This document shows, piece after piece, positions 1-64,000 of a stretch of 64,000 nt of DNA. The DNA is from Aromatoleum buckelii. GTDB taxonomy: Bacteria > Pseudomonadota > Gammaproteobacteria > Burkholderiales > Rhodocyclaceae. The stretch lies in the NCBI RefSeq assembly GCF_012910785.2, contig NZ_WTVH02000008.1, forward strand, positions 744,001 through 808,000, in the 5' to 3' direction. The position numbers were made by a program, and so were the translations under genes. The notes beneath the pieces were generated by a model. That model was not told where the DNA came from. It worked only from the letters and a program-made list of their open reading frames with translations, and did no database searches. The first letter of the stretch is position 1. Each line of letters begins with the position of its first letter.

Positions 1-1
1 G

Positions 2-241
2 CAGCCCGACGACAAGCATCAGGACAAGCTCAAGGACTTGCAGAAGCATTCGGGCCAGAAGTTCGACCGCGAATACATGGAGCTGATGGTCAAGGAGCAT
101 GAGAAGGACATCGAAATCTTCGAGAAATACGCGAAGGATTCGAAGCACGCCGGACTCAAGTCCTTCGCCGAAAAAAACCTGCCGATCCTGCGCGAACACT
201 TGGATCTTGCCAAGAAAAACGAGCGGGCTCTCAAGGATTGA
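2..241 (+). CDS. DUF4142-type protein, C-terminal part
   Basis: The reading frame is open from the window edge to a TGA at 239-241, giving about 79 residues of a protein whose start lies outside the window. The segment is charged and helical, with a SGQKFDREYM stretch followed by a MVKEHEKDIEIFEKYAKDSK stretch. This is the typical C-terminal pattern of DUF4142 (ferritin-like, periplasmic, function unknown) proteins, in which the helix reads MVxDHxKxxxxF and is followed by a KxFAxKxLPxLxxHL segment. It cannot be judged for a signal peptide because the N-terminus is missing. The family assignment is fairly safe; the biological role is unknown. Confidence 0.75.
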   Translation, partial: QPDDKHQDKLKDLQKHSGQKFDREYMELMVKEHEKDIEIFEKYAKDSKHAGLKSFAEKNLPILREHLDLAKKNERALKD

Positions 242-313
242 AGCCGCGACGGTGACGCCGGGGCCCGAGCCACGGCTAGGGGGCTGCGCCGGCCGCGTTG
301 CGCGTTTTTCCGG

Positions 314-1462
314 CTACCTTTCACCCAGCGCGCGCTGCATCCGTCCGAGCGCTTCGGCGAGCAGCGCTCGGGTGCAGCCGAAATTCATGCGTACGAACCC
401 TGGCATCCCGAACGGCGCGCCGTCGGACAGGCCGACGCCGGCGGCTTCGAAGAACTTCCCCGGGTCTTCGAGGCCGGTCCTGCGGCAGTCGATCCACGCG
501 AGGTAAGTCGCCTGCGGTCGTGCGGCCTCCAGTCCCGGCATCGTGTCGATCGCGGCCATCACAAGGTCGCGGTTGCCGCGCAGGTAGTCGAGCAGCGCCG
601 TGCGCCACGGACCGCCGTCGCGGTAGGCCGCTTCGGCGGCGACCATCCCGAGCACGTTCGGATGCGGCACGATGCCGTGCATCGCGTGACGAAAGCGCCG
701 CCGCAGGCGAGTGTCGGAAATGACGGCGAAAGCACAGTACAGCGCCGGGATGTTCCACGTCTTCGATGGCGCCATCAGCGTGATCGTGCGTTGCGCGACC
801 GACGCATCGAGCGCGGCGATCGGGACGTGCGGGGCGTCGTCGTCGAGCACCAGGCCGCAGTGGATTTCGTCGGAACAGATCGTCAGGTCGTGCCGCTCGG
901 CGAGGTCGGCGAGCCAGCGCAATTCGTCCTGGTCGAACACGCGGCCGACCGGATTGTGCGGGTTGCACAGCATCAGCAGGCGGCTGCGCGGCGTCAGCGC
1001 GGCTTCGAACGCGGCGCGATCCCAGCACCAGCGGCCGTCGGCGAAGGCGAGCGGACGCGTCACGAGGCGACGATCGCTGTTGCCCGGCGCGGCGAGGAAG
1101 GGCGGATAGACGGGGGTCGCGGTCAGCACTTCGTCGCCGGCTTCGCCGGTGATGCGGCAAGCGAGATTGAAGCCGGTCACGACACCGGGCAGCCACACCA
1201 GCCAGTCCGGTTCGATCCGCCACGCGTGGTCGCGCGCGAGGCCTTCGATCACCGCTTCGATCAGGCCGGGCCAGGCGTCGGTGTAGCCGAAGACGCGGTG
1301 GTCGAGGCGGCGCTGGAGCGCTTCGACGACCGGTGGCGGCGCAGCGAAATCCATGTCGGCGACCCACAGCGGAAGAATGTCGCGCCCTTCATAGCGTCCC
1401 CATTTTTCGCCGGGAACGCGCCGCCGGTCTATCTCAGTGTCGAAATCGAAAATCGGATTCAT
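314..1462 (-). CDS. MalY/PatB-type PLP-dependent C-S lyase/aminotransferase
   Basis: A 382-residue fold-type I PLP enzyme. The PLP lysine is K234 in APSKTWNIPAL, and the N-terminus (FDFDTEIDRR..KW, LPLWVADMDF) is characteristic of the MalY/PatB family. Members cleave the C-S bond of cystathionine or related cysteine conjugates, and some have aminotransferase activity, so the substrate here is open. The ATG at 1462 was chosen because the family signature begins just after it; the open frame continues 25 residues further upstream without similarity. It is transcribed divergently from the MBL-fold gene at 1576, with about 110 bp between. Cytoplasmic; no signal peptide or membrane segment. Confidence 0.88.
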   Translation of the reverse strand: MNPIFDFDTEIDRRRVPGEKWGRYEGRDILPLWVADMDFAAPPPVVEALQRRLDHRVFGYTDAWPGLIEAVIEGLARDHAWRIEPDWLVWLPGVVTGFNLACRITGEAGDEVLTATPVYPPFLAAPGNSDRRLVTRPLAFADGRWCWDRAAFEAALTPRSRLLMLCNPHNPVGRVFDQDELRWLADLAERHDLTICSDEIHCGLVLDDDAPHVPIAALDASVAQRTITLMAPSKTWNIPALYCAFAVISDTRLRRRFRHAMHGIVPHPNVLGMVAAEAAYRDGGPWRTALLDYLRGNRDLVMAAIDTMPGLEAARPQATYLAWIDCRRTGLEDPGKFFEAAGVGLSDGAPFGMPGFVRMNFGCTRALLAEALGRMQRALGER

Positions 1463-1575
1463 CGTCGTCGGCCCTGCGGCAATGCAAGAAAAGCTTGCGG
1501 TTCGATGCCGGGTCTTTGTCCCGTGCAGCGGATACAATTGCGGAAAACTAACCGAATGTGCAGGAGGAAGACAAC

Positions 1576-2544
1576 GTGCAGCACGTCACCGCCCACCCCG
1601 ACGGCATTCTTGCGGTCGATGCCGGCTACGGCCGGCCCGGCGTCGCGGCGATCCACCTGGTCATCCATCAGGGGCACGCCGCGGTCGTCGACACCGGCAC
1701 GAACGCGTCCGTCCCCCGCGTGCTCGGCGCCCTCGTCGCCGCCGGCATCGCGCCCGAGAACGTCGACTGGGTAATCCTCACCCACATTCACCTCGACCAC
1801 GCCGGCGGCGCGGGCAGCCTGATGTGCGCGCTGCCGAACGCCAGGCTGGTCGTCCATCCGCGCGGTGTGCGCCACCTCGTCGACCCGGCGAAACTGTGGG
1901 AAGGCACTTCCGCAGTGTACGGCGCGGAGCGGGCGTTTGCGCTCTACGGACGGCTTGCGCCGGTGCCGCCGGAGCGCATCGTGGCTGCCACCGAGGGGAC
2001 TGAAATCGATCTCGCCGGGCGCCGCTTCCTCGTCCTCGAGACGCCGGGACATTCGCGACATCATATCTGCGTGTGGGACGAGACGGCCCGCGCCTTCTTC
2101 ACCGGTGACACGTTCGGGCTTTCCTACCGCGAACTCGACGTCGACGGCCGCGCGTCGATTTTCCCGACCACGACGCCGACGCAGTTCGATCCCGACGCGC
2201 TGCATGCGTCGATCGACCGCCTGCTGAGTTTCTTCCCCGAGGCGATGTATCTGACCCACTACAGCCGCGTGACCGACGTCGAACGCCTCGCCGCGGACCT
2301 GCATCGCCTGATCGGTGCCCATGTCGCGGTCGCGCAGGCGGCGCGGGGCGAGGGCGTCGCGCGCCACGTCGAGATCCTTGCGGGACTGGAGCAGATCGTG
2401 CGCGAGGAAGCCGAGCGCCAGGGCTGGACACACCCCGAAGCCGAAGTGCTCGACCTGTTCCGGCAGGATCTGGAGCTCAATGCGCAAGGGCTCGGAATAT
2501 GGCTCGATTTCACTGCCGGGAAGGAGCCGGCGCCGACGCAGTAG
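1576..2544 (+). CDS. MBL-fold metallo-hydrolase
   Basis: A 322-residue metallo-beta-lactamase-fold protein. The metal-binding signature is THIHLDH (H70, H72, D74, H75), followed by TPGHS (H159), FTGDTF (D178) and a C-terminal LTHYS (H near residue 225), a full dinuclear metal set. The C-terminal 90 residues are helical and end in a FTAGKE stretch. I chose the GTG at 1576 because AGGAGG at 1562-1567 lies 8 nt upstream; an in-frame GTG at 1558 would add six residues but overlaps that site. The substrate is not evident. Glyoxalase II-like, lactonase-like and other hydrolases share this fold. Confidence 0.85.
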   Translation: MQHVTAHPDGILAVDAGYGRPGVAAIHLVIHQGHAAVVDTGTNASVPRVLGALVAAGIAPENVDWVILTHIHLDHAGGAGSLMCALPNARLVVHPRGVRHLVDPAKLWEGTSAVYGAERAFALYGRLAPVPPERIVAATEGTEIDLAGRRFLVLETPGHSRHHICVWDETARAFFTGDTFGLSYRELDVDGRASIFPTTTPTQFDPDALHASIDRLLSFFPEAMYLTHYSRVTDVERLAADLHRLIGAHVAVAQAARGEGVARHVEILAGLEQIVREEAERQGWTHPEAEVLDLFRQDLELNAQGLGIWLDFTAGKEPAPTQ

Positions 2545-2565
2545 TGTCGCCTGCGCCGGGGGCGC

Positions 2566-3231
2566 TCACGGCGTGGTGGCCTCGATCTGCGACATCAGCG
2601 CAGCATGCTTCTCCCGCGCGAGCGCGTCGCCCTGCTGCGCCGCCTGCAGGTACCAGTGCGCCGCCAGCCGCGGGTCCCGCACGACGCCGTTGCCGGTCTC
2701 GTACAGGCTCGCGATGATGGATTGTGCGGCGACGTCGCCGGCGCGCGCGGCGGCAAGATACCAGCGTGCCGCAGTCGCGGCCTCGAGCGGAACGCCGTCG
2801 CCGGCGAGATGCATCGCCGCCAAGCTCACCTGCGCTTCGACGTGTCCCTGCCCGGCAGCGCGCCGATACCACTCCGCCGCGGTCGGCAGCGACTGCGGTA
2901 CGTCGTCGCCGTGTTCGTACAGTCGCGCGAGCGTGAACTGCGCCTGCGGCAGCCCGGCCCCGGCGGCACGGCGCAGCCAGCGCCACGCCGAGTTCGCGTC
3001 GCGTGACTGCGCCTCGTTGCGGTACAGCATCATCGCGTAATTGAACTGGGCGAGGCGGTTGCCGGCGCGCGCGGCGCGCTCGAACAGCCGGGCCGCTTCG
3101 TCGTGGTGTCCCGCCTCGTAGGCGCCGATCGCGGTCTGGGCGAGCGCTGCTGCCGGAGGGTCCGCACCCGCGTACGCGCAGCCGAACGCCAGCGTGATGC
3201 AGAACAGTGCCTGGCGTAGCGGTCGATGCAT
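2566..3231 (-). CDS. Exported Sel1-like repeat protein
   Basis: A 221-residue protein with an N-terminal signal peptide (RQALFCITLAFGCAYAGADP, cleavage probably after AGA). It then has about five Sel1/TPR-like alpha-solenoid repeats of roughly 36 residues with the pattern A..WYR.AA..G...AQ..LA.LYE.G.GV. The ATG at 3231 follows a GGGG-rich stretch and gives a good signal peptide; upstream codons in frame lack coding character. Sel1 repeats mediate protein-protein contacts, so a periplasmic scaffold or binding role is likely, but no partner is suggested by the neighbours. It is divergent from tcdA. Confidence 0.85.
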   Translation of the reverse strand: MHRPLRQALFCITLAFGCAYAGADPPAAALAQTAIGAYEAGHHDEAARLFERAARAGNRLAQFNYAMMLYRNEAQSRDANSAWRWLRRAAGAGLPQAQFTLARLYEHGDDVPQSLPTAAEWYRRAAGQGHVEAQVSLAAMHLAGDGVPLEAATAARWYLAAARAGDVAAQSIIASLYETGNGVVRDPRLAAHWYLQAAQQGDALAREKHAALMSQIEATTP

Positions 3232-3334
3232 GGTCGTTCCCCCTGTCGCAGGTTGGAGCAAGGCAGGTGCGATTCGGTTCAGGCGCGCGCGGGCTGAGGT
3301 AACATCGGCGCTCTCCCTTCCGCTTGCAGGTTTC

Positions 3335-4156
3335 ATGTCGGCACCGATCACTTCCACCGTTCCGGATGTCGACCGGGAACGACGCTTCGGCGGCATCGCC
3401 CGCCTTTATGGCAACGATGCGCTGCCGCGGCTCGATCGCGGGCGCGTCTGCGTCGTCGGCATCGGCGGAGTCGGTTCCTGGGCGGCCGAGGCGCTCGCAC
3501 GCAGCGGCGTCGGTCACCTCACGCTGATCGACCTCGACCACGTCGCCGAATCGAACATCAACCGGCAAAGCCACGCGCTCGACGCGACGCTCGGGCAGGC
3601 GAAAGTCGTCGCGATGGCCGAGCGGCTGCGTGCGATCAATCCGCTCGTGAACGTCGTGGTGGTCGAGGACTTCATCGGCGAGGACAACGCGGCGGCGCTG
3701 CTGCGCGATTTCGACGTCGTCATCGACGCGATCGACAACGTGCGCGCCAAGGTCGCGATCGTGCTGACGTGTCGCATGCGCCGCATTCCACTGATCGTCG
3801 CTGGCAGCGCGGGCGGCAAGACCGATCCGGGGAAGATCCGCGTCGACGACCTGTCGCGCACCGAGCAGGATCCGCTGCTGGCAAAAATGCGCAAGCGGCT
3901 GCGCAGCGAGCACGGCTTTCCGCGCAACCCGAAGCGGCCGTTCGGCATCGAGGCAGTGTATTCGAGCGAAGCGCTGCGCATCGATGGGGCGGCTTGCGAC
4001 CTGCCTCACGGGCCGCAAGGGCTCGCCTGCGCCGGCTATGGTTCGAGCATGATGATGACGGCCAGCGTCGGCCTGTTCGCCGCGGCCCGCGCGCTCGAAC
4101 GGCTGCTGGCGCGCCCGGCCGGCGACGCCGCCGACCTTCAGGAGGACCAGGCATGA
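3335..4156 (+). CDS. tcdA: tRNA threonylcarbamoyladenosine dehydratase (TcdA/CsdL)
   Basis: A 273-residue ThiF/MoeB/E1-like enzyme. The nucleotide-binding loop is GIGGVGSW (residues 42-49), followed by LIDLDHVAESNINRQ. It has the TcdA-type KTDPGKIRVDDL region and a GFPRNPKRPFG segment typical of the YgdL/TcdA branch rather than MoeB. The enzyme adenylates t6A37 in tRNA and dehydrates it to cyclic ct6A, normally receiving electrons or sulfur relay help from CsdA-CsdE; those partners are not in this window. The ATG at 3335 was chosen because the RRFGGIARLYG family start follows directly. The stop overlaps the start of the next gene (ATGA). Confidence 0.88.
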   Translation: MSAPITSTVPDVDRERRFGGIARLYGNDALPRLDRGRVCVVGIGGVGSWAAEALARSGVGHLTLIDLDHVAESNINRQSHALDATLGQAKVVAMAERLRAINPLVNVVVVEDFIGEDNAAALLRDFDVVIDAIDNVRAKVAIVLTCRMRRIPLIVAGSAGGKTDPGKIRVDDLSRTEQDPLLAKMRKRLRSEHGFPRNPKRPFGIEAVYSSEALRIDGAACDLPHGPQGLACAGYGSSMMMTASVGLFAAARALERLLARPAGDAADLQEDQA

Positions 4157-4539
4157 CTCATGACAGGGCAGTAGTGCTGTTCGGCCACGGCGCACGCGAT
4201 CCGGCGTGGGCGCAGCCGATGGAGCGTGTTCGCGACACGCTGCACGCACTGGCGCCGGAGCTCGGGGTCGAGCTCGCGTTCCTCGAGTTCCTCGCACCGA
4301 CGTTGGACGAGGCGATCGATGCGCTGGTCGCACGTGGCGCGCGGCGGATCGTTATCGTGCCGATGTTCATCGCCCGTGGCGGGCACCTGAAAAACGATCT
4401 GCCGAAGCTCGTCGCTGCGGCGTGCGAGCGCCATCCCGGCTGCGAGATCGTCCAGACGCTCGCCGTCGGCGAGGCGGAACCGGTCGTCGCGGCGATGGCG
4501 AGCTATGCGCGGCAATGCGCGTTCGAAGACGATGACTGA
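4153..4539 (+). CDS. CbiX-family (short) sirohydrochlorin chelatase-like protein
   Basis: A 128-residue single-domain member of the CbiX/SirB chelatase family. It starts with LFGHGARDPAW, in which the GHG histidine is a predicted metal or tetrapyrrole ligand. A second conserved histidine lies in ARGGHLKNDLP. Short CbiX proteins act as homodimers inserting Co or Fe into sirohydrochlorin. No other siroheme or cobalamin gene is nearby, so the metal cannot be deduced. Its ATG overlaps the tcdA stop by 4 bp and an AGGAGG lies just upstream, so the two are cotranscribed. Confidence 0.85.
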   Translation: MTHDRAVVLFGHGARDPAWAQPMERVRDTLHALAPELGVELAFLEFLAPTLDEAIDALVARGARRIVIVPMFIARGGHLKNDLPKLVAAACERHPGCEIVQTLAVGEAEPVVAAMASYARQCAFEDDD

Positions 4540-4602
4540 ACGCTGACGACACGTTTGCCACCTTCGCGGGTAGCCTGCAATGGGGAGAGGTCTTGACTTG
4601 CT

Positions 4603-4628
4603 TGAATATTAGCATAAACTGATATTCA
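4603..4628. promoter_or_regulatory. 26-bp dyad operator overlapping the RND adaptor start
   Basis: TGAATAT at 4603-4609 and ATATTCA at 4622-4628 form a perfect inverted repeat with a 12-bp AT-rich spacer; its last base is the A of the ATG at 4628. A TTGACT at 4593-4598 lies just upstream. AT-rich dyads of this size are typical operators of ArsR/SmtB-type dimeric repressors, including the BigR/SqrR group. No regulator gene is adjacent. Binding here would block transcription or translation start of the efflux operon. The repeat is observed; the regulator class is inference. Confidence 0.5.
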
Positions 4629-5677
4629 TGATCGATCGGCTCCTGATCCGCCTACTGCTGATTTCGCTGGCGCTTGTCGCGGCCGGAATCGCGCACGCGG
4701 AACTGCCCACCGTCCGCGTTGAAGCTCGCGTCGTGGCGCGCTCGCACCCGGCCGAAGCGACGCTCGAAGCGGTTCACCAGGTCGCGCTCGCGGCGCAGGT
4801 GCCGGGCCGCATCGTCGCCCTGAACGTCGATGCCGGCGATCGGATCGCGAAAGGCGAAGTGCTGTTGCGTATCGACGCCGTCGAGGCGGCGCAGGCCGTT
4901 GCGGGCGCCGAAGCCGGCATCGCCGAGGCGCAGGCGAACCTCATCAATGCGAAAGCGGCATTGGAGCGCACTGCGCGTCTGCTCGAGCGCCGCTTCGTCA
5001 GCCCTGCCGCGCTCGACCAGGCGAAAGCGGTATACGACGCCGCCGAAGCGCAGCTGCGCGCGGCACGCGCTGGGCGCGGCCAAGCGGGCGCGGTGCAGGG
5101 TTACACGGCGATCGTCTCGCCCTTGACGGGGCTCGTCGCCGCGCGCCACGTCGAACTGGGCGACATGGCGCAGCCCGGGCGCGTGCTGCTGACCGTCTAT
5201 GATCCGGCAGCGATGCGCGCGATCGTCGACGTGCCGCAATATCGCATCGCCGGCGTCGCCGGAGAGCAGCTGACGGCGCGCATCGAGCTGCCGGAGTCGG
5301 GGCGCTGGTTCGACGCGGCGCGCGTCGTCGTGCTGCCCGCGGCCGACCCGCGCACGCATACGGTCCGCGTGCGTGTCGATCTGCCGCGGCAGGCGGACGG
5401 GCTGGTGCCGGGAATGTTCGCGCGCGTCCATTTCGCGACCGGCGCGGACCGACGCATCGCGGTTCCGGCCGAAGCGATCCTGCGGCGCGGCGAAATCACT
5501 GGCGTATATGTTGCCGACGGCAAAGGCGGCTTCGGCTTGCGGCAGATTCGCGCCGGCCAGGCATTGGCGGACGGCAGCGTCGAAGTGCTCGCCGGGCTCG
5601 TCGGCGGCGAGGAGGTCGCGCTCGATCCGGTCCAGGCAAGCATCGCCGGCCGTGCCACCCGCGCCGCGAGCCGCTGA
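4628..5677 (+). CDS. RND efflux periplasmic adaptor (HlyD/AcrA type)
   Basis: A 349-residue membrane-fusion protein. It has a short signal peptide (LLISLALVAAGIAHAEL), a biotinyl-lipoyl-like half (VPGRIVALNVDAGDRIAKGE) near residue 60, a coiled-coil hairpin at about 85-145, the second lipoyl half (TAIVSPLTGLVAARHVELGD), then beta-barrel and membrane-proximal domains. It links the inner-membrane RND pump encoded 13 bp downstream to an outer-membrane channel that is not encoded here. The ATG at 4628 is within the dyad operator, consistent with tight regulation. Substrate unknown; the pump sequence is not of the heavy-metal CzcA type as far as I can judge. Confidence 0.88.
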   Translation: MIDRLLIRLLLISLALVAAGIAHAELPTVRVEARVVARSHPAEATLEAVHQVALAAQVPGRIVALNVDAGDRIAKGEVLLRIDAVEAAQAVAGAEAGIAEAQANLINAKAALERTARLLERRFVSPAALDQAKAVYDAAEAQLRAARAGRGQAGAVQGYTAIVSPLTGLVAARHVELGDMAQPGRVLLTVYDPAAMRAIVDVPQYRIAGVAGEQLTARIELPESGRWFDAARVVVLPAADPRTHTVRVRVDLPRQADGLVPGMFARVHFATGADRRIAVPAEAILRRGEITGVYVADGKGGFGLRQIRAGQALADGSVEVLAGLVGGEEVALDPVQASIAGRATRAASR

Positions 5678-5690
5678 CGGGAGCGCGACG

Positions 5691-8938
<3,248 letters not shown>

Positions 8939-8942
<4 letters not shown>

Positions 8943-9163
8943 ACCTGACCGTCAACCAGTTCGTTCGCATTTTCGCCGGCGCCTTCGTGCTGATCTCGCT
9001 CGCGCTCGGCGTCGAAGCTTCGCCGCTGTTCGTCGACGCGAATTTCCTGTGGTTCACCGCCTTCGTCGGGGCGAACCTGTTCCAGAGCGGCTTCACGGGT
9101 ATCTGCCCGCTCGAAACGATCCTTCGCAAGTTTGGCGTCAGGGACGCGGTCGCGTGCCGGTGA
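8939..9163 (+). CDS. DUF2892 (YgaP transmembrane-like) small membrane protein
   Basis: A 74-residue protein with two predicted membrane helices (FVRIFAGAFVLISLALGV and FLWFTAFVGANLFQSGFTG), followed by ICPLETILRKFGV. That NLFQS.FTG.CP signature is characteristic of DUF2892, the domain found as the membrane tail of the rhodanese YgaP and as stand-alone proteins in sulfide or sulfane-sulfur regulons. The single conserved cysteine sits at the end of helix 2. The start overlaps the pump stop (ATGA), so it is translationally coupled to the efflux operon; together with the dyad at 4603 this hints at a stress-induced, possibly thiol- or sulfur-related role. Confidence 0.85.
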
Positions 9164-9184
9164 GCGGCGGGCCGGGAGGGTGCT

Positions 9185-9685
9185 TCAGCCGCCGCGCTTG
9201 CGCGCGATCATCATGATCGCAAACACTGCGACGAGCGTCAGGCATACCAGCGACCAGTTCGCGATCGACAGGCCGAGGAAAGCCCAGTCGACTTTCGAGC
9301 AGTCGCCCGCGCCCTGGAAGATCATCGGCAGCGCGTCGGCCAGCGGAAAGCTGCCGAGCATGAATTCGAGGTCGGGCCCGCATTCGGCGAACTCCGGCGG
9401 GTAGAGCTGCATCCACGTCTGGCGCAGCGCGACCCCCCCGCCGGCGAGCGCCAGCAACAGGATCACGGCGGCGTAGGCGCGCGTGCCGCTGCGTCCCGGC
9501 GCATGCAGCCCGGCGACCAGCGCCGTCAGCGCGATCGCGACGAACGCATAGCGCTGCATGATGCACATCGGGCACGGTTCGAGCCCGACGACGTGCTGCA
9601 GGTACAGGCCGAAGCCGAGCAGCCCGGCACATACCGCGAAAAGGCCGAGAAACAGCGCACGGGAAGAAAAGGCGAGAGCTTGCAT
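9185..9685 (-). CDS. dsbB: Disulfide bond formation protein B
   Basis: A 166-residue four-helix inner-membrane protein. It has the two cysteine pairs expected of DsbB: C38/C41 in EPCPMC in the first periplasmic loop, and C102/C129 in ECGPDL and GDCSKVDW in the second. It reoxidises periplasmic DsbA and passes electrons to ubiquinone. Length and topology are normal for betaproteobacteria. It is convergent with the RND operon, with only about 20 bp between the stop codons, and is monocistronic; dsbA is not in the window. Confidence 0.93.
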   Translation of the reverse strand: MQALAFSSRALFLGLFAVCAGLLGFGLYLQHVVGLEPCPMCIMQRYAFVAIALTALVAGLHAPGRSGTRAYAAVILLLALAGGGVALRQTWMQLYPPEFAECGPDLEFMLGSFPLADALPMIFQGAGDCSKVDWAFLGLSIANWSLVCLTLVAVFAIMMIARKRGG

Positions 9686-9777
9686 GTTTGGCAGCGAGGG
9701 GTTGGGTAGGGCCGGATTGTAGGTCAGGACCTGCCTTCGTCGCTGCGCTGCAAGAAAAGTTCGTCGACCGCTCGCGC

Positions 9778-11406
9778 TCAGACCCTGAAGCGCCCGACCG
9801 CTCCTTCCAGCGCCCGCGACAATTCCGCGAGTTCCCGTGCGTGGCCGGCGGATTCGGCGGCCGCCGCGTGGTTGCGCGACGCCATGTCCGCGACCTGCTC
9901 GACGTTGCGCGCGATGTCCTGACTTGCGCTGTTCTGCTCGTCCAGGGCGTGCGTGATCTCGCCCACCGCCCGCGCCGCAGTGCCCGCGACGTCGGCGACC
10001 TGGCGTATCGCTTCGCCCGCGGCTTGGGCCAGGGCGACGCCGCTCTTCACTTGCCGGACGCCGTCTTCCACGTTGCTGACAGTGCTCCGCGTGCCGTTCT
10101 GGATCTGCGTGACGATGCCGATAATCTCCTGCGTCGACTGGGTCGTGCGTTCGGCCAGTTTGCGCACCTCGTCGGCCACGACCGCGAACCCGCGCCCCTG
10201 TTCGCCGGCGCGCGCCGCTTCGATCGCGGCGTTGAGCGCCAGGAGGTTGGTCTGCTCGGCGATGTCCTTGATCGCCTGCACGATGCTCGAGATCGCTTCC
10301 GCATCCTTGCCGAGCGCGGCGATCGATGCGGCGGCACTGCCGACGCCGGCCGCGATGCGCTGGATCGCGTCGGAAGCGTCGCTCGCGACCGCCACGCCGT
10401 CGCGCGACAGGCGACCGGACTCGGCCGACGCGCTTGCGACTTCGCGCGCATGTTCCGAGATCTGGCGAATGCTCGCGGTAAGCTCTTCGATGGTCGCGGC
10501 CATCGTGCCGGCCGCCTCGTTCTGGCTGGAACTGGTGTCGAGCGCAATGCCCGAAACGTCGACGAGGCGTGCGCTGCGCTCGGCGATGCGGCTGCCGTTC
10601 GAGCGCACTTCGCGGACGATGCTCTGCAGGTTTTCGAGCAGGTCATTGAAGGCGGCCACCGCATGCCCGATTTCGTTGTCGCCGCTCGAGGGCGCGCGCA
10701 GCGTCAGATCGCCGCTCGTGCGAATGCCGTTTGCGGTGCGCGCGAGCGCGCTCAACGGCGGGACGATGCGGCGGTAAGTCAGCATGCACAGCGCCGCGGT
10801 CAAAATCGCCGCGAGGAGCACGGCGGCGGCGATCGCCCACTGGCTGAACCGCATCGTCTCGTGCGCGGACGCGCGCGTGCGCGCGGCCTCAGCTTCGATG
10901 TGCGCGGCGAGCCCGTTCATTTCCGTTTCGAGCGCGCTGAAGTCCTTCATGAAGTCGATCAGCAGTACGGCGGTGTCGTCATAGCCGCCGACCAGCTTGC
11001 CGACGATCCGCTTGGCATTCGTCGTGTAGCGTTCGAGCGCCGGGCGCATCGACTCGACCGCAGCCCCGACTGCCGGGTCGAGTTCCTGCCGGGTGCTGCC
11101 AGCGAACGCTTCCTCGAGCGCGCCGACGTCGGCGTGCAAGCGGCGGCCGGCCTCTTCGACCGCCGCGTAATCGTCTTGTTCAGCGGCGAGCAGCGCGGCG
11201 AGGACGTCGCTGCGGACCGTGCCGCGCACGACGTCGGCTTCGACCTGCCGCAGTGCCGCCGCCGCCGCTTCGTGGCTGCGGGCGACCGATCCTTCCAGGC
11301 TCGTGACGCTGCGCAATCCGATCCCGCCTACTGCGAGCAGCATCGCCAGCACCACCAGCGACAGCGCAATCAACGCCGCCCTTATCGATAGAGCTTTCGC
11401 TTTCAT
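9778..11406 (-). CDS. Methyl-accepting chemotaxis protein
   Basis: A 542-residue chemoreceptor. TM1 is at about residues 8-28, followed by a periplasmic helical ligand domain of roughly 150 residues (four-helix-bundle type), TM2 ([20 protein letters not shown]), a HAMP domain and the cytoplasmic signalling hairpin. The tip is [20 protein letters not shown], the nearly invariant MA signature. There is no C-terminal NWETF-type pentapeptide. The ATG at 11406 is preceded by GGAGGAGAC. The ligand cannot be predicted. It is divergent from azoR, with a 245-bp gap. Confidence 0.92.
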
Positions 11407-11592
11407 GTCTCCTCCAGATGGTTCCGGTCGGCGTGATACATTTTTTCGCCCGTTTTTTCCGGTCTTGTAATGATTGATTAGCGTCCCGGAGGCGCCGAAC
11501 TTGAGGAAAATCTTGCAGGACGGCGAACGGAGGCCCGGGGCACAGTGCAATTTTTGCAATAACAGGAACAGTGTTGTCAGGTTTCGTGGCTT

Positions 11593-11613
11593 TTCAGGCA
11601 ACAGTTCAGGCAA
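11593..11613 (+). repeat. TTCAGGCAA direct repeat upstream of azoR
   Basis: TTCAGGCAA occurs at 11593-11601 and again at 11605-11613, a 12-bp period that is close to one helical turn, about 40-60 bp upstream of the azoR start. Tandem half-sites on one face of the helix are common in operators. No regulator gene lies next to azoR, so a regulatory role is only a possibility. Confidence 0.3.
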
Positions 11614-11651
11614 TAAAGTAGAACCCGCAAAACACTCACATGGAGAACGCA

Positions 11652-12251
11652 ATGAACATCCTGCAAATCAATTCGAGCGCCCGCAGCGACGCTTCCAACT
11701 CCACCCGCGTCGCGAATAGCATCGTCGAGCGGCTGCGCGCGTCGCACCCCGGCGCCGCAGTCGTCGTGCGCAGCCTCGCGCAGAACCCGCACCCGGTGCT
11801 CGACGAAGCGGCGCTCGGCGCGCTGTTCACACCGGCCGACAAGCGCACGCCCGAGCAGGCGGCCCGCGTCGCGCTCGATGACGTGCTGATCGCCGAGATC
11901 CAGGCCGCCGACGCCGTCGTCATCGGCGTGCCGATGTACAACTTCGGCGTGCCGGTGCAGCTGAAGAACTGGATCGACGCGATCACGCGCCTCAAAGTCA
12001 CATTCCGCTACACGGCGAACGGTCCCGAAGGCCTGCTGAAGGACAAGAAGGTGTACGTCGCATTCGCCCGCGGTGGCCGCTATCGCGACACGCCCGCCGA
12101 TACCCAGGTCCCGTACCTCAAGACGATCTTCGGTTTCCTCGGCATGACCGACGTGCATTTCGTCTTTGCCGAAGGCCTCGCGATGGGCGCCGACGCCGCA
12201 GAGCAAGCTTTCGCCGAAGCCGAGCGCGATATCGAGGCGGCGCTCGCCTGA
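11652..12251 (+). CDS. azoR: FMN-dependent NADH:quinone/azo reductase
   Basis: A 199-residue flavodoxin-like protein of the AzoR/AcpD family. It begins with [19 protein letters not shown], the FMN-phosphate loop. The [20 protein letters not shown] block near residues 95-115 is the family signature, and FARGGRY follows near residue 140. AzoR reduces quinones and azo dyes with NADH and protects against thiol or quinone stress. The ATG at 11652 is preceded by GGAG at 11642-11645; an in-frame ATG at 11640 overlaps that site. Cytoplasmic, expected dimer. Confidence 0.92.
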
Positions 12252-12388
12252 CGGATCCTCGCAGCGCCCGTCTGAACCGGGTGCTGCGGCCTCACGCCGC
12301 ACCTGCACCGATCGCTTCCGCAAAGACGGATGCCGCCTGCCCGTGCGGGCGGCACGAGCGAACCCCCGACCCCATCAGGAGAACCGCG

Positions 12389-13276
12389 ATGCCTGCCGAA
12401 CTCCCCGCAGCAACCATCGAATGCGTCATGCAGAGCCGCGCCGTCGAGCGCCTCGTTGCTGGACAGGCGACGTCCGACGGTGCCGGCGTGAAGCTCACGC
12501 GCGTGCTGACCCAGCCGCTGCAGCGTCGGCTCGATCCGTTCCTGATGCTCGACGCGTTCGGCAACGAGAACCCCGATGATTACCTCGCCGGTTTTCCCGA
12601 CCATCCGCATCGCGGCTTCGAGACGGTGACTTACATGATCGCCGGACGCATGCGCCACCGCGACAGCGCCGGCCACGAAGGGCTGCTCGCGAACGGCAGC
12701 GTGCAGTGGATGACTGCCGGCCGCGGCGTGATCCACTCCGAAATGCCGGAGCAGGAAGAAGGCGTCATGGAAGGTTTCCAGCTGTGGCTGAACCTGCCGG
12801 CGCGCGACAAGCTGTGCGAGCCGTGGTACCGCGACTTCGCCGCTGCCGACCTGCCGCGGTTCACTACGGCGGACGGTGCCGAAGTCCGGGTCATCGCCGG
12901 CGCGAGCGACGGTGTCGCCGGTGCAGTCACGCGCGAAGCGACCGCGCCGCTGTATCTCGACGTCCACCTGCCGGCCGCGACGCGCTTCGCCCAGACGCTG
13001 CCGCCGACGCACAATGCGTTCCTCTACGTCTATCGCGGCGAAGTCGCGGTCGGCGGCACGGCGGTCGCCGAACGGCGCATGGCGATCCTCGCGAACGCGC
13101 CGCACGCCGACGGCGTCGTCATCGAGGCGGGCACGGTGCCTGCGCGGTTGCTGCTGATCGCCGGTCGGCCGCTGAACGAGCCGATCGCGCAGTACGGCCC
13201 GTTCGTCATGAACACCGAGGCCGAGATCCACGCCGCGCTCGCCGACTGCCGCGACGGGCGCTTCGCCCCGCGCTGA
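12389..13276 (+). CDS. Pirin-family bicupin protein
   Basis: A 295-residue pirin. The N-terminal cupin carries the metal-ligand block FPDHPHRGFETVTYM (two histidines) and further GVIHSEMP (His and Glu), the set that binds iron in pirins and gives quercetinase activity in YhaK/YhhW-type members. The C-terminal domain is a second, non-metal cupin ending near NTEAEIHAALAD. The ATG at 12389 follows AGGAG. The gap to azoR is about 137 bp, so cotranscription is possible. Whether it is enzymatic or regulatory is not known. Confidence 0.9.
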   Translation: MPAELPAATIECVMQSRAVERLVAGQATSDGAGVKLTRVLTQPLQRRLDPFLMLDAFGNENPDDYLAGFPDHPHRGFETVTYMIAGRMRHRDSAGHEGLLANGSVQWMTAGRGVIHSEMPEQEEGVMEGFQLWLNLPARDKLCEPWYRDFAAADLPRFTTADGAEVRVIAGASDGVAGAVTREATAPLYLDVHLPAATRFAQTLPPTHNAFLYVYRGEVAVGGTAVAERRMAILANAPHADGVVIEAGTVPARLLLIAGRPLNEPIAQYGPFVMNTEAEIHAALADCRDGRFAPR

Positions 13277-13284
13277 CGAGGGGG

Positions 13285-14205
13285 TCAGTCTTCCCGCGCA
13301 AGCTGCACGAGCGCCGCGACCTGGTCGAGGATCGGTTGCGGCGTCGCGACGCTGCCGGCGAGCATCGCGCGGATCAGCACCGCGTTGGCGACGACGCCGG
13401 GCGCGTCGGCGACCCCTTCGAGCGGTGGCGCCCCGCCGCTTTCGGCGGGCCATGCGACGCTGGCGACGCCTTCGCGGAACGCTTCCATCGCCGGACGCCG
13501 GCGCGGATTCGCGTAGGCTTCGCCTTCGGTGCCGCGCATCAGCATCGCCCTCCCGCCATCGACGAGCAGGAACTCGTGCATCCGTTCGAGATATTCGGGG
13601 TGCGTGACCGCGACGACGCGCACGCTGCGGACGACGCACGGGTCGACCAGCTTCGCCATCGTGTGGCCGCTGCCGCGCACGCCGAGGCGCAGTCGCAGGC
13701 TGAGGAGGTGGTCCAGGCCGGGCAGCAGCTGCGGCAGCGTCAGGCACGCGATGCGGCGCTCGGCGAGCGCGCGGGCCGCGTCGTCGGTGTTCGCCGCCGG
13801 AACGATGTCGAGCGCGGCGAGGAGCCCGAACGGGCTGGTGCGCGACTCGAAGTCGTGCCGCCCCTGGATCAGCACCGGCACGCCTTCGCGCGCAACGAGC
13901 AGCGCGACGAGCGGCATCAGGTTCGCCTGGCGGCGCGCGCCGTTGTAAGTCGGCAGCACGACGCAGCGCGGTCCCGGCGGCACCTCCACGGCTTCGGTGC
14001 GGGCGTCCATCGCGCGCTTGAAGCCGACGAGCTCGTCGAGCGACTCGGTCTTGATGCGCAGCGCGATCAGCATCGCGCCGAGCTCGAGATCCGGCACCTT
14101 GCCGTCGAGAATGTCGCCGAACAGCGCTTCGGCGCTCGCCGTGTCGAGGGAGCGCGCGCCCTTGGCGCCGCGTCCGATTTCCTTGATGATCGAGGCGTAG
14201 GTCAT
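13285..14205 (-). CDS. ybiB: YbiB-type DNA-binding protein (TrpD2 / anthranilate phosphoribosyltransferase fold)
   Basis: A 306-residue protein of the glycosyltransferase family 3 fold. The N-terminal helical domain (ALFGDILDGKVPDLELGAMLIALRIKTES) is followed by a catalytic-like domain with LPTYNGARRQANLMPLVALL and a basic C-terminal half. Lack of the GTGGD phosphoribosyl-binding loop of TrpD and presence of the NGAR..NLMPL region identify the YbiB/TrpD2 branch. E. coli YbiB binds DNA and RNA non-specifically and is LexA-regulated; no LexA box was recognised here. The ATG at 14205 matches the family start MTYASIIKEIGRG. It is divergent from the dehydrogenase at 14256. Confidence 0.85.
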   Translation of the reverse strand: MTYASIIKEIGRGAKGARSLDTASAEALFGDILDGKVPDLELGAMLIALRIKTESLDELVGFKRAMDARTEAVEVPPGPRCVVLPTYNGARRQANLMPLVALLVAREGVPVLIQGRHDFESRTSPFGLLAALDIVPAANTDDAARALAERRIACLTLPQLLPGLDHLLSLRLRLGVRGSGHTMAKLVDPCVVRSVRVVAVTHPEYLERMHEFLLVDGGRAMLMRGTEGEAYANPRRRPAMEAFREGVASVAWPAESGGAPPLEGVADAPGVVANAVLIRAMLAGSVATPQPILDQVAALVQLARED

Positions 14206-14255
14206 GGCGCGATTATCCGTCGCCGTGGGCATTCCAGCCAGCCAGGAGCACAAGA

Positions 14256-15149
14256 ATGGAAGTCGGATTTATCGGACTCGGCCTGATGGGCCGTCCCATG
14301 GCGCTGAACCTGATGCGCGCGGGTCACCGCGTGCACGTCTGGAGCCGGCGCCGCGAATCGATGCAGCCGCTGCTCGACGCCGGCGCGGGCGACTGCGCGA
14401 GCGCGGCGGACGTCGCGTCGCGCGCCGAAGTCGTCATCAGCATTGTCGCCGACGCGCCCGATGTCGAAGAGGTCGCGCTCGGCGCGCAGGGGCTCGCCGA
14501 CGGCGCGCGCCCCGGCCTCGTGTTCGTCGACATGAGCACGATCGCGCCGGCCGCGGCACAGTCGATCGCGGCGCGGCTCGCCGAGCGCGGCATCGCGATG
14601 CTCGACGCGCCGGTGTCCGGCGGCGAAGTCGGCGCGATCGGCGCGACGCTGACGATCATGGTCGGCGGCGACACTGCTGCATTCGAGCGGGCAAAGCCGC
14701 TGTTCGACGCGATGGGCCGCACGGTATCGCTGATCGGCGCGAGCGGCGCCGGGCAGGTCGCGAAAGCATGCAACCAGATTCTCACCGGCGTCGGCGTCGC
14801 GGCCGTTGCCGAAGCGATGAACTTCGCGCACAAGAGCGGCGTCGATGCGGCGAAAGTGCGCGAAGCGCTGCTCGGCGGCTTCGCCTATTCGCGCATCCTC
14901 GAAAACCACGGCCAGCGGATGCTGGAGCGCAACTTCAAGCCGGGCTTCAAGGCGTGGATGCACCAGAAGGACATGCGCATCGTCATGGAAGAGGCGCATC
15001 GCCTCGGCCTCGCGCTGCCGTCGGCGGCAGCGACTGCGCAGATGTTCAACGCGATGGTCGGCAGTGGGCTGGGCGACGACGACTCGGTCGCGATGCTGAA
15101 GCTCCTCGAACGCATGAGCGGCGGCGAGCGCGGGCCGGAGGGCGAATGA
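14256..15149 (+). CDS. NAD(P)-dependent beta-hydroxyacid dehydrogenase
   Basis: A 297-residue member of the 3-hydroxyisobutyrate dehydrogenase / tartronate semialdehyde reductase family. The N-terminal Rossmann motif is GLGLMGRPMA (residues 7-16), then DMSTIAP, the substrate loop DAPVSGGEVGA and the catalytic-lysine segment GAGQVAKACNQI near residue 170. The C-terminal helical domain ends LLERMSGG. The exact substrate (2-hydroxy-3-oxopropionate, 3-hydroxyisobutyrate or a gamma-hydroxybutyrate-like acid) cannot be assigned. It overlaps a paralogue downstream and is likely translationally coupled to it. Confidence 0.87.
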   Translation: MEVGFIGLGLMGRPMALNLMRAGHRVHVWSRRRESMQPLLDAGAGDCASAADVASRAEVVISIVADAPDVEEVALGAQGLADGARPGLVFVDMSTIAPAAAQSIAARLAERGIAMLDAPVSGGEVGAIGATLTIMVGGDTAAFERAKPLFDAMGRTVSLIGASGAGQVAKACNQILTGVGVAAVAEAMNFAHKSGVDAAKVREALLGGFAYSRILENHGQRMLERNFKPGFKAWMHQKDMRIVMEEAHRLGLALPSAAATAQMFNAMVGSGLGDDDSVAMLKLLERMSGGERGPEGE

Positions 15150-16021
15150 TGGAAGTCGGCTTCGTCGGCCTCGGCGTCATGGGCCTGCCGATGGCGCGGC
15201 ACCTGCAACAGGCCGGCCACCGCCTGCACCTGTGGGCGCGACGGCCGGAGAGCGTCGCGCCGTTCGCGGGCAGCGATGCGGTCACGCACGCCCGTCCGGC
15301 TGCGCTTGCTGCAGCGACGGAGGTTACGTTCACCGTCGTCACCGCGAGCGCGGACGTCGAGCAGCTCGCGCTCGGCGCGGAAGGCTTGATCCACGGGGCG
15401 CGGCCCGGCTGGGTGCATGTCGACATGAGCACGATCGCTCCGGCCAGCGCGCGTCGCATCGCGGCAGCTTTCGAAGCGCGCGGCGCGGCGATGCTCGATG
15501 CGCCGGTATCGGGCGGCGCGCAAGGGGCGCAGGACGCGACGCTCGCGATCATGGTCGGCGGCGGCGCCGACGTGCTCGAACGGCTGCGGCCGCTGCTCGC
15601 GTGCCTCGGGCGGACGATCGTGCATGTCGGCGGCAGCGGCGCCGGGCAGGTCGCGAAAGCGTGCAACCAGATGATCATGGTCGCCGCGATCGAAGCCTGT
15701 GCCGAAGCGATGCATCTGGCGAACGCGCACGGCGTCGACCTCGCGGCGGTCCGCAGCGCGCTGCTCGGCGGTTCGGCGGCATCCCGGGTGCTGGAAGTGA
15801 TGGGCGAACGGATGGTGCGGCGCGACTTCGCCGCCGGCATCGAGTCGCGGTTGCATCACAAGGATTTCGGCATCCTCATGGACGAAGCGGCGAGGCTCGG
15901 CGCGCCGCTGCCGATCGCTGCGCAGGTGTGGCAGCAGTTGAACGCGCTGATGGCGGGCGGCGGCGGGCGGGACGACACGTCCGCGCTGCTGCGGGTGCTC
16001 GAAGCGGCGTCCGGAGCGTGA
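15149..16021 (+). CDS. Second NAD(P)-dependent beta-hydroxyacid dehydrogenase
   Basis: A 290-residue paralogue of the preceding gene with the same motifs: GLGVMGLPMA, DMSTIAP, DAPVSGGAQGAQ and GAGQVAKACNQM. Two ATG codons (15146 and 15149) are in frame; 15149 gives MEVGFVG, aligned with the upstream paralogue, and lies 6 nt after GGAGGG. The shared start with the upstream stop indicates coupled expression. The two copies have diverged in the substrate region, so they may act on different acids or form a heteromer; neither is shown by sequence alone. Confidence 0.87.
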   Translation: MEVGFVGLGVMGLPMARHLQQAGHRLHLWARRPESVAPFAGSDAVTHARPAALAAATEVTFTVVTASADVEQLALGAEGLIHGARPGWVHVDMSTIAPASARRIAAAFEARGAAMLDAPVSGGAQGAQDATLAIMVGGGADVLERLRPLLACLGRTIVHVGGSGAGQVAKACNQMIMVAAIEACAEAMHLANAHGVDLAAVRSALLGGSAASRVLEVMGERMVRRDFAAGIESRLHHKDFGILMDEAARLGAPLPIAAQVWQQLNALMAGGGGRDDTSALLRVLEAASGA

Positions 16022-16077
16022 GGCGAAGTGATGGCGACTTCGGCGCAGCGACCGAGCGCAGACGAGGCAGGCAAATA

Positions 16078-16139
16078 CCGTTCGGGCTGAGCCTGTCGAA
16101 GCCCTGCCAATGCCCTTCGACAGGGCTCAGGGCGAACGG
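16078..16139. repeat. Interspersed inverted repeat (GTTCGGGCTGAGCCTGTCGA family)
   Basis: Two arms, 16078-16101 and about 16115-16139, are imperfect reverse complements around a short loop: CCGTTCGGGCTGAGCCTGTC and its counterpart reading GACAGGGCTCAGGGCGAACGG. Elements with this core are a common short intergenic repeat in many high-GC proteobacteria. It sits between two convergent genes and could act as a bidirectional transcription-end hairpin, although no T-run follows. Confidence 0.6.
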
Positions 16140-16196
16140 TTGTAATTAATTGCCGAACGTGCGCGCCTCCGGCGAGGCGAAATTTTGTTTCCCGCG

Positions 16197-16862
16197 CTAC
16201 GGCTGCTGCTCCGCCGGCTTGCCGTACCAGCGGAAGCGCTCGACGACTTCTTGCATCTCGTCGTCCGACAGCAGCACCGGTTCGCCGAGCTGCCGCGTGC
16301 GCCAGTATTGTTCGCACAGGCTCTCGAACTCGAGCGCGAGCGCGAGCGCATTGGCGAGGTTGCGGCCGAACACGAGCATGCCGTGGTTCGCGATCAGGCA
16401 CGCGCTGCGTTCTTCGATCGCCACCGAGATGTTGTCCGACAGCGCCTGCGTGCCGAACGTCGCATACGCGGCGCAGCGCACGGTATGGCCGCCGAAGCGC
16501 GCGATCATGTAGTGGAACGGCGGGATCTCGAGTCGCTGGCATGCGAGCGCGGTCGCGAACGGCGCGTGCGCGTGGATGATCGCGCCGGCTTCGGGCCGCA
16601 GCGCATAGAGGTCGTGGTGCAGCCGCCATTCGCTCGATGGCGCGAACCGGCCGGTCGGCGTGCCGTCGGCGGCGACGACGACCATGTCCTCGGCACCGCA
16701 GGATTCGGGCGCGAGGCCGCTCGGCGTGATCAGCATGCCGCCGCGCGTGCGCGCGCTCGCATTGCCCGAGCTGCCGATGTTCAGACGCGCCGCACTCGTC
16801 GCCAGCGCAGTCGCGAGGAGTTCGGCACGGAGGTCGGCGCCCTGGGCGTCCGGCGGGCTCAT
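16197..16862 (-). CDS. Class II aldolase, L-fuculose-phosphate-aldolase-like (candidate Ald2)
   Basis: A 221-residue zinc class II aldolase/adducin-family protein. It carries the phosphate-binding GSSGNASAR and SSEWRLHHDLY blocks, the zinc HAHAP motif near residue 98, PPFHYMIARFGGH and ANHGMLVFG with the third histidine. These follow L-fuculose-1-phosphate aldolase closely and differ from the MtnB dehydratase pattern. Its ATG overlaps the stop of mtnA. In organisms with the DHAP shunt, an isomerase of the MtnA type feeds such an aldolase (Ald2), which splits 5-methylthioribulose-1-phosphate or 5-deoxyribulose-1-phosphate into DHAP and an aldehyde. That role is inferred from context. MtnB remains the main alternative. 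Confidence 0.8.
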   Translation of the reverse strand: MSPPDAQGADLRAELLATALATSAARLNIGSSGNASARTRGGMLITPSGLAPESCGAEDMVVVAADGTPTGRFAPSSEWRLHHDLYALRPEAGAIIHAHAPFATALACQRLEIPPFHYMIARFGGHTVRCAAYATFGTQALSDNISVAIEERSACLIANHGMLVFGRNLANALALALEFESLCEQYWRTRQLGEPVLLSDDEMQEVVERFRWYGKPAEQQP

Positions 16863-17938
16863 GGTGCCTCCGGGAACAGGTCGCGTAGCCGGCCGGGGGG
16901 GCTCGCTCCGCGCTCGGTGATGATGCTCGTGATCAGGCGGGCCGGCGTCACGTCGAACGCCGGGTTCGCGGCGCCGGTGGTGTCCGGCACGAGCGCGACG
17001 TTCTGCACGCTGCCGTCGACTGCAACGCCCTGCACGCTGCGCACTTCGGCCGGGCCGCGGTCTTCGATCGGGATCGCGGCGCCGTCCGGGCAGGCGAAGT
17101 CGATCGTCGACAGCGGCGCGGCGATATGGAACGGCACACCGTGTTCGCGCGCCGCGAGCGCTTTCAGGTACGTCCCGACCTTGTTCGCCGAGTCGCCGTT
17201 CGCCGCGACGCGGTCGGCGCCGGTGATCACGAGGTCGACTTCGCCGCGCGCGAGCAGGATTCCGGCGGCATTGTCCGCGATCACGCTGTGCGGCACGCCC
17301 GCTTCGCGCAGCTCCCACGCGGTCAGCAGCCCCTGGTTGCGCGGCCGCGTTTCGCTGACCCACACATGCACTGCGATGCCCCGTGCATGGGCAGCGTAGA
17401 CCGGCGCGAGCGCGGTGCCGGCGCCGCAGGTCGCGAGCCAGCCGGCGTTGCAATGGGTCATGACGCGGACCGGCCCGTTGCGCCGCGCGGCGACCGCTTC
17501 GAGCAGCGCGACGCCGTGGGCGCCAATCGCGGCACAGGTCTCGGCGTCGCCGGCGCGGATCGTTTCGGCTTCGGCCCACGCCGCGTCGAGCCGCGCCGAA
17601 GCGGGCAGCGGGCGCAGCCGCGCCTCCATGCGGCCGAGCGCCCAGTGCAGGTTGACGGCAGTCGGTCGCGTCGCGGCGAGCGTCTGCAGCGCGATGTCGA
17701 GCTGCGCGTCGCTGCCGTCGGCGATGAGTGCGATCGCGACACCGAACGCGGCGGTCGCGCCGATCAGCGGCGCGCCGCGCACTTCCATCGAATGGATCGC
17801 GGTGGCGACCGCAGCGAGCGTGGCCAACCGGCGCTGTTCGGTGCGGAATGGCAGCCGCGTCTGGTCGAGGACCACGATCGCGTCGCCGTCGCGGGCCAGC
17901 GTCGGCACGGGTTGAGTGAAAATCGGATGAGTAGGCAT
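16859..17938 (-). CDS. mtnA: S-methyl-5-thioribose-1-phosphate isomerase
   Basis: A 359-residue eIF2B-fold isomerase converting 5-methylthioribose-1-phosphate to 5-methylthioribulose-1-phosphate. Diagnostic features are MEVRGAPLIGATAAFG near residue 50, the catalytic cysteine region MTHCNAGWLATCGAGTALAP near 165, VSETRPRNQG, and the catalytic aspartate in ITGADRVAANGDSANKVGT near 240. It ends with PEDRG-like and DVTPARLITSIITERG segments normal for the family. The ATG at 17938 gives the standard start; one at 17947 is also possible. The downstream aldolase overlaps by 4 bp and an aminotransferase is divergent, suggesting one salvage unit. Confidence 0.92.
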   Translation of the reverse strand: MPTHPIFTQPVPTLARDGDAIVVLDQTRLPFRTEQRRLATLAAVATAIHSMEVRGAPLIGATAAFGVAIALIADGSDAQLDIALQTLAATRPTAVNLHWALGRMEARLRPLPASARLDAAWAEAETIRAGDAETCAAIGAHGVALLEAVAARRNGPVRVMTHCNAGWLATCGAGTALAPVYAAHARGIAVHVWVSETRPRNQGLLTAWELREAGVPHSVIADNAAGILLARGEVDLVITGADRVAANGDSANKVGTYLKALAAREHGVPFHIAAPLSTIDFACPDGAAIPIEDRGPAEVRSVQGVAVDGSVQNVALVPDTTGAANPAFDVTPARLITSIITERGASPPGRLRDLFPEAP

Positions 17939-18071
17939 GATCGCCATTTTAGCGCTTCGCGACGGCAGCACCGCGCACGGGCTCCCGCGATGCCCCGGCA
18001 TTGGCCCCTCATTGGTCGTTCTCGCGCACTCTGCGAGAATCCCCCGATCCCGTTCTCGCGCGCCGCTCACC

Positions 18072-19229
18072 ATGCCCACTTTCCCCGCCCGCATCGACTC
18101 CCGCCTGCCGCAGGTCGGCACGACGATCTTCACGGTGATGTCCCGTCTCGCGCAGGAATGCGGCGCGATCAACCTGTCGCAGGGCTTCCCCGACTTCAAC
18201 GCTGACGACATGCTGTTCGAGCGCGTCGCGTACTGGATGCGCGCCGGATTCAATCAGTACGCGCCGCTGGCGGGCGTGCCGCCGCTGCGCGAGGCGATCG
18301 CGCACAAGGTCGCGGCGCTGTATGGCACCACGTACGACGCGGAAACCGAGATCACGGTCACTGCCGGGGCGACGCAAGCTCTTTTCACCGCGGTCGCGGC
18401 GCTCGTGCATCCGGGCGACGAAGTCATCGTGTTCGAGCCGGTGTACGACTCGTACGCGCCGGCGATCGAACTGCAGGGCGGACGCGTCGTGCGGCTGCAG
18501 CTGGCCGCCCCGGACTACCGGCCCGACTGGGACGCGGTCGCCGCCGCGATTACGCCGCGCACGCGGATGATCATGATCAACAGCCCGCACAACCCGACCG
18601 CGACGGTGTGGTCGGCCGACGACCTCGCGTGGCTCGCGGCGCTGACGCGCGGCACTGGCATCGTCGTCGTGTCCGACGAGGTCTATGAGCACATCGTCTT
18701 CGACGGCACGCGCCACGAGAGCTGCGCGCGCGACGCCGAACTCGCTGCGCGCAGCGTCATCGTGTCGAGCTTCGGCAAGACGTATCACATCACCGGCTGG
18801 AAAGTCGGTTACGTCGTCGCGCCGCGCGAGCTGATGGCCGAGTTCCGCAAGGTGCACCAGTTCAACGTGTTCACCGTCAACACCCCGGTTCAGCTCGCGC
18901 TCGCCGACTACATGGCGGACGCGTCGCGACACGAAGGGCTCGCGGCGTTCTATCAGGCCAAGCGCGATTTCTTCCGCGCTGCGCTCGGCGGCTCGCGCTT
19001 CGAACTGCTGCCGTCGGCCGGCACGTATTTCCAGCTCGTCCGTTATCGCGCGATCTGCGACGAGCCCGACACCGCTTTCGTCGAACGCCTGACGCGCGAC
19101 ACTGGTGTCGCCGCGATTCCGGTTTCCGCATTCTTCGCCGACGGTCGCGACGAGCGCGTGATCCGCTTCTGTTTCGCGAAGAACGAGGCGACACTCGCCG
19201 CGGCATGCGAGCGGCTGTGCCGGGTGTAA
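18072..19229 (+). CDS. PLP aminotransferase, methionine aminotransferase (YbdL) type
   Basis: A 385-residue class I/II aminotransferase. It begins SRLPQVGTTIFTVMSRLAQE and NLSQGFPDF, a start shared with YbdL/KAT-type enzymes. The aspartate and PLP lysine lie in VVSDEVYEHIVFD and SSFGKTYHITGWKVGYV (near residue 238). YbdL-like enzymes prefer methionine and aromatic amino acids and can convert 2-oxo-4-methylthiobutyrate to methionine. Divergence from mtnA (about 130 bp apart) supports a sulfur-salvage role, but many homologues have broader function. The ATG at 18072 gives the family N-terminus. Confidence 0.87.
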   Translation: MPTFPARIDSRLPQVGTTIFTVMSRLAQECGAINLSQGFPDFNADDMLFERVAYWMRAGFNQYAPLAGVPPLREAIAHKVAALYGTTYDAETEITVTAGATQALFTAVAALVHPGDEVIVFEPVYDSYAPAIELQGGRVVRLQLAAPDYRPDWDAVAAAITPRTRMIMINSPHNPTATVWSADDLAWLAALTRGTGIVVVSDEVYEHIVFDGTRHESCARDAELAARSVIVSSFGKTYHITGWKVGYVVAPRELMAEFRKVHQFNVFTVNTPVQLALADYMADASRHEGLAAFYQAKRDFFRAALGGSRFELLPSAGTYFQLVRYRAICDEPDTAFVERLTRDTGVAAIPVSAFFADGRDERVIRFCFAKNEATLAAACERLCRV

Positions 19230-19279
19230 CGTTGGCTGCGTGCTAAACTCGCCGCGCTTCGTTCCTGATAGATCCGCTC

Positions 19280-19522
19280 GTGCGAAACCTGCTCATCTTC
19301 ATTCTCGTCCTCGTCGTCATCTGGTGGGTGCGCCGCGCGTTGAGCAAGCCCCGCGGAAGCGATCCGCGCGCGGCCGGCCGGCGGGGGGGACCGAAGAACG
19401 CGCCCGAACCGATGCTCGCGTGCGACCAGTGCGGCGTGCATGTGCCGGAGAGCGAAGGCGTGCACGACGACAACGGGTTTTTCTGCTGCGAGGAACACCG
19501 GCGCCTCGGCGTGCGGCGCTGA
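19280..19522 (+). CDS. PP0621-type small membrane-anchored protein with cysteine knuckle
   Basis: An 80-residue protein with an N-terminal hydrophobic helix (LLIFILVLVVIWWVRRAL), a basic linker and a C-terminal CDQCGVHVPESEGV...FFCCEEH segment. The cysteines and histidine look like a small zinc-binding knuckle. This layout matches the PP0621 family of unknown function, often located just before pilSR as here. It starts at GTG 19280 and ends 6 bp before the first possible start of the sensor kinase, so the three genes probably form one operon. Confidence 0.75.
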   Translation: MRNLLIFILVLVVIWWVRRALSKPRGSDPRAAGRRGGPKNAPEPMLACDQCGVHVPESEGVHDDNGFFCCEEHRRLGVRR

Positions 19523-19537
19523 CGGCGCGTGCGCCCG

Positions 19538-21121
19538 ATGGCTGTGGCGGCATTCCCCGATCCGGACCTGGACCCGTCGCGCTGGGTTCCGCTGCGCTAC
19601 CTGAACTTTTTCCGGCTCGTCATCGCCGGGCTGTTCCTCGTCGCCGGCAGCGAGCTGCAGCTCGGTCATGAAGCGCCGAAAGTCCTCATCGCGGTCGCGT
19701 TCGCCTATATCGCCGCCGTCCTGACGCTGGGGTTCCCGGACGCCGCGCGGCGCATCGGCCTCGATCGGCTGATCATGCTGCAGGTCGTCATCGACATCGC
19801 CGTGCTCGCGACGATCATGTGGGCGAGCGGCGGCTACCGCAGCGGCATCCCGGTGCTGATGATGGTGATCCTCGCGGGCGCCGGGCTGGTCGCGCAGGGG
19901 CGGGCGGTGCTGTTCTTCGCGTCGCTCGCGACCGTCGTCGTGCTCGCCGAGAACAGCTGGCGGTTCTTCAGCGGACGCTCCTCGGCGGATTTCCTGCAGG
20001 TCGGCTTCGTCTGCATCGGCTTCTTCGGCATCGCGATCGTCGCGCGTCTGCTCGCGCTGCGCGCGAAAGCGAACGAGTCGCTCGCGACGCTGCGCGGCGT
20101 AGCGCTGGCGAAGCAGCAGGCCGTCAATGAACGCATCATCCGCGACATGCAGGACGGCGTGTTGGTGCTCGGCGCCGACGGACGGGTGCGCCAGGCCAAC
20201 CCGAGCGCCGCGCTGCTGCTCGGCGTCGATTCGCTCGAAGGCAGGCTGCTCGCCGAACTCGACGAGAGTTTTTCCGATTTCCGCGTCCGCTGCGCGACTG
20301 CAGACGGTGCGCTGCAGCGCATGCGCGCGTCCGGCAAGCTGCTGCGCTGCCGCGCGGTTGGCGCCGGGGAAGATCGCGAGGGCGACGGAGGAGAGTGGGG
20401 AGGAAGCGAGGGCGACACCCTGGTCTACCTGACCGATTTCGAAGAAATCCTGCAGCGCATGCAGCAGATGAAGCTCGCGGCGCTGGGCCGCCTGACGGCG
20501 AGCATGGCGCACGAGATCCGCAACCCGCTGTCGGCGGTGATGCAGGCGGCCGAGCTGCTGACCGAGGAAAAGCGCGCCGACGTCCAGGTCCGGCTGGTGC
20601 GCATCATCAACGACAACGCGCGGCGCATCGAGCGCATGGTGCGCGACGTGCTGGCGCTCGGCCGGCGCGAGGAAGCGCTGCCCGAGGCGCTTGCGCTCGC
20701 CCCTTTCGTCGCAACCGTGATCGAGGAATCGACGCTCGGCGGCGCAGCGGAACGGGACGTTTTCCGTGTCGAAATCCCGGCGCGGGCGACGCTCGGCATC
20801 GACCGCGCGCATCTGCACCAGATCCTCGACAACCTCGTCGCGAACGCGCGGCGCTATTGCTCCGGCCAGCCCGGCTCGGTGCGCCTGTTCGCCGTCGACG
20901 AGGGCGGGCGCACGGCGCTCCACGTGCTCGACGACGGGCCCGGCATCGATGCCGCCGAGCGGCTGCGCGTCTTCGAACCTTTCTTCACGACACATCCGAA
21001 AGGCACCGGCCTCGGGCTTTATATCGCGCGCGAACTCGCCGAAGCGAACGGCGCGACGCTCGAGCTCGCGGACAACGCTCCCGGCGCCCACTTCGTGCTC
21101 ACTGGACGTACCCAGCCATGA
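19538..21121 (+). CDS. pilS: PilS-type sensor histidine kinase
   Basis: A 527-residue membrane kinase. About six N-terminal hydrophobic helices (residues 20-180) replace a periplasmic sensor domain, as in PilS. A PAS-like segment (IIRDMQDGVLVLGADGRVRQANP) precedes the H-box MAHEIRNPLSAV, the N-box LDNLVANARRY, and the G-boxes DDGPGI and GTGLGLYIA. PilS senses pilin levels in the membrane and phosphorylates PilR. I used ATG 19538; a GTG at 19529 would add three residues. The stop overlaps the pilR start. Confidence 0.88.
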   Translation: MAVAAFPDPDLDPSRWVPLRYLNFFRLVIAGLFLVAGSELQLGHEAPKVLIAVAFAYIAAVLTLGFPDAARRIGLDRLIMLQVVIDIAVLATIMWASGGYRSGIPVLMMVILAGAGLVAQGRAVLFFASLATVVVLAENSWRFFSGRSSADFLQVGFVCIGFFGIAIVARLLALRAKANESLATLRGVALAKQQAVNERIIRDMQDGVLVLGADGRVRQANPSAALLLGVDSLEGRLLAELDESFSDFRVRCATADGALQRMRASGKLLRCRAVGAGEDREGDGGEWGGSEGDTLVYLTDFEEILQRMQQMKLAALGRLTASMAHEIRNPLSAVMQAAELLTEEKRADVQVRLVRIINDNARRIERMVRDVLALGRREEALPEALALAPFVATVIEESTLGGAAERDVFRVEIPARATLGIDRAHLHQILDNLVANARRYCSGQPGSVRLFAVDEGGRTALHVLDDGPGIDAAERLRVFEPFFTTHPKGTGLGLYIARELAEANGATLELADNAPGAHFVLTGRTQP

Positions 21122-22488
21122 ACCATCCCGAACGACGCCAACGCCCCCGCATCGACGTCCTCGTCGTCGACGACGAGGAAGACATCCGCGAAGTGCTCGA
21201 GCTGTCGCTGATGCGCATGGGCCTCGGGTGCGACACCGCCGGCACGATCGCCGACGCGCGCCGCTTGCTCGGCGACAAGGCTTATCGCCTGTGCCTCACC
21301 GACATGCGCCTGCCCGACGGCGACGGCATCGAGCTCGTCGCCCACATCCAGGCCCACCAGCCGGGCCTGCCGGTCGCCGTCGTCACCGCTTACGGCAGCA
21401 TCGAAACGGCGATCCGCGCGCTCAAGGCCGGCGCTTTCGACTTCGTCACGAAGCCTGTCGAGCTGAAGGCGCTGCGCGAACTCGTCAGTCACGCCCTCCG
21501 GCTTGCGCAGCCGGCCAGGGTCGCTCCTGCTGTCGCGAGCGGCCGCAGCCTGATCGGGTGCTCCGTGGCGCTCGCGCAGTTGCGCGTGCAGGTCGAAAAG
21601 CTCGCGCGCAACCAGGCGCCGGTGTTCATCCACGGCGAATCCGGTACCGGCAAGGAAGTCACCGCGCGCCTGATCCACGAACTCGGCCCGCGCGCCGCCG
21701 GCCCGTTCGTGCCGGTCAACTGCGGCGCGATCTCGCCGGAGCTGATGGAAAGCGAGTTCTTCGGCCACCGCAAAGGCAGTTTCACCGGCGCGGTGTCGGA
21801 CAAGGATGGCTTGTTCCAGGCGGCGCGCGGCGGCACGCTGTTTCTCGACGAAGTCGCCGATCTGCCGCTGGCGATGCAGGTGAAGCTGCTGCGCGCGATC
21901 CAGGAACGCGCAGTGCGCCCGGTCGGCGCGCACGCCGAGGAGTCGGTCGACGTGCGCATCCTGTCGGCGTCGCACCGCGACCTCGCGCAGCTCGTCGCCG
22001 CAGGCAAGTTTCGCCAGGACCTGTACTTCCGCATCAACGTCATCACGCTGCGCGTGCCGCCGCTGCGCGAACGCCCCGAGGACATCCCGGAGCTTGCCGC
22101 GCACATCCTCGCCCGGCTCGCCGAGCGCGAAGGCGGCCCGCTTCGTCGCCTGAGCGCAGGCGCCGCTGCCGAACTCCGGCAGCACGCATTTCCCGGCAAC
22201 GTGCGCGAGCTCGAAAACCTCCTCGAACGCGCGTGCGCGCTGTGCGACGGCGACGAGATCGGCGTCGACGACGTCAAGCTGTACCCGACGACAGGCATCG
22301 GCGAGCCGCTGCGCTTCGACTTCGGCGACCACCCCGACGATGAGTGCGCCGGCGACGGCGACGACGAGCGCCTGCGCGTGCTGCGCATGCTCGACGACAC
22401 CCGCTGGAACCGTTCCGAAGCCGCGCGCCGGCTCGGCATGACGTTGCGGCAGCTGCGGTATCGGCTGCAGAAGTGGGGGATGGAGTAA
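21118..22488 (+). CDS. pilR: PilR-type sigma-54-dependent response regulator
   Basis: A 456-residue NtrC-family regulator. The receiver domain has VDDEEDI and the phospho-acceptor aspartate in CLTDMRLPDGDG (near residue 62). The AAA+ domain has Walker A GESGTGKE, the sigma-54-contact loop GSFTGA and Walker B GGTLFLDEVADLP. A C-terminal Fis-type helix-turn-helix (NRSEAARRLGMTLRQLRYRL) binds DNA. It would activate the pilin promoter at 24044-24058, which carries a canonical sigma-54 site and upstream TGTCA elements. It overlaps pilS by 4 bp (ATGA). Confidence 0.9.
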   Translation: MNHPERRQRPRIDVLVVDDEEDIREVLELSLMRMGLGCDTAGTIADARRLLGDKAYRLCLTDMRLPDGDGIELVAHIQAHQPGLPVAVVTAYGSIETAIRALKAGAFDFVTKPVELKALRELVSHALRLAQPARVAPAVASGRSLIGCSVALAQLRVQVEKLARNQAPVFIHGESGTGKEVTARLIHELGPRAAGPFVPVNCGAISPELMESEFFGHRKGSFTGAVSDKDGLFQAARGGTLFLDEVADLPLAMQVKLLRAIQERAVRPVGAHAEESVDVRILSASHRDLAQLVAAGKFRQDLYFRINVITLRVPPLRERPEDIPELAAHILARLAEREGGPLRRLSAGAAAELRQHAFPGNVRELENLLERACALCDGDEIGVDDVKLYPTTGIGEPLRFDFGDHPDDECAGDGDDERLRVLRMLDDTRWNRSEAARRLGMTLRQLRYRLQKWGME

Positions 22489-22574
22489 CGGGAAACGGGC
22501 GTACGGAACGCGTATGGAACGGATTCGCCGGCGCCGGATCACACCCCACGTCCGGGCAACGACAGGGGGATTTC

Positions 22575-23384
22575 ATGAACGCAACGAAAAGCTGGGGACT
22601 TGTCGCGGTGGTCGCGCTGGCCGCCGTGGCCGGGTATTTCGCGCTGCGGGGAGCGGACCCGCAGCCCGATCCGCTGGTCGGGGTCGAAGAGCCGTCCGCG
22701 CCCGCGCCGATCACCGCCGAGCCGTCGATCCAATACCCGATCGAGGCCGTCGTCGACCCCGCCGCCGAAGTGCCCGATGCCGGGCCGCTGCCGGCGCTGG
22801 ACGAAAGCGACGCCGCCGTCAGTGCCTCGCTCGACTCGCTTCTTGCCGGCGGTGCGCGGCCGGACCTGCTGTTGCTCCAGGACGTCATCCGCCGCGTCGT
22901 CGTCACCGTCGACAACCTGCCCCGCGAACGCTTCGCACGACGCCTGTCGCCGGTCAAGTCCGTCGAAGGTGGGCTGCTCGTGAGCGGCGCCGGCGGCGAA
23001 CTGGTGATCAGCGAAGACAACCGGGCGCGCTACGCCCCGTATGTCGCGCTAGTCGAAGCCGTCGACATCCGCTATCTCGCATCGCTCTACGCGCGCTTCT
23101 ATCCGCTTTTCCAGCAGGCGTACCAGGAACTCGGCTATCCGCAGGGGTATTTCAACGACCGCCTCGTCGCAGTCCTCGACCACCTGCTCGCGACGCCCGA
23201 ACCCGCAGGCCCGCTGCGCGTCGTCCAGCCGAAAGTCCTCTACCAGTTCGCCGACCCCGAACTCGAACGCCTGTCGGCTGGGCAGAAGATCCTGGTGCGC
23301 ATGGGGCCGGACAATGCGGCACGGGTCAAGGCGCGGCTACGGGAATTGCGGCGGCGAGTCGCGGGGGGAGTGAGCGCGCCGTGA
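22575..23384 (+). CDS. DUF3014 domain protein, membrane anchored
   Basis: A 269-residue protein with an N-terminal transmembrane anchor (WGLVAVVALAAVAGYFAL), a proline- and acid-rich linker of about 80 residues and a globular periplasmic-side domain containing LLLQDVIRRVVVTVDNLPRE, YAPYVALVEAVD and ARFYPLFQQAYQELGYP. These are the marks of DUF3014. Function is unknown. The ATG at 22575 is preceded by GGGGGA. It lies 86 bp after pilR and is convergent with the pilin gene; a role in pilus or envelope biology is suggested only by position. Confidence 0.83.
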   Translation: MNATKSWGLVAVVALAAVAGYFALRGADPQPDPLVGVEEPSAPAPITAEPSIQYPIEAVVDPAAEVPDAGPLPALDESDAAVSASLDSLLAGGARPDLLLLQDVIRRVVVTVDNLPRERFARRLSPVKSVEGGLLVSGAGGELVISEDNRARYAPYVALVEAVDIRYLASLYARFYPLFQQAYQELGYPQGYFNDRLVAVLDHLLATPEPAGPLRVVQPKVLYQFADPELERLSAGQKILVRMGPDNAARVKARLRELRRRVAGGVSAP

Positions 23385-23425
23385 AAATTTTCTCCTCTGT
23401 GCGATCTATCGGGCGATTTTCAAAA

Positions 23426-23455
23426 CGAAGAAGACCGCCGGAGCGGTCTTCTTCG
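23426..23455 (-). terminator. Rho-independent terminator for the pilin gene
   Basis: A perfect 13-bp stem (CGAAGAAGACCGC with its complement) and a 4-nt loop lie between the convergent DUF3014 and pilin genes. Read on the minus strand, the stem ends in CTTCTTCGTTTTG, giving a U-rich tail about 65-90 nt after the pilin stop. It may also work from the other side. Confidence 0.75.
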
Positions 23456-23518
23456 ATGCTGTTTGGGTCAGGAGAAAAACGTGGTCTGTCCCCGTTTTTT
23501 CGTTTTTCCGCCACAGAT

Positions 23519-23998
23519 TTAGCAAATGGCTCCGGCGCCGCGGGTTACGCATCCCCCCGATTTCACCCAGCCAATCTTCCCGTCCGCTGCTAGGGTGCCA
23601 GTGAGAACGTAAGTGTCGGCTGCGGCGACACCGTTTACAGCGTTAGGGACCAAGGTAAGAGTCGCAACGTTAGTTGCCACGGCCAACGTCACGCCCGCCG
23701 GGTTGAAGACTGTGCCCCCGGACGCAAGGCCGGGAATACCCGCGGCGACTGCCGGTGCGTCGGGTACGCCGGCAGCAACGGCGATGGCTGTGAAGTTTCC
23801 GCCCGTTACGCAGTCGCCATTCTGGGCGCACACTTCAAGCGCGAGTTTGTAAGGAGAGCTAGCCGCCACTACTTCTGTGTAACGTGCCTTGATCGTGTAG
23901 TTCTGATACGCAGGAATCGCCACCGCCGCCAGAATCCCAATGATCGCCACGACGATCATCAGTTCGATCAGCGTAAAACCCTGTTGAACCTTCTTCAT
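23519..23998 (-). CDS. pilA: Type IV pilin (PilA-like major pilin)
   Basis: A 159-residue prepilin with a 7-residue leader (MKKVQQG) cut before F1, E5 in FTLIELM, and the hydrophobic helix [19 protein letters not shown]. The globular part has two cysteine pairs: CAQNGDC in the middle and a C-terminal [11 protein letters not shown] loop, the usual D-region disulfide. Size and architecture match a major pilin of the group IVa type. The leader contains AAGGGG 7-8 nt before the ATG. A sigma-54 promoter lies 46-60 bp upstream of the start and pilSR is 1.5 kb away, so PilR control is very likely. Confidence 0.92.
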
Positions 23999-24043
23999 GA
24001 TGTTCCCCTTTGAACAGCGGAAAGCCCGCTTGGCAGGGATAAC

Positions 24044-24058
24044 GCAACGGCCATGCCA
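24044..24058 (-). promoter_or_regulatory. Sigma-54 (-24/-12) promoter of the pilin gene
   Basis: On the minus strand the sequence reads TGGCATGGCCGTTGC: GG and GC are separated by exactly 10 bp, and 11 or more positions fit the TGGCAC-N5-TTGC consensus. It would start transcription near 24032, giving a leader of about 34 nt before the pilin ATG. Confidence 0.85.
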
Positions 24059-24142
24059 GAAGTCCTGACGCCGGAATTACAGGGGCATGCCCTCGAAAAG
24101 CCGCTCCGGAGCGTCAAGGTGTGACGAGAGGGCGTGACGGAT

Positions 24143-24157
24143 TGTCAAAAAATGACA
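24143..24157. promoter_or_regulatory. TGTCA/TGACA dyad, candidate PilR activator site
   Basis: TGTCA (24143-24147) and TGACA (24153-24157) form a perfect dyad with a 5-bp A-tract between, centred about 118 bp upstream of the predicted pilin transcription start. Two further GTGACG copies occur at 24121 and 24134. PilR of Pseudomonas is known to use TGTC-type repeats at about this distance, so this is a good enhancer candidate. Confidence 0.55.
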
Positions 24158-24257
24158 GAGCAGGAATCGCCGCGCCGGAAGCCGGGGCACGAACCGCAAG
24201 TTGGAAGCGGTCCGCGTCCGGCCCCTGCTCCTTGCCCCGCACGGCGCAACCGGCACC

Positions 24258-24263
24258 TATAAT
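24258..24263 (+). promoter_or_regulatory. Consensus -10 box (TATAAT)
   Basis: A perfect TATAAT at 24258-24263 stands out in this GC-rich DNA. It lies 7 bp before the ATG at 24271, a spacing that would start the transcript at or next to the A of the start codon (leaderless). No good -35 is seen at 17 bp; TTGCCC at 24232 is 20 bp away. Confidence 0.45.
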
Positions 24264-24270
24264 TCCCATC

Positions 24271-24402
24271 ATGCGACTCACCGACACTCAAGGGACGACG
24301 ATTCGGCAATTGACTGCGGAACTGGCCGGCCTGTCTGCCAGCGTCCGCCTTTTCGGCTGGCGGCTCGGCGACGCAGCACGGGGGGGAGCGCGTGGGCGGT
24401 GA
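24271..24402 (+). pseudogene. Truncated nucleotidyltransferase (MNT) remnant
   Basis: A 43-codon frame beginning MRLTDTQGTTIRQLTAEL and reaching VRLFGWRLGDAARGG. This matches the first 40 residues of stand-alone MNT nucleotidyltransferases, which continue LFGSRxxDxARGGDxDLL. Here the active-site serine is replaced by tryptophan and the frame ends before the DxD metal motif. It is therefore most likely a decayed copy lying 88 bp upstream of an intact MNT/HEPN pair. An intact promoter-like TATAAT precedes it. It could not catalyse nucleotidyl transfer. Confidence 0.6.
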
Positions 24403-24490
24403 AAATGGGAGAGGCAGGCACGGCGAATTCACTGCTAGACTTTCCTTGGTGTCATTTCTGCTTCCACGAACCGAGCAATACGAGCTGATC

Positions 24491-24775
24491 ATGCATCCTG
24501 TCATCGAAACCCACCGCAAGGAGCTTCGCGCGCTTGCACGACGCTACGGCGTACGTTCGATCAAGGTCTTCGGCTCGATGGCCCGTGACGAGGCGGATGT
24601 GGAAAGCGACGTCGATCTGCTGGTAGAGACGACACCGGATATCTCGGGATTCACGCTCGGAGCGCTCCTCATGGATGCGCAGGACCTTCTCGGGAGGCGG
24701 GTCGATATCGTGACTCCGGCGTCACTCCACCCGGCGATCCGCGCTCGCGTGTTGCGCGAGGCACGGGCGATTTGA
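24491..24775 (+). CDS. MNT-domain nucleotidyltransferase antitoxin (MntA-like)
   Basis: A 94-residue minimal nucleotidyltransferase. The active-site motif GSMARDEADVESDVD fits GSX10DXD with G28, S29, D40 and D42; the third acidic residue is in RRVDIVTP near residue 75. Such proteins pair with HEPN toxins and neutralise them by adding AMP groups to a tyrosine. The HEPN gene follows 9 bp downstream, so the two form a TA-type operon. The ATG at 24491 was chosen; codons upstream in frame belong to the remnant region. Confidence 0.85.
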   Translation: MHPVIETHRKELRALARRYGVRSIKVFGSMARDEADVESDVDLLVETTPDISGFTLGALLMDAQDLLGRRVDIVTPASLHPAIRARVLREARAI

Positions 24776-24784
24776 GGCCGCATC

Positions 24785-25129
24785 TTGAAACCCGGCCCTG
24801 ACGCCGACCGGGTTTATCTGGCGCATATGCTCGAGTGCATCGCCCGGATCGACGAGTATGTCGAGGGCGACGAGGGCAAGTTCCGGTCTTCCCGCCTCGT
24901 CCAGGATGCCGTCATCCGTAACCTCCAGACGCTGGCGGAATCGAGTCAGCGACTCAGCGAGGCCATAAAGGCCAGTGAACATCGAGTGCCGTGGCGCGCA
25001 ATCTCGGGGTTCCGGAACATCCTCGTGCATGACTATCTTGGCGTCGATGTCGATAGCGTCTGGCAGGTCGTGAAGCGGGAATTGCCGCCATTGCAGGCTG
25101 CGCTTGCCCGGATGCGGGGCGAGGAATAG
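24785..25129 (+). CDS. HEPN/DUF86 RNase toxin (HepT-like)
   Basis: A 114-residue all-helical HEPN protein of the DUF86/HepT type. Its C-terminal motif FRNILVHDYLGVD contains RX4HXY (R77, H82, Y84), the catalytic RNase motif plus the tyrosine that the partner MntA-type enzyme AMPylates. The start is TTG at 24785, 9 bp after the MNT stop; no better start exists. Toxin activity and target are inferred from the family. The intact motif suggests a functional pair. Confidence 0.85.
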   Translation: MKPGPDADRVYLAHMLECIARIDEYVEGDEGKFRSSRLVQDAVIRNLQTLAESSQRLSEAIKASEHRVPWRAISGFRNILVHDYLGVDVDSVWQVVKRELPPLQAALARMRGEE

Positions 25130-25139
25130 AGGACGACAG

Positions 25140-26351
25140 TCACTCCGACTTCGGCAACGAGGCGGCCAGCGCGTCGCGCGCGCGCAACCGGCCCACGTGC
25201 CGGCCGTGCAGCACATAAAACACGGGCATGCCGAGGACGGCGAGCGCTGCCATGCTGCCGTACAGGTTGCGGTAGCCTATTTCGGAGATCGCCAGGCCAA
25301 GGAGGTACGGGCCAAAGCCCAGACTCGCATCCATCGAAATATAGAAAGTCGATGTCGCCAGACCCATGCGCTGCGGCGCGACCACTTTGACGGCGACGGC
25401 ATAGAGCGCGGATTGCAGGTTGCCGAATCCAATGCCGATCAATACCGCCGCCACCAGCAAGCCCATGCCGGACTGGACAGTGGCCAGCACGACCAGTCCG
25501 AGAGCGAGGAACAGGCAGGACGGGAAGACCACCATGTTGGAGCCTTTCCGGTCCAGCAGCCGTCCCGTCAGAGGGCGCGACAAAAGCACCACTGCGGAAT
25601 ACACGATGAAAAAGAAACTCGCCGCGGTGACAAGATCGAGCTCGACGGCGTAACCATTGATGAAGGCCAGCACGCTCGCATAGCACAGGCCGTACAGGAA
25701 CGTGACGACGGAAATGGGAATCGCGCGGGCCTCGACCAGATTGGCCCATGAGAACTGGAACCCCCTGAGGCCTGCATGCGATGCCCCTTCCGGCACCTGC
25801 GCCCACATCGCGGCAAGCAGGCCGAGGATCGCGACGGCGACGCAAGCGGCGAATATCCAGTTGAAGTTCGTGTGCTGCAGCAGCCACACTCCCAGGAACG
25901 GTCCGGTTGCCGCAGCGAGCGTCGTGCTGAGGCTGTAGTAGCTGATGCCCTCCGCCCGGCGATCACGAGGGATGATATGGGCCACGGCAGTGCCGGCGGC
26001 CGTGCTGCCCACGCCGAGCGCGAGGCCGTGCACGAAACGTACGGCAATCAGCGTGGCTATGGAATCGCTGAGGAAATACAGGCCGCTCGTGATCGTGAAG
26101 GCGATCATGCCGATGACCATCGTTTTCTTCCGGCCCAATGCGTCGACGAACTGGCCGATGATCAGCCGCCCCAGCAAGGTGCCGATGACGAAAATGCCGG
26201 CGACCAGTCCTGCCTGGCTCAGCGACGAACCGTATTCCTGCATCGCATGCGCGCCGATCACGACGATCAGCATGTAAAACACCAGGGCCAGAAAAAAATT
26301 GACCGCAAAAACGATCACGAAGTCGCGGGTCCAGAGTTTTGTCGGTTGCAT
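25140..26351 (-). CDS. Major facilitator superfamily transporter
   Basis: A 403-residue protein with 12 predicted membrane helices. Motif A is GQFVDALGRKKTM between helices 2 and 3, and the second half repeats GRLLDRKGS. The substrate cannot be read from sequence; drug-efflux and exporter-like MFS members share this pattern. It lies 18 bp downstream of a MarR-type regulator on the same strand, an arrangement typical of MarR-controlled efflux, and is convergent with the hepT-like gene. Confidence 0.88.
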   Translation of the reverse strand: MQPTKLWTRDFVIVFAVNFFLALVFYMLIVVIGAHAMQEYGSSLSQAGLVAGIFVIGTLLGRLIIGQFVDALGRKKTMVIGMIAFTITSGLYFLSDSIATLIAVRFVHGLALGVGSTAAGTAVAHIIPRDRRAEGISYYSLSTTLAAATGPFLGVWLLQHTNFNWIFAACVAVAILGLLAAMWAQVPEGASHAGLRGFQFSWANLVEARAIPISVVTFLYGLCYASVLAFINGYAVELDLVTAASFFFIVYSAVVLLSRPLTGRLLDRKGSNMVVFPSCLFLALGLVVLATVQSGMGLLVAAVLIGIGFGNLQSALYAVAVKVVAPQRMGLATSTFYISMDASLGFGPYLLGLAISEIGYRNLYGSMAALAVLGMPVFYVLHGRHVGRLRARDALAASLPKSE

Positions 26352-26369
26352 GATGAGCCCGGGGGAACG

Positions 26370-26777
26370 CTATTTGATGTTGCCGAGCAACTGCTGGAAG
26401 ACCGTGACCGTCTGTTCCAGCTGCTCGGTGGCGATACCGGCGGTGGCGCGTCGCTCCAACGCCGTGATCTGCTCGCGGCACTCCGTGTAGATGCGCTGCC
26501 CTTCGGCAGTCAGGGCTAGCGATTTCTCGCGGCGGTCATTGCCCGGCGCACTCGTCAGATACCCCAGCTCCTCCAGGCGTTGCACGCGACGGGTGATGCC
26601 GGGCTTTTCGATACCGTAATAAGCGGAAATCTCCACCAGCGAGGCCTGCTCGTGCTCGTGCAGATAGAACATCACCTGCCACAGCGAATGGGACAAGTCA
26701 TACGAATGGAGCAGCTGGTTCAGGGCCTGGATCACGGGCCGGTACAGCGACAGGTAGTGTCTGAAAAAACCCTGCAT
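26370..26777 (-). CDS. MarR-family transcriptional regulator
   Basis: A 135-residue winged-helix regulator. The recognition region is SLVEISAYYGIEKPGITRRVQRLEELGYL and the wing is DRREKSLALTAEGQRIY. The effector is unknown. The ATG at 26777 was selected since it gives a standard MarR N-terminus (FRHYLSLYRPVIQALNQLL) and lies 10 bp below a clear inverted repeat. It probably represses itself and the MFS gene 18 bp downstream. Confidence 0.9.
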   Translation of the reverse strand: MQGFFRHYLSLYRPVIQALNQLLHSYDLSHSLWQVMFYLHEHEQASLVEISAYYGIEKPGITRRVQRLEELGYLTSAPGNDRREKSLALTAEGQRIYTECREQITALERRATAGIATEQLEQTVTVFQQLLGNIK

Positions 26778-26787
26778 GGCGTAGATG

Positions 26788-26818
26788 GTTGCCTTGAGTA
26801 ATAGTAAACTAAGGCAAC
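26788..26818. promoter_or_regulatory. Inverted-repeat operator upstream of marR-type gene
   Basis: GTTGCCTT (26788-26795) and AAGGCAAC (26811-26818) are perfect 8-bp arms around a 15-bp AT-rich spacer, in a locally AT-rich patch just upstream of the MarR start. Position and symmetry suggest the autoregulatory operator. Confidence 0.55.
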
Positions 26819-27034
26819 TATATTTGAGCGGCAATTCAGCTGTCAATCGCCCGGGGGTCCGCCACGCCTTCGCTCTTGCCACCGGAACTGGAATCTAGGC
26901 GGAGGGGGGGCGATGAAGCCACTGGCAATGCTGCAGGGGCAGTTTTGAAAGTGACGGATAATGAAAACAGAACCTGCACGTTTTGCAGGGAAAACTTGGG
27001 GAGCTGGAACTCGTCCCCGTGAAGGTCGGGAACC

Positions 27035-27700
27035 ATGACGTCGAGTACTGAAGCCGGGCGCCCCGAGGTGCCCGACGAGCGCGGGGCGCGAGAGGCGCTG
27101 CCGGTTTTCGCCGACGGCTGGCTCGCGGACGCCGAGCGCTGCGAGTCGCCGAATTACGACGCGCGACCCGCAGGCTGCGAGGTGCGGCTCGTCGTCGTGC
27201 ATGCGATCAGCCTGCCGCCGGATGAGTTCGGCGGGCCGGGAGTTTCGCAGCTGTTCACGAACGCGCTCGACCCGGCGGCGCATCCGTATTACGCGACGAT
27301 CCGCGACCTGCGCGTGTCGGCGCATTTCTTCATCGCGCGCGACGGCCGGCTGATGCAGTTCGTCTCCGCGGACAGGCGCGCGTGGCACGCCGGGGCGTCG
27401 AACTGGCGCGGGCGCGAGCGGTGCAACGATTTTTCGCTCGGCATCGAGCTCGAAGGCTGCGACACGTTGCCGTTCGAGACGGCGCAGTACGAGCGGCTCG
27501 CGGCCCTCGTGCGCACGCTCTGTGCGCATTACCCGATCGAGGACGTCGTCGGGCATTCGGACATCGCGCCGGGGCGCAAGACCGATCCGGGGCCGTTTTT
27601 CGATTGGGAGCGATTGGGCGCGTTGCTCGCCGGGCCGGGAGCGGTTGCCGTCCGCGGGACGCAACCGCCGCGACCGGCGGCAGGCGCAGAAGCCGGCTGA
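27035..27700 (+). CDS. ampD: 1,6-anhydro-N-acetylmuramyl-L-alanine amidase
   Basis: A 221-residue zinc amidase of the AmpD (amidase_2) type without a signal peptide, so cytoplasmic. Zinc ligands are the histidine in LVVVHAIS near residue 54, and H and D in VGHSDIAPGRKTDPGP near 170-180; the catalytic glutamate lies in SLGIELEG. The N-terminal SPNYDARP is an AmpD signature. It removes the peptide from anhydro-muropeptides in peptidoglycan recycling and thereby affects AmpR-type control where present. It is monocistronic and convergent with the next gene. Confidence 0.92.
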   Translation: MTSSTEAGRPEVPDERGAREALPVFADGWLADAERCESPNYDARPAGCEVRLVVVHAISLPPDEFGGPGVSQLFTNALDPAAHPYYATIRDLRVSAHFFIARDGRLMQFVSADRRAWHAGASNWRGRERCNDFSLGIELEGCDTLPFETAQYERLAALVRTLCAHYPIEDVVGHSDIAPGRKTDPGPFFDWERLGALLAGPGAVAVRGTQPPRPAAGAEAG

Positions 27701-27704
27701 ACGC

Positions 27705-28061
27705 TCAGCGGATCGGGATGACGATCGGCGGGATGCTGACGCCGATGACGACTGCGGGGTCGCGCGAATACACCGGTGCCGGCGGCACGTAGTACGACGG
27801 GCGCTCGCGCTCGTAGTAGCGGTATTCGCGCACGACCGGGCGACGCTCGACGATGCGTTCGCGGATCACGACGCGCTCGCGGTCGTGCTTCCAGTGCTTC
27901 TTGTAGTGACCGTGGCGGTGGCCGCGGTCGTGGTCGCGCCATTCGCGGTCATGGTCACGCCATTCGCGGTGTTCGCCGCGGTCGGCGTGGGCCGGTAACG
28001 CGGTGAGCAGGGCGCCGGCGGCGACGAGTGCGGCGAGCAGTTTGAGCGTGTGCGATTTCAT
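27705..28061 (-). CDS. Exported His/Arg-rich low-complexity protein
   Basis: A 118-residue protein with a signal peptide (LLAALVAAGALLTALPAHA). The mature region is extremely basic and aromatic: two tandem REWRDHD units encoded by a 21-bp DNA repeat, a HRHGHYKKHWKHD stretch, then ERx-rich and tyrosine-rich segments and a hydrophobic tail (VVIGVSIPPIVIPI). Similar short exported proteins occur in Rhodocyclales and Burkholderiales without known function. Histidine density allows metal binding, which is a guess. Monocistronic. Confidence 0.7.
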   Translation of the reverse strand: MKSHTLKLLAALVAAGALLTALPAHADRGEHREWRDHDREWRDHDRGHRHGHYKKHWKHDRERVVIRERIVERRPVVREYRYYERERPSYYVPPAPVYSRDPAVVIGVSIPPIVIPIR

Positions 28062-28186
28062 GGCTGTCTCCTTGTTGGGCCGGATACGAGCAGCCGGCGC
28101 GTGTCGCACCGGGATCCTCTTGCCCGATTAAACGCGAGCCGGAGACGAAAGGTTGGCGTGGAGTTGTAAGTGAATATGGGTACGGC

Positions 28187-28843
28187 TCAGCCGACGAGGA
28201 TCACATGCACGCGTCGCGGGCCGTGCGCGCCGAGCTGGATCGTCTGCTCGACGTCGGCGGTGCGCGACGGGCCGGAGATGATGTTCGTCGCCCGCGGCAT
28301 GCCTTCTGGGCGGGCGCGCAGCTCGGTCCACCCGTCCTCGAAGTGGTCGACGATGCGGGCGGTCTCGAGCACGACGACGTGGTCGTCGGGGACGAAGTTG
28401 TGCGTCGTCGGGCTGTGCGGACCTGATGCGAGCATCAGGCTGCCGGTCTCGGCGATGCCGCACAGCGCCCGCGACACGGCGAGCGCTTCGGTGATGCCGG
28501 CCGCTTCATGATGGATCAGCCAGCCGTCGGGCCACGCGAGATCTTTCAGCGCCGCGCCGACTGCCGCGCGTTGGGGCAGGCGGTGCGCGAGCCGATAGGC
28601 TTCGACCGCGGCGGGAACCGCGTCGCGCGAGGCGACGCGCTCGATCGTCCCGGCGCGGCTTTCGAACTTGCGCATGAAGCGCGTGACGAGGTCTTCGTCG
28701 TGTGCCGGGCGGGTGTGGCGCGGCACGCGCGCGTCGAGCGCGGCGACCTGCGTCGCGTCGAGCGGATCGCGGCGCAGCGCGTCGCGGACGGATTTCAGGA
28801 TCGCGTCCCGCGCATTGCCGCTTGCGTTTGCTGGTGCGTTCAT
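28187..28843 (-). CDS. lutC: LutC-type lactate utilization protein (LUD domain)
   Basis: A 218-residue LUD-domain protein. Key segments are GIAETGSLMLASGP and THNFVPDDHVVVLE, followed by ISGPSRTADVEQTIQLGAHGPRRVHVILV, the LutC/YkgG signature. It forms the third subunit of the LutABC L-lactate oxidation complex, which uses iron-sulfur clusters instead of FMN. The start overlaps the lutB stop (ATGA). No lactate permease (lldP) or GntR-type regulator is nearby. Confidence 0.9.
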   Translation of the reverse strand: MNAPANASGNARDAILKSVRDALRRDPLDATQVAALDARVPRHTRPAHDEDLVTRFMRKFESRAGTIERVASRDAVPAAVEAYRLAHRLPQRAAVGAALKDLAWPDGWLIHHEAAGITEALAVSRALCGIAETGSLMLASGPHSPTTHNFVPDDHVVVLETARIVDHFEDGWTELRARPEGMPRATNIISGPSRTADVEQTIQLGAHGPRRVHVILVG

Positions 28844-30246
28844 CGCTGGCCTCGCTTGCCTTGCCACAGTTCGAGAAAAGTGCGTCCGGTCGGCGCCGGC
28901 AGGTCGCGCGAATCGGTCCAGCCGCCCGCGAGCGGCAGGCGCCGGATGCGCCCGCGCCGCGCGATGCCCGACAGCGCGCGGGCGGCGAGCTGCTCGAGCG
29001 CGTGGTAGAGCTTCGGCCGCGTCGCGACCCAGCGCCAGATGCCGAGCGCGCGCTTTTGCATCACCGGCGTGATGTTCTGCTGGTGCTGCAGGTGGCGCAG
29101 CTCGCGCAGCAATTCCGGGAGCGGGATCTTGACCGGGCACACCGACTGGCAGCGGCCGTTCAGCGTGCAGGCGTTCGGCAGGTCGTACGCGGCGTCGAGA
29201 CCCTTGATCAGCGGCGTCAGCACCGAGCCCATCGGGCCGGGATAGACCCAGCCGTACGCGTGGCCGCCGACCGCGCCATACACCGGGCAGTGGTTCATGC
29301 ACGCGCCGCAGCGGATGCAGCGCAGCATGTCGCGGAAACGCCCGGCGAGCATCTTCGAGCGGCCGTTGTCGACGAGAACGACGTGGTATTCCTCCGGCCC
29401 GTCGAGGTCGTCGGCGCGGCGCGGGCCGGTCGAGATCGTCGTGTAGGTCTCGGTCTCCTGGCCGGTTGCGCTGCGGGCGAGCAGCCGCAGGAACAGCGTT
29501 GCGTCGTCGAGCGTCGGCACGACGCGCTCGATGCCGGACGTGACGATATGCACTTTCGCCAGCGTCTGCGTCAGGTCGCCGTTGCCTTCGTTCGTGACGA
29601 TGATCGACGAGCCGGTCTCGGCGACGAGGAAGTTGCCGCCGGTGATGCCGACGTCGGCGCGGAAATACTTGTCGCGCAGCACGCGCCGCGCTTCGTCGAC
29701 GAGCTCGGGCACCTGCGTCTTGCGTGGCCCGCCGTGCGCGGCTTCGAAGAGGTCCGACACCTGGTCCTTCGTCTTGTGCACTGCTGGCGCGATGATGTGC
29801 GACGGCGGCTCGTGCGCAAGCTGGATGATGTATTCGCCGAGGTCCGTCTCGACGACTTCCATGCCGTTGTCGATCAGCGCCTCGTTGAGGTCGATTTCCT
29901 CGGACACCATCGACTTGCCTTTCGTGACCGTCTTCGCACCGACGCGCTTGCAGATGCCGAGGATGATCTTCCGCGCTTCCTCGGCATCGCGCGCCCAGTG
30001 CACCTGGCCGCCGGACGCGACGACCGCCTGCTCATAGCGGGCGAGGTAGTGGTCGAGATTGTCGAGGACATGGTTCTTGAGGTTCTTCGCCTCCTCGCGC
30101 AACTGCTCGAATTCCGGCAGATCGGCGACCTGCTGTGCGCGCTTGCCAACGAAGCCGTAGCGTGCGCGCCCGAGCGCGGTCTGCAGGTTCGCGTCGTGGA
30201 TCGCGAAGACCGAGCGTTCCTTGAATTCATCCGAGCGGATCTGCAT
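28840..30246 (-). CDS. lutB: LutB-type iron-sulfur lactate utilization protein
   Basis: A 468-residue protein combining an N-terminal LUD-like domain (residues about 70-300) and a C-terminal ferredoxin domain with two 4Fe-4S motifs: CIRCGACMNHCPVYG and CTLNGRCQSVCPVKIP. This is the LutB/YkgF architecture; the protein carries electrons from L-lactate oxidation. The ATG at 30246 overlaps the lutA stop. Gene order lutA-lutB-lutC is complete. Confidence 0.93.
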   Translation of the reverse strand: MQIRSDEFKERSVFAIHDANLQTALGRARYGFVGKRAQQVADLPEFEQLREEAKNLKNHVLDNLDHYLARYEQAVVASGGQVHWARDAEEARKIILGICKRVGAKTVTKGKSMVSEEIDLNEALIDNGMEVVETDLGEYIIQLAHEPPSHIIAPAVHKTKDQVSDLFEAAHGGPRKTQVPELVDEARRVLRDKYFRADVGITGGNFLVAETGSSIIVTNEGNGDLTQTLAKVHIVTSGIERVVPTLDDATLFLRLLARSATGQETETYTTISTGPRRADDLDGPEEYHVVLVDNGRSKMLAGRFRDMLRCIRCGACMNHCPVYGAVGGHAYGWVYPGPMGSVLTPLIKGLDAAYDLPNACTLNGRCQSVCPVKIPLPELLRELRHLQHQQNITPVMQKRALGIWRWVATRPKLYHALEQLAARALSGIARRGRIRRLPLAGGWTDSRDLPAPTGRTFLELWQGKRGQR

Positions 30247-31034
30247 CAGCGCGACTCCTTCGGCGCGTCGGCGAGACCGGCTCCGTCGGCGAAGCCGGCG
30301 AGCACTTCGGCGATGTGGAACACCTTGACCGGAGCGTGGATGCGCTTCAGCCGGCCGGCGATGTTCATCAGGCAGCCCAGATCGCCGCCGAGCAGCGTGT
30401 CGGCGCCGGTGGCGAGGATGTTGCGCACTTTGTCATCGACCATTTTCTCGGAAATTTCCGGGTATTTGACGCAGAACGTGCCGCCGAAGCCGCAGCACAC
30501 TTCGGCGTCTTCCATCTCCTTGAGCTTGAGTCCGTCGACTTCGCCGAGCAGTGCGCGCGGCTGGCCTTTGATGCCGAGGCCGCGCAGGCCCGAGCACGAG
30601 TCGTGGTAAGTCGCGGTGCCCGCGTAGCGCGCATCGACCGTGACCGCCGCGCCGCGCACGTCGGCGAGGAACGACAGCAGCTCGAAGCTCTTCCTCGACA
30701 GCGCTTCGGCACGCGGCAGCCACTGCGGGTCGTCAGCGAAGAGCGCGGGGTAGTCGTGGCGGATCGTCGCCATGCACGAGCCGGACGGCCCGACGACATA
30801 GTCGAAATGCTCGAACGCCTCGATGACCTGCCGCGCCAGCGCGCGCGCCGCGTCATAGTCGCCGCTGTTGTAGCCGGGCTGGCCGCAGCACGTCTGGCTC
30901 GCCGGCACCTCGACGCTGCATCCCGCGTCTTCGAGCAGCTTGACTGCGGAAAAACCGACGTTCGGCCGGAACAGGTTCATCAGGCAGGTGGCGAACAGTC
31001 CGACGCGGGGCCCGGCAGTGGGCGATGAGGTCAT
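30246..31034 (-). CDS. lutA: LutA-type cysteine-rich oxidoreductase subunit
   Basis: A 262-residue protein with two CCG domains: SQTCCGQPGYNSGD near residue 50 and EVCCGFGGTF near 185, each with upstream cysteines (GLFATCLMNLF and YHDSCSGLRGLG). CCG domains ligate unusual Fe-S clusters in heterodisulfide reductase B and in LutA/YkgE. It is the first gene of the lut operon; about 280 bp separate it from the divergent RND adaptor. Confidence 0.92.
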   Translation of the reverse strand: MTSSPTAGPRVGLFATCLMNLFRPNVGFSAVKLLEDAGCSVEVPASQTCCGQPGYNSGDYDAARALARQVIEAFEHFDYVVGPSGSCMATIRHDYPALFADDPQWLPRAEALSRKSFELLSFLADVRGAAVTVDARYAGTATYHDSCSGLRGLGIKGQPRALLGEVDGLKLKEMEDAEVCCGFGGTFCVKYPEISEKMVDDKVRNILATGADTLLGGDLGCLMNIAGRLKRIHAPVKVFHIAEVLAGFADGAGLADAPKESR

Positions 31035-31314
31035 GAAGCGGTCTCCGGTTCTTGTTCTGGGCAGGGTGAGCGGTGAGGGCAGAGCGATGTTAGCAAGCGC
31101 CGCCGCGATGCAGGGCGAGGGATTTTCAGGCCGGCGATGAGCGCGTTTCATGCCAGCGGCAGCATAGCAGAGGCCTGCGGCGACGTCCGGCGGGCAACGC
31201 CCGCAGGTCGCCGCCCGCATATCGAGCGAGCGTGGCACACTGCGCGGTTTGTGCCGTTGCCGCCCCGGCCGGCAGCCGGATCAGGGTCGCGCTTACCGAA
31301 CGGGAATATTCCGC

Positions 31315-32346
31315 ATGATGCGTTTCGTATGCCTTGCCGTGATGCTCTCCGCGCTGTTGTCTGGCGTTGCGACGGCTGCCGGGTGGTCGACCCGGCCGTT
31401 GTCCGAAGTCGCCGTGTATCCCGAATTCCGCGCCTCGGCGCACGTCGTCGCGGTCGACGAGGCGCGTATCGCCGCCGAAGTTTCCGGGCGCATCGAGAGC
31501 CTGCCGACGCGCGTCGGGCAGGCGGTCGCGAAAGGCGCGGAGCTCGCACGCATCGATGCCGCCGCGTATCGCATCGAGGTGGAGCGCGCCGCGGCGCAGA
31601 GCCGCTTGGTCGGCGATCGCGTCAGGCTCGCCGAGGCGCAGCTCGACCAGGCGCGCGCACTCGCATCGAAAGGCTTCATCAGCGCGGATGCGCTCAGGAT
31701 CAGGGAAACCGAGCTCGCGGTGCTGAAAAGCGAACTCGATGCGGCGCGCCAGGAGGTTGCGGCGGCCCGGCTGCAGCTCGCGCGCACGACGGTCCGCGCG
31801 CCGTTCGCCGGCGTCGTGCGTGAGCGCATCGCGAGCGTCGGCGACCTCGCCGTGCCCGGCACGCCGCTGCTGGTGCTGTCGGCGAGCGCGGACAGCGAAG
31901 TGCGCGCGCGGGTGCCGACGGCGCAGATCGAATCGCTGCGCGCCGCCGGAAAGTGGCAGTTCGTCGCCGGCGGCACGACGAGCCGGCTCACGCTGCTGCG
32001 CGTGTCGGCGGTCGTCGAGGCGGCCGGGCAGGCGCGCAACGCCGTGTTCTCGTCGGCGACGCCGCTGCCAGCGGGGCTTGCCGGTGAAGTCAGATGGACC
32101 GGGGCGACGCCGCATCTTCCCGCCGGCTACGTGCAGCAGCGCGGCGGGGCGCTCGGGGCCTACGTCGAGCGCGGCGGGCGCGCAGTCTTCATCGAGCTGC
32201 CGGACGCGCAAGTCGGGCGGCCGGTCGCAGTGAACTGGACGCCCGACACGCGAATCGTCGATGAAGGCCGGTTCTCGATCGGCCTCGGCCGCGATCTACA
32301 CGACGAGCGCGCGCCTGAAACCGGCGGCGAGGGCGGGGGGGCATGA
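31315..32346 (+). CDS. RND efflux periplasmic adaptor (second system)
   Basis: A 343-residue HlyD/AcrA-type adaptor. It has a signal peptide (FVCLAVMLSALLSGVATAAG), a lipoyl half (AAEVSGRIESLPTRVGQAVAKG), a coiled-coil hairpin near residues 80-145, the second lipoyl half (RTTVRAPFAGVVRERIASVGD) and a beta-barrel domain. It is distinct from the first adaptor at 4628. Two ATGs (31315, 31318) are in frame. Its stop overlaps the pump start. No outer-membrane factor is encoded here. Confidence 0.87.
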   Translation: MMRFVCLAVMLSALLSGVATAAGWSTRPLSEVAVYPEFRASAHVVAVDEARIAAEVSGRIESLPTRVGQAVAKGAELARIDAAAYRIEVERAAAQSRLVGDRVRLAEAQLDQARALASKGFISADALRIRETELAVLKSELDAARQEVAAARLQLARTTVRAPFAGVVRERIASVGDLAVPGTPLLVLSASADSEVRARVPTAQIESLRAAGKWQFVAGGTTSRLTLLRVSAVVEAAGQARNAVFSSATPLPAGLAGEVRWTGATPHLPAGYVQQRGGALGAYVERGGRAVFIELPDAQVGRPVAVNWTPDTRIVDEGRFSIGLGRDLHDERAPETGGEGGGA

Positions 32347-35300
32347 CAGACTGGTACCGCCGCCTGATCGGCAACCACCCGCTCGCGAACATCGCGTTCG
32401 CCCTGGTGCTGCTCGGCGGCATCGTCACGTACCTGACGATGCCGCGGGCGCAGGACCCGGAAGTCAATTTCAACTGGGTCAGCATCATCACCGCGCTGCC
32501 GGGCGCGTCCGCCGAGGACATCGAGCGCGAGCTGACCGGGCCGCTCGAAGACGCGATCGAGCAGGTCAAGGACATAAAGTTCGTGTCGTCGTCGAGCCGC
32601 GAGGGCGTCTCGTCGATCCTCGTGCGCTTCGAGGAAATCAGCGGGCGCCAGTTCGACCGGCGCATCAACGACCTGCGCCGCGAAGTGCAGAACAAGGCCG
32701 ACGCCGAGCTGCCGCCGGAGGCGACCGAGCCCGAGATCATCGAGATCACGTCGTCGAACGGCTTTCCGACCGCGATCCTCGTGCTGTACGGCGCGGGCGG
32801 CGGCGAGCGCCTGCGCAGCGCGGCGTTCGGCATCCGGAAGGATCTCGAACGCTTCGCCGACATCGACCAGGTGGTCGCCGCCGGATTCGACGAACCGGAA
32901 CTGCACGTCGATTTCGATCCGGAACGGGTCGCCGCCGTCGGGTTGTCGCCGCTCGACCTGTCGGACAGCGTTGCGGCGTGGTTTCGCAACACGCTCGGCG
33001 GGCGCATCCGCGTGCAGGACCGCGAATGGCTCGTGCGCCTCGAAGGCAAGACGCCCGATCCGGACGTGCTCGCCCAAGCGGCCGTCATCACCCCTGCGGG
33101 GCGCGTCGCGCTCGGTGAAGTCGCGGCCGTCGCGCGCGGGCACGAGCGCACCGGCCAGCTCGTCAGCTACAACGGCCAGCCGGCGGTGATGCTGTCGATC
33201 ACGAAGGAGGCCGGCAGCAACACGCTGGAGCTCGTCGACCGCCTGAACCGCTTCGTCGCCGAGCGCAATCCGCTGCTGTTCGGGCAGGGCGTGCAGCTCG
33301 TGATGATCGACGACCAGACGCATGCGACGCGCGACGCGATCGGCGTCATGGAGTCGAACGCGCTGCTCGGCCTGGTGCTGGTGCTCGGCCTGTGCTGGGT
33401 GTTCCTCGGCTCGCGGCTCGCGCTGCTGGTCGGACTCGGCGTGCCGTTCGCGCTCGCCGGCACGTTCCTGCTCGTCGACCTGATCGGTTCGACGCTGAAC
33501 CTGACGGTGCTGCTCGGCGTCGTCATTGCGCTCGGCATGCTCGTCGACGACGCAGTGGTGATCGTCGAGGCGATTTATTACCGGCTGCAACGCGGCGAGC
33601 CGGTGCACCACGCGGTGACCGAAGGCGTCGCCGAAGTCGCGTTGCCGGTGATCTCGTCGGTGCTGACGACGATCGCGGCGTTCCTGCCGCTGATGCTGTT
33701 GCCGGGCATCCTCGGCTCGTTCATGTTCCTCGTGCCTTTCGTCGTCACCTGCGGCCTGCTCGTCAGCCTCGTCGAGGCGTTCTGGATGATGCCGGCGCAC
33801 ATCCTCCTGCTGCGGCCCGATTTCGGCGCCCGCCGCAGCCGCGTACAGGCGCGACGCGAGCGCTTCACGCACTGGCTGCGGGTGAAGTACTCGCGTGCGC
33901 TGGTTGCGGTGATGCGGCGGCCGAAGACCGCGCTCGCGGTGCTGCTGCTCGTCATGGCCGGGGCGGCCGGCGCGCTCGCCGGCGGACTCGTGAAGATCCA
34001 GTTCTTCGCGTTCGATCCGATCCGGCTGTTCTACGTCAGCATCGACATGCCCGCCGGCGTCCCGCTCGAGCGCACGCTCCAGGAGTCCGAGCGCGCCGCG
34101 GCGGTGCTGCGCAGAACGCTCGATCCGGCGGAAGTCCGCTCGATCACTGCGTATGCCGGAATCAAGTTCACCGAGACCGAGCCGCTGTATGGCGACCAGT
34201 ACGGGCAGGTGATCGTGTCGCTGCAGCCGCGCAGCGGCGAGTTGCGCGATACCGCCGAAGTGATCGCCGCGGCGCACGATCCGGTACTGGCCTTGCAGGG
34301 CGAGGCGAAGTTCTCGTTCCTCGAACTCAAAGGCGGCCCGCCGACCGCGCGGCCGATCAGCGTCAAGGTCAAGGCCGACGATTACGGCGAGCTGCGCGCC
34401 GCGACCGACGCCTTGCTCGATGAAGTCGCGAAGATCCCCGGCGTGCGGGACATCACCGATGACGACGTGCCGGGACGCCCGGAGCTGCGGCTGACGCTGA
34501 ACCGCGAGAAGCTCGCGCGCGCAGGGGTCGCACCGGGAGAGGTCGCGCGCCTGCTGCGGTTGTATGGCGAAGGCGAGGTCGTCGCGACGACTCGCGACGA
34601 GGGCGAGAAGGTTGAAGTCATCGTGCGCGCGCGGCCGCAATCGCTGACCGACGTCACCGAACTGCTGCAGCGCCCGGTGCCGCTCACGGCCGACGCGGAA
34701 GACGCGGAAGATGGCGGGGGCGCGCGACGCAGCGTGCAGCTCGGCTCGCTCGTCGACGCCGAGCCACGCATCGCGAAGGGCTACATCCGCCATTATCAGC
34801 TCACCCGCGCGATCACCGTCGAAGCCGGCCTCGACCAAGACGAGATCGACACGCTGACGGCGAACAACCGGCTGAAGGCGGCCTGGGCCGAGCTGCAGCC
34901 GCGCTTCCCGAACGTCGAGCTCGACTTCTCGGGCGAACTCGACGACATCCAGGAAAGCCTGGACTCGATGGCCGTGCTGTTCTCGCTGGGCGTCGGCCTG
35001 ATCTACCTGATCCTCGCGACCCAGTTCCGCAGCTACTGGCAACCGTTCATGATCCTCGTGACCGTGCCGCTCGCCTTCACCGGCGTCGTGCTCGGCCTGC
35101 TCGTGTCGGGCAACCCGCTGTCGCTGTATACGATGTACGGTGTCATCGCGCTCGCCGGTATCGCCGTGAACTCCGCGATCGTGCTGATCGACGCGGCGAA
35201 CGAGCGCCGTGCCGCCGGCATGAGCGTCGAGCACGCGGCGATCTACGCCGGGCGGCGGCGCGTCGTGCCGGTGCTGATCACGTCGTCGACGACGATCGGC

Positions 35301-35504
35301 GGCCTGGTCTCCCTGGCGGCCGGCCTCGGCGGCAAGTCGCTGATGTGGGGGCCGGTCGCGGCGAGCATCGTGTGGGGGCTCGGGTTCTCGACTTTGCTGA
35401 CCTTGTTCGCGATCCCGCTGATCTACCGCTTGGCGATGGGACGGTCGCGGCCGGAGCGCGGCGTTCCCGTCGCCCGCCTCGCGTCGCCCCGCTCGCCGCG
35501 GTGA
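32343..35504 (+). CDS. RND efflux pump permease (second system)
   Basis: A 1053-residue RND transporter. TM1 lies at about residues 13-32, the proton-relay region is VVIALGMLVDDAVVIVEAIYY near 395-415, and the last TM block contains MYGVIALAGIAVNSAIVLID. The N-terminus (HPLANIAFALVLLGGIVTYLTMP) and periplasmic sequence resemble the shorter RND pumps found as two-gene adaptor-pump operons in betaproteobacteria. The substrate is unknown. Start overlaps the adaptor stop (ATGA). Confidence 0.92.
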   Translation: MTDWYRRLIGNHPLANIAFALVLLGGIVTYLTMPRAQDPEVNFNWVSIITALPGASAEDIERELTGPLEDAIEQVKDIKFVSSSSREGVSSILVRFEEISGRQFDRRINDLRREVQNKADAELPPEATEPEIIEITSSNGFPTAILVLYGAGGGERLRSAAFGIRKDLERFADIDQVVAAGFDEPELHVDFDPERVAAVGLSPLDLSDSVAAWFRNTLGGRIRVQDREWLVRLEGKTPDPDVLAQAAVITPAGRVALGEVAAVARGHERTGQLVSYNGQPAVMLSITKEAGSNTLELVDRLNRFVAERNPLLFGQGVQLVMIDDQTHATRDAIGVMESNALLGLVLVLGLCWVFLGSRLALLVGLGVPFALAGTFLLVDLIGSTLNLTVLLGVVIALGMLVDDAVVIVEAIYYRLQRGEPVHHAVTEGVAEVALPVISSVLTTIAAFLPLMLLPGILGSFMFLVPFVVTCGLLVSLVEAFWMMPAHILLLRPDFGARRSRVQARRERFTHWLRVKYSRALVAVMRRPKTALAVLLLVMAGAAGALAGGLVKIQFFAFDPIRLFYVSIDMPAGVPLERTLQESERAAAVLRRTLDPAEVRSITAYAGIKFTETEPLYGDQYGQVIVSLQPRSGELRDTAEVIAAAHDPVLALQGEAKFSFLELKGGPPTARPISVKVKADDYGELRAATDALLDEVAKIPGVRDITDDDVPGRPELRLTLNREKLARAGVAPGEVARLLRLYGEGEVVATTRDEGEKVEVIVRARPQSLTDVTELLQRPVPLTADAEDAEDGGGARRSVQLGSLVDAEPRIAKGYIRHYQLTRAITVEAGLDQDEIDTLTANNRLKAAWAELQPRFPNVELDFSGELDDIQESLDSMAVLFSLGVGLIYLILATQFRSYWQPFMILVTVPLAFTGVVLGLLVSGNPLSLYTMYGVIALAGIAVNSAIVLIDAANERRAAGMSVEHAAIYAGRRRVVPVLITSSTTIGGLVSLAAGLGGKSLMWGPVAASIVWGLGFSTLLTLFAIPLIYRLAMGRSRPERGVPVARLASPRSPR

Positions 35505-35516
35505 GCGAGCGGGGCG
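35485..35516 (+). terminator. GC-rich hairpin over the RND pump stop codon
   Basis: CGCCCCGCTCGC (35485-35496) and GCGAGCGGGGCG (35505-35516) form a 12-bp stem around an 8-nt loop that contains the pump's stop codon. No T-run follows, so it may be a pause or mRNA-stability hairpin between the RND operon and the DUF2784 gene rather than a true intrinsic terminator. Confidence 0.35.
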
Positions 35517-35535
35517 GCACTTGCCGGAGGAGCCG

Positions 35536-35940
35536 ATGCTCGCGAGTTTCGCTGCCAATTTCGTCGTCCTGGTCCATTTCGCGTTCATCGTGTTCGTCGT
35601 CGCGGGCGGCGCGCTGGTGCTGCGCTGGCCGCGCCTCGCGTGGCTGCATCTGCCGGCAGTCGCGTGGGGAACGGGAATCGAGCTGATCGGCGGCGTGTGC
35701 CCGCTGACACCGCTCGAAAACGCGTTGCGCCGCGCAGCGGGCGAAGCGGGCTACGCGGGAGGTTTCATCGAGCATTACCTGCTGCCGCTGATCTACCCTG
35801 CGGGGCTGACGCCGGCGATCGGCACGGTGCTCGGCGTTTTCGTGCTCGCGGTCAATGCGGTGTTCTATGCGGTGCTGTGGCGTCGCCGGCGACGGGGCGC
35901 GCGAAGCGCATCGGACACTCGGCCGGGCTCCGGCGATTGA
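35536..35940 (+). CDS. DUF2784 membrane protein
   Basis: A 134-residue protein with three or four membrane helices. Marks of DUF2784 are [22 protein letters not shown], the [19 protein letters not shown] block (with the family's single cysteine) and [14 protein letters not shown]. Function is unknown. The ATG at 35536 follows GGAGGA; an in-frame TTG at 35521 is less likely. It lies 31 bp after the RND pump and may be cotranscribed. Confidence 0.85.
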
Positions 35941-35971
35941 ACCGAAGCGCGGCTCGGGGCGTCCCAGTACA

Positions 35972-38128
35972 ATGCCCGCCACCATGCCTGCCGCTCCCGT
36001 CCCCAGCATTTTCGCCCGCGCCCGCCCCGCCCCGAGCCCTGCCCCGTTCCTGCCGATGTCGCGCGCCGAGATGGGCGCGCTCGGCTGGGACGAGTGCGAT
36101 GTCGTCCTCGTCACCGGCGACGCGTACCTCGACCACCCGAGCTTCGGCATGGCGCTCGTCGGGCGGCTGCTCGAAGCGCAGGGCTTTCGCGTCGGCATCA
36201 TCAGCCAGCCTGACTGGAAGAGCGCGGAGTCGTTCCGCGCGCTGGGGCGCCCGCGGCTGTTCTTCGGCATCACTGCGGGGAACATGGATTCGCTGATCAA
36301 CCGCTACACCGCCGAGCGAAAGATCCGCTCGGAAGACGCCTATACGCCGGGCGCGCAGGCCGGCCGCCGGCCCGACCGCGCGGTGACCGTCTACGCCCAG
36401 CGTGCGCGCGAAGCTTTCCCCGGCGCGAATGTCGTCATCGGCAGCATCGAAGCGTCGCTGCGCCGCATCGCGCATTACGACTACTGGTCGGACAAGGTGC
36501 GCCGTTCGGTGCTCGCGGACTCGAAAGCCGACCTGCTGCTATTCGGCAACGCCGAGCGCGCGCTGGTCGCACTTGCGCACCGCCTCGCCGACGGCGAACC
36601 GATCGACGCGATCCGCGACCTGCGCGGCACGGCTTTCCTGGTCCGGCCGGGTTGGCTGCCGGGCGCCGAATGGTGCGAGCAGGACTCGACCGCGCTCGAC
36701 CGTCCGGGCCGCGTCGAGCCGCATCCCGACCCGTACGCGATGGAGCCCGAAAAGCCGCCGGCAGCCGGGGAAGGCGGCGCACAGCCGGTGCGCATCGTCC
36801 CGGCGGCGGAACGCGCCGCGGCGCGGCGGCAGGCGCGCGGCAGGACCGTCGTGCGCCTGCCGTCGTACGAGACGGTCGTCGCAGATCCGGTAATGTACGC
36901 GCACGCTTCGCGCGTGTTCCACCTCGAATCGAACCCCGGCAACGCGCGCGCGCTGGTCCAGGCGCACGGCGACGGGCCGGGGCGGCGCGACGTGTGGCTC
37001 AACCCGCCGCCGCTGCCGCTTTCCACGCCCGAGATGGATTTCGTCTTCGGCCTGCCGTACGCGCGCCGGCCGCATCCGTCATACGGCGACGCGCGCATCC
37101 CGGCGTGGGACATGATCAAGTTCTCGATCAACATCATGCGCGGCTGCTTCGGCGGCTGTACGTTCTGCTCGATCACCGAGCACGAAGGCCGCATCATCCA
37201 GAGCCGCTCGGAGGCATCGATCCTGCACGAGATCGAGGAGATCCGCGACCGCACGCCGGACTTCAAGGGGCACATCACCGACCTCGGCGGCCCGACCGCT
37301 AACATGTACCGCATGGCGTGCAAGGACAAGCAGATCGAGTCCTCGTGCCGGCGACTGTCGTGCGTCTATCCCGGCATCTGCGAGAACCTGAAAACCGACC
37401 ACGCGCCGCTGATCTCGCTGTACCGCAAGGCGCGCGCGATTCCGGGCGTCAAGCGCGTGACGATCGGCTCGGGGCTGCGCTACGACCTCGCGGTGCGCTC
37501 ACCGGAATATGTCAAGGAACTCGTCACGCACCACGTCAGCGGCCTGTTGAAGATCGCGCCCGAGCATACCGAGGAAGGGCCGCTGTCGAAGATGATGAAG
37601 CCCGGCATCGGCACGTACGAGAAGTTCGCCGCGATGTTCGAGAAATACTCGCGCGAGGCCGGCAAGAAGCAGCACCTCGTGCCGTACTTCATCGCCGCGC
37701 ACCCGGGTACGACCGACGAGGACATGCTGAACCTCGCGCTGTGGCTGAAGAAGAACGGCTTCAGGCCCGACCAGGTGCAGACGTTCATGCCGACGCCGAT
37801 GGCGATGGCGACGACGATGTACCACAGCCGCCGCAACCCGCTGCGCAAGGTGTCCGCCGACTCGGAGATCGTCGAGACCGCGCGCGCCGGCAAGCTCAGG
37901 AAGTTGCACAAGGCGCTGCTGCGCTGGCACGACCCGGAGAACTGGCCGCTGATCCGCGAAGCGCTGCTCGGCATGGGCCGCGCCGAGCTGATCGGCAGCG
38001 GCCCGAACTGCCTCGTGCCGCGGCATCAGCCGGGCGTGCCGCTCGCCGTCGACCGCCCGGGACGTCGCCCCGCCGCGCGTTCCGGGGGCGAGTGCCGCGC
38101 GGCGCCGGCCCGCAAGGGCAAGCGGTAG
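35972..38128 (+). CDS. YgiQ-family radical SAM protein
   Basis: A protein of about 718 residues. The N-terminal domain has [20 protein letters not shown] and [15 protein letters not shown]; the radical SAM cluster motif is [20 protein letters not shown]3CX2C, near residue 390. The C-terminal half includes [18 protein letters not shown] and [19 protein letters not shown]. YgiQ/UPF0313 proteins bind SAM and a 4Fe-4S cluster but their reaction is not known to me. ATGs at 35972 and 35984 are both possible and neither has a clear ribosome-binding site. Confidence 0.9.
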
Positions 38129-38141
38129 CGGGGCGGCTGCA

Positions 38142-38163
38142 GCGCCGGCGATATCACCGGCGC
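38142..38163. repeat. Palindromic hairpin after the YgiQ gene
   Basis: GCGCCGG and CCGGCGC flank a central GATATC, making a nearly perfect 22-bp palindrome 13 bp after the YgiQ-type stop codon. It could be a transcription-end hairpin but has no T-run. Confidence 0.35.
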
Positions 38164-38328
38164 AAGGCCCGCTCCTGACATGGCCACGCCGCTGCGACGT
38201 TTGTCGCTGCTCAAGGCCGATCGCTGCGTCAGTGCAGACAATGGCACGAACGGCAACGTGATCGCGAAGCGTTTAGGGCAACGGTCGCGGCGCCGGAAAT
38301 ATTTCACCCCTCTGCAACAGGAGTCGAT

Positions 38329-38784
38329 ATGAACACCCGTCCCGCCTTCCTCCGTCTCGTTTCCGCCCTCGGGCTGGTCGCTGCATTCGCGGGCGGACCG
38401 GTTTTCGCAGCCGGCGAGGAAGTGGTCATGTACAAGGATCCGAATTGCGGCTGCTGCGGCAAGTGGGCCGAGCACATGCGCGCGAGCGGATTTGCCGTGA
38501 AGGAAGTTCGCAGCACCGCGATGAGCGCCGTCAAGCGCGAAGCTGGCGTGCCGCAGGCACTCGCTTCGTGCCACACGGCGAAGATCGGCGGCTATGTCGT
38601 CGAAGGTCACGTGCCTGCGGCGGACGTGCGGCGCCTGCTCGCCGAAAAGCCGAAAGTGGCCGGCATCGCGGCACCGGGAATGCCGGCCGGCTCGCCCGGC
38701 ATGGAAGGACCGTATCCTGCCGAGCGTTACGACGTCGTCAGCTTCGATGCGGACGGCAAGCACCGGACGTTCGCGTCGCACTGA
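38329..38784 (+). CDS. DUF411 exported metal-binding-type protein
   Basis: A 151-residue exported protein: signal peptide (LVSALGLVAAFAGGPVFA), then VVMYKDPNCGCCGKWAEHM, which carries the CxCC thiol cluster, and QALASCHTAKIGGYVVEGHVPA with a further conserved cysteine-histidine pair. This is the DUF411 signature; members occur with copper and other metal-resistance genes and are presumed to bind metal or act as thioredoxin-like proteins. An AGGAG precedes the ATG at 38329. It is followed 33 bp later by a second exported protein. Confidence 0.88.
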   Translation: MNTRPAFLRLVSALGLVAAFAGGPVFAAGEEVVMYKDPNCGCCGKWAEHMRASGFAVKEVRSTAMSAVKREAGVPQALASCHTAKIGGYVVEGHVPAADVRRLLAEKPKVAGIAAPGMPAGSPGMEGPYPAERYDVVSFDADGKHRTFASH

Positions 38785-38817
38785 CGCCGGCGGCGGAAGT
38801 TGACCAGGGAGTCAGCC

Positions 38818-39138
38818 ATGAAAAAACTGTTCATCGCGAGCCTGGCGGCAGGCTTTCTTTCGTCGACCCCGGCGTTCGCGCAGGCCGATGACGCGGTGCT
38901 CGGCGACCGGGGGAGCGGCATGATCGTCGACCTCGTCCTCGTGCGGCCGCTGACCTTCGTCGGTTCGGTGGTCGGGATCGCCGCTTTCATCGTTTCGCTG
39001 CCATTCACCGCGCCGACCGGCTCGGCGTCCGATGCGGCGCGCGAGCTGGTCGGCAAGCCGCTCGAGTACACCTTCAACCGGCCGCTCGGCGATTTCCGCA
39101 ACTGCGGGGCGGACCGCCACCCTTGCGGCGGGCGGTGA
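38818..39138 (+). CDS. Small exported protein of unknown function
   Basis: A 106-residue protein with a signal peptide (LFIASLAAGFLSSTPAFAQA), one long hydrophobic segment (MIVDLVLVRPLTFVGSVVGIAAFIVSLPF) and a C-terminal tail RPLGDFRNCGADRHPCGGR with two cysteines. The VRPL..VGSV.G...F..SLPFT pattern recurs in small uncharacterised proteobacterial envelope proteins. I do not recognise a function. The in-frame GTG/ATG upstream at 38800 is less likely because the signal peptide starts at MKKLF. Probably cotranscribed with the DUF411 gene. Confidence 0.75.
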   Translation: MKKLFIASLAAGFLSSTPAFAQADDAVLGDRGSGMIVDLVLVRPLTFVGSVVGIAAFIVSLPFTAPTGSASDAARELVGKPLEYTFNRPLGDFRNCGADRHPCGGR

Positions 39139-39165
39139 CCGGGCCGCGGGCGCAGCGGTCCCGCG

Positions 39166-40077
39166 TCACGCGAGCACGAAGTTCTCGTCGGGGACAGGCA
39201 CCGGAGGCGGCTCTTCGCCGAGCATCTCGCGCAGGCTCGCGTTGACGCCGGCGACGAGCGCGTCGAGCGCGAGATCGTTCGCCATCGTGCCGAAAGGCTC
39301 TTCGATCTCATCGCTGAGCGCTTCGAGCGCGAAGAACGTGTAGGACACGAAGCTCACGACCAGCGGCGTCATGAGGCCGATCGAATCGACCAGCCCGAAA
39401 GGCAGCAGGGTGCAATAAACATAGGCGCTGCGGTGCAGGATCACCGTATAGGTGAAGGGCAACGGGGTATTGGCGATGCGCTCGCAGCCGCCGAGTGACG
39501 ACGACAGCCCGTTCAGCGACTGCTCCATCTGCTGCGCGAGCATGATGTCGAGTTGCCCCGCTTCGCGGCGCTCGCGCAGCCATTGACCGAGCCACAGCAA
39601 CACCAGCGCCGGCGCCGAGCGGGCGGCGCGGGCGCGCTCGATGACGACGGCGGGAAGCAGACCGAGCAGGTCGGCGTCGCGCGGCTGGTGGCGCAGCTGG
39701 TTGCGCATCGCCGCGGCGAAGCCGATGAGGCCGAGCACGAACGGCCGGCTCTCGACGTTGCGGGCCGTCAGCGTCAGGGCCTGCCGCGCGAGGTTGCGCG
39801 TCTCGACGAGGACGTCGCCCCACAGTTTGCGCGCTTCCCAGTAGCGGTCATAGCTCGCGTTGATGCGAAAGCCGAGGAAGATCGCGAGTGCGACCCCCAT
39901 CAGCGAGAACGGGTTCGCGTTGAGCGTCACCTTGAAGTGGAAAAGCTGGCCGTGCATCAGCACGACGCCGCACGACAGCGCAAGGATGAACAGCTGCTGC
40001 GGCAGGATGCGGGAAACGAGCGACCCGCGGCGAACGAACAGCAAATGCATCCAGTGCGGACGAGGGCGGACGATCAC
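39166..40077 (-). CDS. Bestrophin-family (UPF0187) membrane protein
   Basis: A 303-residue bestrophin homologue. It begins VIVRPRPHWMHLLFVRRGS and has FSLMGVALAIFLGFRINASYDRYWEARKLWG, the nearly invariant bestrophin core, and later PLPFTYTVILHRSAYVYCTLLPFGLVD. Bacterial members form pentameric cation-selective channels. The start is a GTG at 40077, supported by the family's usual (M/V)IVRPRPHW start; an ATG at 40050 would lose it. The adjacent PepSY gene lies on the same strand 101 bp upstream. Confidence 0.88.
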   Translation of the reverse strand: MIVRPRPHWMHLLFVRRGSLVSRILPQQLFILALSCGVVLMHGQLFHFKVTLNANPFSLMGVALAIFLGFRINASYDRYWEARKLWGDVLVETRNLARQALTLTARNVESRPFVLGLIGFAAAMRNQLRHQPRDADLLGLLPAVVIERARAARSAPALVLLWLGQWLRERREAGQLDIMLAQQMEQSLNGLSSSLGGCERIANTPLPFTYTVILHRSAYVYCTLLPFGLVDSIGLMTPLVVSFVSYTFFALEALSDEIEEPFGTMANDLALDALVAGVNASLREMLGEEPPPVPVPDENFVLA

Positions 40078-40178
40078 GGCGGGGAATGTGGCGGTCGGGC
40101 GGCGGCGGGGGTGCGATTCTCTCAGGTTTTGGCGCGATGCGGATGTCAATTTGCTGCATTGCAAGAAAAAATCCGTGC

Positions 40179-40820
40179 CTACCCGGCAAGCCAAGCGAGC
40201 GTGCCGGTGAGGGCAAGTCCGGCGCTGGCGAGCAGCGTCAGCCTGCGCCGCGAGCCGTGCAGCCGTCCCCACAGCCAGAAGCCCGACAGGCCGAGAAACG
40301 CGAGGCCGAGCGCGGCGGCGTCGGACAGCAGGATCCACGCCGGCCCGGTACCGATCGACATGTGCAGGCGCGCCAGGTACAGCCACAGGTTCGGTTTCGT
40401 CCGCTTCACCTCGGCCTGGGGACTGCCGAGCCAGTATTCGACCTCCAACGTTTCGGAAGGGGTATCGGCGCGCAGCGTCCAGCGCTCGGGCTGGCGCAGT
40501 TCGCCGCCACCCCAGCTCACGGCGCGCGAAGGCTCGATACGCGGCTTCAGCGCCTCGGCTTCGATGCCGAGCGCCGGAGCGAGTGCCGCGGCGAGCGCCT
40601 GCGGATCGGCGGGCCCGGCTTCGAGCGACAGTATCTGCGTCACCTCGCTGCGGTCGAGCGCCGGAATCTTCATCACCGCGCGGTGGTTCAGCAGGAAGCC
40701 GGTCACTGCGAACAGCAGTAGCATCGCTGCGATCGCGAGCCCGAACCACGCATGAACGCGGCGCAGCCACTTTTGCACGTTGCCGCGCTGCGCCGCCGGG
40801 CGGGGATGAAGGTGGATCAC
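40179..40820 (-). CDS. PepSY-domain membrane protein
   Basis: A 213-residue protein with a first membrane helix (WFGLAIAAMLLLFAVTGFLLNH), a periplasmic PepSY-like domain of about 110 residues, and further helices at about 160-210. The KWLRRVHAWFGL..TGFLLNHR start is typical of short PepSY-TM proteins that accompany TonB-dependent siderophore receptors and are thought to help ferric-siderophore reduction in the inner membrane. It lies 37 bp after the receptor gene, so belongs to the Fur-controlled unit. Confidence 0.83.
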   Translation of the reverse strand: MIHLHPRPAAQRGNVQKWLRRVHAWFGLAIAAMLLLFAVTGFLLNHRAVMKIPALDRSEVTQILSLEAGPADPQALAAALAPALGIEAEALKPRIEPSRAVSWGGGELRQPERWTLRADTPSETLEVEYWLGSPQAEVKRTKPNLWLYLARLHMSIGTGPAWILLSDAAALGLAFLGLSGFWLWGRLHGSRRRLTLLASAGLALTGTLAWLAG

Positions 40821-40857
40821 GAAAGGCTCTCGGGTAACAGGGATGGGTCAGGAGGGA

Positions 40858-42957
40858 TCAGAACGAAAGTTTCGCGGACAGCCGCAGCGTGCGCGGCATG
40901 CCAACCGCAAGCAGTGGGGAGTTCGAGTTTACCCGGCTATCGCCGGCCGCTGCCCAGTAGCGCTTGTCGGTCACGTTCTCGAGGTTCGCGACGAGGTCGA
41001 GCTGGCTCGTGCCGAGTTTCGTCCGATAGCGCGCGCCGACGTCGTAACGAGTGTAGCCGGCCACGGTCGCCTGGTTCAGCGGGTCGACTTCGCGCTCGCC
41101 GGTGTAATACGCGCCCGCCGACAGTGCGAGGCCCGGTGCCGCAGCGAGCTGATGCTCGACGAACAGGCTCGCGGTGAACTCGGGCGTGTTCGCCGGCCGG
41201 TTGCCGATCAGCCGGGGATCGTTCTCGGCGTCGGTGAACTCGGCGTCGAGCCACTGAGCCGACGCGAACAGGCTCCAGCGACGTGCGAACGGGCCGCCGG
41301 CCGACAGCTCGACGCCGCGCAGCCGCGCTTCGCCCATGCGCTGAAAGACGCGGTCCACCTCGCCGTTCATCGGCCGCTCGATCTGAAACAGCGCCGCATT
41401 GGTCTGCAGGCCCATCCATTCGCTCTTGATGCCGGCCTCCCATTGCTCGCTGACGAGCGGTTCGAGCGAGGTTCCCGCGTTGAGCGCTTCCGGCCGCGCG
41501 ATGCCGCCGTCCTCGAGGCCTTCGAGGTATCCTGCATAAACATTGGTCGCCGGCGTGAGTTTGTAGACGGCGGCAATCGTCGGAGTCACCTTGCTCTTGC
41601 TGTAGTCCTGCGCCGGATCCGTCGCGTGCTCGAATTCGAACTTGCTGCCGCGGGCGCCGCCCATGACGAGCCAGTTGCCGAAGCCGATTCGATCGAATAC
41701 GTACCAGCCTTTGTCGTAGGTGCGCGAGTGCGCCGCGCGGGCGGGGTAGCTTACCGGCGACTCCGGTATGTCCCGCGGATCGAAGAGGTTCTGCCGCACG
41801 ACGAGGGTGCGCGTCGCGCCGACCGTCTGCCGCAGCGTGTTCTGCGCATAGCCGAACGTCGCGTCGTGCGTGACGAGGCCGGTATCGAACCGGCCGGCGA
41901 TTTCGGTGCGGGCATTGCGGTTCTCGTATTCCTGGCCTTTCGTCCGCGAGATGCGCAGGTCGCCTTCGCCGGTCGCAAGGTCGTAGTTTTGCAGCTGCGA
42001 GAAGTTGCGGTCGCGCTCGAGCCATGCGCGGCCGGCTTCGACGGTCCAGATCCACGCGTCGTTGAGCGCGAAGTCGCTGCGTACCTGCACGTTGCGCGCG
42101 CGCGCGTCGTAGTTCGCCCAGTCCGGCGCGATCAGCTTCTCTGGGCCGGGGATGCGCGGCAGCGGGATCCGGCCGTTAATCGCCGGCAGCGCGAGGATGC
42201 TCGACTGCTCGACGACGTCCTTCGCGATGTCCTCGACGTCGAGCTTCAGCAGCCAGCGGTCGGTGACGTTCCAGTCGAACGCTCCGGCAACGAGCCGGCG
42301 ATCGCCGTCGGCGCCTTCGACCGGGCTTTCGAGCTCGCCGCCGACGATGTTCACGCGTGCGCCAAACTGGCCCTCGGAGCCGAAGCGCCGGCCGACGTCG
42401 AGGCCGGCGACCGCGCTGCCGTTGTCGTCGGTCGAAAAGTGCAGTGCGGCCACCGGCGTATTGCCCGCGCGCTTCGTCACGAGGTTGACGATGCCGGACG
42501 GCGGCACGAAGCCGTAGTAGAGGCCGCCGACGCCTTTCAAGACTTCGACGCGCTCCTTGTTCTCGAGCGGCAGGTCGATGAGGTTCACGATCGGCAGGCC
42601 GCCGTTCAGGCGGTAGTTCGAGCGGTTCTCGACGAGCAGGCCGCGGATCGACAGGTTGTCGTACACGGTGGCGCCGAGCTGCGCGCGCGTGACGCCGGCA
42701 GTGTTCTTCAGCGCTTCGTACAGGCCGTTCGCCTGCTGCGCGTCGAGCAGGTCGCGGTCGATGACGTTGATGGTCATCGGCACGTCCTTTGCCGGCGTGT
42801 CGCGGAACGTGCCGACGCCGACGCTGCCAGCGCGCCAGCCGGAATCGGTGGCGAACACTTCGACCGCTTCGAGCTGCTGGTCGGCGGCGAGGAGGGGGCC
42901 GTGCGCGGCGAGCAGCGCCGCAGCGGGAATCAGGCGAGCAAGGGTTTTGAGTCGCAT
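40858..42957 (-). CDS. TonB-dependent siderophore receptor
   Basis: A 699-residue outer-membrane receptor. It has a signal peptide (LIPAAALLAAHGPLLA), a candidate TonB box around EAVEVFA, and a plug domain (TPAKDVPMTINVIDRDLLDA, NLSIRGL, VEVLKGVGGLYYGFVPPSGIVNLVTKR). The 22-strand barrel ends in the C-terminal signature RLSAKLSF. Sequence pattern places it in the siderophore-receptor branch; the ligand is not evident. The ATG at 42957 gives the signal peptide. It follows a Fur box by about 400 bp with a short exported ORF between. Confidence 0.9.
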   Translation of the reverse strand: MRLKTLARLIPAAALLAAHGPLLAADQQLEAVEVFATDSGWRAGSVGVGTFRDTPAKDVPMTINVIDRDLLDAQQANGLYEALKNTAGVTRAQLGATVYDNLSIRGLLVENRSNYRLNGGLPIVNLIDLPLENKERVEVLKGVGGLYYGFVPPSGIVNLVTKRAGNTPVAALHFSTDDNGSAVAGLDVGRRFGSEGQFGARVNIVGGELESPVEGADGDRRLVAGAFDWNVTDRWLLKLDVEDIAKDVVEQSSILALPAINGRIPLPRIPGPEKLIAPDWANYDARARNVQVRSDFALNDAWIWTVEAGRAWLERDRNFSQLQNYDLATGEGDLRISRTKGQEYENRNARTEIAGRFDTGLVTHDATFGYAQNTLRQTVGATRTLVVRQNLFDPRDIPESPVSYPARAAHSRTYDKGWYVFDRIGFGNWLVMGGARGSKFEFEHATDPAQDYSKSKVTPTIAAVYKLTPATNVYAGYLEGLEDGGIARPEALNAGTSLEPLVSEQWEAGIKSEWMGLQTNAALFQIERPMNGEVDRVFQRMGEARLRGVELSAGGPFARRWSLFASAQWLDAEFTDAENDPRLIGNRPANTPEFTASLFVEHQLAAAPGLALSAGAYYTGEREVDPLNQATVAGYTRYDVGARYRTKLGTSQLDLVANLENVTDKRYWAAAGDSRVNSNSPLLAVGMPRTLRLSAKLSF

Positions 42958-43056
42958 GTCTGGATCTTGTAGGTCGATGGAACGGAAAGGTCGAAAGCGG
43001 CCGGTAGTGCCCACCGACGCAGTAACGCCGGCGGACTGGCTGCGACAGGCCGGAAG

Positions 43057-43266
43057 TCAGAAGCGGTAGGTCGCGGTCGCCTGCAGCGCGCGTGCTGCGG
43101 CCGGCTGGTTCAGCCCATTGACGGAGGGGGTGACGCCTGCGTGGTCGGTGACGGGCGGCAGCGTGACCTGAGGCGGAGCTTGGGGCGAGGTTTGGGCCGA
43201 GGTCTGGGCGGCCGCGAGCGCAAGCAGCGCGGCTGCGATCGCCGTGCCGAGGGTGCGAAGATGCAT
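43057..43266 (-). CDS. Short exported ORF, possibly internally deleted TonB-receptor remnant
   Basis: A 69-residue frame with a good signal peptide (LGTAIAAALLALAAAQTSAQ), a proline-rich stretch (SPQAPPQVTLPPVTDH) and a C-terminus NQPAAARALQATATYRF. The N-terminal half looks like the start of a TonB-dependent receptor (AQ..P.LPPVTV is common there), while the last residues look like a receptor's closing beta-strand with terminal F. The simplest explanation is an in-frame deletion of a receptor gene, leaving only its ends. It sits directly below a Fur box. It could still be a genuine small protein. Confidence 0.5.
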   Translation of the reverse strand: MHLRTLGTAIAAALLALAAAQTSAQTSPQAPPQVTLPPVTDHAGVTPSVNGLNQPAAARALQATATYRF

Positions 43267-43342
43267 CGGAACTCCGGTCGGAAGCGTTGCTGGCTGGCGA
43301 TTCGGCCGGAAAAGGCGGAGTGGCTGGCTGCGATGGGGAAGA

Positions 43343-43379
43343 ATTGTATTTCTATATGGTAATGCGAATCAATATTATT
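43343..43379 (-). promoter_or_regulatory. Fur-box promoter of the TonB-receptor cluster
   Basis: The 19-mer at 43361-43379 starts AATGCGAATCAATATTATT and matches the Fur consensus at 15 of 19 positions by my count. On the minus strand it covers a possible -35 (TTGATT, 43372-43367), with TACAAT at 43348-43343 as the -10, 18 bp away. Iron-loaded Fur would therefore block this promoter. Confidence 0.6.
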
Positions 43380-43482
43380 GTTGCGGACGGTCGGTGCAGG
43401 ATTTGCGCGTCACGGCGGAGCCATGAGAGCGGGAGCGCGGCATCGCGCCCCCGCGAGCGTCACTGGTGTGCAGCGAAGCGGC

Positions 43483-44649
43483 TTAAAGGCCTGCGTCAGC
43501 GCGCAGCGCCGCCGCCTTGTCGGTTGCTTCCCACGTGAATTCGGGCTCGTCGCGGCCGAAGTGGCCGTACGCCGCGGTCTTGCCGTAGATCGGGCGCAGC
43601 AGGTTGAGCTCCTGGATGATCGCCTTCGGACGCAGGTCGAAATGCTTGCCGATCAGCTCGACGATGCGCTCGTCGCTGACCCTGCCGGTGCCGAAAGTCT
43701 CGACCATCAGCGACACCGGCTTGGCGACACCGATCGCATAGGCGACCTGCACTTCGCAGCGATCGGCGAGTCCTGCCGCAACGATGTTCTTCGCGACCCA
43801 GCGCCCGGCGTACGCGGCGGAGCGGTCGACTTTCGACGGATCCTTGCCGGAGAACGCGCCGCCGCCGTGGTGCGCTGCGCCGCCGTAGGTGTCGACGATG
43901 ATCTTGCGCCCGGTCAGGCCGCAGTCGCCGTGCGGGCCGCCGATGACGAAGCGCCCGGTCGGGTTGATCAGGTAGCGCACTTGGCCCTGCATCAACACCT
44001 CAGGCAGCACCGGCTTGATGATTTCCTCGATGACGAGTTCGGTGATCTGCGCGTGCGAGACTTCCGGGCTGTGCTGCGTCGACACGACGACGGTGTCGAT
44101 CGCGACCGGCTTGCCGTCGACGTAGCGGACCGTCAACTGGCTCTTCGCGTCCGGGCGCAGCCAGTTCAGCCGGCCGTCCTTCCTCAGTTCGGACTGGCGT
44201 TGCATGATGCGGTGAGCATAATAGATCGGCAGCGGCATCAGCGATGGCGTCTCGTTGCACGCATAGCCGAACATCAACCCTTGGTCGCCGGCGCCCTGGT
44301 CGAGGTCGAGGCCTTCGCCTTCATTGACGCCTTGGGCGATGTCTGCAGACTGGCGGTTGATCGCGGCCAGCACCGCGCAACTCTTGTAGTCGAAGCCGAT
44401 GTCGGAGTTGTCGTAGCCGATGCGGCGGATCACTTCCTGCGCGATCTCGCGGTAGTTCGGATGGGCAGTGGTCGTGATCTCGCCGGAGATGACCACGAGG
44501 CCCGTCGATACCAGGGTTTCGCATGCGACCCGCGCATGGGGGTCGTCGGCGAGGATCGCGTCGAGGACGCCATCGGAAACCTGGTCGGCAACCTTGTCGG
44601 GATGGCCTTCGGACACCGATTCCGAGGTGAAGAGGTATTCCCTGCTCAT
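43483..44649 (-). CDS. metK: S-adenosylmethionine synthetase
   Basis: A 388-residue methionine adenosyltransferase. Landmarks are the ATP site [14 protein letters not shown] near residue 12, [13 protein letters not shown] near 118 and the phosphate loop [19 protein letters not shown] near 260. It makes SAM from methionine and ATP. The ATG at 44649 is preceded by AGGAGC. The 5-prime leader contains a structured element with a terminator-like stem immediately before the ribosome-binding site. It is divergent from the LpxL-type gene. Confidence 0.96.
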
Positions 44650-44669
44650 GCGCTGCTCCTGAAAACGAA

Positions 44670-44772
44670 AAATCCCCAAAGCTGTCCGGCGTGGCCGGCT
44701 CCGGGGATTTCGTCGAGCAGGCGACGCTTTAGCAGTACTTGTGTGCCACGACCGGTTAGGTGCGTTCGTGGC
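44670..44772 (-). promoter_or_regulatory. Structured metK leader with terminator-like hairpin (attenuator candidate)
   Basis: Read on the minus strand, the leader forms a 7-bp stem GCCACGA/TCGTGGC (44772-44745) with a 14-nt loop, then ACACAAGUACUGCUAAAG, a small CGTCG/CGACG hairpin, and finally a stem AAATCCCC/GGGGATTT (44710-44703 with 44677-44670) enclosing a nested CCGGC/GCCGG hairpin. A U-rich TTTTTCGTTTTC follows, then AGGAGC and the metK ATG. This is the layout of a transcription attenuator or riboswitch. The GCUAAA after a stem recalls SAM-II elements, but I cannot fold the needed pseudoknot convincingly, so the class is unassigned. Confidence 0.5.
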
Positions 44773-44935
44773 GCCGCCCTGCAAGTTGTCGTATTAACTC
44801 GGCGGCTGGGCGATAATTATATGCTTTGTGATCCGGCGGTCAAATGTGCCGGGTCCGGAGCGGGCGCTTGGGCCTGTCCCCGGGCCTGCGCCGATTCGAC
44901 CGGCGCCGATGCTCTCCTCGATGTGACCTCTTCGC

Positions 44936-45805
44936 GTGACCTTCTTCGTCAATCTGTCATTCCGCATTCTCGCCGGCCTGCCGCTGTCATGGCTTCATCG
45001 GCTCGGCGGCTGGGCCGGCTGGACCATCTGGCGCTGTTCACCGTCATACCGTCGCCGCCTCGAGGACAATCTCGCCCAGGCGACCGGCCGGCGCGACCCA
45101 GCGCTGCGTGACGCGGCGGTCGCCGAAGCCGGGCGGCAGGCGCTCGAGCTGCCGTTCGTGTGGCTGCGTCCGCAGGACGAGGTGTTGGCGCGCATCGTGC
45201 GGGTCGAAGGGCAGGAGCTGATCGCTCGGGCGCAGGCCGAGGGCGCCAGCGTGCTGCTGCTGACTGCGCACCTCGGCTGCTTCGAGATGTGCGCGCAGTA
45301 TTGTTCGACGCACGGACCGATCACCGTGCTGTTCCGCCCGCCGCGCAAGACGGCGCTGCGCCCGCTGATGGAAGCCGGGCGTGCGCGCGGCGCGATCCGC
45401 GTTGCCCCGGCGGATGTGTCCGGCGTGCGCCGTCTGGTCAAGGCGCTGCGCAGCGGCGAGATGGTCGGCATGCTGCCGGACCAGGCGCCGGCCGAAGGCG
45501 AAGGCGTGTGGGCGCCGTTCTTCGGCCGGCCGGCATGGACGATGACGCTCGCGGCGCGCCTGTCGGAAGTGAAAGGCGTCAAGGTGGTGATGGTGTGGAC
45601 CGAGCGGCTGCCGCACGGGGCAGGCTATGTGCTGCGGCTTTCCGAACCCGTGGAACCGATCGCGGGCTCACTCGAAGAGCGCTGCGCGGCGATCAATCGC
45701 GAGATCGAACGTCTCGTGCTTGCATGCCCGGCGCAGTACCTGTGGGGCTACAACCGCTATAAACGTCCTTCGGGCGTGCCGCCGCCCCCGGAGGCGACGT
45801 GCTGA
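44936..45805 (+). CDS. LpxL/HtrB-type lipid A late acyltransferase
   Basis: A 289-residue lysophospholipid-type acyltransferase with a single N-terminal membrane anchor (FRILAGLPLSWLHRLGGWAG). The catalytic HX4E motif is TAHLGCFE near residue 114, and the substrate block is DQAPAEGEGVWAPFFGRPAWT near 186. It adds a secondary acyl chain to lipid A at the inner membrane. The start is GTG 44936. A second related gene overlaps its end by 7 bp, a pairing common in betaproteobacteria. Confidence 0.88.
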   Translation: MTFFVNLSFRILAGLPLSWLHRLGGWAGWTIWRCSPSYRRRLEDNLAQATGRRDPALRDAAVAEAGRQALELPFVWLRPQDEVLARIVRVEGQELIARAQAEGASVLLLTAHLGCFEMCAQYCSTHGPITVLFRPPRKTALRPLMEAGRARGAIRVAPADVSGVRRLVKALRSGEMVGMLPDQAPAEGEGVWAPFFGRPAWTMTLAARLSEVKGVKVVMVWTERLPHGAGYVLRLSEPVEPIAGSLEERCAAINREIERLVLACPAQYLWGYNRYKRPSGVPPPPEATC

Positions 45806-46686
45806 CGGGCGCGCTCACGCGCCTGACGGTGGCGCTGTTCTGGCTCCTGCACTGGCTGCCGCTGCCGGTGCTCGCGGTGATCGGCAGCGCCGTCGGCGAA
45901 GCGATGTACTGGGTCGCGCGCCCGCGACGCCACATAGCGTCGGTGAACCTGCGGCTGTGCTTTCCCGAGCTCGACGCCGGTGCGCGCCGGCGTCTTGTGC
46001 GCGCGCATTTTCGTGCGCTCGGACGCAGCCTCGTCGAGCGCGGGCTGCTGTGGTGGGCGAGCGAGGCGCGGCTCAAGCGGCTGATCCGGCTCGAAGGCGC
46101 GGAGCGGCTGCGCGCGCTGCTCGACTCGGGCCGGCCGGTGATCCTGCTCGCGCCGCATTTTGTCGGCCTCGACATGGGCGGCTCGCGCGTCGCGATGGAG
46201 TTCGACAGCGTCAGCATCTACGCGCGGCAGAAGAACCGCGTGCTCGACCGCTGGCTGTACCACGGACGCAGCCGCTTCGGCGATCAATTGCTGCTGTCGC
46301 GTCAGGACGGCGTGCGCGGTACGGTCAAGGCGATGAAGGCGGGGCGTCCGTTCTACTATCTGCCCGACATGGACTACGGCCGCAAGGACGCGATCTTCGT
46401 GCCGTTCTTCGACGTGCCGGCGGCGACGATCACCGGGCTTTCGCGGCTCGGCCGGCTCGCGGGCGCGGCCGTCGTGCCGTGCGTGACGAGAATGCTGCCG
46501 GGCGGGCGCGGCTACGTCGCCGAGCTCGGCGAGCCGTGGCCGGACTATCCGACGCGGGACGTCGAGGACGACACCGCGCTGATGAACCGCTGGATCGAAT
46601 CCGTGGTGCGGACGATGCCCGAGCAGTATTACTGGGTGCACCGGCGCTTCAAGACGCGCCCTGCCGGCGAGGCGCGGCCGTACTGA
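45799..46686 (+). CDS. Second LpxL-type lipid A acyltransferase
   Basis: A 295-residue acyltransferase with an N-terminal hydrophobic anchor (LTVALFWLLHWLPLPVLAVIG). The catalytic motif is LAPHFVGLDMGG (HX4D) near residue 117; further blocks are YARQKNRVLDRW and YLPDMDYGRKDAIFVPFFDVPAAT. Start is GTG 45799, overlapping the upstream gene. Differences from the first copy suggest that each adds a different chain or acts at a different position, as for LpxL and LpxM. Confidence 0.88.
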   Translation: MLTGALTRLTVALFWLLHWLPLPVLAVIGSAVGEAMYWVARPRRHIASVNLRLCFPELDAGARRRLVRAHFRALGRSLVERGLLWWASEARLKRLIRLEGAERLRALLDSGRPVILLAPHFVGLDMGGSRVAMEFDSVSIYARQKNRVLDRWLYHGRSRFGDQLLLSRQDGVRGTVKAMKAGRPFYYLPDMDYGRKDAIFVPFFDVPAATITGLSRLGRLAGAAVVPCVTRMLPGGRGYVAELGEPWPDYPTRDVEDDTALMNRWIESVVRTMPEQYYWVHRRFKTRPAGEARPY

Positions 46687-46785
46687 GAATGCGTACAGCG
46701 TGCTGTCGCTGGACGTCCTGCAGCGGCTGAGCCAGAATTCGCCGAGCCACCGCTCCCCCTGCATCCACCCGAGCTGCGATTTCCC

Positions 46786-47619
46786 ATGCTTCTGCGCTTC
46801 ACGAAAATGCACGGCCTCGGCAACGATTTCATCGTCATCGACGCCATCCGCCAGTCCGTCCACCTGACCCCGGAGCAGGTCCGCCATCTTGCCGACCGCC
46901 ATTTCGGCATCGGCTGCGACCAGCTGCTGGTGGTCGAGGAAGCGAGCCGCCCCGACGTCGATTTCCGCTACCGGATCTTCAACGCCGATGGTGGCGAAGT
47001 CGAGCAGTGCGGCAATGGCGCGCGCTGTTTCGTGCGTTTCGTGCACGAGCAGGGGCTCACCGCGAAGCGTCGCATCCGCGTCGAGACGCGCTCCGGCATC
47101 ATCGCGCCGCAGCTCGAAGACGATGGTCTCGTGACGGTCGATATGGGCGTGCCGGTGCTCGAGCCCGCGCGCGTGCCGTTCGTGTCCGACTCCGACGCGA
47201 TCGTGCAGCCGCTCGACGTCGGCGGTGAAACTATCGCGATCACCGCCGTGTCGATGGGCAATCCGCACGCCGTGCAGGTCGTCGCCGATGTCGACGCCGC
47301 GCCCGTCGCGGCGCACGGAGCGCTGATCGAACGCCATCCGCGCTTTCCGGCACGCGTCAATGCCGGCTTCGTGCAGGTCGTCGATGCCCACCGTATCCGC
47401 CTGCGGGTGTTCGAGCGCGGTGCGGGAGAAACGCTTGCTTGCGGCACCGGCGCCTGCGCGGCGGTCGTGGCCGTGATCCTGTGCGAACTCGCGCAGTCGC
47501 CGGTGCGCGTCGAGACGCGCGGCGGAGAACTCGACATCGCGTGGGGAGGCCCGGGGCAGCCGGTGCTGATGACCGGTCCGGCGGTGACTGTTTTCGCGGG
47601 CGAAATCGCCGTCGACTGA
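46786..47619 (+). CDS. dapF: Diaminopimelate epimerase
   Basis: A 277-residue cofactor-independent epimerase converting LL- to meso-diaminopimelate for lysine and peptidoglycan. The N-terminus is [17 protein letters not shown]; the two catalytic cysteines lie in [11 protein letters not shown] (near residue 74) and [12 protein letters not shown] (near 222). Length and motifs are normal. It follows the acyltransferase pair by about 100 bp and precedes the DUF484 gene by 52 bp. Confidence 0.95.
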
Positions 47620-47671
47620 GCGACCTCGGCCGAGCGGTTTCGCTGATTGCAACGAATACGAGGAGGCGCGC

Positions 47672-48349
47672 ATGGGCCTCACGGGGAGCAGCTTTTCCAT
47701 GAATGCCGCTGATGTCGCACGTTATCTGAAGGAACATCCGGACTTTCTCGCCGACCACGGCGAACTGTTCACGCAGCTGACCGTTCCGCATCCGCACGGC
47801 GGGCAGGCCATCTCCCTGGCCGAACGGCAGCTTCATGCGTTGCGCGACAAGATCCGGCAGCTCGAAAGCAAGCTCGCCGAACTGATTCGCTACGGCGAGG
47901 AAAACGACGAAATCGGCGAAAAAGTCCATCGCCTGACGCTTGCGCTGGTCGAAGCCGAAGACTACGACACGCTGCGTTTTGCGTTGCTCGAAAATGTGCG
48001 CGACAACTTTTCGGTGCCGAACGTCGCGCTACGCATTTGGGCTGATGCGCAGTTGCGCGAAAGTGAGGACTTTTCGCCGGTAACCGAAGAGCTGCGCTTT
48101 TTCGCGACGGACCTGAGTCACCCGTATTGCGGCGCGCCGGCGAATCTTGAAGTGATCGACTGGTTCGGCCCCGCCGCTTGTCATATCCGTTCCGTGGCGC
48201 TGGTGCCGCTGCGCCGCGACGACCAGGTGCTCGGCCTGCTCGCGCTTGGCAGCGAAGAGGCCGAACGCTTCTACCCCGGGATGGGAACGCTGTATCTCGC
48301 GCGCATCGGCGACCTGGTCGCAGCGGCGCTGCGACGGCAGCTGGCCTGA
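47672..48349 (+). CDS. DUF484 protein
   Basis: A 225-residue DUF484 protein: N-terminal VARYLKEHPDFLADHGELF, a coiled-coil linker (LAERQLHALRDKIRQLESKLAEL) and a C-terminal GAF-like domain ending LYLARIGDLVAAALRR. Function unknown. AGGAGG at 47661-47666 supports the ATG at 47672. In many proteobacteria DUF484 lies between dapF and xerC; here no xerC follows. Confidence 0.88.
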   Translation: MGLTGSSFSMNAADVARYLKEHPDFLADHGELFTQLTVPHPHGGQAISLAERQLHALRDKIRQLESKLAELIRYGEENDEIGEKVHRLTLALVEAEDYDTLRFALLENVRDNFSVPNVALRIWADAQLRESEDFSPVTEELRFFATDLSHPYCGAPANLEVIDWFGPAACHIRSVALVPLRRDDQVLGLLALGSEEAERFYPGMGTLYLARIGDLVAAALRRQLA

Positions 48350-48691
48350 CGGGGTGCGCCGCGGACCGAGAGGCCGCGGCGCCGCAAGAACAGCTCGTCC
48401 CGCGAGCATTTGCAGTTCGCCGATCCTCCCTACACACCCTTCTGCATCTGGTCAAGGTTCCCGACGCGGCGCCCGCCGCGCAAGGAACCGCCGAGCCTCG
48501 CTGCGCCGCCTCGAGCGCCAGGCGCTGCCCCGCCACGTCCGGTCTTTCTGCCGGCGCCTCCCGCCAAACACTCGATGCCCAAATCGGGTAACAAAGTTTG
48601 AACCCGCACGCGGCTATTCAGCTATTCTGAAACATCTCTTAACAAATCTTCCCTCGGACCCGACGCCGCAGGCTGTGGGAGCAAGGCAGCA
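48350..48691. other. Gene-free stretch after DUF484
   Basis: About 340 bp without a credible gene. It begins with a 9-bp hairpin (GCGCCGCGG at 48356-48364 pairing with 48374-48382, no T-run). Open frames here lack family resemblance, and no xerC remnant was recognised. A lower-GC patch near 48590-48655 with TTGAAC at 48598 and TATTCT at 48623 (19-bp spacing) may be a weak promoter for the next gene. Confidence 0.4.
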
Positions 48692-49237
48692 ATGCCCGAC
48701 ATTGATCCTGAAACTCCTGGCGCCGGTGCGCCCGACAGCCCCAACGACGGGGCCGCCCAGACGCGTGTTTCGCTGCTGCGCAATGCGGCGATCGTGCTTG
48801 CCCGCTACCAGGTTCACAGCCTGAGGCGCCTGTTCGAGGAGTTCGAGCGGGATATTCTCTTGCCGATCCTGCTCGGCGAAATCGCGCTGCACAATATCGG
48901 TGCGCTCGAACACGACGACGAAAGCGATCGCCTCACCGCAGACGAAGTCGAGGGAGAATCCGACGAAGAGCACATGTCCCGGCTGCGGCCGTGCAACGCC
49001 TATTCGATCGCCGCTGCAACCGGCCTGCCGCGCGAGACGGTCCGGCGCAAGATCGGGCGCCTCGTCGAGCTGGGCTGGATCCGCAAGCAGCAGAACGGGC
49101 ATCTGTATCTCACGCCGCGCGCGCTGAAGCATTTCGGCAACCTGCTGTGCTCGCGTGATCTGCCGGAGTTCCTCGAAACCGCGGATCGCGTGCGGAAGCT
49201 TCGGCATCCGCGGGGCCGGACAAACCGCAAGGGCTGA
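48692..49237 (+). CDS. Winged-helix DNA-binding-type protein of unknown function
   Basis: A 181-residue protein. The first half is a helix-rich segment (LLRNAAIVLARYQVHSLRRL, FERDILLPILLGEIALHNIG) followed by an acidic linker. The second half has a winged-helix pattern: NAYSIAAATGLPRETVRRKIGRLVELGWI with a wing at QQNGHLYLTPRAL. This suggests a transcription regulator of the MarR/ArsR-like fold, but I do not recognise the family. The strongly charged N-terminal 20 residues look disordered. Monocistronic between DUF484 and rlmI. Confidence 0.7.
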   Translation: MPDIDPETPGAGAPDSPNDGAAQTRVSLLRNAAIVLARYQVHSLRRLFEEFERDILLPILLGEIALHNIGALEHDDESDRLTADEVEGESDEEHMSRLRPCNAYSIAAATGLPRETVRRKIGRLVELGWIRKQQNGHLYLTPRALKHFGNLLCSRDLPEFLETADRVRKLRHPRGRTNRKG

Positions 49238-49322
49238 AGCTTTGGCGGCACGGCGCTGGTGAGCCGGCGCCGCTCGCCTTACACTCTCGCGCCTGACTCA
49301 TCTCCCTGCGGTCCGCCTCCCG

Positions 49323-50513
49323 ATGTCCAAGCTCGTCCTCAATCCCGGCAAGGAGCGTTCGCTCCTGCGCCGTCATCCCTGGGTTTTCGCCGGCTCGGTG
49401 GCCCGCCTTGAAGGGCGCGCGCGGCCGGGCGACACCGTCGAAGTCGTCGCCGACGACGGGCGCTTCCTCGGCCGTGCGGCGTGGTCGCCGGAATCGCAGA
49501 TCCGCGCCCGGATGTGGTCGTTCGCTGCCGACATCACGATCGACCATGCATTCTTCAAGCGCCGCGTCGCCGAATCGGTCGCGCGCCGGGCGACGCATCC
49601 GCTACTCGCCGACGAGAGCGGAGTGCGGCTGATCCACGGTGAATCGGACGGCCTGCCCGGCATCATCGCGGATCGCTTCGGCGACGTCGTGGTCATGCAG
49701 CTGACGAGCGCTGGCGCCGAGAAGTGGCGCGAGGCGATCATTGCCGGGCTGGTGCAGGCGACCGGTTGCACGGCCGTGTACGAGCGCTCCGATTCCGAGG
49801 TGCGCGGCCTCGAAGGACTCGGGCCCAAGACCGGCTGCGTGCATGGCGAGCTGCCAGAGGCCGTGCTGACGATCGTCGAGAACGGCGTGCGCATGGAAGT
49901 CGATGTCATCAGTGGCCACAAGACCGGCTTCTACCTCGATCAACGCGACAACCGCCGCTTGACGGGCGTGCTCGCGGCCGGGCGCAGCGTGCTGAACTGC
50001 TTTTGCTACACCGGCGGGTTCTCGCTGCAGGCGCTGGCCGGCGACGCAACGTCGGTGCTGTCGATCGACTCGTCCGCGCCGGCGCTCGACGCGGGACGGC
50101 GCAATCTGGCGATGAATCCGCAGCTCGACGCGGGGCGCGCCGAATGGCTGCAGGCTGACGTGTTCGAGGCCTTGCGCGCGTTGAAGAGCGAAGGGCGACG
50201 CTTCGACCTGATCGTGCTCGATCCGCCGAAGTTCGCCCCGTCGGCGGCGCACGCCGATCGCGCGTCGCGCGCATACAAGGACATCAACTTGTTCGGCTTC
50301 CGCTTGCTCAATCCCGGCGGCATTCTGATGACGTACTCATGTTCCGGCGGCATCGGCCTCGAACTGTTCCAGAAAATCCTCGCCGGCGCGGCAAGCGATG
50401 CCGGCGTCGATGCGCGCATCCTGCACCGGCTGGCGGCGGCGGCCGATCACCCGGTCGGCCTTGCGGTGCCCGAAGGCGAATATCTGAAAGGGCTCGCGCT
50501 TCAGGTCGGCTGA
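49323..50513 (+). CDS. rlmI: 23S rRNA m5C methyltransferase RlmI-type
   Basis: A 396-residue protein with an N-terminal PUA-like domain (LNPGKERSLLRRHPWVFAGSV) and a class I SAM-methyltransferase domain. Landmarks are LNCFCYTGGFSLQAL (SAM loop), LDPPKFAPS and the catalytic cysteine in TYSCSGG. RlmI methylates C1962 of 23S rRNA in E. coli; close homologues include RlmK-type proteins, so the exact base is inferred. The ATG at 49323 begins the family N-terminus. Confidence 0.87.
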   Translation: MSKLVLNPGKERSLLRRHPWVFAGSVARLEGRARPGDTVEVVADDGRFLGRAAWSPESQIRARMWSFAADITIDHAFFKRRVAESVARRATHPLLADESGVRLIHGESDGLPGIIADRFGDVVVMQLTSAGAEKWREAIIAGLVQATGCTAVYERSDSEVRGLEGLGPKTGCVHGELPEAVLTIVENGVRMEVDVISGHKTGFYLDQRDNRRLTGVLAAGRSVLNCFCYTGGFSLQALAGDATSVLSIDSSAPALDAGRRNLAMNPQLDAGRAEWLQADVFEALRALKSEGRRFDLIVLDPPKFAPSAAHADRASRAYKDINLFGFRLLNPGGILMTYSCSGGIGLELFQKILAGAASDAGVDARILHRLAAAADHPVGLAVPEGEYLKGLALQVG

Positions 50514-50857
50514 ACGCCTTCGCTCGCCGGCGCGCGCCAGTCCGGGTTCGGGCCGCGCTCGCCGGTCGTGAAGGCCGCGCTGACCAGACCCAGCGCGAGC
50601 ACGATCAGCAGGAAATAGCGGAGCTGCCAGCGGCGCGGCGCGGCGCGTCCGTCGCCGTGTCCCGCCTGCCGGCCGGCCATCAGGCCGAGCGCGGCGACGA
50701 CGACGAGGCCGGCACCGAGCAGCTGCGACGACAGGCCGCCGAGCAGCACGCCGCGGGCCGGATCGAAGCGATCGGGCCAGAAGAACGTCGGCCCCTGCAG
50801 CAGATGGATTGCGCCGAACACACACAGCACGATCGCCAAAGCCTGGAACGTGCGCAT
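50501..50857 (-). CDS. Small membrane protein of unknown function
   Basis: A 118-residue protein with three predicted membrane helices (FQALAIVLCVFGAIHLLQG, LLGAGLVVVAALGLMAG and YFLLIVLALGLVSAAF). The C-terminal tail overlaps the end of rlmI by 13 bp in the opposite direction. No known family was recognised. It lies 9 bp downstream of ruvB and may be part of the ruvAB transcript. Confidence 0.65.
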   Translation of the reverse strand: MRTFQALAIVLCVFGAIHLLQGPTFFWPDRFDPARGVLLGGLSSQLLGAGLVVVAALGLMAGRQAGHGDGRAAPRRWQLRYFLLIVLALGLVSAAFTTGERGPNPDWRAPASEGVQPT

Positions 50858-50866
50858 TGCGACCGC

Positions 50867-51928
50867 TCAGGGAGTGGAGAATAGCTCCGCGCTTTCGTCG
50901 CCGGCGCGCCGGGGAAAGGCGAGGCCGAAATGCTGCCAGATCGACGCGCTCGCGATGCGCCCGCGCGGCGTGCGCTGCAGGTAGCCCTGCTGGATCAGGT
51001 ACGGTTCGAGCACGTCCTCGATCGTGTCGGATGATTCGCCGATCGCCGCGGCGAGGTTGTCGAGCCCGACCGGGCCGCCGCCGAATTTTTCGAGCATCGC
51101 GCCGAGCAGCTTGCGGTCCATCAGGTCGAGTCCGAGGTGGTCGACGTCGAGCATGAGCAGCGCGGCATCGGCGACGGTGGCGGTGATGTCGCCGTCGGCT
51201 TTCACCTGCGCATAGTCGCGTACACGGCGCAGCAGCCGGTTCGCGATCCGCGGCGTGCCGCGCGCCCGCCGCGCGATCTCGACCGCTCCGGCGTCGTCGA
51301 TCGTGACATCGAGCAGGCTGGCGGAACGCCCGACGATGTACGCGAGCTCCTGCGGCGTGTAGAACTCGAGCCGTGCCGCGATGCCGAAACGGTCGCGCAG
51401 CGGGTTCGTCAGCATCCCGGCGCGCGTCGTCGCGCCTACCAGCGTGAAAGGTGGCAGATCGAGTTTGACCGAGCGCGCCGCGGGCCCTTCGCCAATCATG
51501 ATGTCGATCTGGAAATCCTCGAGTGCCGGATAGAGGATCTCCTCGACGACCGGCGACAGGCGGTGGATCTCGTCGATGAACAGCACGTCGTGCGGTTCGA
51601 GGTTCGTCAGCAGCGCCGCGAGATCGCCGGCGCGTTCGAGCACCGGCCCCGAAGTCTGGCGCAGGTTCACGCCCATCTCGGCGGCGACGATGTGCGCGAG
51701 CGTCGTCTTGCCCAGACCCGGCGGGCCGAACAGCAGCACGTGGTCGAGCGCCTCGCCGCGGTTCTTCGCCGCCTGGATGAAGATCTCGAGCTGTTCGCGG
51801 ATTTTTGCCTGGCCGACGTATTCGGCGAGCCGCTTCGGACGCAGCGCGCGCTCGACGACGTCTTCCTGGCGGTCGGCGGTCTGCGCCGAAATCATGCGCG
51901 GAGCCTGCAGTTTGTCGGTTTCGATCAT
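50867..51928 (-). CDS. ruvB: Holliday junction branch migration DNA helicase RuvB
   Basis: A 353-residue AAA+ motor. Walker A is GPPGLGKTT near residue 70, Walker [10 protein letters not shown] near 118, sensor and box VI region [16 protein letters not shown], and the C-terminal winged helix ends [14 protein letters not shown]. With RuvA it migrates Holliday junctions during recombination. The ATG at 51928 gives the common MIETDKL start. ruvA lies 51 bp upstream; ruvC is absent from the window. Confidence 0.96.
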
Positions 51929-51979
51929 CGCGAGAGTTTAGCCTGAGCGGCCCATGCGGCGAAACTCGGCCTCGCGGCC

Positions 51980-52579
51980 TCAGGCTTTCGACAGCAGCTT
52001 GAGCGCCTGGCGGATGCCGTCGGAGACGCCTGTCTCGGGCGGAATCGCTTTCAGCGCCGATTGCGCTTCCTTGTCGTTGTAGCCGAGCGCGAGCAGCGCG
52101 TTGAGGATGTCGCTGCGACTGTCTGCCGGCTGCGCTGCAGCGCCTGGAACGGTGCTTGCGCCGAGCCCGGGCAACGCCCTGCCGAGCTTGTCGCGCAGTT
52201 CGAGCAGCAGCCGCTCGGCGGTTTTCTTGCCGATGCCGGGAATTTTCACAAGGCGACCGGTTTCCTGCAGCGCGACTGCCTGCGCGAGATCGCCGACCGA
52301 CAGGCCCGAGAGCACCGACAGCGCGGTGCGCGCGCCGATGCCGGACACTTTCAGCAGCTGGCGAAAGGCGGCGCGTTCGTCGGCGCTCGCGAAGCCGTAG
52401 AGGAAATGGCCGTCCTCGCGGATCGCCAGGTGCGTGAACAGCGAGAGCGACTGCCCGGTCGCGGGCAGGCCGTAGAACGTGCTCATCGGCACGTCGATTT
52501 CGTAGCCGACGCCGTGCGTGTCGACGACGATCTGCGGCGGGTTCTTTTCCAGCAGGATGCCGGTGATGCGTCCGATCAT
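51980..52579 (-). CDS. ruvA: Holliday junction DNA-binding protein RuvA
   Basis: A 199-residue junction-binding subunit. The N-terminal OB domain begins [20 protein letters not shown], helix-hairpin-helix segments include [17 protein letters not shown] and [19 protein letters not shown], and the C-terminal RuvB-contact domain ([16 protein letters not shown]) follows a flexible linker. It forms the tetramer that loads RuvB. No LexA box was recognised upstream. Confidence 0.95.
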
Positions 52580-52614
52580 GAGGGGTGGTCCGGAGGTCTG
52601 GGAGTTGTGTCCGA

Positions 52615-53574
52615 TCAGCCGTGCGAGCCGAACGCGAGCGTCGCAGCGAGCACGAGACCGTGCAGGTTCGTCGCGGCGATCGTCAGCCTGATCGCCGGTG
52701 CGAGTTCGGCCGGTTCACCGGCGTGCTCGCGCAACTGCCGCGCGGCATGAAACGAGAGGACCAGCGTCAGCGCCGCGGCGGCGCACGCCTGCGGCAGGTT
52801 GTTGCGTCCGATCTGCAGCACGAGCCAGCCGTAAGCGACCAGCGCGATGCCGAAATAGCCCCATTTCGCGGTGTCGGCGCCGAGGCGCACGACGAGCGTG
52901 CGCTTGCCTGCCGCGGCGTCAGCGGCGCGGTCCGGGAACTGGTTGATGTAGAGGAGGTTCGCGACGAGCAGCGCGAACGATACGCCGGCCGCGACCGGCG
53001 TCCAGGCGAACGCGCCGCGCTGGACGAAATCGGCGCCGACCACGACGAGCAGCCAGCACGCCGCGACAGCGAATTCGCCCAGCCCGCGGCTCGCAAGCTT
53101 GAGCGGCGGCGCCGAATACGCCCAGCCGAGCACGAGTCCGGCCAATCCGATCGCAATCAGGCCCGCCCCCGCGCCGAACGCGAGCCACAGTCCGGCCGGG
53201 ATCACCAGTGCGAACAGCGCGTAGCCGAATGCCGCCGTCTCGCGCAGCGTGAGCACGCCGTTCTGGATGAAGCGGCTGCCGCCGGTGAACGGATAGATGC
53301 GCTCCGAGTTTGCGGCATCGGCGCCGGTGACCGCGTCGTGAAAGTCGTTGAGCACGTTCGCGCCGGCGTGCGCGAGCAGCGCGAACAGCACCGTGACCGC
53401 TGCGCGCAGCCCATCCAGCGCAACGCCGTCGGCATGCGCCGCGGCGAGCCCGATCAGGCAGCCGGCGAGCGTGACGCTGAGGAAAGCCGGGCGTGTCGCC
53501 GCGAAGTAACGCCGCGGCGCGCTCGCGTAGCGTTGCGGCGTCGGCTCGGCGGCCGGAGGCGCAGCGCGACTCAC
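52615..53574 (-). CDS. UbiA-family prenyltransferase
   Basis: A 319-residue integral-membrane prenyltransferase with eight or nine helices. The two Mg-pyrophosphate motifs are [14 protein letters not shown] (NDX2DX4D-type) near residue 75 and [15 protein letters not shown] near 210. [16 protein letters not shown] block follows the first region. The family includes MenA and UbiA; this branch ([11 protein letters not shown]-like absent) cannot be assigned to one quinone. The start is a GTG at 53574 overlapping the rng stop (GTGA), so it is coupled to rng. Confidence 0.83.
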
Positions 53575-55025
53575 AGCAGCACGATGTCGAACTGTTCCTG
53601 CGAGTAGCTCGCTTCCGGATGCAGCGAGATCTTCTTGCCGATGAAGTCCGACAGCATCGCTAGCGACTGGGATTCCTCGTCGAGGAAGAGGTCGATGACG
53701 TTCGGCGCGGCGAGTACGCGGAACTCGCGCGCGTTGAACTGGCGCGCCTCGCGCAGCAGTTCGCGCAGGATCTCGTAGCACACCGTGCGCGCGGTCTTGA
53801 CTTCGCCGCGGCCATCGCAGGTCGGGCAGGGCTCGCACAAGAGATGGGCGAGGGACTCGCGCGTGCGCTTCCTCGTCATTTCGACGAGGCCCAGCGCGGT
53901 AAAGCCGTTGACGGTCATCTTGGTGTGGTCGCGCGCGAGCGCCTTCTTGAACTCGTCGAGCACCATGTCGCGATGCTCGACGTTTTCCATGTCGATGAAG
54001 TCGATGATGATGATGCCGCCGAGGTTTCGCAGGCGCAGCTGGCGGGCGATCGTCTGCGCCGCCTCGAGGTTGGTCTTGAAGATCGTGTCGTCGAAGTTGC
54101 GCGCGCCGACGAAACCGCCGGTGTTGACGTCGACGGTCGTCATCGCTTCGGTCTGGTCGATGATCAGGTAGCCGCCGGACTTGAGGCTGACACGCCGCGC
54201 GAGCGCTTTCTGGATCTCGTCCTCGACGTTGTGCAGGTCGAACAGCGGCCGCTCGCCGCCGTAGTGCTCGAGCAGCGGCAGCACCTTGGGGGTGTACTCG
54301 GCGGCGAAAGCGGCGAGTTTCTGGTGGTTCTCGCGCGAATCGACGAGGATGCGCGAAGTGTCGTCATCGACGAGGTCGCGCAGCACGCGCTGGCCGAGGC
54401 CGAGGTCTTCGTACAGCAGGCTCGGCGGGAAGCGGCCGGTCGCGCTGTTGCGGATCTCGTTCCACAGTTTGCGCAGGTACGCGATGTCGGCGCCGAGTTC
54501 GTCGTCGGACGCTGATTCGGCCATCGTGCGGACGATGAAGCCGCCGGCTTCGTCCGCCGGCACGAGTCGTGTCAGGCGCTCGCGCAGCGCCTCGCGCTCC
54601 GATTCGTCCTCGATGCGCTGCGAGATGCCGATGTGCTTTTCCTGGGGCAGGTACACGAGCAGCCGCCCCGCGATGCTGATCTGCGTCGACAGGCGTGCGC
54701 CTTTGGTGCCGAGCGGGTCCTTTAGCACCTGCACGGTGAGATTCTGGCCTTCGGCAAGGATGCGCTCGATCGGCCGCCCCGTGTCGCCGTTGTGTCGATC
54801 GCTCCAGATGTCGGCGACATGAAGAAAGGCGGTGCGTTCGAGACCGATGTCGATGAACGCCGACTGCATGCCGGGCAGCACGCGCACGACCCGGCCGAGG
54901 TAGATGTTGCCGACGATGCCGCGGCTCGCGGTACGCTCGACGTGCAGTTCCTGTACCACGCCCTGTTCGACGATCGCGACGCGCGTCTCCTGCGGCGTGA
55001 AGTTGATGAGAAATTCGATGCTCAT
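53571..55025 (-). CDS. rng: Ribonuclease G
   Basis: A 484-residue RNase E/G-family endonuclease. It has the N-terminal S1 domain (GNIYLGRVVRVLPGMQSAFIDIG), the 5-prime-sensor and DNase I-like catalytic region with VDVNTGGFVG and IIIDFIDMENVEHRDMV supplying the Mg-binding aspartates, and a zinc-link CPTCDGRGEV near residue 415. It lacks the long C-terminal scaffold of RNase E, so Rng is the right assignment. A 50-bp near-perfect palindrome lies 16 bp upstream of its ATG (55025). Confidence 0.93.
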   Translation of the reverse strand: MSIEFLINFTPQETRVAIVEQGVVQELHVERTASRGIVGNIYLGRVVRVLPGMQSAFIDIGLERTAFLHVADIWSDRHNGDTGRPIERILAEGQNLTVQVLKDPLGTKGARLSTQISIAGRLLVYLPQEKHIGISQRIEDESEREALRERLTRLVPADEAGGFIVRTMAESASDDELGADIAYLRKLWNEIRNSATGRFPPSLLYEDLGLGQRVLRDLVDDDTSRILVDSRENHQKLAAFAAEYTPKVLPLLEHYGGERPLFDLHNVEDEIQKALARRVSLKSGGYLIIDQTEAMTTVDVNTGGFVGARNFDDTIFKTNLEAAQTIARQLRLRNLGGIIIIDFIDMENVEHRDMVLDEFKKALARDHTKMTVNGFTALGLVEMTRKRTRESLAHLLCEPCPTCDGRGEVKTARTVCYEILRELLREARQFNAREFRVLAAPNVIDLFLDEESQSLAMLSDFIGKKISLHPEASYSQEQFDIVLL

Positions 55026-55040
55026 TGGGAAAACCGGTAA

Positions 55041-55090
55041 TGGGGAATGCGCAATCGATGATGTCCACATCATCGATTGCGCATTGCCCA
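55041..55090. repeat. 50-bp near-perfect palindrome upstream of rng
   Basis: Arms 55041-55064 and 55067-55090 are 24-bp reverse complements with one mismatch and only CC between them; the core is ATGCGCAATCGATGATGT. On the rng side it would form a very stable leader hairpin ending 16 nt before the rng start codon. It has no T-run and lies inside the maf-rng operon. Possible roles are RNase processing or autoregulation of rng, or an intergenic repeat element. Confidence 0.75.
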
Positions 55091-55117
55091 TCGCGTCCCG
55101 CAGGTGAGCCGCCGCGG

Positions 55118-55738
55118 CTACAAAGGATAGCCGAAGCTTTCGAGCAGCTGGGCGGTTTCGAACAGCGGCAGGCCCATGATTCCGGTGTAGCTGCCGCGGA
55201 TCTCCTCGATGAACAGCGCCGCTCGCCCCTGGATGCCGTATGCACCCGCTTTGTCCATCGGTTCGCCGGTGGCGATGTAGTGGCGGATCTCGGCGTCGTC
55301 GAGGGGGCGAAAACGCACTTCGCTGATGCTCGTCCGGCTGCGCGTGCGACTGCCGTCGCTCAGCGCGACTGCGGTCAGAACGCGGTGCGTGCGTCCCGAC
55401 AGCTGGTGCAGGATCGCCGCGGCGTCGGCGGCATCGGCAGGCTTACCGATGATATGGCCATCCAGTTCGAGCGTCGTGTCGGCGCCCAGCACCGCGTGAT
55501 GGGGCAGCGAACGCCATTGCAGGCGCCGACATCCCGCTTCGGCTTTGGTCAGCGCGAGGCGCTCGACGTAACGTTCGACGGGCTCGCCGGGCTGCGGGGT
55601 TTCGTCGACATCCGCGTCCTGGCCGCGCTCGCCGCCGCGGAACACGAGCAGCTCGAATTGAACGCCGATCTGGCGCAGCAACTCGCGCCGGCGCGGGCTG
55701 CGCGATGCGAGGTAGATGCGGGCTTGAATGGGCTTCAT
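55118..55738 (-). CDS. maf: Maf-family nucleoside triphosphate pyrophosphatase
   Basis: A 206-residue Maf-like pyrophosphatase with the N-terminal loop LASRSPRRRELLRQIGV, the catalytic aspartate in VLGADTTLELDG near residue 85, and KAGAYGIQGRAALFIEEIRGSYTGIMGLPL. Such enzymes hydrolyse dTTP, UTP and modified nucleotides. In related bacteria maf is next to rlmH; here a 3-kb redox module separates them. The ATG at 55738 begins the family N-terminus MKPIQARIYLASRSP. Confidence 0.9.
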   Translation of the reverse strand: MKPIQARIYLASRSPRRRELLRQIGVQFELLVFRGGERGQDADVDETPQPGEPVERYVERLALTKAEAGCRRLQWRSLPHHAVLGADTTLELDGHIIGKPADAADAAAILHQLSGRTHRVLTAVALSDGSRTRSRTSISEVRFRPLDDAEIRHYIATGEPMDKAGAYGIQGRAALFIEEIRGSYTGIMGLPLFETAQLLESFGYPL

Positions 55739-55914
55739 TGGTGTCGGGGCGCCGGGAATGTGCAGTTCGGCCGAAATTCTACCGCGCGCGGCCCCGCAAA
55801 TGCGCCGGCAATGCCCCGTTTCGGTCGATGCGGAGTGATCCCTGCGGCCTGGCCTCTTCATGCACGGTCCGCCGGGCCGTTTCTCGGCGTGCGCCGGCAA
55901 GATCGCCCGGTGAC

Positions 55915-57591
55915 CTAGAACTGTTCCAGCCGCACCGGCCAGCCGCGGCGTCGGCAGACGCGTACGACGTCGCTGGCGAGGGCCGCCGGTCCGCAGACGA
56001 AGCAGGTGGGACGCCGGCTCTGGACGGCGATTTCGGCGGCGAGCGTCGACCAGTCGGGCATGCCGCTGCGCAGCCTCACTCCCGGCTCGCCCTGAACGCG
56101 CTCCAGCCACACCGGCGGGCGGCCATCTTCAGGCAGATCGGTGAGGTAGAAGTACCAGTGGCAGCGGATGTCCCGGCGCTCGCACAGGCGCTCGACCAGG
56201 GGGCGCACCCATTCCAGCAGCGCCGGCTCGCGCACCATCCAGACCAGGTGGAATTCGCGGTGCATCCCGGGCTCGCGCAGGATTTCCCGGATCAGGCCGA
56301 GGAAGGGTGTGACGCCGATGCCGCCAGCCACCAGCACCCATTCCCCTGTCTTCAGCGCATGGGCCACCGGACTGGCGTAAGGTCCCCGCAGATCGACCTG
56401 CAGTGTGTGCTCGGTCTTGCCGGCCAGCGTCGCCTGCAGGCGACCGGTCCAGTCGCCACTGCAGCGGATCTTGAGTACCACCGAGTCTCCTTCCGCCGTC
56501 GGACGCTGGCCGGTGAGGGAGAACTCGTGCCATTCCTTGCGCGACAGGGCGGGAATGCGCAGCCGCACGTAGTGGCCGGCGCGCAGGATCATGCCTTGGG
56601 GGCGATCGATCTCCAGGCGCACCACGTTGCCTTCCAGGGGGGTCAGCCGGGCGATGCAGTCGCGATAAAGGTGATGGCGGCGGGAAAGGTAGAGTTCGGC
56701 CGCCAGCCCGACCAGCGGCAGATAGATCCACTCCAGGCTGGGGATGTGCAGCAGCAGAAGGGCGGCGAACAGGTAGCCGAGGCGGTGGATGCGCTGGAAC
56801 AGGTGATGATGCCGGCGGCGGAAGTGCTTCAGGGAGAAGATCCATAGCGCCGCCCCGAGGACGAACAGCACGAGGCCGCTCATGTTGATGCGGAATTGGC
56901 GCGACTGGATGTTCTCTCCGGTCCAGGAAGCCGCCTCCGCGTAATTGGTGATGGGCATCCCGGGAATCGCGTAGGTCTGGGTCGACGAGCTGCTGTGGCA
57001 CTTGCCGCACTCATCCTTGATGAAATACCCCAGTTCCGCCTCGTACATGTCCTTCGGCATGCCGGCGGCGATCCAGCGCTCGGTGATGTCGATGTACTCG
57101 TCGTCGCTGACGAACTCGTACATCGTGGTGCGCATGGCGCGCAGCAGATCCGGCTCACGGCCGAAGAGGATGTCGGTGAAGGGGGCGTTGAGGGTCGTGA
57201 AATAGCCCAGGTAGTTCGCGCCATGCACCAGGGCGAGGGCGATGAACAGGTGGCCGAGCCAGCGGTGGACGGACTTGGCCTTGTCCAGCGGCAGCCCCTC
57301 GCCCAATCGGGAGCGGCGCAGCGCCGAGACGGCATGGCGCATCACCGGCAGCCACAGGACGGCAAGCACCACCAGGAGGGACCAGGCGGTGCCCCGGGCG
57401 AGCCGCATGGGCAGGTTCGTGGTCTCGTTCGACTGGTAGATGAAGCCGAGGTAGAACTGGGCGACCAGGGCGGCGCTGAAGAGAAGCAACCAGGGGATGC
57501 CCGACCACAGGTTGTGGCGCGCAGTGAGCCGGCCCGGACGCCAGCCTCCCGGCGCTGCAGTCGAGACGGCGAGTATGTTGCGGGTATTCAT
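55915..57591 (-). CDS. NOX/ferric-reductase-like flavocytochrome b with embedded heme-c motif
   Basis: A 558-residue membrane oxidoreductase. Two bis-histidine pairs for b hemes are visible: H109/H123 (HRWLGHLFIALALVHG) and H269/H282 (HRLGYLFAALLLLH). Between these helices lies a roughly 110-residue loop, probably extracytoplasmic, with ECGKCHSSS (C195, C198, H199), a CXXCH heme-c attachment site. The C-terminal half is an NADPH-ferredoxin-reductase-type unit: HEFSLTG (FAD), GGIGVTPF and FVCGP (NAD(P)H). It should pass electrons from cytosolic NAD(P)H through FAD and b hemes to the outside. The substrate is unknown; iron is suggested by the Fur-box promoter. It lies 78 bp downstream of its partner gene. 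Confidence 0.82.
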   Translation of the reverse strand: MNTRNILAVSTAAPGGWRPGRLTARHNLWSGIPWLLLFSAALVAQFYLGFIYQSNETTNLPMRLARGTAWSLLVVLAVLWLPVMRHAVSALRRSRLGEGLPLDKAKSVHRWLGHLFIALALVHGANYLGYFTTLNAPFTDILFGREPDLLRAMRTTMYEFVSDDEYIDITERWIAAGMPKDMYEAELGYFIKDECGKCHSSSSTQTYAIPGMPITNYAEAASWTGENIQSRQFRINMSGLVLFVLGAALWIFSLKHFRRRHHHLFQRIHRLGYLFAALLLLHIPSLEWIYLPLVGLAAELYLSRRHHLYRDCIARLTPLEGNVVRLEIDRPQGMILRAGHYVRLRIPALSRKEWHEFSLTGQRPTAEGDSVVLKIRCSGDWTGRLQATLAGKTEHTLQVDLRGPYASPVAHALKTGEWVLVAGGIGVTPFLGLIREILREPGMHREFHLVWMVREPALLEWVRPLVERLCERRDIRCHWYFYLTDLPEDGRPPVWLERVQGEPGVRLRSGMPDWSTLAAEIAVQSRRPTCFVCGPAALASDVVRVCRRRGWPVRLEQF

Positions 57592-57669
57592 GCTGGCAAG
57601 CCTCCTGGTCGGAGCGGGCGTGAACGGTTCCCGGTACCGGCGCCGGCATGCCGGCGCCGGCGCTCGGTC

Positions 57670-58719
57670 TCAGCGCTTGAAGGTGAAGGCGACGGCTTTC
57701 TTGTGGAACAGGTGGTTGATCTGGGCGTGGTCGAAAATGGCCAGGCCGAAGTGGTAAGTCCTGGCCAGGTCGGCAAATTGCACGTCCTGTTCGGTCGCTC
57801 CTTCCCCTGCGGTGACGCGCTTGCGCTTGATCTCCAGCGTCCAGTAGCCGTCCTTCCACACGCCTTGGGCCGCGATGTCGGCCCGGGAGCCTTCGAAGCC
57901 GCGGGCGACGATGCCGTTCACCCTGTCCCCCGGCTTGAAATCGTCCTCGAACGCGACCTTGGTCGGCTCGGCCACCAGATGACGGTGCCGGGTCACCTTG
58001 GCGCCGTTCATCCAGGCCGGCAGCTTGCCGTCGGCGCTCTTGTTGTCATAGTAGCCGCCAGTGCCGACGTCGCTCTTGCGCCCCCACTCCTTGTTCTCCT
58101 GCCGGCTGGCGTCCACGTACTGGTCGTCGGCGAGGCCGACGGGACCAGTGCGGGTCGATTTCCAGTGCCACATATCCACCGTTTCACCCTTGCTCCTGGT
58201 GTAGTGGCGACCGGCGGATTTGTCCTCGACGCCTTCGATCAGACCGTTCTCGGGCAAGTGGCAGGACATGTCGCAGCCCTTCTTCTCGAAACCCTTCTGA
58301 TCGATGTTCCAGAACAGGGAGACTTTGTCCTCGTACCATTGGTTTTCATGGCCGGTGCTGTCCTTGTTCATCATCTGCTTCCAGCTGCCGTCGGCCTGCT
58401 TGATCCACGGAAAGCGCTGCAGGCTCTCGGTCGGGTCCTCGTAGCGCAGCAGGAAATAGACGTGCTCGTCGTCGTGGAGGGCGCGCAGTTCCGCCTCCGT
58501 GTCCTTGATTCCGTCATAACCGCTACTCGGCTTGTAGGGCAGTTCGTTGAGGGTCAGGGTAAGCGGGACAGCCTTGCTCCAGGCCTTGTCCGGGACGCCG
58601 TCAATGGCGATCGGCTGATCAGTGCGGAAGGACTGGAGTTGTAGCGGGGAGGCGGCCTGGGCGCCGGTCGCGCCGAGCAAGGCAGACAGGGTCAGGACGA
58701 GGATATCCGGTTTGTTCAT
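57670..58719 (-). CDS. Exported protein resembling the ethylbenzene-dehydrogenase-type heme domain
   Basis: A 349-residue exported protein with a signal peptide (DILVLTLSALLGATGAQAAS). The mature protein has the beta-rich layout seen in heme-b subunits of ethylbenzene/DMSO dehydrogenase-type enzymes (FRTDQPIAIDGVPDKAWSKA near residue 35, VYFLLRYEDPTES near 88, VGTGGYYDN later, and a C-terminal FGLAIFDHAQINHLFHKK). A GCDMSCHL segment gives CX3CH (C149, C153, H154), an unusual spacing for covalent heme. It is the first gene of the Fur-box transcript and probably a periplasmic electron acceptor of the downstream flavocytochrome. No molybdoenzyme subunit is present. Confidence 0.75.
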   Translation of the reverse strand: MNKPDILVLTLSALLGATGAQAASPLQLQSFRTDQPIAIDGVPDKAWSKAVPLTLTLNELPYKPSSGYDGIKDTEAELRALHDDEHVYFLLRYEDPTESLQRFPWIKQADGSWKQMMNKDSTGHENQWYEDKVSLFWNIDQKGFEKKGCDMSCHLPENGLIEGVEDKSAGRHYTRSKGETVDMWHWKSTRTGPVGLADDQYVDASRQENKEWGRKSDVGTGGYYDNKSADGKLPAWMNGAKVTRHRHLVAEPTKVAFEDDFKPGDRVNGIVARGFEGSRADIAAQGVWKDGYWTLEIKRKRVTAGEGATEQDVQFADLARTYHFGLAIFDHAQINHLFHKKAVAFTFKR

Positions 58720-59071
58720 CGACTCTACTCCGGGAGATGAGTTGGCTCCGATTGACGGCGCATGGCGACATGCAGCGCCGCGGAGTTGCGGGGGAGGAGA
58801 GTCGGGGAAGCCACAGGCCATCTTCCGCTCCTGCCTCGGCGAGGCTGCGTCAATGGCTGGCGGAAGGCAGGGCATGCCTGCTGGCTGGCTGGCTGGCGAT
58901 CCCGCGCTGGCGGGGTCATCTATCATAACAACGATAATGATAATGAGTCGCACTATCGTATGCAAGCGTTGAGCTGCCACTATGCCGGAGAAATGGTCCT
59001 TGCTGTGTGCAAGCAGGGACTACAACACCGACAGAGCACGCTGGGAGGTCGCGGCAATCGTTAGTGTGGTG
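58720..59071. other. Gene-free regulatory stretch upstream of the redox module
   Basis: About 350 bp between the exported protein and rlmH with no credible gene. It holds the Fur-box promoter (58933-58965), a CTGG tetranucleotide repeated about four times near 58880-58896, and a low-GC patch at 58920-58960. Short open frames are present but lack family resemblance. Confidence 0.5.
58933..58965 (-). promoter_or_regulatory. Fur-box promoter of the redox module
   Basis: The 19-mer at 58933-58951 (GATAATGATAATGAGTCGC) fits the Fur consensus at 15 of 19 positions, with its first 12 exact. On the minus strand it covers a -10 (TATCAT, 58942-58937) that lies 17 bp from TTGCAT (58965-58960). Repression in high iron is therefore expected. 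The leader would be about 200 nt. Confidence 0.65.
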
Positions 59072-59542
59072 CTACTCGCGATGATAGGGATGATTTTTGA
59101 GCACGCTCCACGCGCGATACAACGCTTCGGCAAGGAGCGGGCGGACCAGTGCATGCGGGAGCGTCAGGCTCGACAGGCGCACCCGCTCGTGCGCCGTCGC
59201 CTTCAGCGCGGGGGACAGTCCGTCCGGGCCGCCGACGATCAGCGCTACGTCCTCGCCGCCGGCCTGCCAGGTTTCGAGGCGGCGTGCGAGCGCCATCGTC
59301 GTCAGGTCGGTACCGTGCTCGTCGAGGATCACGCGCCGACAGCGCGCCGGAAGCGCCGCTTCGATGCGCGTCGCTTCGGCCGCCATCATCGCGTCGACGG
59401 TCTTGCCGGTCGTGCGCGGCTCGGCCTTCACTTCGACGAGTTGCAACGGCAATTCGCGTGGCATCCGTCGCGCGAATTCACCGAAACCGGCTTCGACCCA
59501 TGCAGGCATGCGCGTGCCGACGGCGACGATCAGCAGCTTCAT
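59072..59542 (-). CDS. rlmH: 23S rRNA pseudouridine-1915 N3-methyltransferase
   Basis: A 156-residue SPOUT methyltransferase. It starts [18 protein letters not shown]; the knot includes [20 protein letters not shown] and [25 protein letters not shown], ending NHPYHRE, the invariant RlmH terminus. It methylates pseudouridine 1915 in 23S rRNA. It belongs to the conserved nadD-rsfS-rlmH block; the following maf is displaced by 3 kb. Confidence 0.95.
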
Positions 59543-59591
59543 CGGCGACGACGGCCGCGGCAGCCAATGGCGTAGCGCCGCACCCTGCGGT

Positions 59592-59963
59592 TCATTCGGA
59601 CGCCAAGTGAGCCGTGCCCGCAGCGACGCGCGAGCGCTTCGGCGTCGTCGCCCACAGTTCCTCGAGGTTGTAGAAGTCGCGGGTGGCCGGCTGCATGATA
59701 TGCACGACGATGTCGCCGAGATCGACCAGCACCCATTCGCCGGTCTCCTCGCCTTCGACGCTGACAACATGGCCGCCCGCTTCCCTGACCTTGTCCTGCA
59801 CGTTGCGTGACAGCGCCCGTGTCTGCCGGTTCGAGTCGCCGCTGGCGACGACGATGCGGTCGAACAGCGACGTGAGCTTGGTGGTGTTGATGACCTCGAT
59901 GTCCTTGGCCTTGATGTCCTCGAGGGCGTCGACGACGGTTTTCTGCAGTTTGCGTATGTCCAT
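59592..59963 (-). CDS. rsfS: Ribosomal silencing factor RsfS
   Basis: A 123-residue Iojap-family protein. It starts [22 protein letters not shown]; the conserved core is [35 protein letters not shown] and FYNLEELW. It binds ribosomal protein uL14 and blocks subunit joining in starvation. The C-terminal 12 residues are variable. Its ATG overlaps the nadD stop. Confidence 0.94.
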
Positions 59964-60646
59964 CAGCTTCCGTGATAAAGGTGGTGTCGCTCGATATAGT
60001 CGAGGACCGGATCGGGCAACAGATAGCGGGCACTGCGTCCCGCCTGGATCAGGCCGCGCACCTGCGATGCAGAGATCGCGAGCGGCGTCATGTCGAAGGG
60101 AACAATCCGGCCGGCGGGTGATTCGCGCACGGCTCCCGGATCGTTGCTCATGTGATCGCTGCACACGGCGTCGAGTTCCGGCGACAGGATATCCGACCGG
60201 CGATCGCGGTGCGGCGCATATCCCGGGCGGTTTGCCACCGCGACATGGGCGAGCTGCAGGATGTCGCGCCAGCGGTGCCAGGTCGGCAGGCCCTCGAACG
60301 CATCGGCGCCGAGGATCAGCACCAGCGGACGCTGCGGGCCGAGTGCCGCGCGCAGGCGCTCGAGCGTCAGCGCAGTGTAGCTCTTGCCTTGCGCGAATAC
60401 TTCGGCGTCGTCGACCGTGAAAGCCGGATTGCGGGCAGTCGCCAGCCGCACCATCGCCAGCCGGTCGGCGGCGCGGGAACGCGGCGCGCCGCGGTGAGGG
60501 GGGTCGCCGGCAGGAACGAAGCTGACCTGGCTGAGCCGCAATGTTTCGTGCGCCTCCTGCGCGAGGCGCAGGTGACCGATGTGGATCGGGTCGAAGGTGC
60601 CGCCGAAGATGCCGAGCGGCCCGGACTCAGGGTTCGCGGCGCTCAT
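59963..60646 (-). CDS. nadD: Nicotinate-nucleotide adenylyltransferase
   Basis: A 227-residue adenylyltransferase. The nucleotide loop is GIFGGTFDPIHIGHLRLAQ near residue 12, and the ISASQVRGLIQAG segment near 195 corresponds to the family's ISSTxIR. It makes deamido-NAD from nicotinate mononucleotide. An ATG at 60646 was chosen; a GTG at 60658 is possible. Either start overlaps the end of the upstream BPSS1780-type gene, so the two are coupled. Confidence 0.94.
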   Translation of the reverse strand: MSAANPESGPLGIFGGTFDPIHIGHLRLAQEAHETLRLSQVSFVPAGDPPHRGAPRSRAADRLAMVRLATARNPAFTVDDAEVFAQGKSYTALTLERLRAALGPQRPLVLILGADAFEGLPTWHRWRDILQLAHVAVANRPGYAPHRDRRSDILSPELDAVCSDHMSNDPGAVRESPAGRIVPFDMTPLAISASQVRGLIQAGRSARYLLPDPVLDYIERHHLYHGS

Positions 60647-61403
60647 CAAGGGCGTCACGGAAGACGTCGCGCGCGTTGGCGTAGAAGCTGGCGAACACGA
60701 TCGGGATCAGCAGTACCGGCAGCGGCACCGAAAACAGCGTCGCGAGCGTCGGCGAGACGAGCCCCAGCATGCCGATGACGAGGCCCGGCAGGAGCACGCA
60801 GAAGATCATCAGCGCGACCGAATAGGCGAGGAACGGGCGCCAGTTGCGCAGGCACGCGATGAAGCTGAAGAACATCGCTTTCTGCGGCGCAATGTTCCAC
60901 CAGCCGGCGAGGATCGGCGCGAACCAGTAGGCCATCATCACCGGCGTCGACAATGCGATCGCGATCAGCAGCGCGGACGTGAAGCCGGGCGCGTCGGCTG
61001 CCGCTTCGGGATCGACTTTCTCGCCGCCGGTCATGATCTGCAGCAGGGTGCCGCCATCGGCGAGCGAGGTCAGGAACAGCACCAGCAGGCTGCCGGCGAG
61101 GTACAGTGCGCCGATCGTGACGAGCCCGCGCAGGTTCTGTTGGAAGCCGGAGAACAGCACGTCGGGGCCGGCCTTGCGGCCCTCGTCGATCTCGCGGCAG
61201 GTGTTGAGCACGCCGAGCGAGAACACCGGCATCAGCAGCGATGCGAGCGGCTGGCCGATCAGCGGCACGACGCTGAGCAGAACCAGCATCAGCAGGTAGC
61301 CGAGCGAAGCGAAGGTCAGCAGCGCCGGGTTGCGGCGCCAGATCACGAGGCCTTCGCCGAGCCAGGCGAAGCCGCGGGCGAGCGGCAGTTGTCGTACTTG
61401 CAT
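60627..61403 (-). CDS. BPSS1780-family membrane protein
   Basis: A 258-residue membrane protein with about six helices. It begins MQVRQLPLARGFAWLGEGLVIWRRNP, a start typical of the BPSS1780 family; further blocks are SLGVLNTCREIDEGRKAGPDVLFSGF and PVMMAYWFAPILAGWWNIAPQKAMFFSF. Function unknown. The end overlaps nadD. A second member follows upstream, on the same strand. Confidence 0.85.
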   Translation of the reverse strand: MQVRQLPLARGFAWLGEGLVIWRRNPALLTFASLGYLLMLVLLSVVPLIGQPLASLLMPVFSLGVLNTCREIDEGRKAGPDVLFSGFQQNLRGLVTIGALYLAGSLLVLFLTSLADGGTLLQIMTGGEKVDPEAAADAPGFTSALLIAIALSTPVMMAYWFAPILAGWWNIAPQKAMFFSFIACLRNWRPFLAYSVALMIFCVLLPGLVIGMLGLVSPTLATLFSVPLPVLLIPIVFASFYANARDVFRDALDERREP

Positions 61404-61408
61404 GCGGT

Positions 61409-62236
61409 CTATGACTCGTGGTCGGTGTCGGGCGCCGGACCGGGGGCCGGCGCCGAAGCGGGTGGGGCGGGCAGCGGCAGCGCGGGGCGCTCGGCGAACG
61501 TGTCCTGCCAGGCGGCGTAGAGCGCACCGGCGAGCACCGGGACGAGGACCAGCATGCCCAGTCCGGCGGGAAGCATCGCGACCCACGTCAGGACGTACAG
61601 GATCACGCCGAGGATGACGAAAGTCAGCACGTTGGACAGGCACGCCTGCGCCGATAGTTTCATCGCGTCGAGCGGCGACACGTCCTGCAGCATCACCAGC
61701 GCCGGCGCGAACCACAGCGCCATCACGAGCAGCACCCACAGCACGGTGAACACGACGACTGCCAGCATCATGCCGCCGGCGGCCAGCCCCATGCCTGCGA
61801 AAGCGCCGACGAGCATGCCGGTGAGCGCCGCGCTGCCGCCGACTGCCGCCGCGATCAGCGCCGCGAGCAGCGCGCCGAAGAGATGGAATGCGCCGATCAT
61901 CAGCAGGTTGCCGGCGTGATGGCGCAGCCCGTCGAAGAGATGGTCGACGCGCAGAGGCTGGCCGCGGTCCACCGCCTGCGCCCCCGCGAGCATGCCGGCG
62001 ACCAGCACCGGGAAGGCCAGCGGCGCCACTGCCCAGCCGAGGAACGGCACGAAACCGAGCGCGCTGAGGATGACGATCAGGATTACGGTCTGGATCATCC
62101 ATACGCCGGGTCGCGCGGTGAACATCCGCCAGCCGGCGGCGAGCCACTGCAGGGTCTGTCCCGGCGCGACATGGCCCGGTTCGGGTAGCGGATGGCGTCG
62201 CCGCGAAGCGCCGGCGCCGGGATGCGGATCGGTCAT
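61409..62236 (-). CDS. Second BPSS1780-family-like membrane protein
   Basis: A 275-residue membrane protein related in layout to the downstream gene. The QWLAAGWRMFTARPGVWMIQTVI start, VLVAGMLAGAQAVDRGQPLRVDHLFDGLR block and ALWFAPALVMLQDVSPLDAMKLSAQACLSN correspond to the family pattern. Five or six helices are predicted, with a proline/alanine-rich C-terminal tail. It ends 5 bp before the next gene and is probably in the same transcript as thrB. Function unknown. Confidence 0.8.
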   Translation of the reverse strand: MTDPHPGAGASRRRHPLPEPGHVAPGQTLQWLAAGWRMFTARPGVWMIQTVILIVILSALGFVPFLGWAVAPLAFPVLVAGMLAGAQAVDRGQPLRVDHLFDGLRHHAGNLLMIGAFHLFGALLAALIAAAVGGSAALTGMLVGAFAGMGLAAGGMMLAVVVFTVLWVLLVMALWFAPALVMLQDVSPLDAMKLSAQACLSNVLTFVILGVILYVLTWVAMLPAGLGMLVLVPVLAGALYAAWQDTFAERPALPLPAPPASAPAPGPAPDTDHES

Positions 62237-62239
62237 CGT

Positions 62240-63181
62240 TCAGACAGGGAGGGAGTGGGGGGCGGCGATGTGCCGGCGCAGGATGTCGCGGTATTCGGCA
62301 GGCGGCTTGACGAGCACCATCTCGCCCGCTTTGGGCAGATGGAAGTCCTCGGCGCGCGACAGCCAGAACCGCAGCGCTGCGCCGCGCAGCATCGCCGGCC
62401 ACGCGTCGCGCTCCGCGGCTTCGAACGGGCGCTCGGCGTGGTAGGCGGCGAGCAGCGCTTCGGCGCGGGACGGGTCGAGTTCGCCGCGAGGCGTTGTGCA
62501 CCAGTCATTGACGGTGACTGCGACATCGAACAGCAGCGCGTCATGGCCGGCGAAGTAGAAATCGATGACGCCGCCGATCCGGTCGTCGTCCCACAGCACG
62601 TTGTCGCGGAAGAGATCCGCGTGGATCACGCCGCGCGGCAGCCGGTCGTACGCGACGCCCGTCTGGAATGCGAGCTCGATATCGAGCAGCGCCTGCTCGT
62701 CGGCCGGCAGGAAGGGACGCACGCGTGCCGCCGCAGCATCGCGCCAGGCTGCGCCGCGCGGGTTGTCCTGCCTGCGGCCGTACGACAGGCCCGCCAAGTG
62801 CAGCCCGGCGAGCATCGCACCGACGCACGCGCAGTGGGCCGTGCCGGGCGTCATCTCGGAATGCCCGGAGAGCCTCCTGACGAGCGCGGCGGGCCGGCCG
62901 CTAAGGGTGCCGAGGTATTCGTTGTCGCGGTTGGCGATCGGCGCCGGCACCGGCAGGCCGTGACGCGCGAGATGCGCCATCAGGTGCAGGTAGAACGGCA
63001 GCTCGGCGCGCGGGATCGCCTCGAACAGCGTCAGCACGTAGCGGCCGAGCGTCGTCGTGACGAAGAAGTTGCTGTTCTGCACGCCCGCCGAAATGCCCTG
63101 CAATTCGACCAGCCGGCCGACCGCATAGCGGCCGAGCCACGCGGACAGCTCCTCGGTCGAGACGGGGGTGAAGACGGACAT
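62240..63181 (-). CDS. thrB: Homoserine kinase (ThrB, choline-kinase-like type)
   Basis: A 313-residue kinase of the aminoglycoside-phosphotransferase fold, the ThrB form used in many proteobacteria instead of the GHMP type. It starts MSVFTPVSTEELSAWLGRY, with GISAGVQNSNFFVTT near residue 30 and the catalytic loop VIHADLFRDNVLWDDDRIGGVIDFYFAG near 190. It phosphorylates homoserine for threonine synthesis. Located between DUF2782 and BPSS1780-type genes, on the same strand. Confidence 0.93.
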   Translation of the reverse strand: MSVFTPVSTEELSAWLGRYAVGRLVELQGISAGVQNSNFFVTTTLGRYVLTLFEAIPRAELPFYLHLMAHLARHGLPVPAPIANRDNEYLGTLSGRPAALVRRLSGHSEMTPGTAHCACVGAMLAGLHLAGLSYGRRQDNPRGAAWRDAAAARVRPFLPADEQALLDIELAFQTGVAYDRLPRGVIHADLFRDNVLWDDDRIGGVIDFYFAGHDALLFDVAVTVNDWCTTPRGELDPSRAEALLAAYHAERPFEAAERDAWPAMLRGAALRFWLSRAEDFHLPKAGEMVLVKPPAEYRDILRRHIAAPHSLPV

Positions 63182-63215
63182 GGGCTGGTTGGCGGGCCGG
63201 TTCAGCGGACGTGCG

Positions 63216-63542
63216 TCACCAGGACTTGATGACCCACATCGGCACCGACAGCGTCGGCATGACGTCCTGGCGCGCCATGACGCCGTTGCCTTCGTGGTCG
63301 ACGAGGTAGTAGGGGACGCCGTGCGGCGGCGTCACCTTGATCATGTAGAGGCGGCCACGGATGCGATATTCCTGCACCGTGTCTTCACCGCTTTTCTTGA
63401 TCGTCACTTCCGGTTCGAGCGATTCGTCGCTCATGCCCGGTGGAATCGGCGGCGGTTCGGGAATCGGCTCGAGTTGCGGCGGCCGCTGGGCGGCAACCGG
63501 GCCGGCGATGGCCATCAGCAGGACGATCAGGGTGCGGCGCAT
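63216..63542 (-). CDS. DUF2782 exported protein
   Basis: A 108-residue protein with a signal peptide (LIVLLMAIAGPVAAQ), a proline-rich linker (PQLEPIPEPPPIPPG) and the DUF2782 core EPEVTIKKSGEDTVQEYRIRGRLYMIKVTP followed by PYYLVDHEGNG. Function unknown. It lies 34 bp upstream of thrB, an arrangement seen widely in betaproteobacteria. Confidence 0.88.
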   Translation of the reverse strand: MRRTLIVLLMAIAGPVAAQRPPQLEPIPEPPPIPPGMSDESLEPEVTIKKSGEDTVQEYRIRGRLYMIKVTPPHGVPYYLVDHEGNGVMARQDVMPTLSVPMWVIKSW

Positions 63543-63704
63543 GGGGCTCTCCTTGGATGAGGCCGATTCTAGCAGAGGCGCGCCGAAACGCCCGTCGCGC
63601 AAGGCGCTCGCGTCGGCGAAGGGTTCGCATGGCATGCCGCGGGCAAGTCGCCGGCCGGCACGGGATTCCTTCGTCACCTGTCCGCCCGGGCGGCGGAAGG
63701 ACGC

Positions 63705-64000
63705 TCACAGGTTCAGCATCAGCTCGTGCTCTTCGGGCAGCGGCAGGAAGCCGCGCGTTTCGTAATGCTTGAAGATCGCCTCGACTACGTCTTCGGGCTT
63801 GTCGATCAACTGGATGAGGTCGAGATCCGCCGGGTTGACCATGCGTTCGGCAATGAGGCGGTCGCGGAACCAGTCGAGCAGTCCTCTCCAGAACGGTTCA
63901 TGAACGAGGATGATCGGGATGTTGCGGCTTTTTCCCGTCTGGATCAGCGTCATCGCTTCCATCAGCTCGTCGAGCGTGCCGAAGCCGCCGGGCATGACGA
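63705..64000 (-). CDS. LOG-family (TIGR00730-type) protein, C-terminal part
   Basis: The frame continues past the window edge; about 98 residues are visible, starting with VMPGGFGTLDELMEAMTLIQ. The PGGxGTxxE motif identifies the LOG/lysine-decarboxylase-like Rossmann family, whose members include cytokinin-activating phosphoribohydrolases and PpnN-type nucleotide hydrolases. The C-terminus ends EEHELMLNL. The start is outside the window. Confidence 0.85.
   Translation of the reverse strand, partial: VMPGGFGTLDELMEAMTLIQTGKSRNIPIILVHEPFWRGLLDWFRDRLIAERMVNPADLDLIQLIDKPEDVVEAIFKHYETRGFLPLPEEHELMLNL

Follow-up and report, generated by a model that had tools for sequence, protein, structure and literature searches.

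A putative Fur-linked gene pair joining a NOX-type flavocytochrome with a heme-c-like loop domain to an exported EB_dh-family protein in Aromatoleum buckelii

MsrQ, also called YedZ, is a one-domain FRD protein, and its partner MsrP is a molybdopterin enzyme. In this system an FRD membrane protein supplies a periplasmic partner, and MsrQ is described as the sole FRD protein of prokaryotes whose physiological role has been clearly established (PMC11031084). The NOX-type enzymes csNOX5, DUOX and NOX (PDB 5o0t, 5o0x, 6wxr, 6sz5) join an FRD with two bis-His pairs to FAD and NAD(P)H domains, and an O2-pocket role has been assigned in NOX to a His and an Arg (PMC11031084). The bacterial SpNOX is without O2-pocket residues yet produces superoxide (PMC5676040, PMC11031084), and is reported to reduce cytochrome c directly and Fe(III) only via superoxide (PMC5676040). 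CRR, an Arabidopsis CYBDOM protein, carries DOMON and cytochrome b561 in one chain, is ascorbate-dependent and reduces ferric iron (PMC10784552). The PepSY proteins FoxB and HiuB are inner-membrane heme proteins for which periplasmic reduction of siderophore iron has been proposed; both are linked to a TonB-dependent transporter, and the hiu operon also to Fur (PMC13001220). EBDH gamma and NXR-C, heme subunits that belong to Mo enzymes, are described with one heme b held by Met and Lys ligands (PMC8840923, PMC8387239).

The locus described here shares elements with each of these. The PepSY reductases would resemble it as inner-membrane heme proteins with a TonB and a Fur link, but they belong to an unrelated family, and neither protein of the locus gave a PepSY match at E 0.1 or below. 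Within the 64-kb stretch of DNA that was analysed (the window), two neighbouring genes on the minus strand code for an exported protein of the EB_dh family, P0002 (58719..57670), and then for a NOX5/DUOX-type flavocytochrome, P0001 (57591..55915), as the initial annotation had placed them. The features are as follows.

55915..57591, minus strand: P0001, NOX5/DUOX-type flavocytochrome of 558 aa with a heme-c-like domain in loop C (Pfam and PDB homology)
56893..57201, minus strand: loop C insertion of P0001, residues 131-233, containing C195-X2-C198-H199 (homology to a CXXCH domain in L044)
57670..58719, minus strand: P0002, EB_dh-family exported protein of 349 aa (Pfam match; CX3CH at 149-154; His conserved at 154 and 336; signal peptide recognised by eye)
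58768..58896, minus strand: leader, Fur-like site to EB_dh start (more conserved than the sequence upstream of it)
58933..58951, no strand assigned: Fur-box-like site (15/19 against the palindromic consensus)
55798..59038, no strand assigned: inserted cassette of ~3.24 kb between maf and rlmH (comparison of 13 genomes)

In Pfam, P0001 exceeds the cut-offs of Ferric_reduct, FAD_binding_8 and NAD_binding_6; the C-terminal FAD (PF08022, 6.5e-10) and NAD(P)H (PF08030, 3.7e-13) domains lie in the same chain and are NOX-type by PDB alignments. Its candidate heme ligands, H109/H123 in TM3 and H269/H282 in TM5, are spaced 14 and 13 residues apart, the same spacing as the NOX2 ligands 101/115 and 209/222 (PMC3591440), so the two bis-His pairs and the FAD and NAD(P)H motifs read earlier from the sequence are borne out. 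Homologues in the PDB are csNOX5, DUOX1, NOX5 and NOX2, with csNOX5 and DUOX1 the closest; P0001 carries GGIGVTPF as in DUOX1, and its terminal Phe aligns with that of csNOX5. R66 is retained in an RG motif and aligns with an Arg of csNOX5 and DUOX1, which is presumably the O2-pocket Arg. The O2-pocket His, four residues past the outer TM3 ligand in csNOX5, DUOX1 and NOX5, is missing, the alignment giving N126 or Y127 instead. P0001 further differs from these enzymes in its heme-c-like loop C and in having a heme-protein gene directly upstream. Predicted models of the two proteins, built from two-row alignments, were not usable (pLDDT 41.1 and 27.7).

The motif C195-G-K-C198-H199 falls within a stretch of ~100 residues between TM3 and TM4, and both Cys and the His are kept in a 79%-identical relative. 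Loop C holds 8 K/R and 16 D/E, against 7 and 2 in cytosolic loop B and 6 and 0 in loop D, and this charge distribution therefore places it on the extracytosolic side; alignment and loop charges thus agree with the earlier assignment of a non-cytosolic CXXCH between the heme-binding helices. Searched alone against Pfam and NCBIfam, loop C gave no matches. It shares homology with a free-standing CXXCH domain, that of a small membrane protein encoded in another genome (L044; profile match to that genome, E 8.9e-6). A loop-only HMM scores 21.6 bits, and the best of 5000 shuffles that kept CXXCH reached 11.2. Judged by its sequence, loop C is a borrowed domain inserted in the NOX core; the domain is heme-c-like, and we infer that it attaches heme. 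More distant NOX proteins such as csNOX5 have short loops and are without such a domain (PMC11031084), in keeping with the view of the initial annotation that heme c in this loop is not the usual NOX design.

The upstream protein had been likened to the heme subunits of ethylbenzene-dehydrogenase-type enzymes, and P0002 does match PF09459 (2e-44, 152.9 bits against a cut-off of 33.3) and has a signal peptide recognisable by eye. A profile built from its relatives gives 2.3e-16 for NXR-C and a weak 0.19 for EBDH gamma. P0002 differs from both in having a CX3CH with its His (C149-D-M-S-C153-H154), and in the absence of adjoining Mo enzyme genes. Among aligned EB_dh relatives a His occupies position 154 in 11 of 12 and position 336 in 10 of 12; the heme ligands of NXR-C are Met155 and Lys305. 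Because the CX3CH sits at a conserved His position, P0002 is probably c-type too, with heme that would be covalently bound. No Mo or Fe-S subunit genes were found beside P0002. In the window its surroundings are the NOX gene with rlmH and maf, and in the one close relative they are genes of iron-uptake type; the reading of P0002 as a subunit of an EBDH-like Mo enzyme (type II DMSO-reductase gamma) was rejected, as it lacks adjoining partner genes.

Scored across the window against a 19-base palindromic consensus, the Fur-like site at 58933 is the best match of the whole 64 kb (15/19), which supports the Fur box previously proposed ahead of the pair. It is overlapped by sites at 58939 (14/19) and 58927 (13/19), and 14/19 matches comprise the former and two elsewhere in the window. 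None of 30 simulated 64-kb sequences reached 15/19 and one reached 14/19; with local composition, 3 of 2000 simulations reached 15/19. This site is the basis on which the pair may be induced by iron limitation. No sigma-70 promoter emerged when 58600-59100 was scanned for one, and the leader was rejected as a known or stable RNA (no Rfam match over cut-off; z 0.82 and -0.79).

One close relative of P0001 was found, in a Thauera MAG (L009, 79% identity), where both genes are present in the same order and spacing, with both heme-c motifs intact; a homologue with CXXCH and a second instance of the genes together, two of the points on which the initial annotation had staked its proposal, are thus both present. 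Because this relative is single, conservation rests on two sequences. Around the Thauera pair are two TonB receptors, two FecR, two ECF sigma factors and a PepSY_TM protein; its Fur-like site is weak (12/19), with another 12/19 match elsewhere in the locus. At cut-offs of 1e-10 to 1e-20, P0001 was recovered from its own genome and no other in each of four overlapping sets: its own genome with 60 relatives (1/61), the class (1/369), the phylum (1/398) and the family (1/395). Among 84,980 species genomes the Thauera relative was the only one, in a collection searched by exact 8-residue patterns, through which distant relatives may be missed. Viral contigs contained 49 stretches that fit the patterns, none of them a relative, and plasmids gave a single partial match, which covers the FAD/NAD region, with nothing matching the membrane region. 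The two-gene cassette is rare. No NOX with heme c or an EB_dh partner was found in the literature, which is weak evidence that none has been published, coming from titles and abstract openings among the matches listed, with few subscription journals.

The direct neighbours of the pair in the window are maf and a SPOUT methyltransferase gene (rlmH), with no iron genes; of 13 genomes compared, 7 lack the cassette at the site between them and six were uninformative. The ends of the insertion share a 7-base direct repeat, which was discarded as a signal, since we estimate it to be at about chance level in stretches of that size.

Other Pseudomonadota encode a comparable electron chain built from different parts. 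They have fusions of cytochrome b561 with EB_dh, and in all five fusion loci, from two families, a Fer2/FAD reductase gene lies alongside; the NAD-binding domain passes in four of the five. The nearest outside EB_dh relative of P0002 (L023, 48%) adjoins two multiheme cytochromes c, and another EB_dh protein (L011) is paired with a cupredoxin; neither has iron uptake genes there. The resemblance to CYBDOM proteins would lie in a membrane cytochrome b feeding an extracytosolic heme domain, a delivery we propose for P0001; here, in contrast, the genes are separate, the core is a NOX with an NAD(P)H domain, and there are a heme-c-like domain and a separate partner. MsrQ/MsrP, for its part, differs from P0001/P0002 in protein types.

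We favour the reading, with a probability of roughly 55%, that the pair is a horizontally acquired, Fur-linked electron-export unit, most likely serving ferric-siderophore reduction. In P0001, cytosolic NAD(P)H would reduce FAD, and the electrons would pass, in NOX fashion, through its two membrane hemes b; the outer heme b would then reduce heme c in P0001's own periplasmic loop C in place of O2. From the loop, electrons would move to exported P0002, on a probable covalent heme at CX3CH with H154 and perhaps H336 as ligands, and from there to a periplasmic acceptor, most likely a ferric siderophore delivered by TonB-dependent receptors, with release of Fe(II). The sequence agrees with the proposed carriers in the succession NAD(P)H, FAD, heme b, heme c and periplasmic heme protein; this order stands from the initial annotation, which had overlooked the CX3CH, the absence of the insertion from near relatives and the borrowed origin of the loop domain. 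Sequence and context argue for export through the domains and PDB homology, ligand spacing, heme-c-like motifs, loop homology, topology signals, pairing in two genomes, the iron-uptake neighbourhood in one of them, the Fur-like site and the b561-EB_dh fusions, with further support from the L023 cytochromes c, cytochrome c reduction by SpNOX and the ferric reductase CRR. We infer from these that P0001 and P0002 would dock and that electrons would flow outward to such an acceptor. Against export stand the window neighbours, which are not iron genes, and the weak Thauera site; a multi-heme machine is also a costly answer to iron starvation, the PepSY_TM protein already in the Thauera locus could reduce the siderophore, and SpNOX is reported to reduce Fe(III) only through superoxide.

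An unlikely alternative is that P0002 feeds nitrogen oxide, sulfoxide or peroxide reduction under low iron, as a periplasmic respiratory or repair supply. The L023 and L011 EB_dh proteins, set beside multiheme cytochromes and a cupredoxin and not iron uptake genes, would suit it, as would the precedent of MsrQ feeding a periplasmic enzyme (PMC11031084); the Thauera neighbourhood of TonB receptors, FecR and sigma factors and the Fur-like site speak against it, and no such enzyme was recognised beside the Thauera pair or that of the window. Quite unlikely is a true NADPH oxidase that reduces O2 to periplasmic superoxide, with heme c and the EB_dh protein as accessories or scavengers: csNOX5 and DUOX1 are the closest PDB homologues, R66 is retained and SpNOX makes superoxide even without pocket residues, but the O2-pocket His is missing, and a protein acceptor is favoured by the heme-c-like domain that would cover the outer heme and by the adjoining heme-protein gene, which leaves superoxide production by P0001 disfavoured. 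Heme acquisition, in which P0002 would be a periplasmic heme carrier and P0001 would reduce heme iron for release or transfer, is very improbable: ferric-reductase-related proteins mediate Candida heme uptake (PMC9635878), solved EB_dh-family members bind heme (PMC8840923, PMC8387239), the site is Fur-like and the Thauera receptors could be heme receptors, but CX3CH suggests covalent heme, which would suit a protein that carries electrons, not one that shuttles heme.

Returning to electron export, we advance more tentatively, at somewhat short of even odds, that P0001 represents a new NOX class whose loop C has taken in a cytochrome c domain from elsewhere to stand in for the O2-reducing site, so that a b-b-c wire from NAD(P)H to the periplasm feeds a diffusible c-type EB_dh carrier reducing ferric siderophores, the whole having spread as a Fur-controlled cassette and forming a bacterial counterpart, independently assembled from NOX parts, of the eukaryotic b561-DOMON ferric reductases. 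For a bacterial NOX, the gene pair suggests that the acceptor is a protein whose gene lies alongside and that a heme-c relay is part of the enzyme itself. If this is true, periplasmic ferric-siderophore reduction gains a defined cytosolic electron donor, and the locus shows how a domain insertion in one loop could turn a NOX from an oxidase into an electron exporter.

Two adjacent genes, one for an exported EB_dh-family protein (P0002) and one for a flavocytochrome of the NOX5/DUOX type (P0001), would together form a chain of FAD, two hemes b and one heme c that moves electrons from NAD(P)H to a heme protein in the periplasm; we put the probability of this chain at about 0.8. The parts are as follows.

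58768-58896, minus strand: leader of ~130 bases from a Fur-like site to the EB_dh start (4708-4836, plus strand, in L009, a Thauera sp. MAG locus; two-locus comparison)
58719..57670, minus strand: P0002 gene, EB_dh family (PF09459, 2e-44; signal peptide recognised by eye)
57591..55915, minus strand: P0001 gene, flavocytochrome (Ferric_reduct, FAD_binding_8 and NAD_binding_6, all above cut-off)

The genes are separated by 78 bases. PDB matches of P0001 are DUOX1, csNOX5, NOX5 and NOX2; H109/H123 and H269/H282, its ligand pairs, are spaced as reported for NOX2 (PMC3591440), and the C-terminal end of csNOX5 aligns with its last residues, terminal Phe included. The alignment of P0001 with csNOX5 has few gaps from TM1 through TM3 and the first part of loop C, after which ~100 residues containing C195-X2-C198-H199 precede TM4. 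Loop C has 8 K/R and 16 D/E, while loops B and D have 7 and 2, and 6 and 0, respectively; these counts fit an outside position for loop C.

Loop C alone is not recognised as any family in Pfam or NCBIfam. When a profile of the membrane part of P0001 was searched against 343 other Pseudomonadota genomes, a 256-residue protein at locus L044 was found in one (E 8.9e-6 for that genome), with a match confined to loop C and the helix after it. In the alignment the two share CXXCH, a WI..G before it and then P, P, T, Y and E, with 29% identity to the window sequence, and a loop-only HMM gives the L044 protein 21.6 bits, against maxima of 11.2 for 5000 shuffles that kept CXXCH and 8.0 for 5000 plain shuffles. 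A triheme cytochrome c gene (three CXXCH by eye) lies ~0.5 kb from its gene. Given this homology, loop C looks like a heme-c domain of a borrowed type, common to both membrane proteins; a search of the genome itself and of four others gave no further copy. Small membrane proteins of this CXXCH type, with no Pfam or NCBIfam family over cut-off, are encoded at 1258-2028 (minus strand) of L044, the protein just described, and at 2322-3143 (minus strand) of L045.

If P0001 were instead an oxidase, electrons would pass to O2. The O2-reducing pocket of eukaryotic NOX and DUOX is described as having a conserved His and Arg, with an extra Asn in animal NOX that has two residues between it and the His (PMC11031084). 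P0001 keeps an Arg, R66, in the RG motif. At the His position it has Y127 in the ungapped alignments with DUOX1 and NOX5, or N126 in the gapped one with csNOX5. The missing His only disfavours an oxidase, because the bacterial SpNOX is reported to make superoxide even though its pocket residues are missing too (PMC5676040, PMC11031084).

P0002 has a CX3CH at residues 149-154, as do seven of the 14 distinct EB_dh relatives, P0002 included; the seven without it are five cytochrome b561-EB_dh fusions, the short L011 and the partial L013. In alignment A3 (12 rows, L021 and L013 left out), His occupies position 154 in 11 rows and position 336 in 10 (P0002 numbering). Our reading is that a heme-ligand site of the family may have gained, or lost, a covalent motif. 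Since the reported heme ligands of EBDH gamma and NXR-C are Met and Lys (PMC8840923, PMC8387239), the His ligands of P0002 are a prediction; heme attachment to its CX3CH is predicted as well. Two more EB_dh relatives occur in the Thauera MAG, L013 and L014 385-2079 (plus strand), the latter with both CXXCH and CX3CH.

Partners of EB_dh differ among loci. Cytochrome b561 precedes the EB_dh domain in one chain in all five fusions (L020, L021, L025, L026 and L028), whose hosts belong to two families that lie outside the class of the window; Fer2 and FAD domains are encoded by the next gene in 5/5, and an NAD-binding domain passes in 4/5. Together, fusion and reductase gene may form a bacterial equivalent of the CYBDOM ferric reductases. 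L023, the closest outside relative of P0002 (48%), is flanked by genes for an NrfB-like protein (five CXXCH) and a small protein of the cytochrome c3 type; at L023 6832-9013 (minus strand) the EB_dh protein has CX3CH and the adjoining small cytochrome also shows one. L027 4701-6266 (plus strand) joins EB_dh with CX3CH to a cytochrome c domain in a single chain, and two nearby ORFs show several CXXCH by eye. A cupredoxin gene adjoins the L011 EB_dh gene. Inspection by eye of the genes next to those of L024 and L010 revealed no redox partner, an argument against one constant partnership throughout the family. No iron-uptake neighbours were seen in the examined parts of these outside loci.

The pair itself is rare. 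Among genome contigs one relative of P0001 was found (L009, 79% identity), with an EB_dh gene (79%) in front and a gap again of 78 bases. P0001 occurs only in its own genome among 61 (itself and 60 relatives, 16 of the same genus), which is also the single positive in wider, overlapping draws (1/369, 1/398 and 1/395 genomes). The window pair sits between maf and rlmH (Pfam Maf, SPOUT_MTase), 3337 bases apart. Across 13 genomes (that of L009 and 12 of the 16 from the same genus), 69-127 bases separate the two in seven; in the other six RlmH lies outside the stretch compared. The L009 genome has an empty maf-rlmH site and its pair elsewhere. Two near relatives, L030 and L029, match the window up to 55797 and resume at 59039 and 59050, so the inserted stretch would be about 3.24 kb; its G+C is 65.1%, against 67.6 and 68.0% in the flanks. 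CGGCAAT, a 7-base direct repeat at both cassette ends (55806 and 59052), is possibly a trace of insertion, or chance.

The Fur-like site at 58933 matches 15/19 of the palindromic Fur consensus, the best in the window, where two sites elsewhere reach 14/19; 15/19 was reached in 0/30 simulated windows and 3/2000 local simulations. The L009 site is weaker (12/19) and not the sole one at that score in its locus. Leader identity between the loci is 76.6% over ungapped columns, compared with 82.6 and 82.5% for the genes, 65.3% for the intergenic gap and 48.1% upstream of the site; the leader has no known RNA family and no unusual or stable fold.

A role in iron assimilation is suggested because the Fur-like site and the L009 neighbourhood (two TonB-receptor, FecR and ECF-sigma sets and a PepSY_TM gene) both point there. 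In its simplest form, ferric siderophores would be reduced in the periplasm; we consider this step, which follows the electron chain, an even prospect. Against it stand the absence of iron genes beside the pair in the window, where the neighbours are maf and rlmH, a record of only two sequences, and the iron cost of a multi-heme machine; SpNOX, moreover, is reported to reduce Fe(III) only via superoxide (PMC5676040). Periplasmic ferric siderophore reduction has likewise been proposed for the PepSY reductases FoxB and HiuB (PMC13001220). The closest functional parallel described is CRR, the Arabidopsis CYBDOM ferric reductase (PMC10784552), and P0001 and P0002 would be a Fur-linked, mobile unit of two genes.
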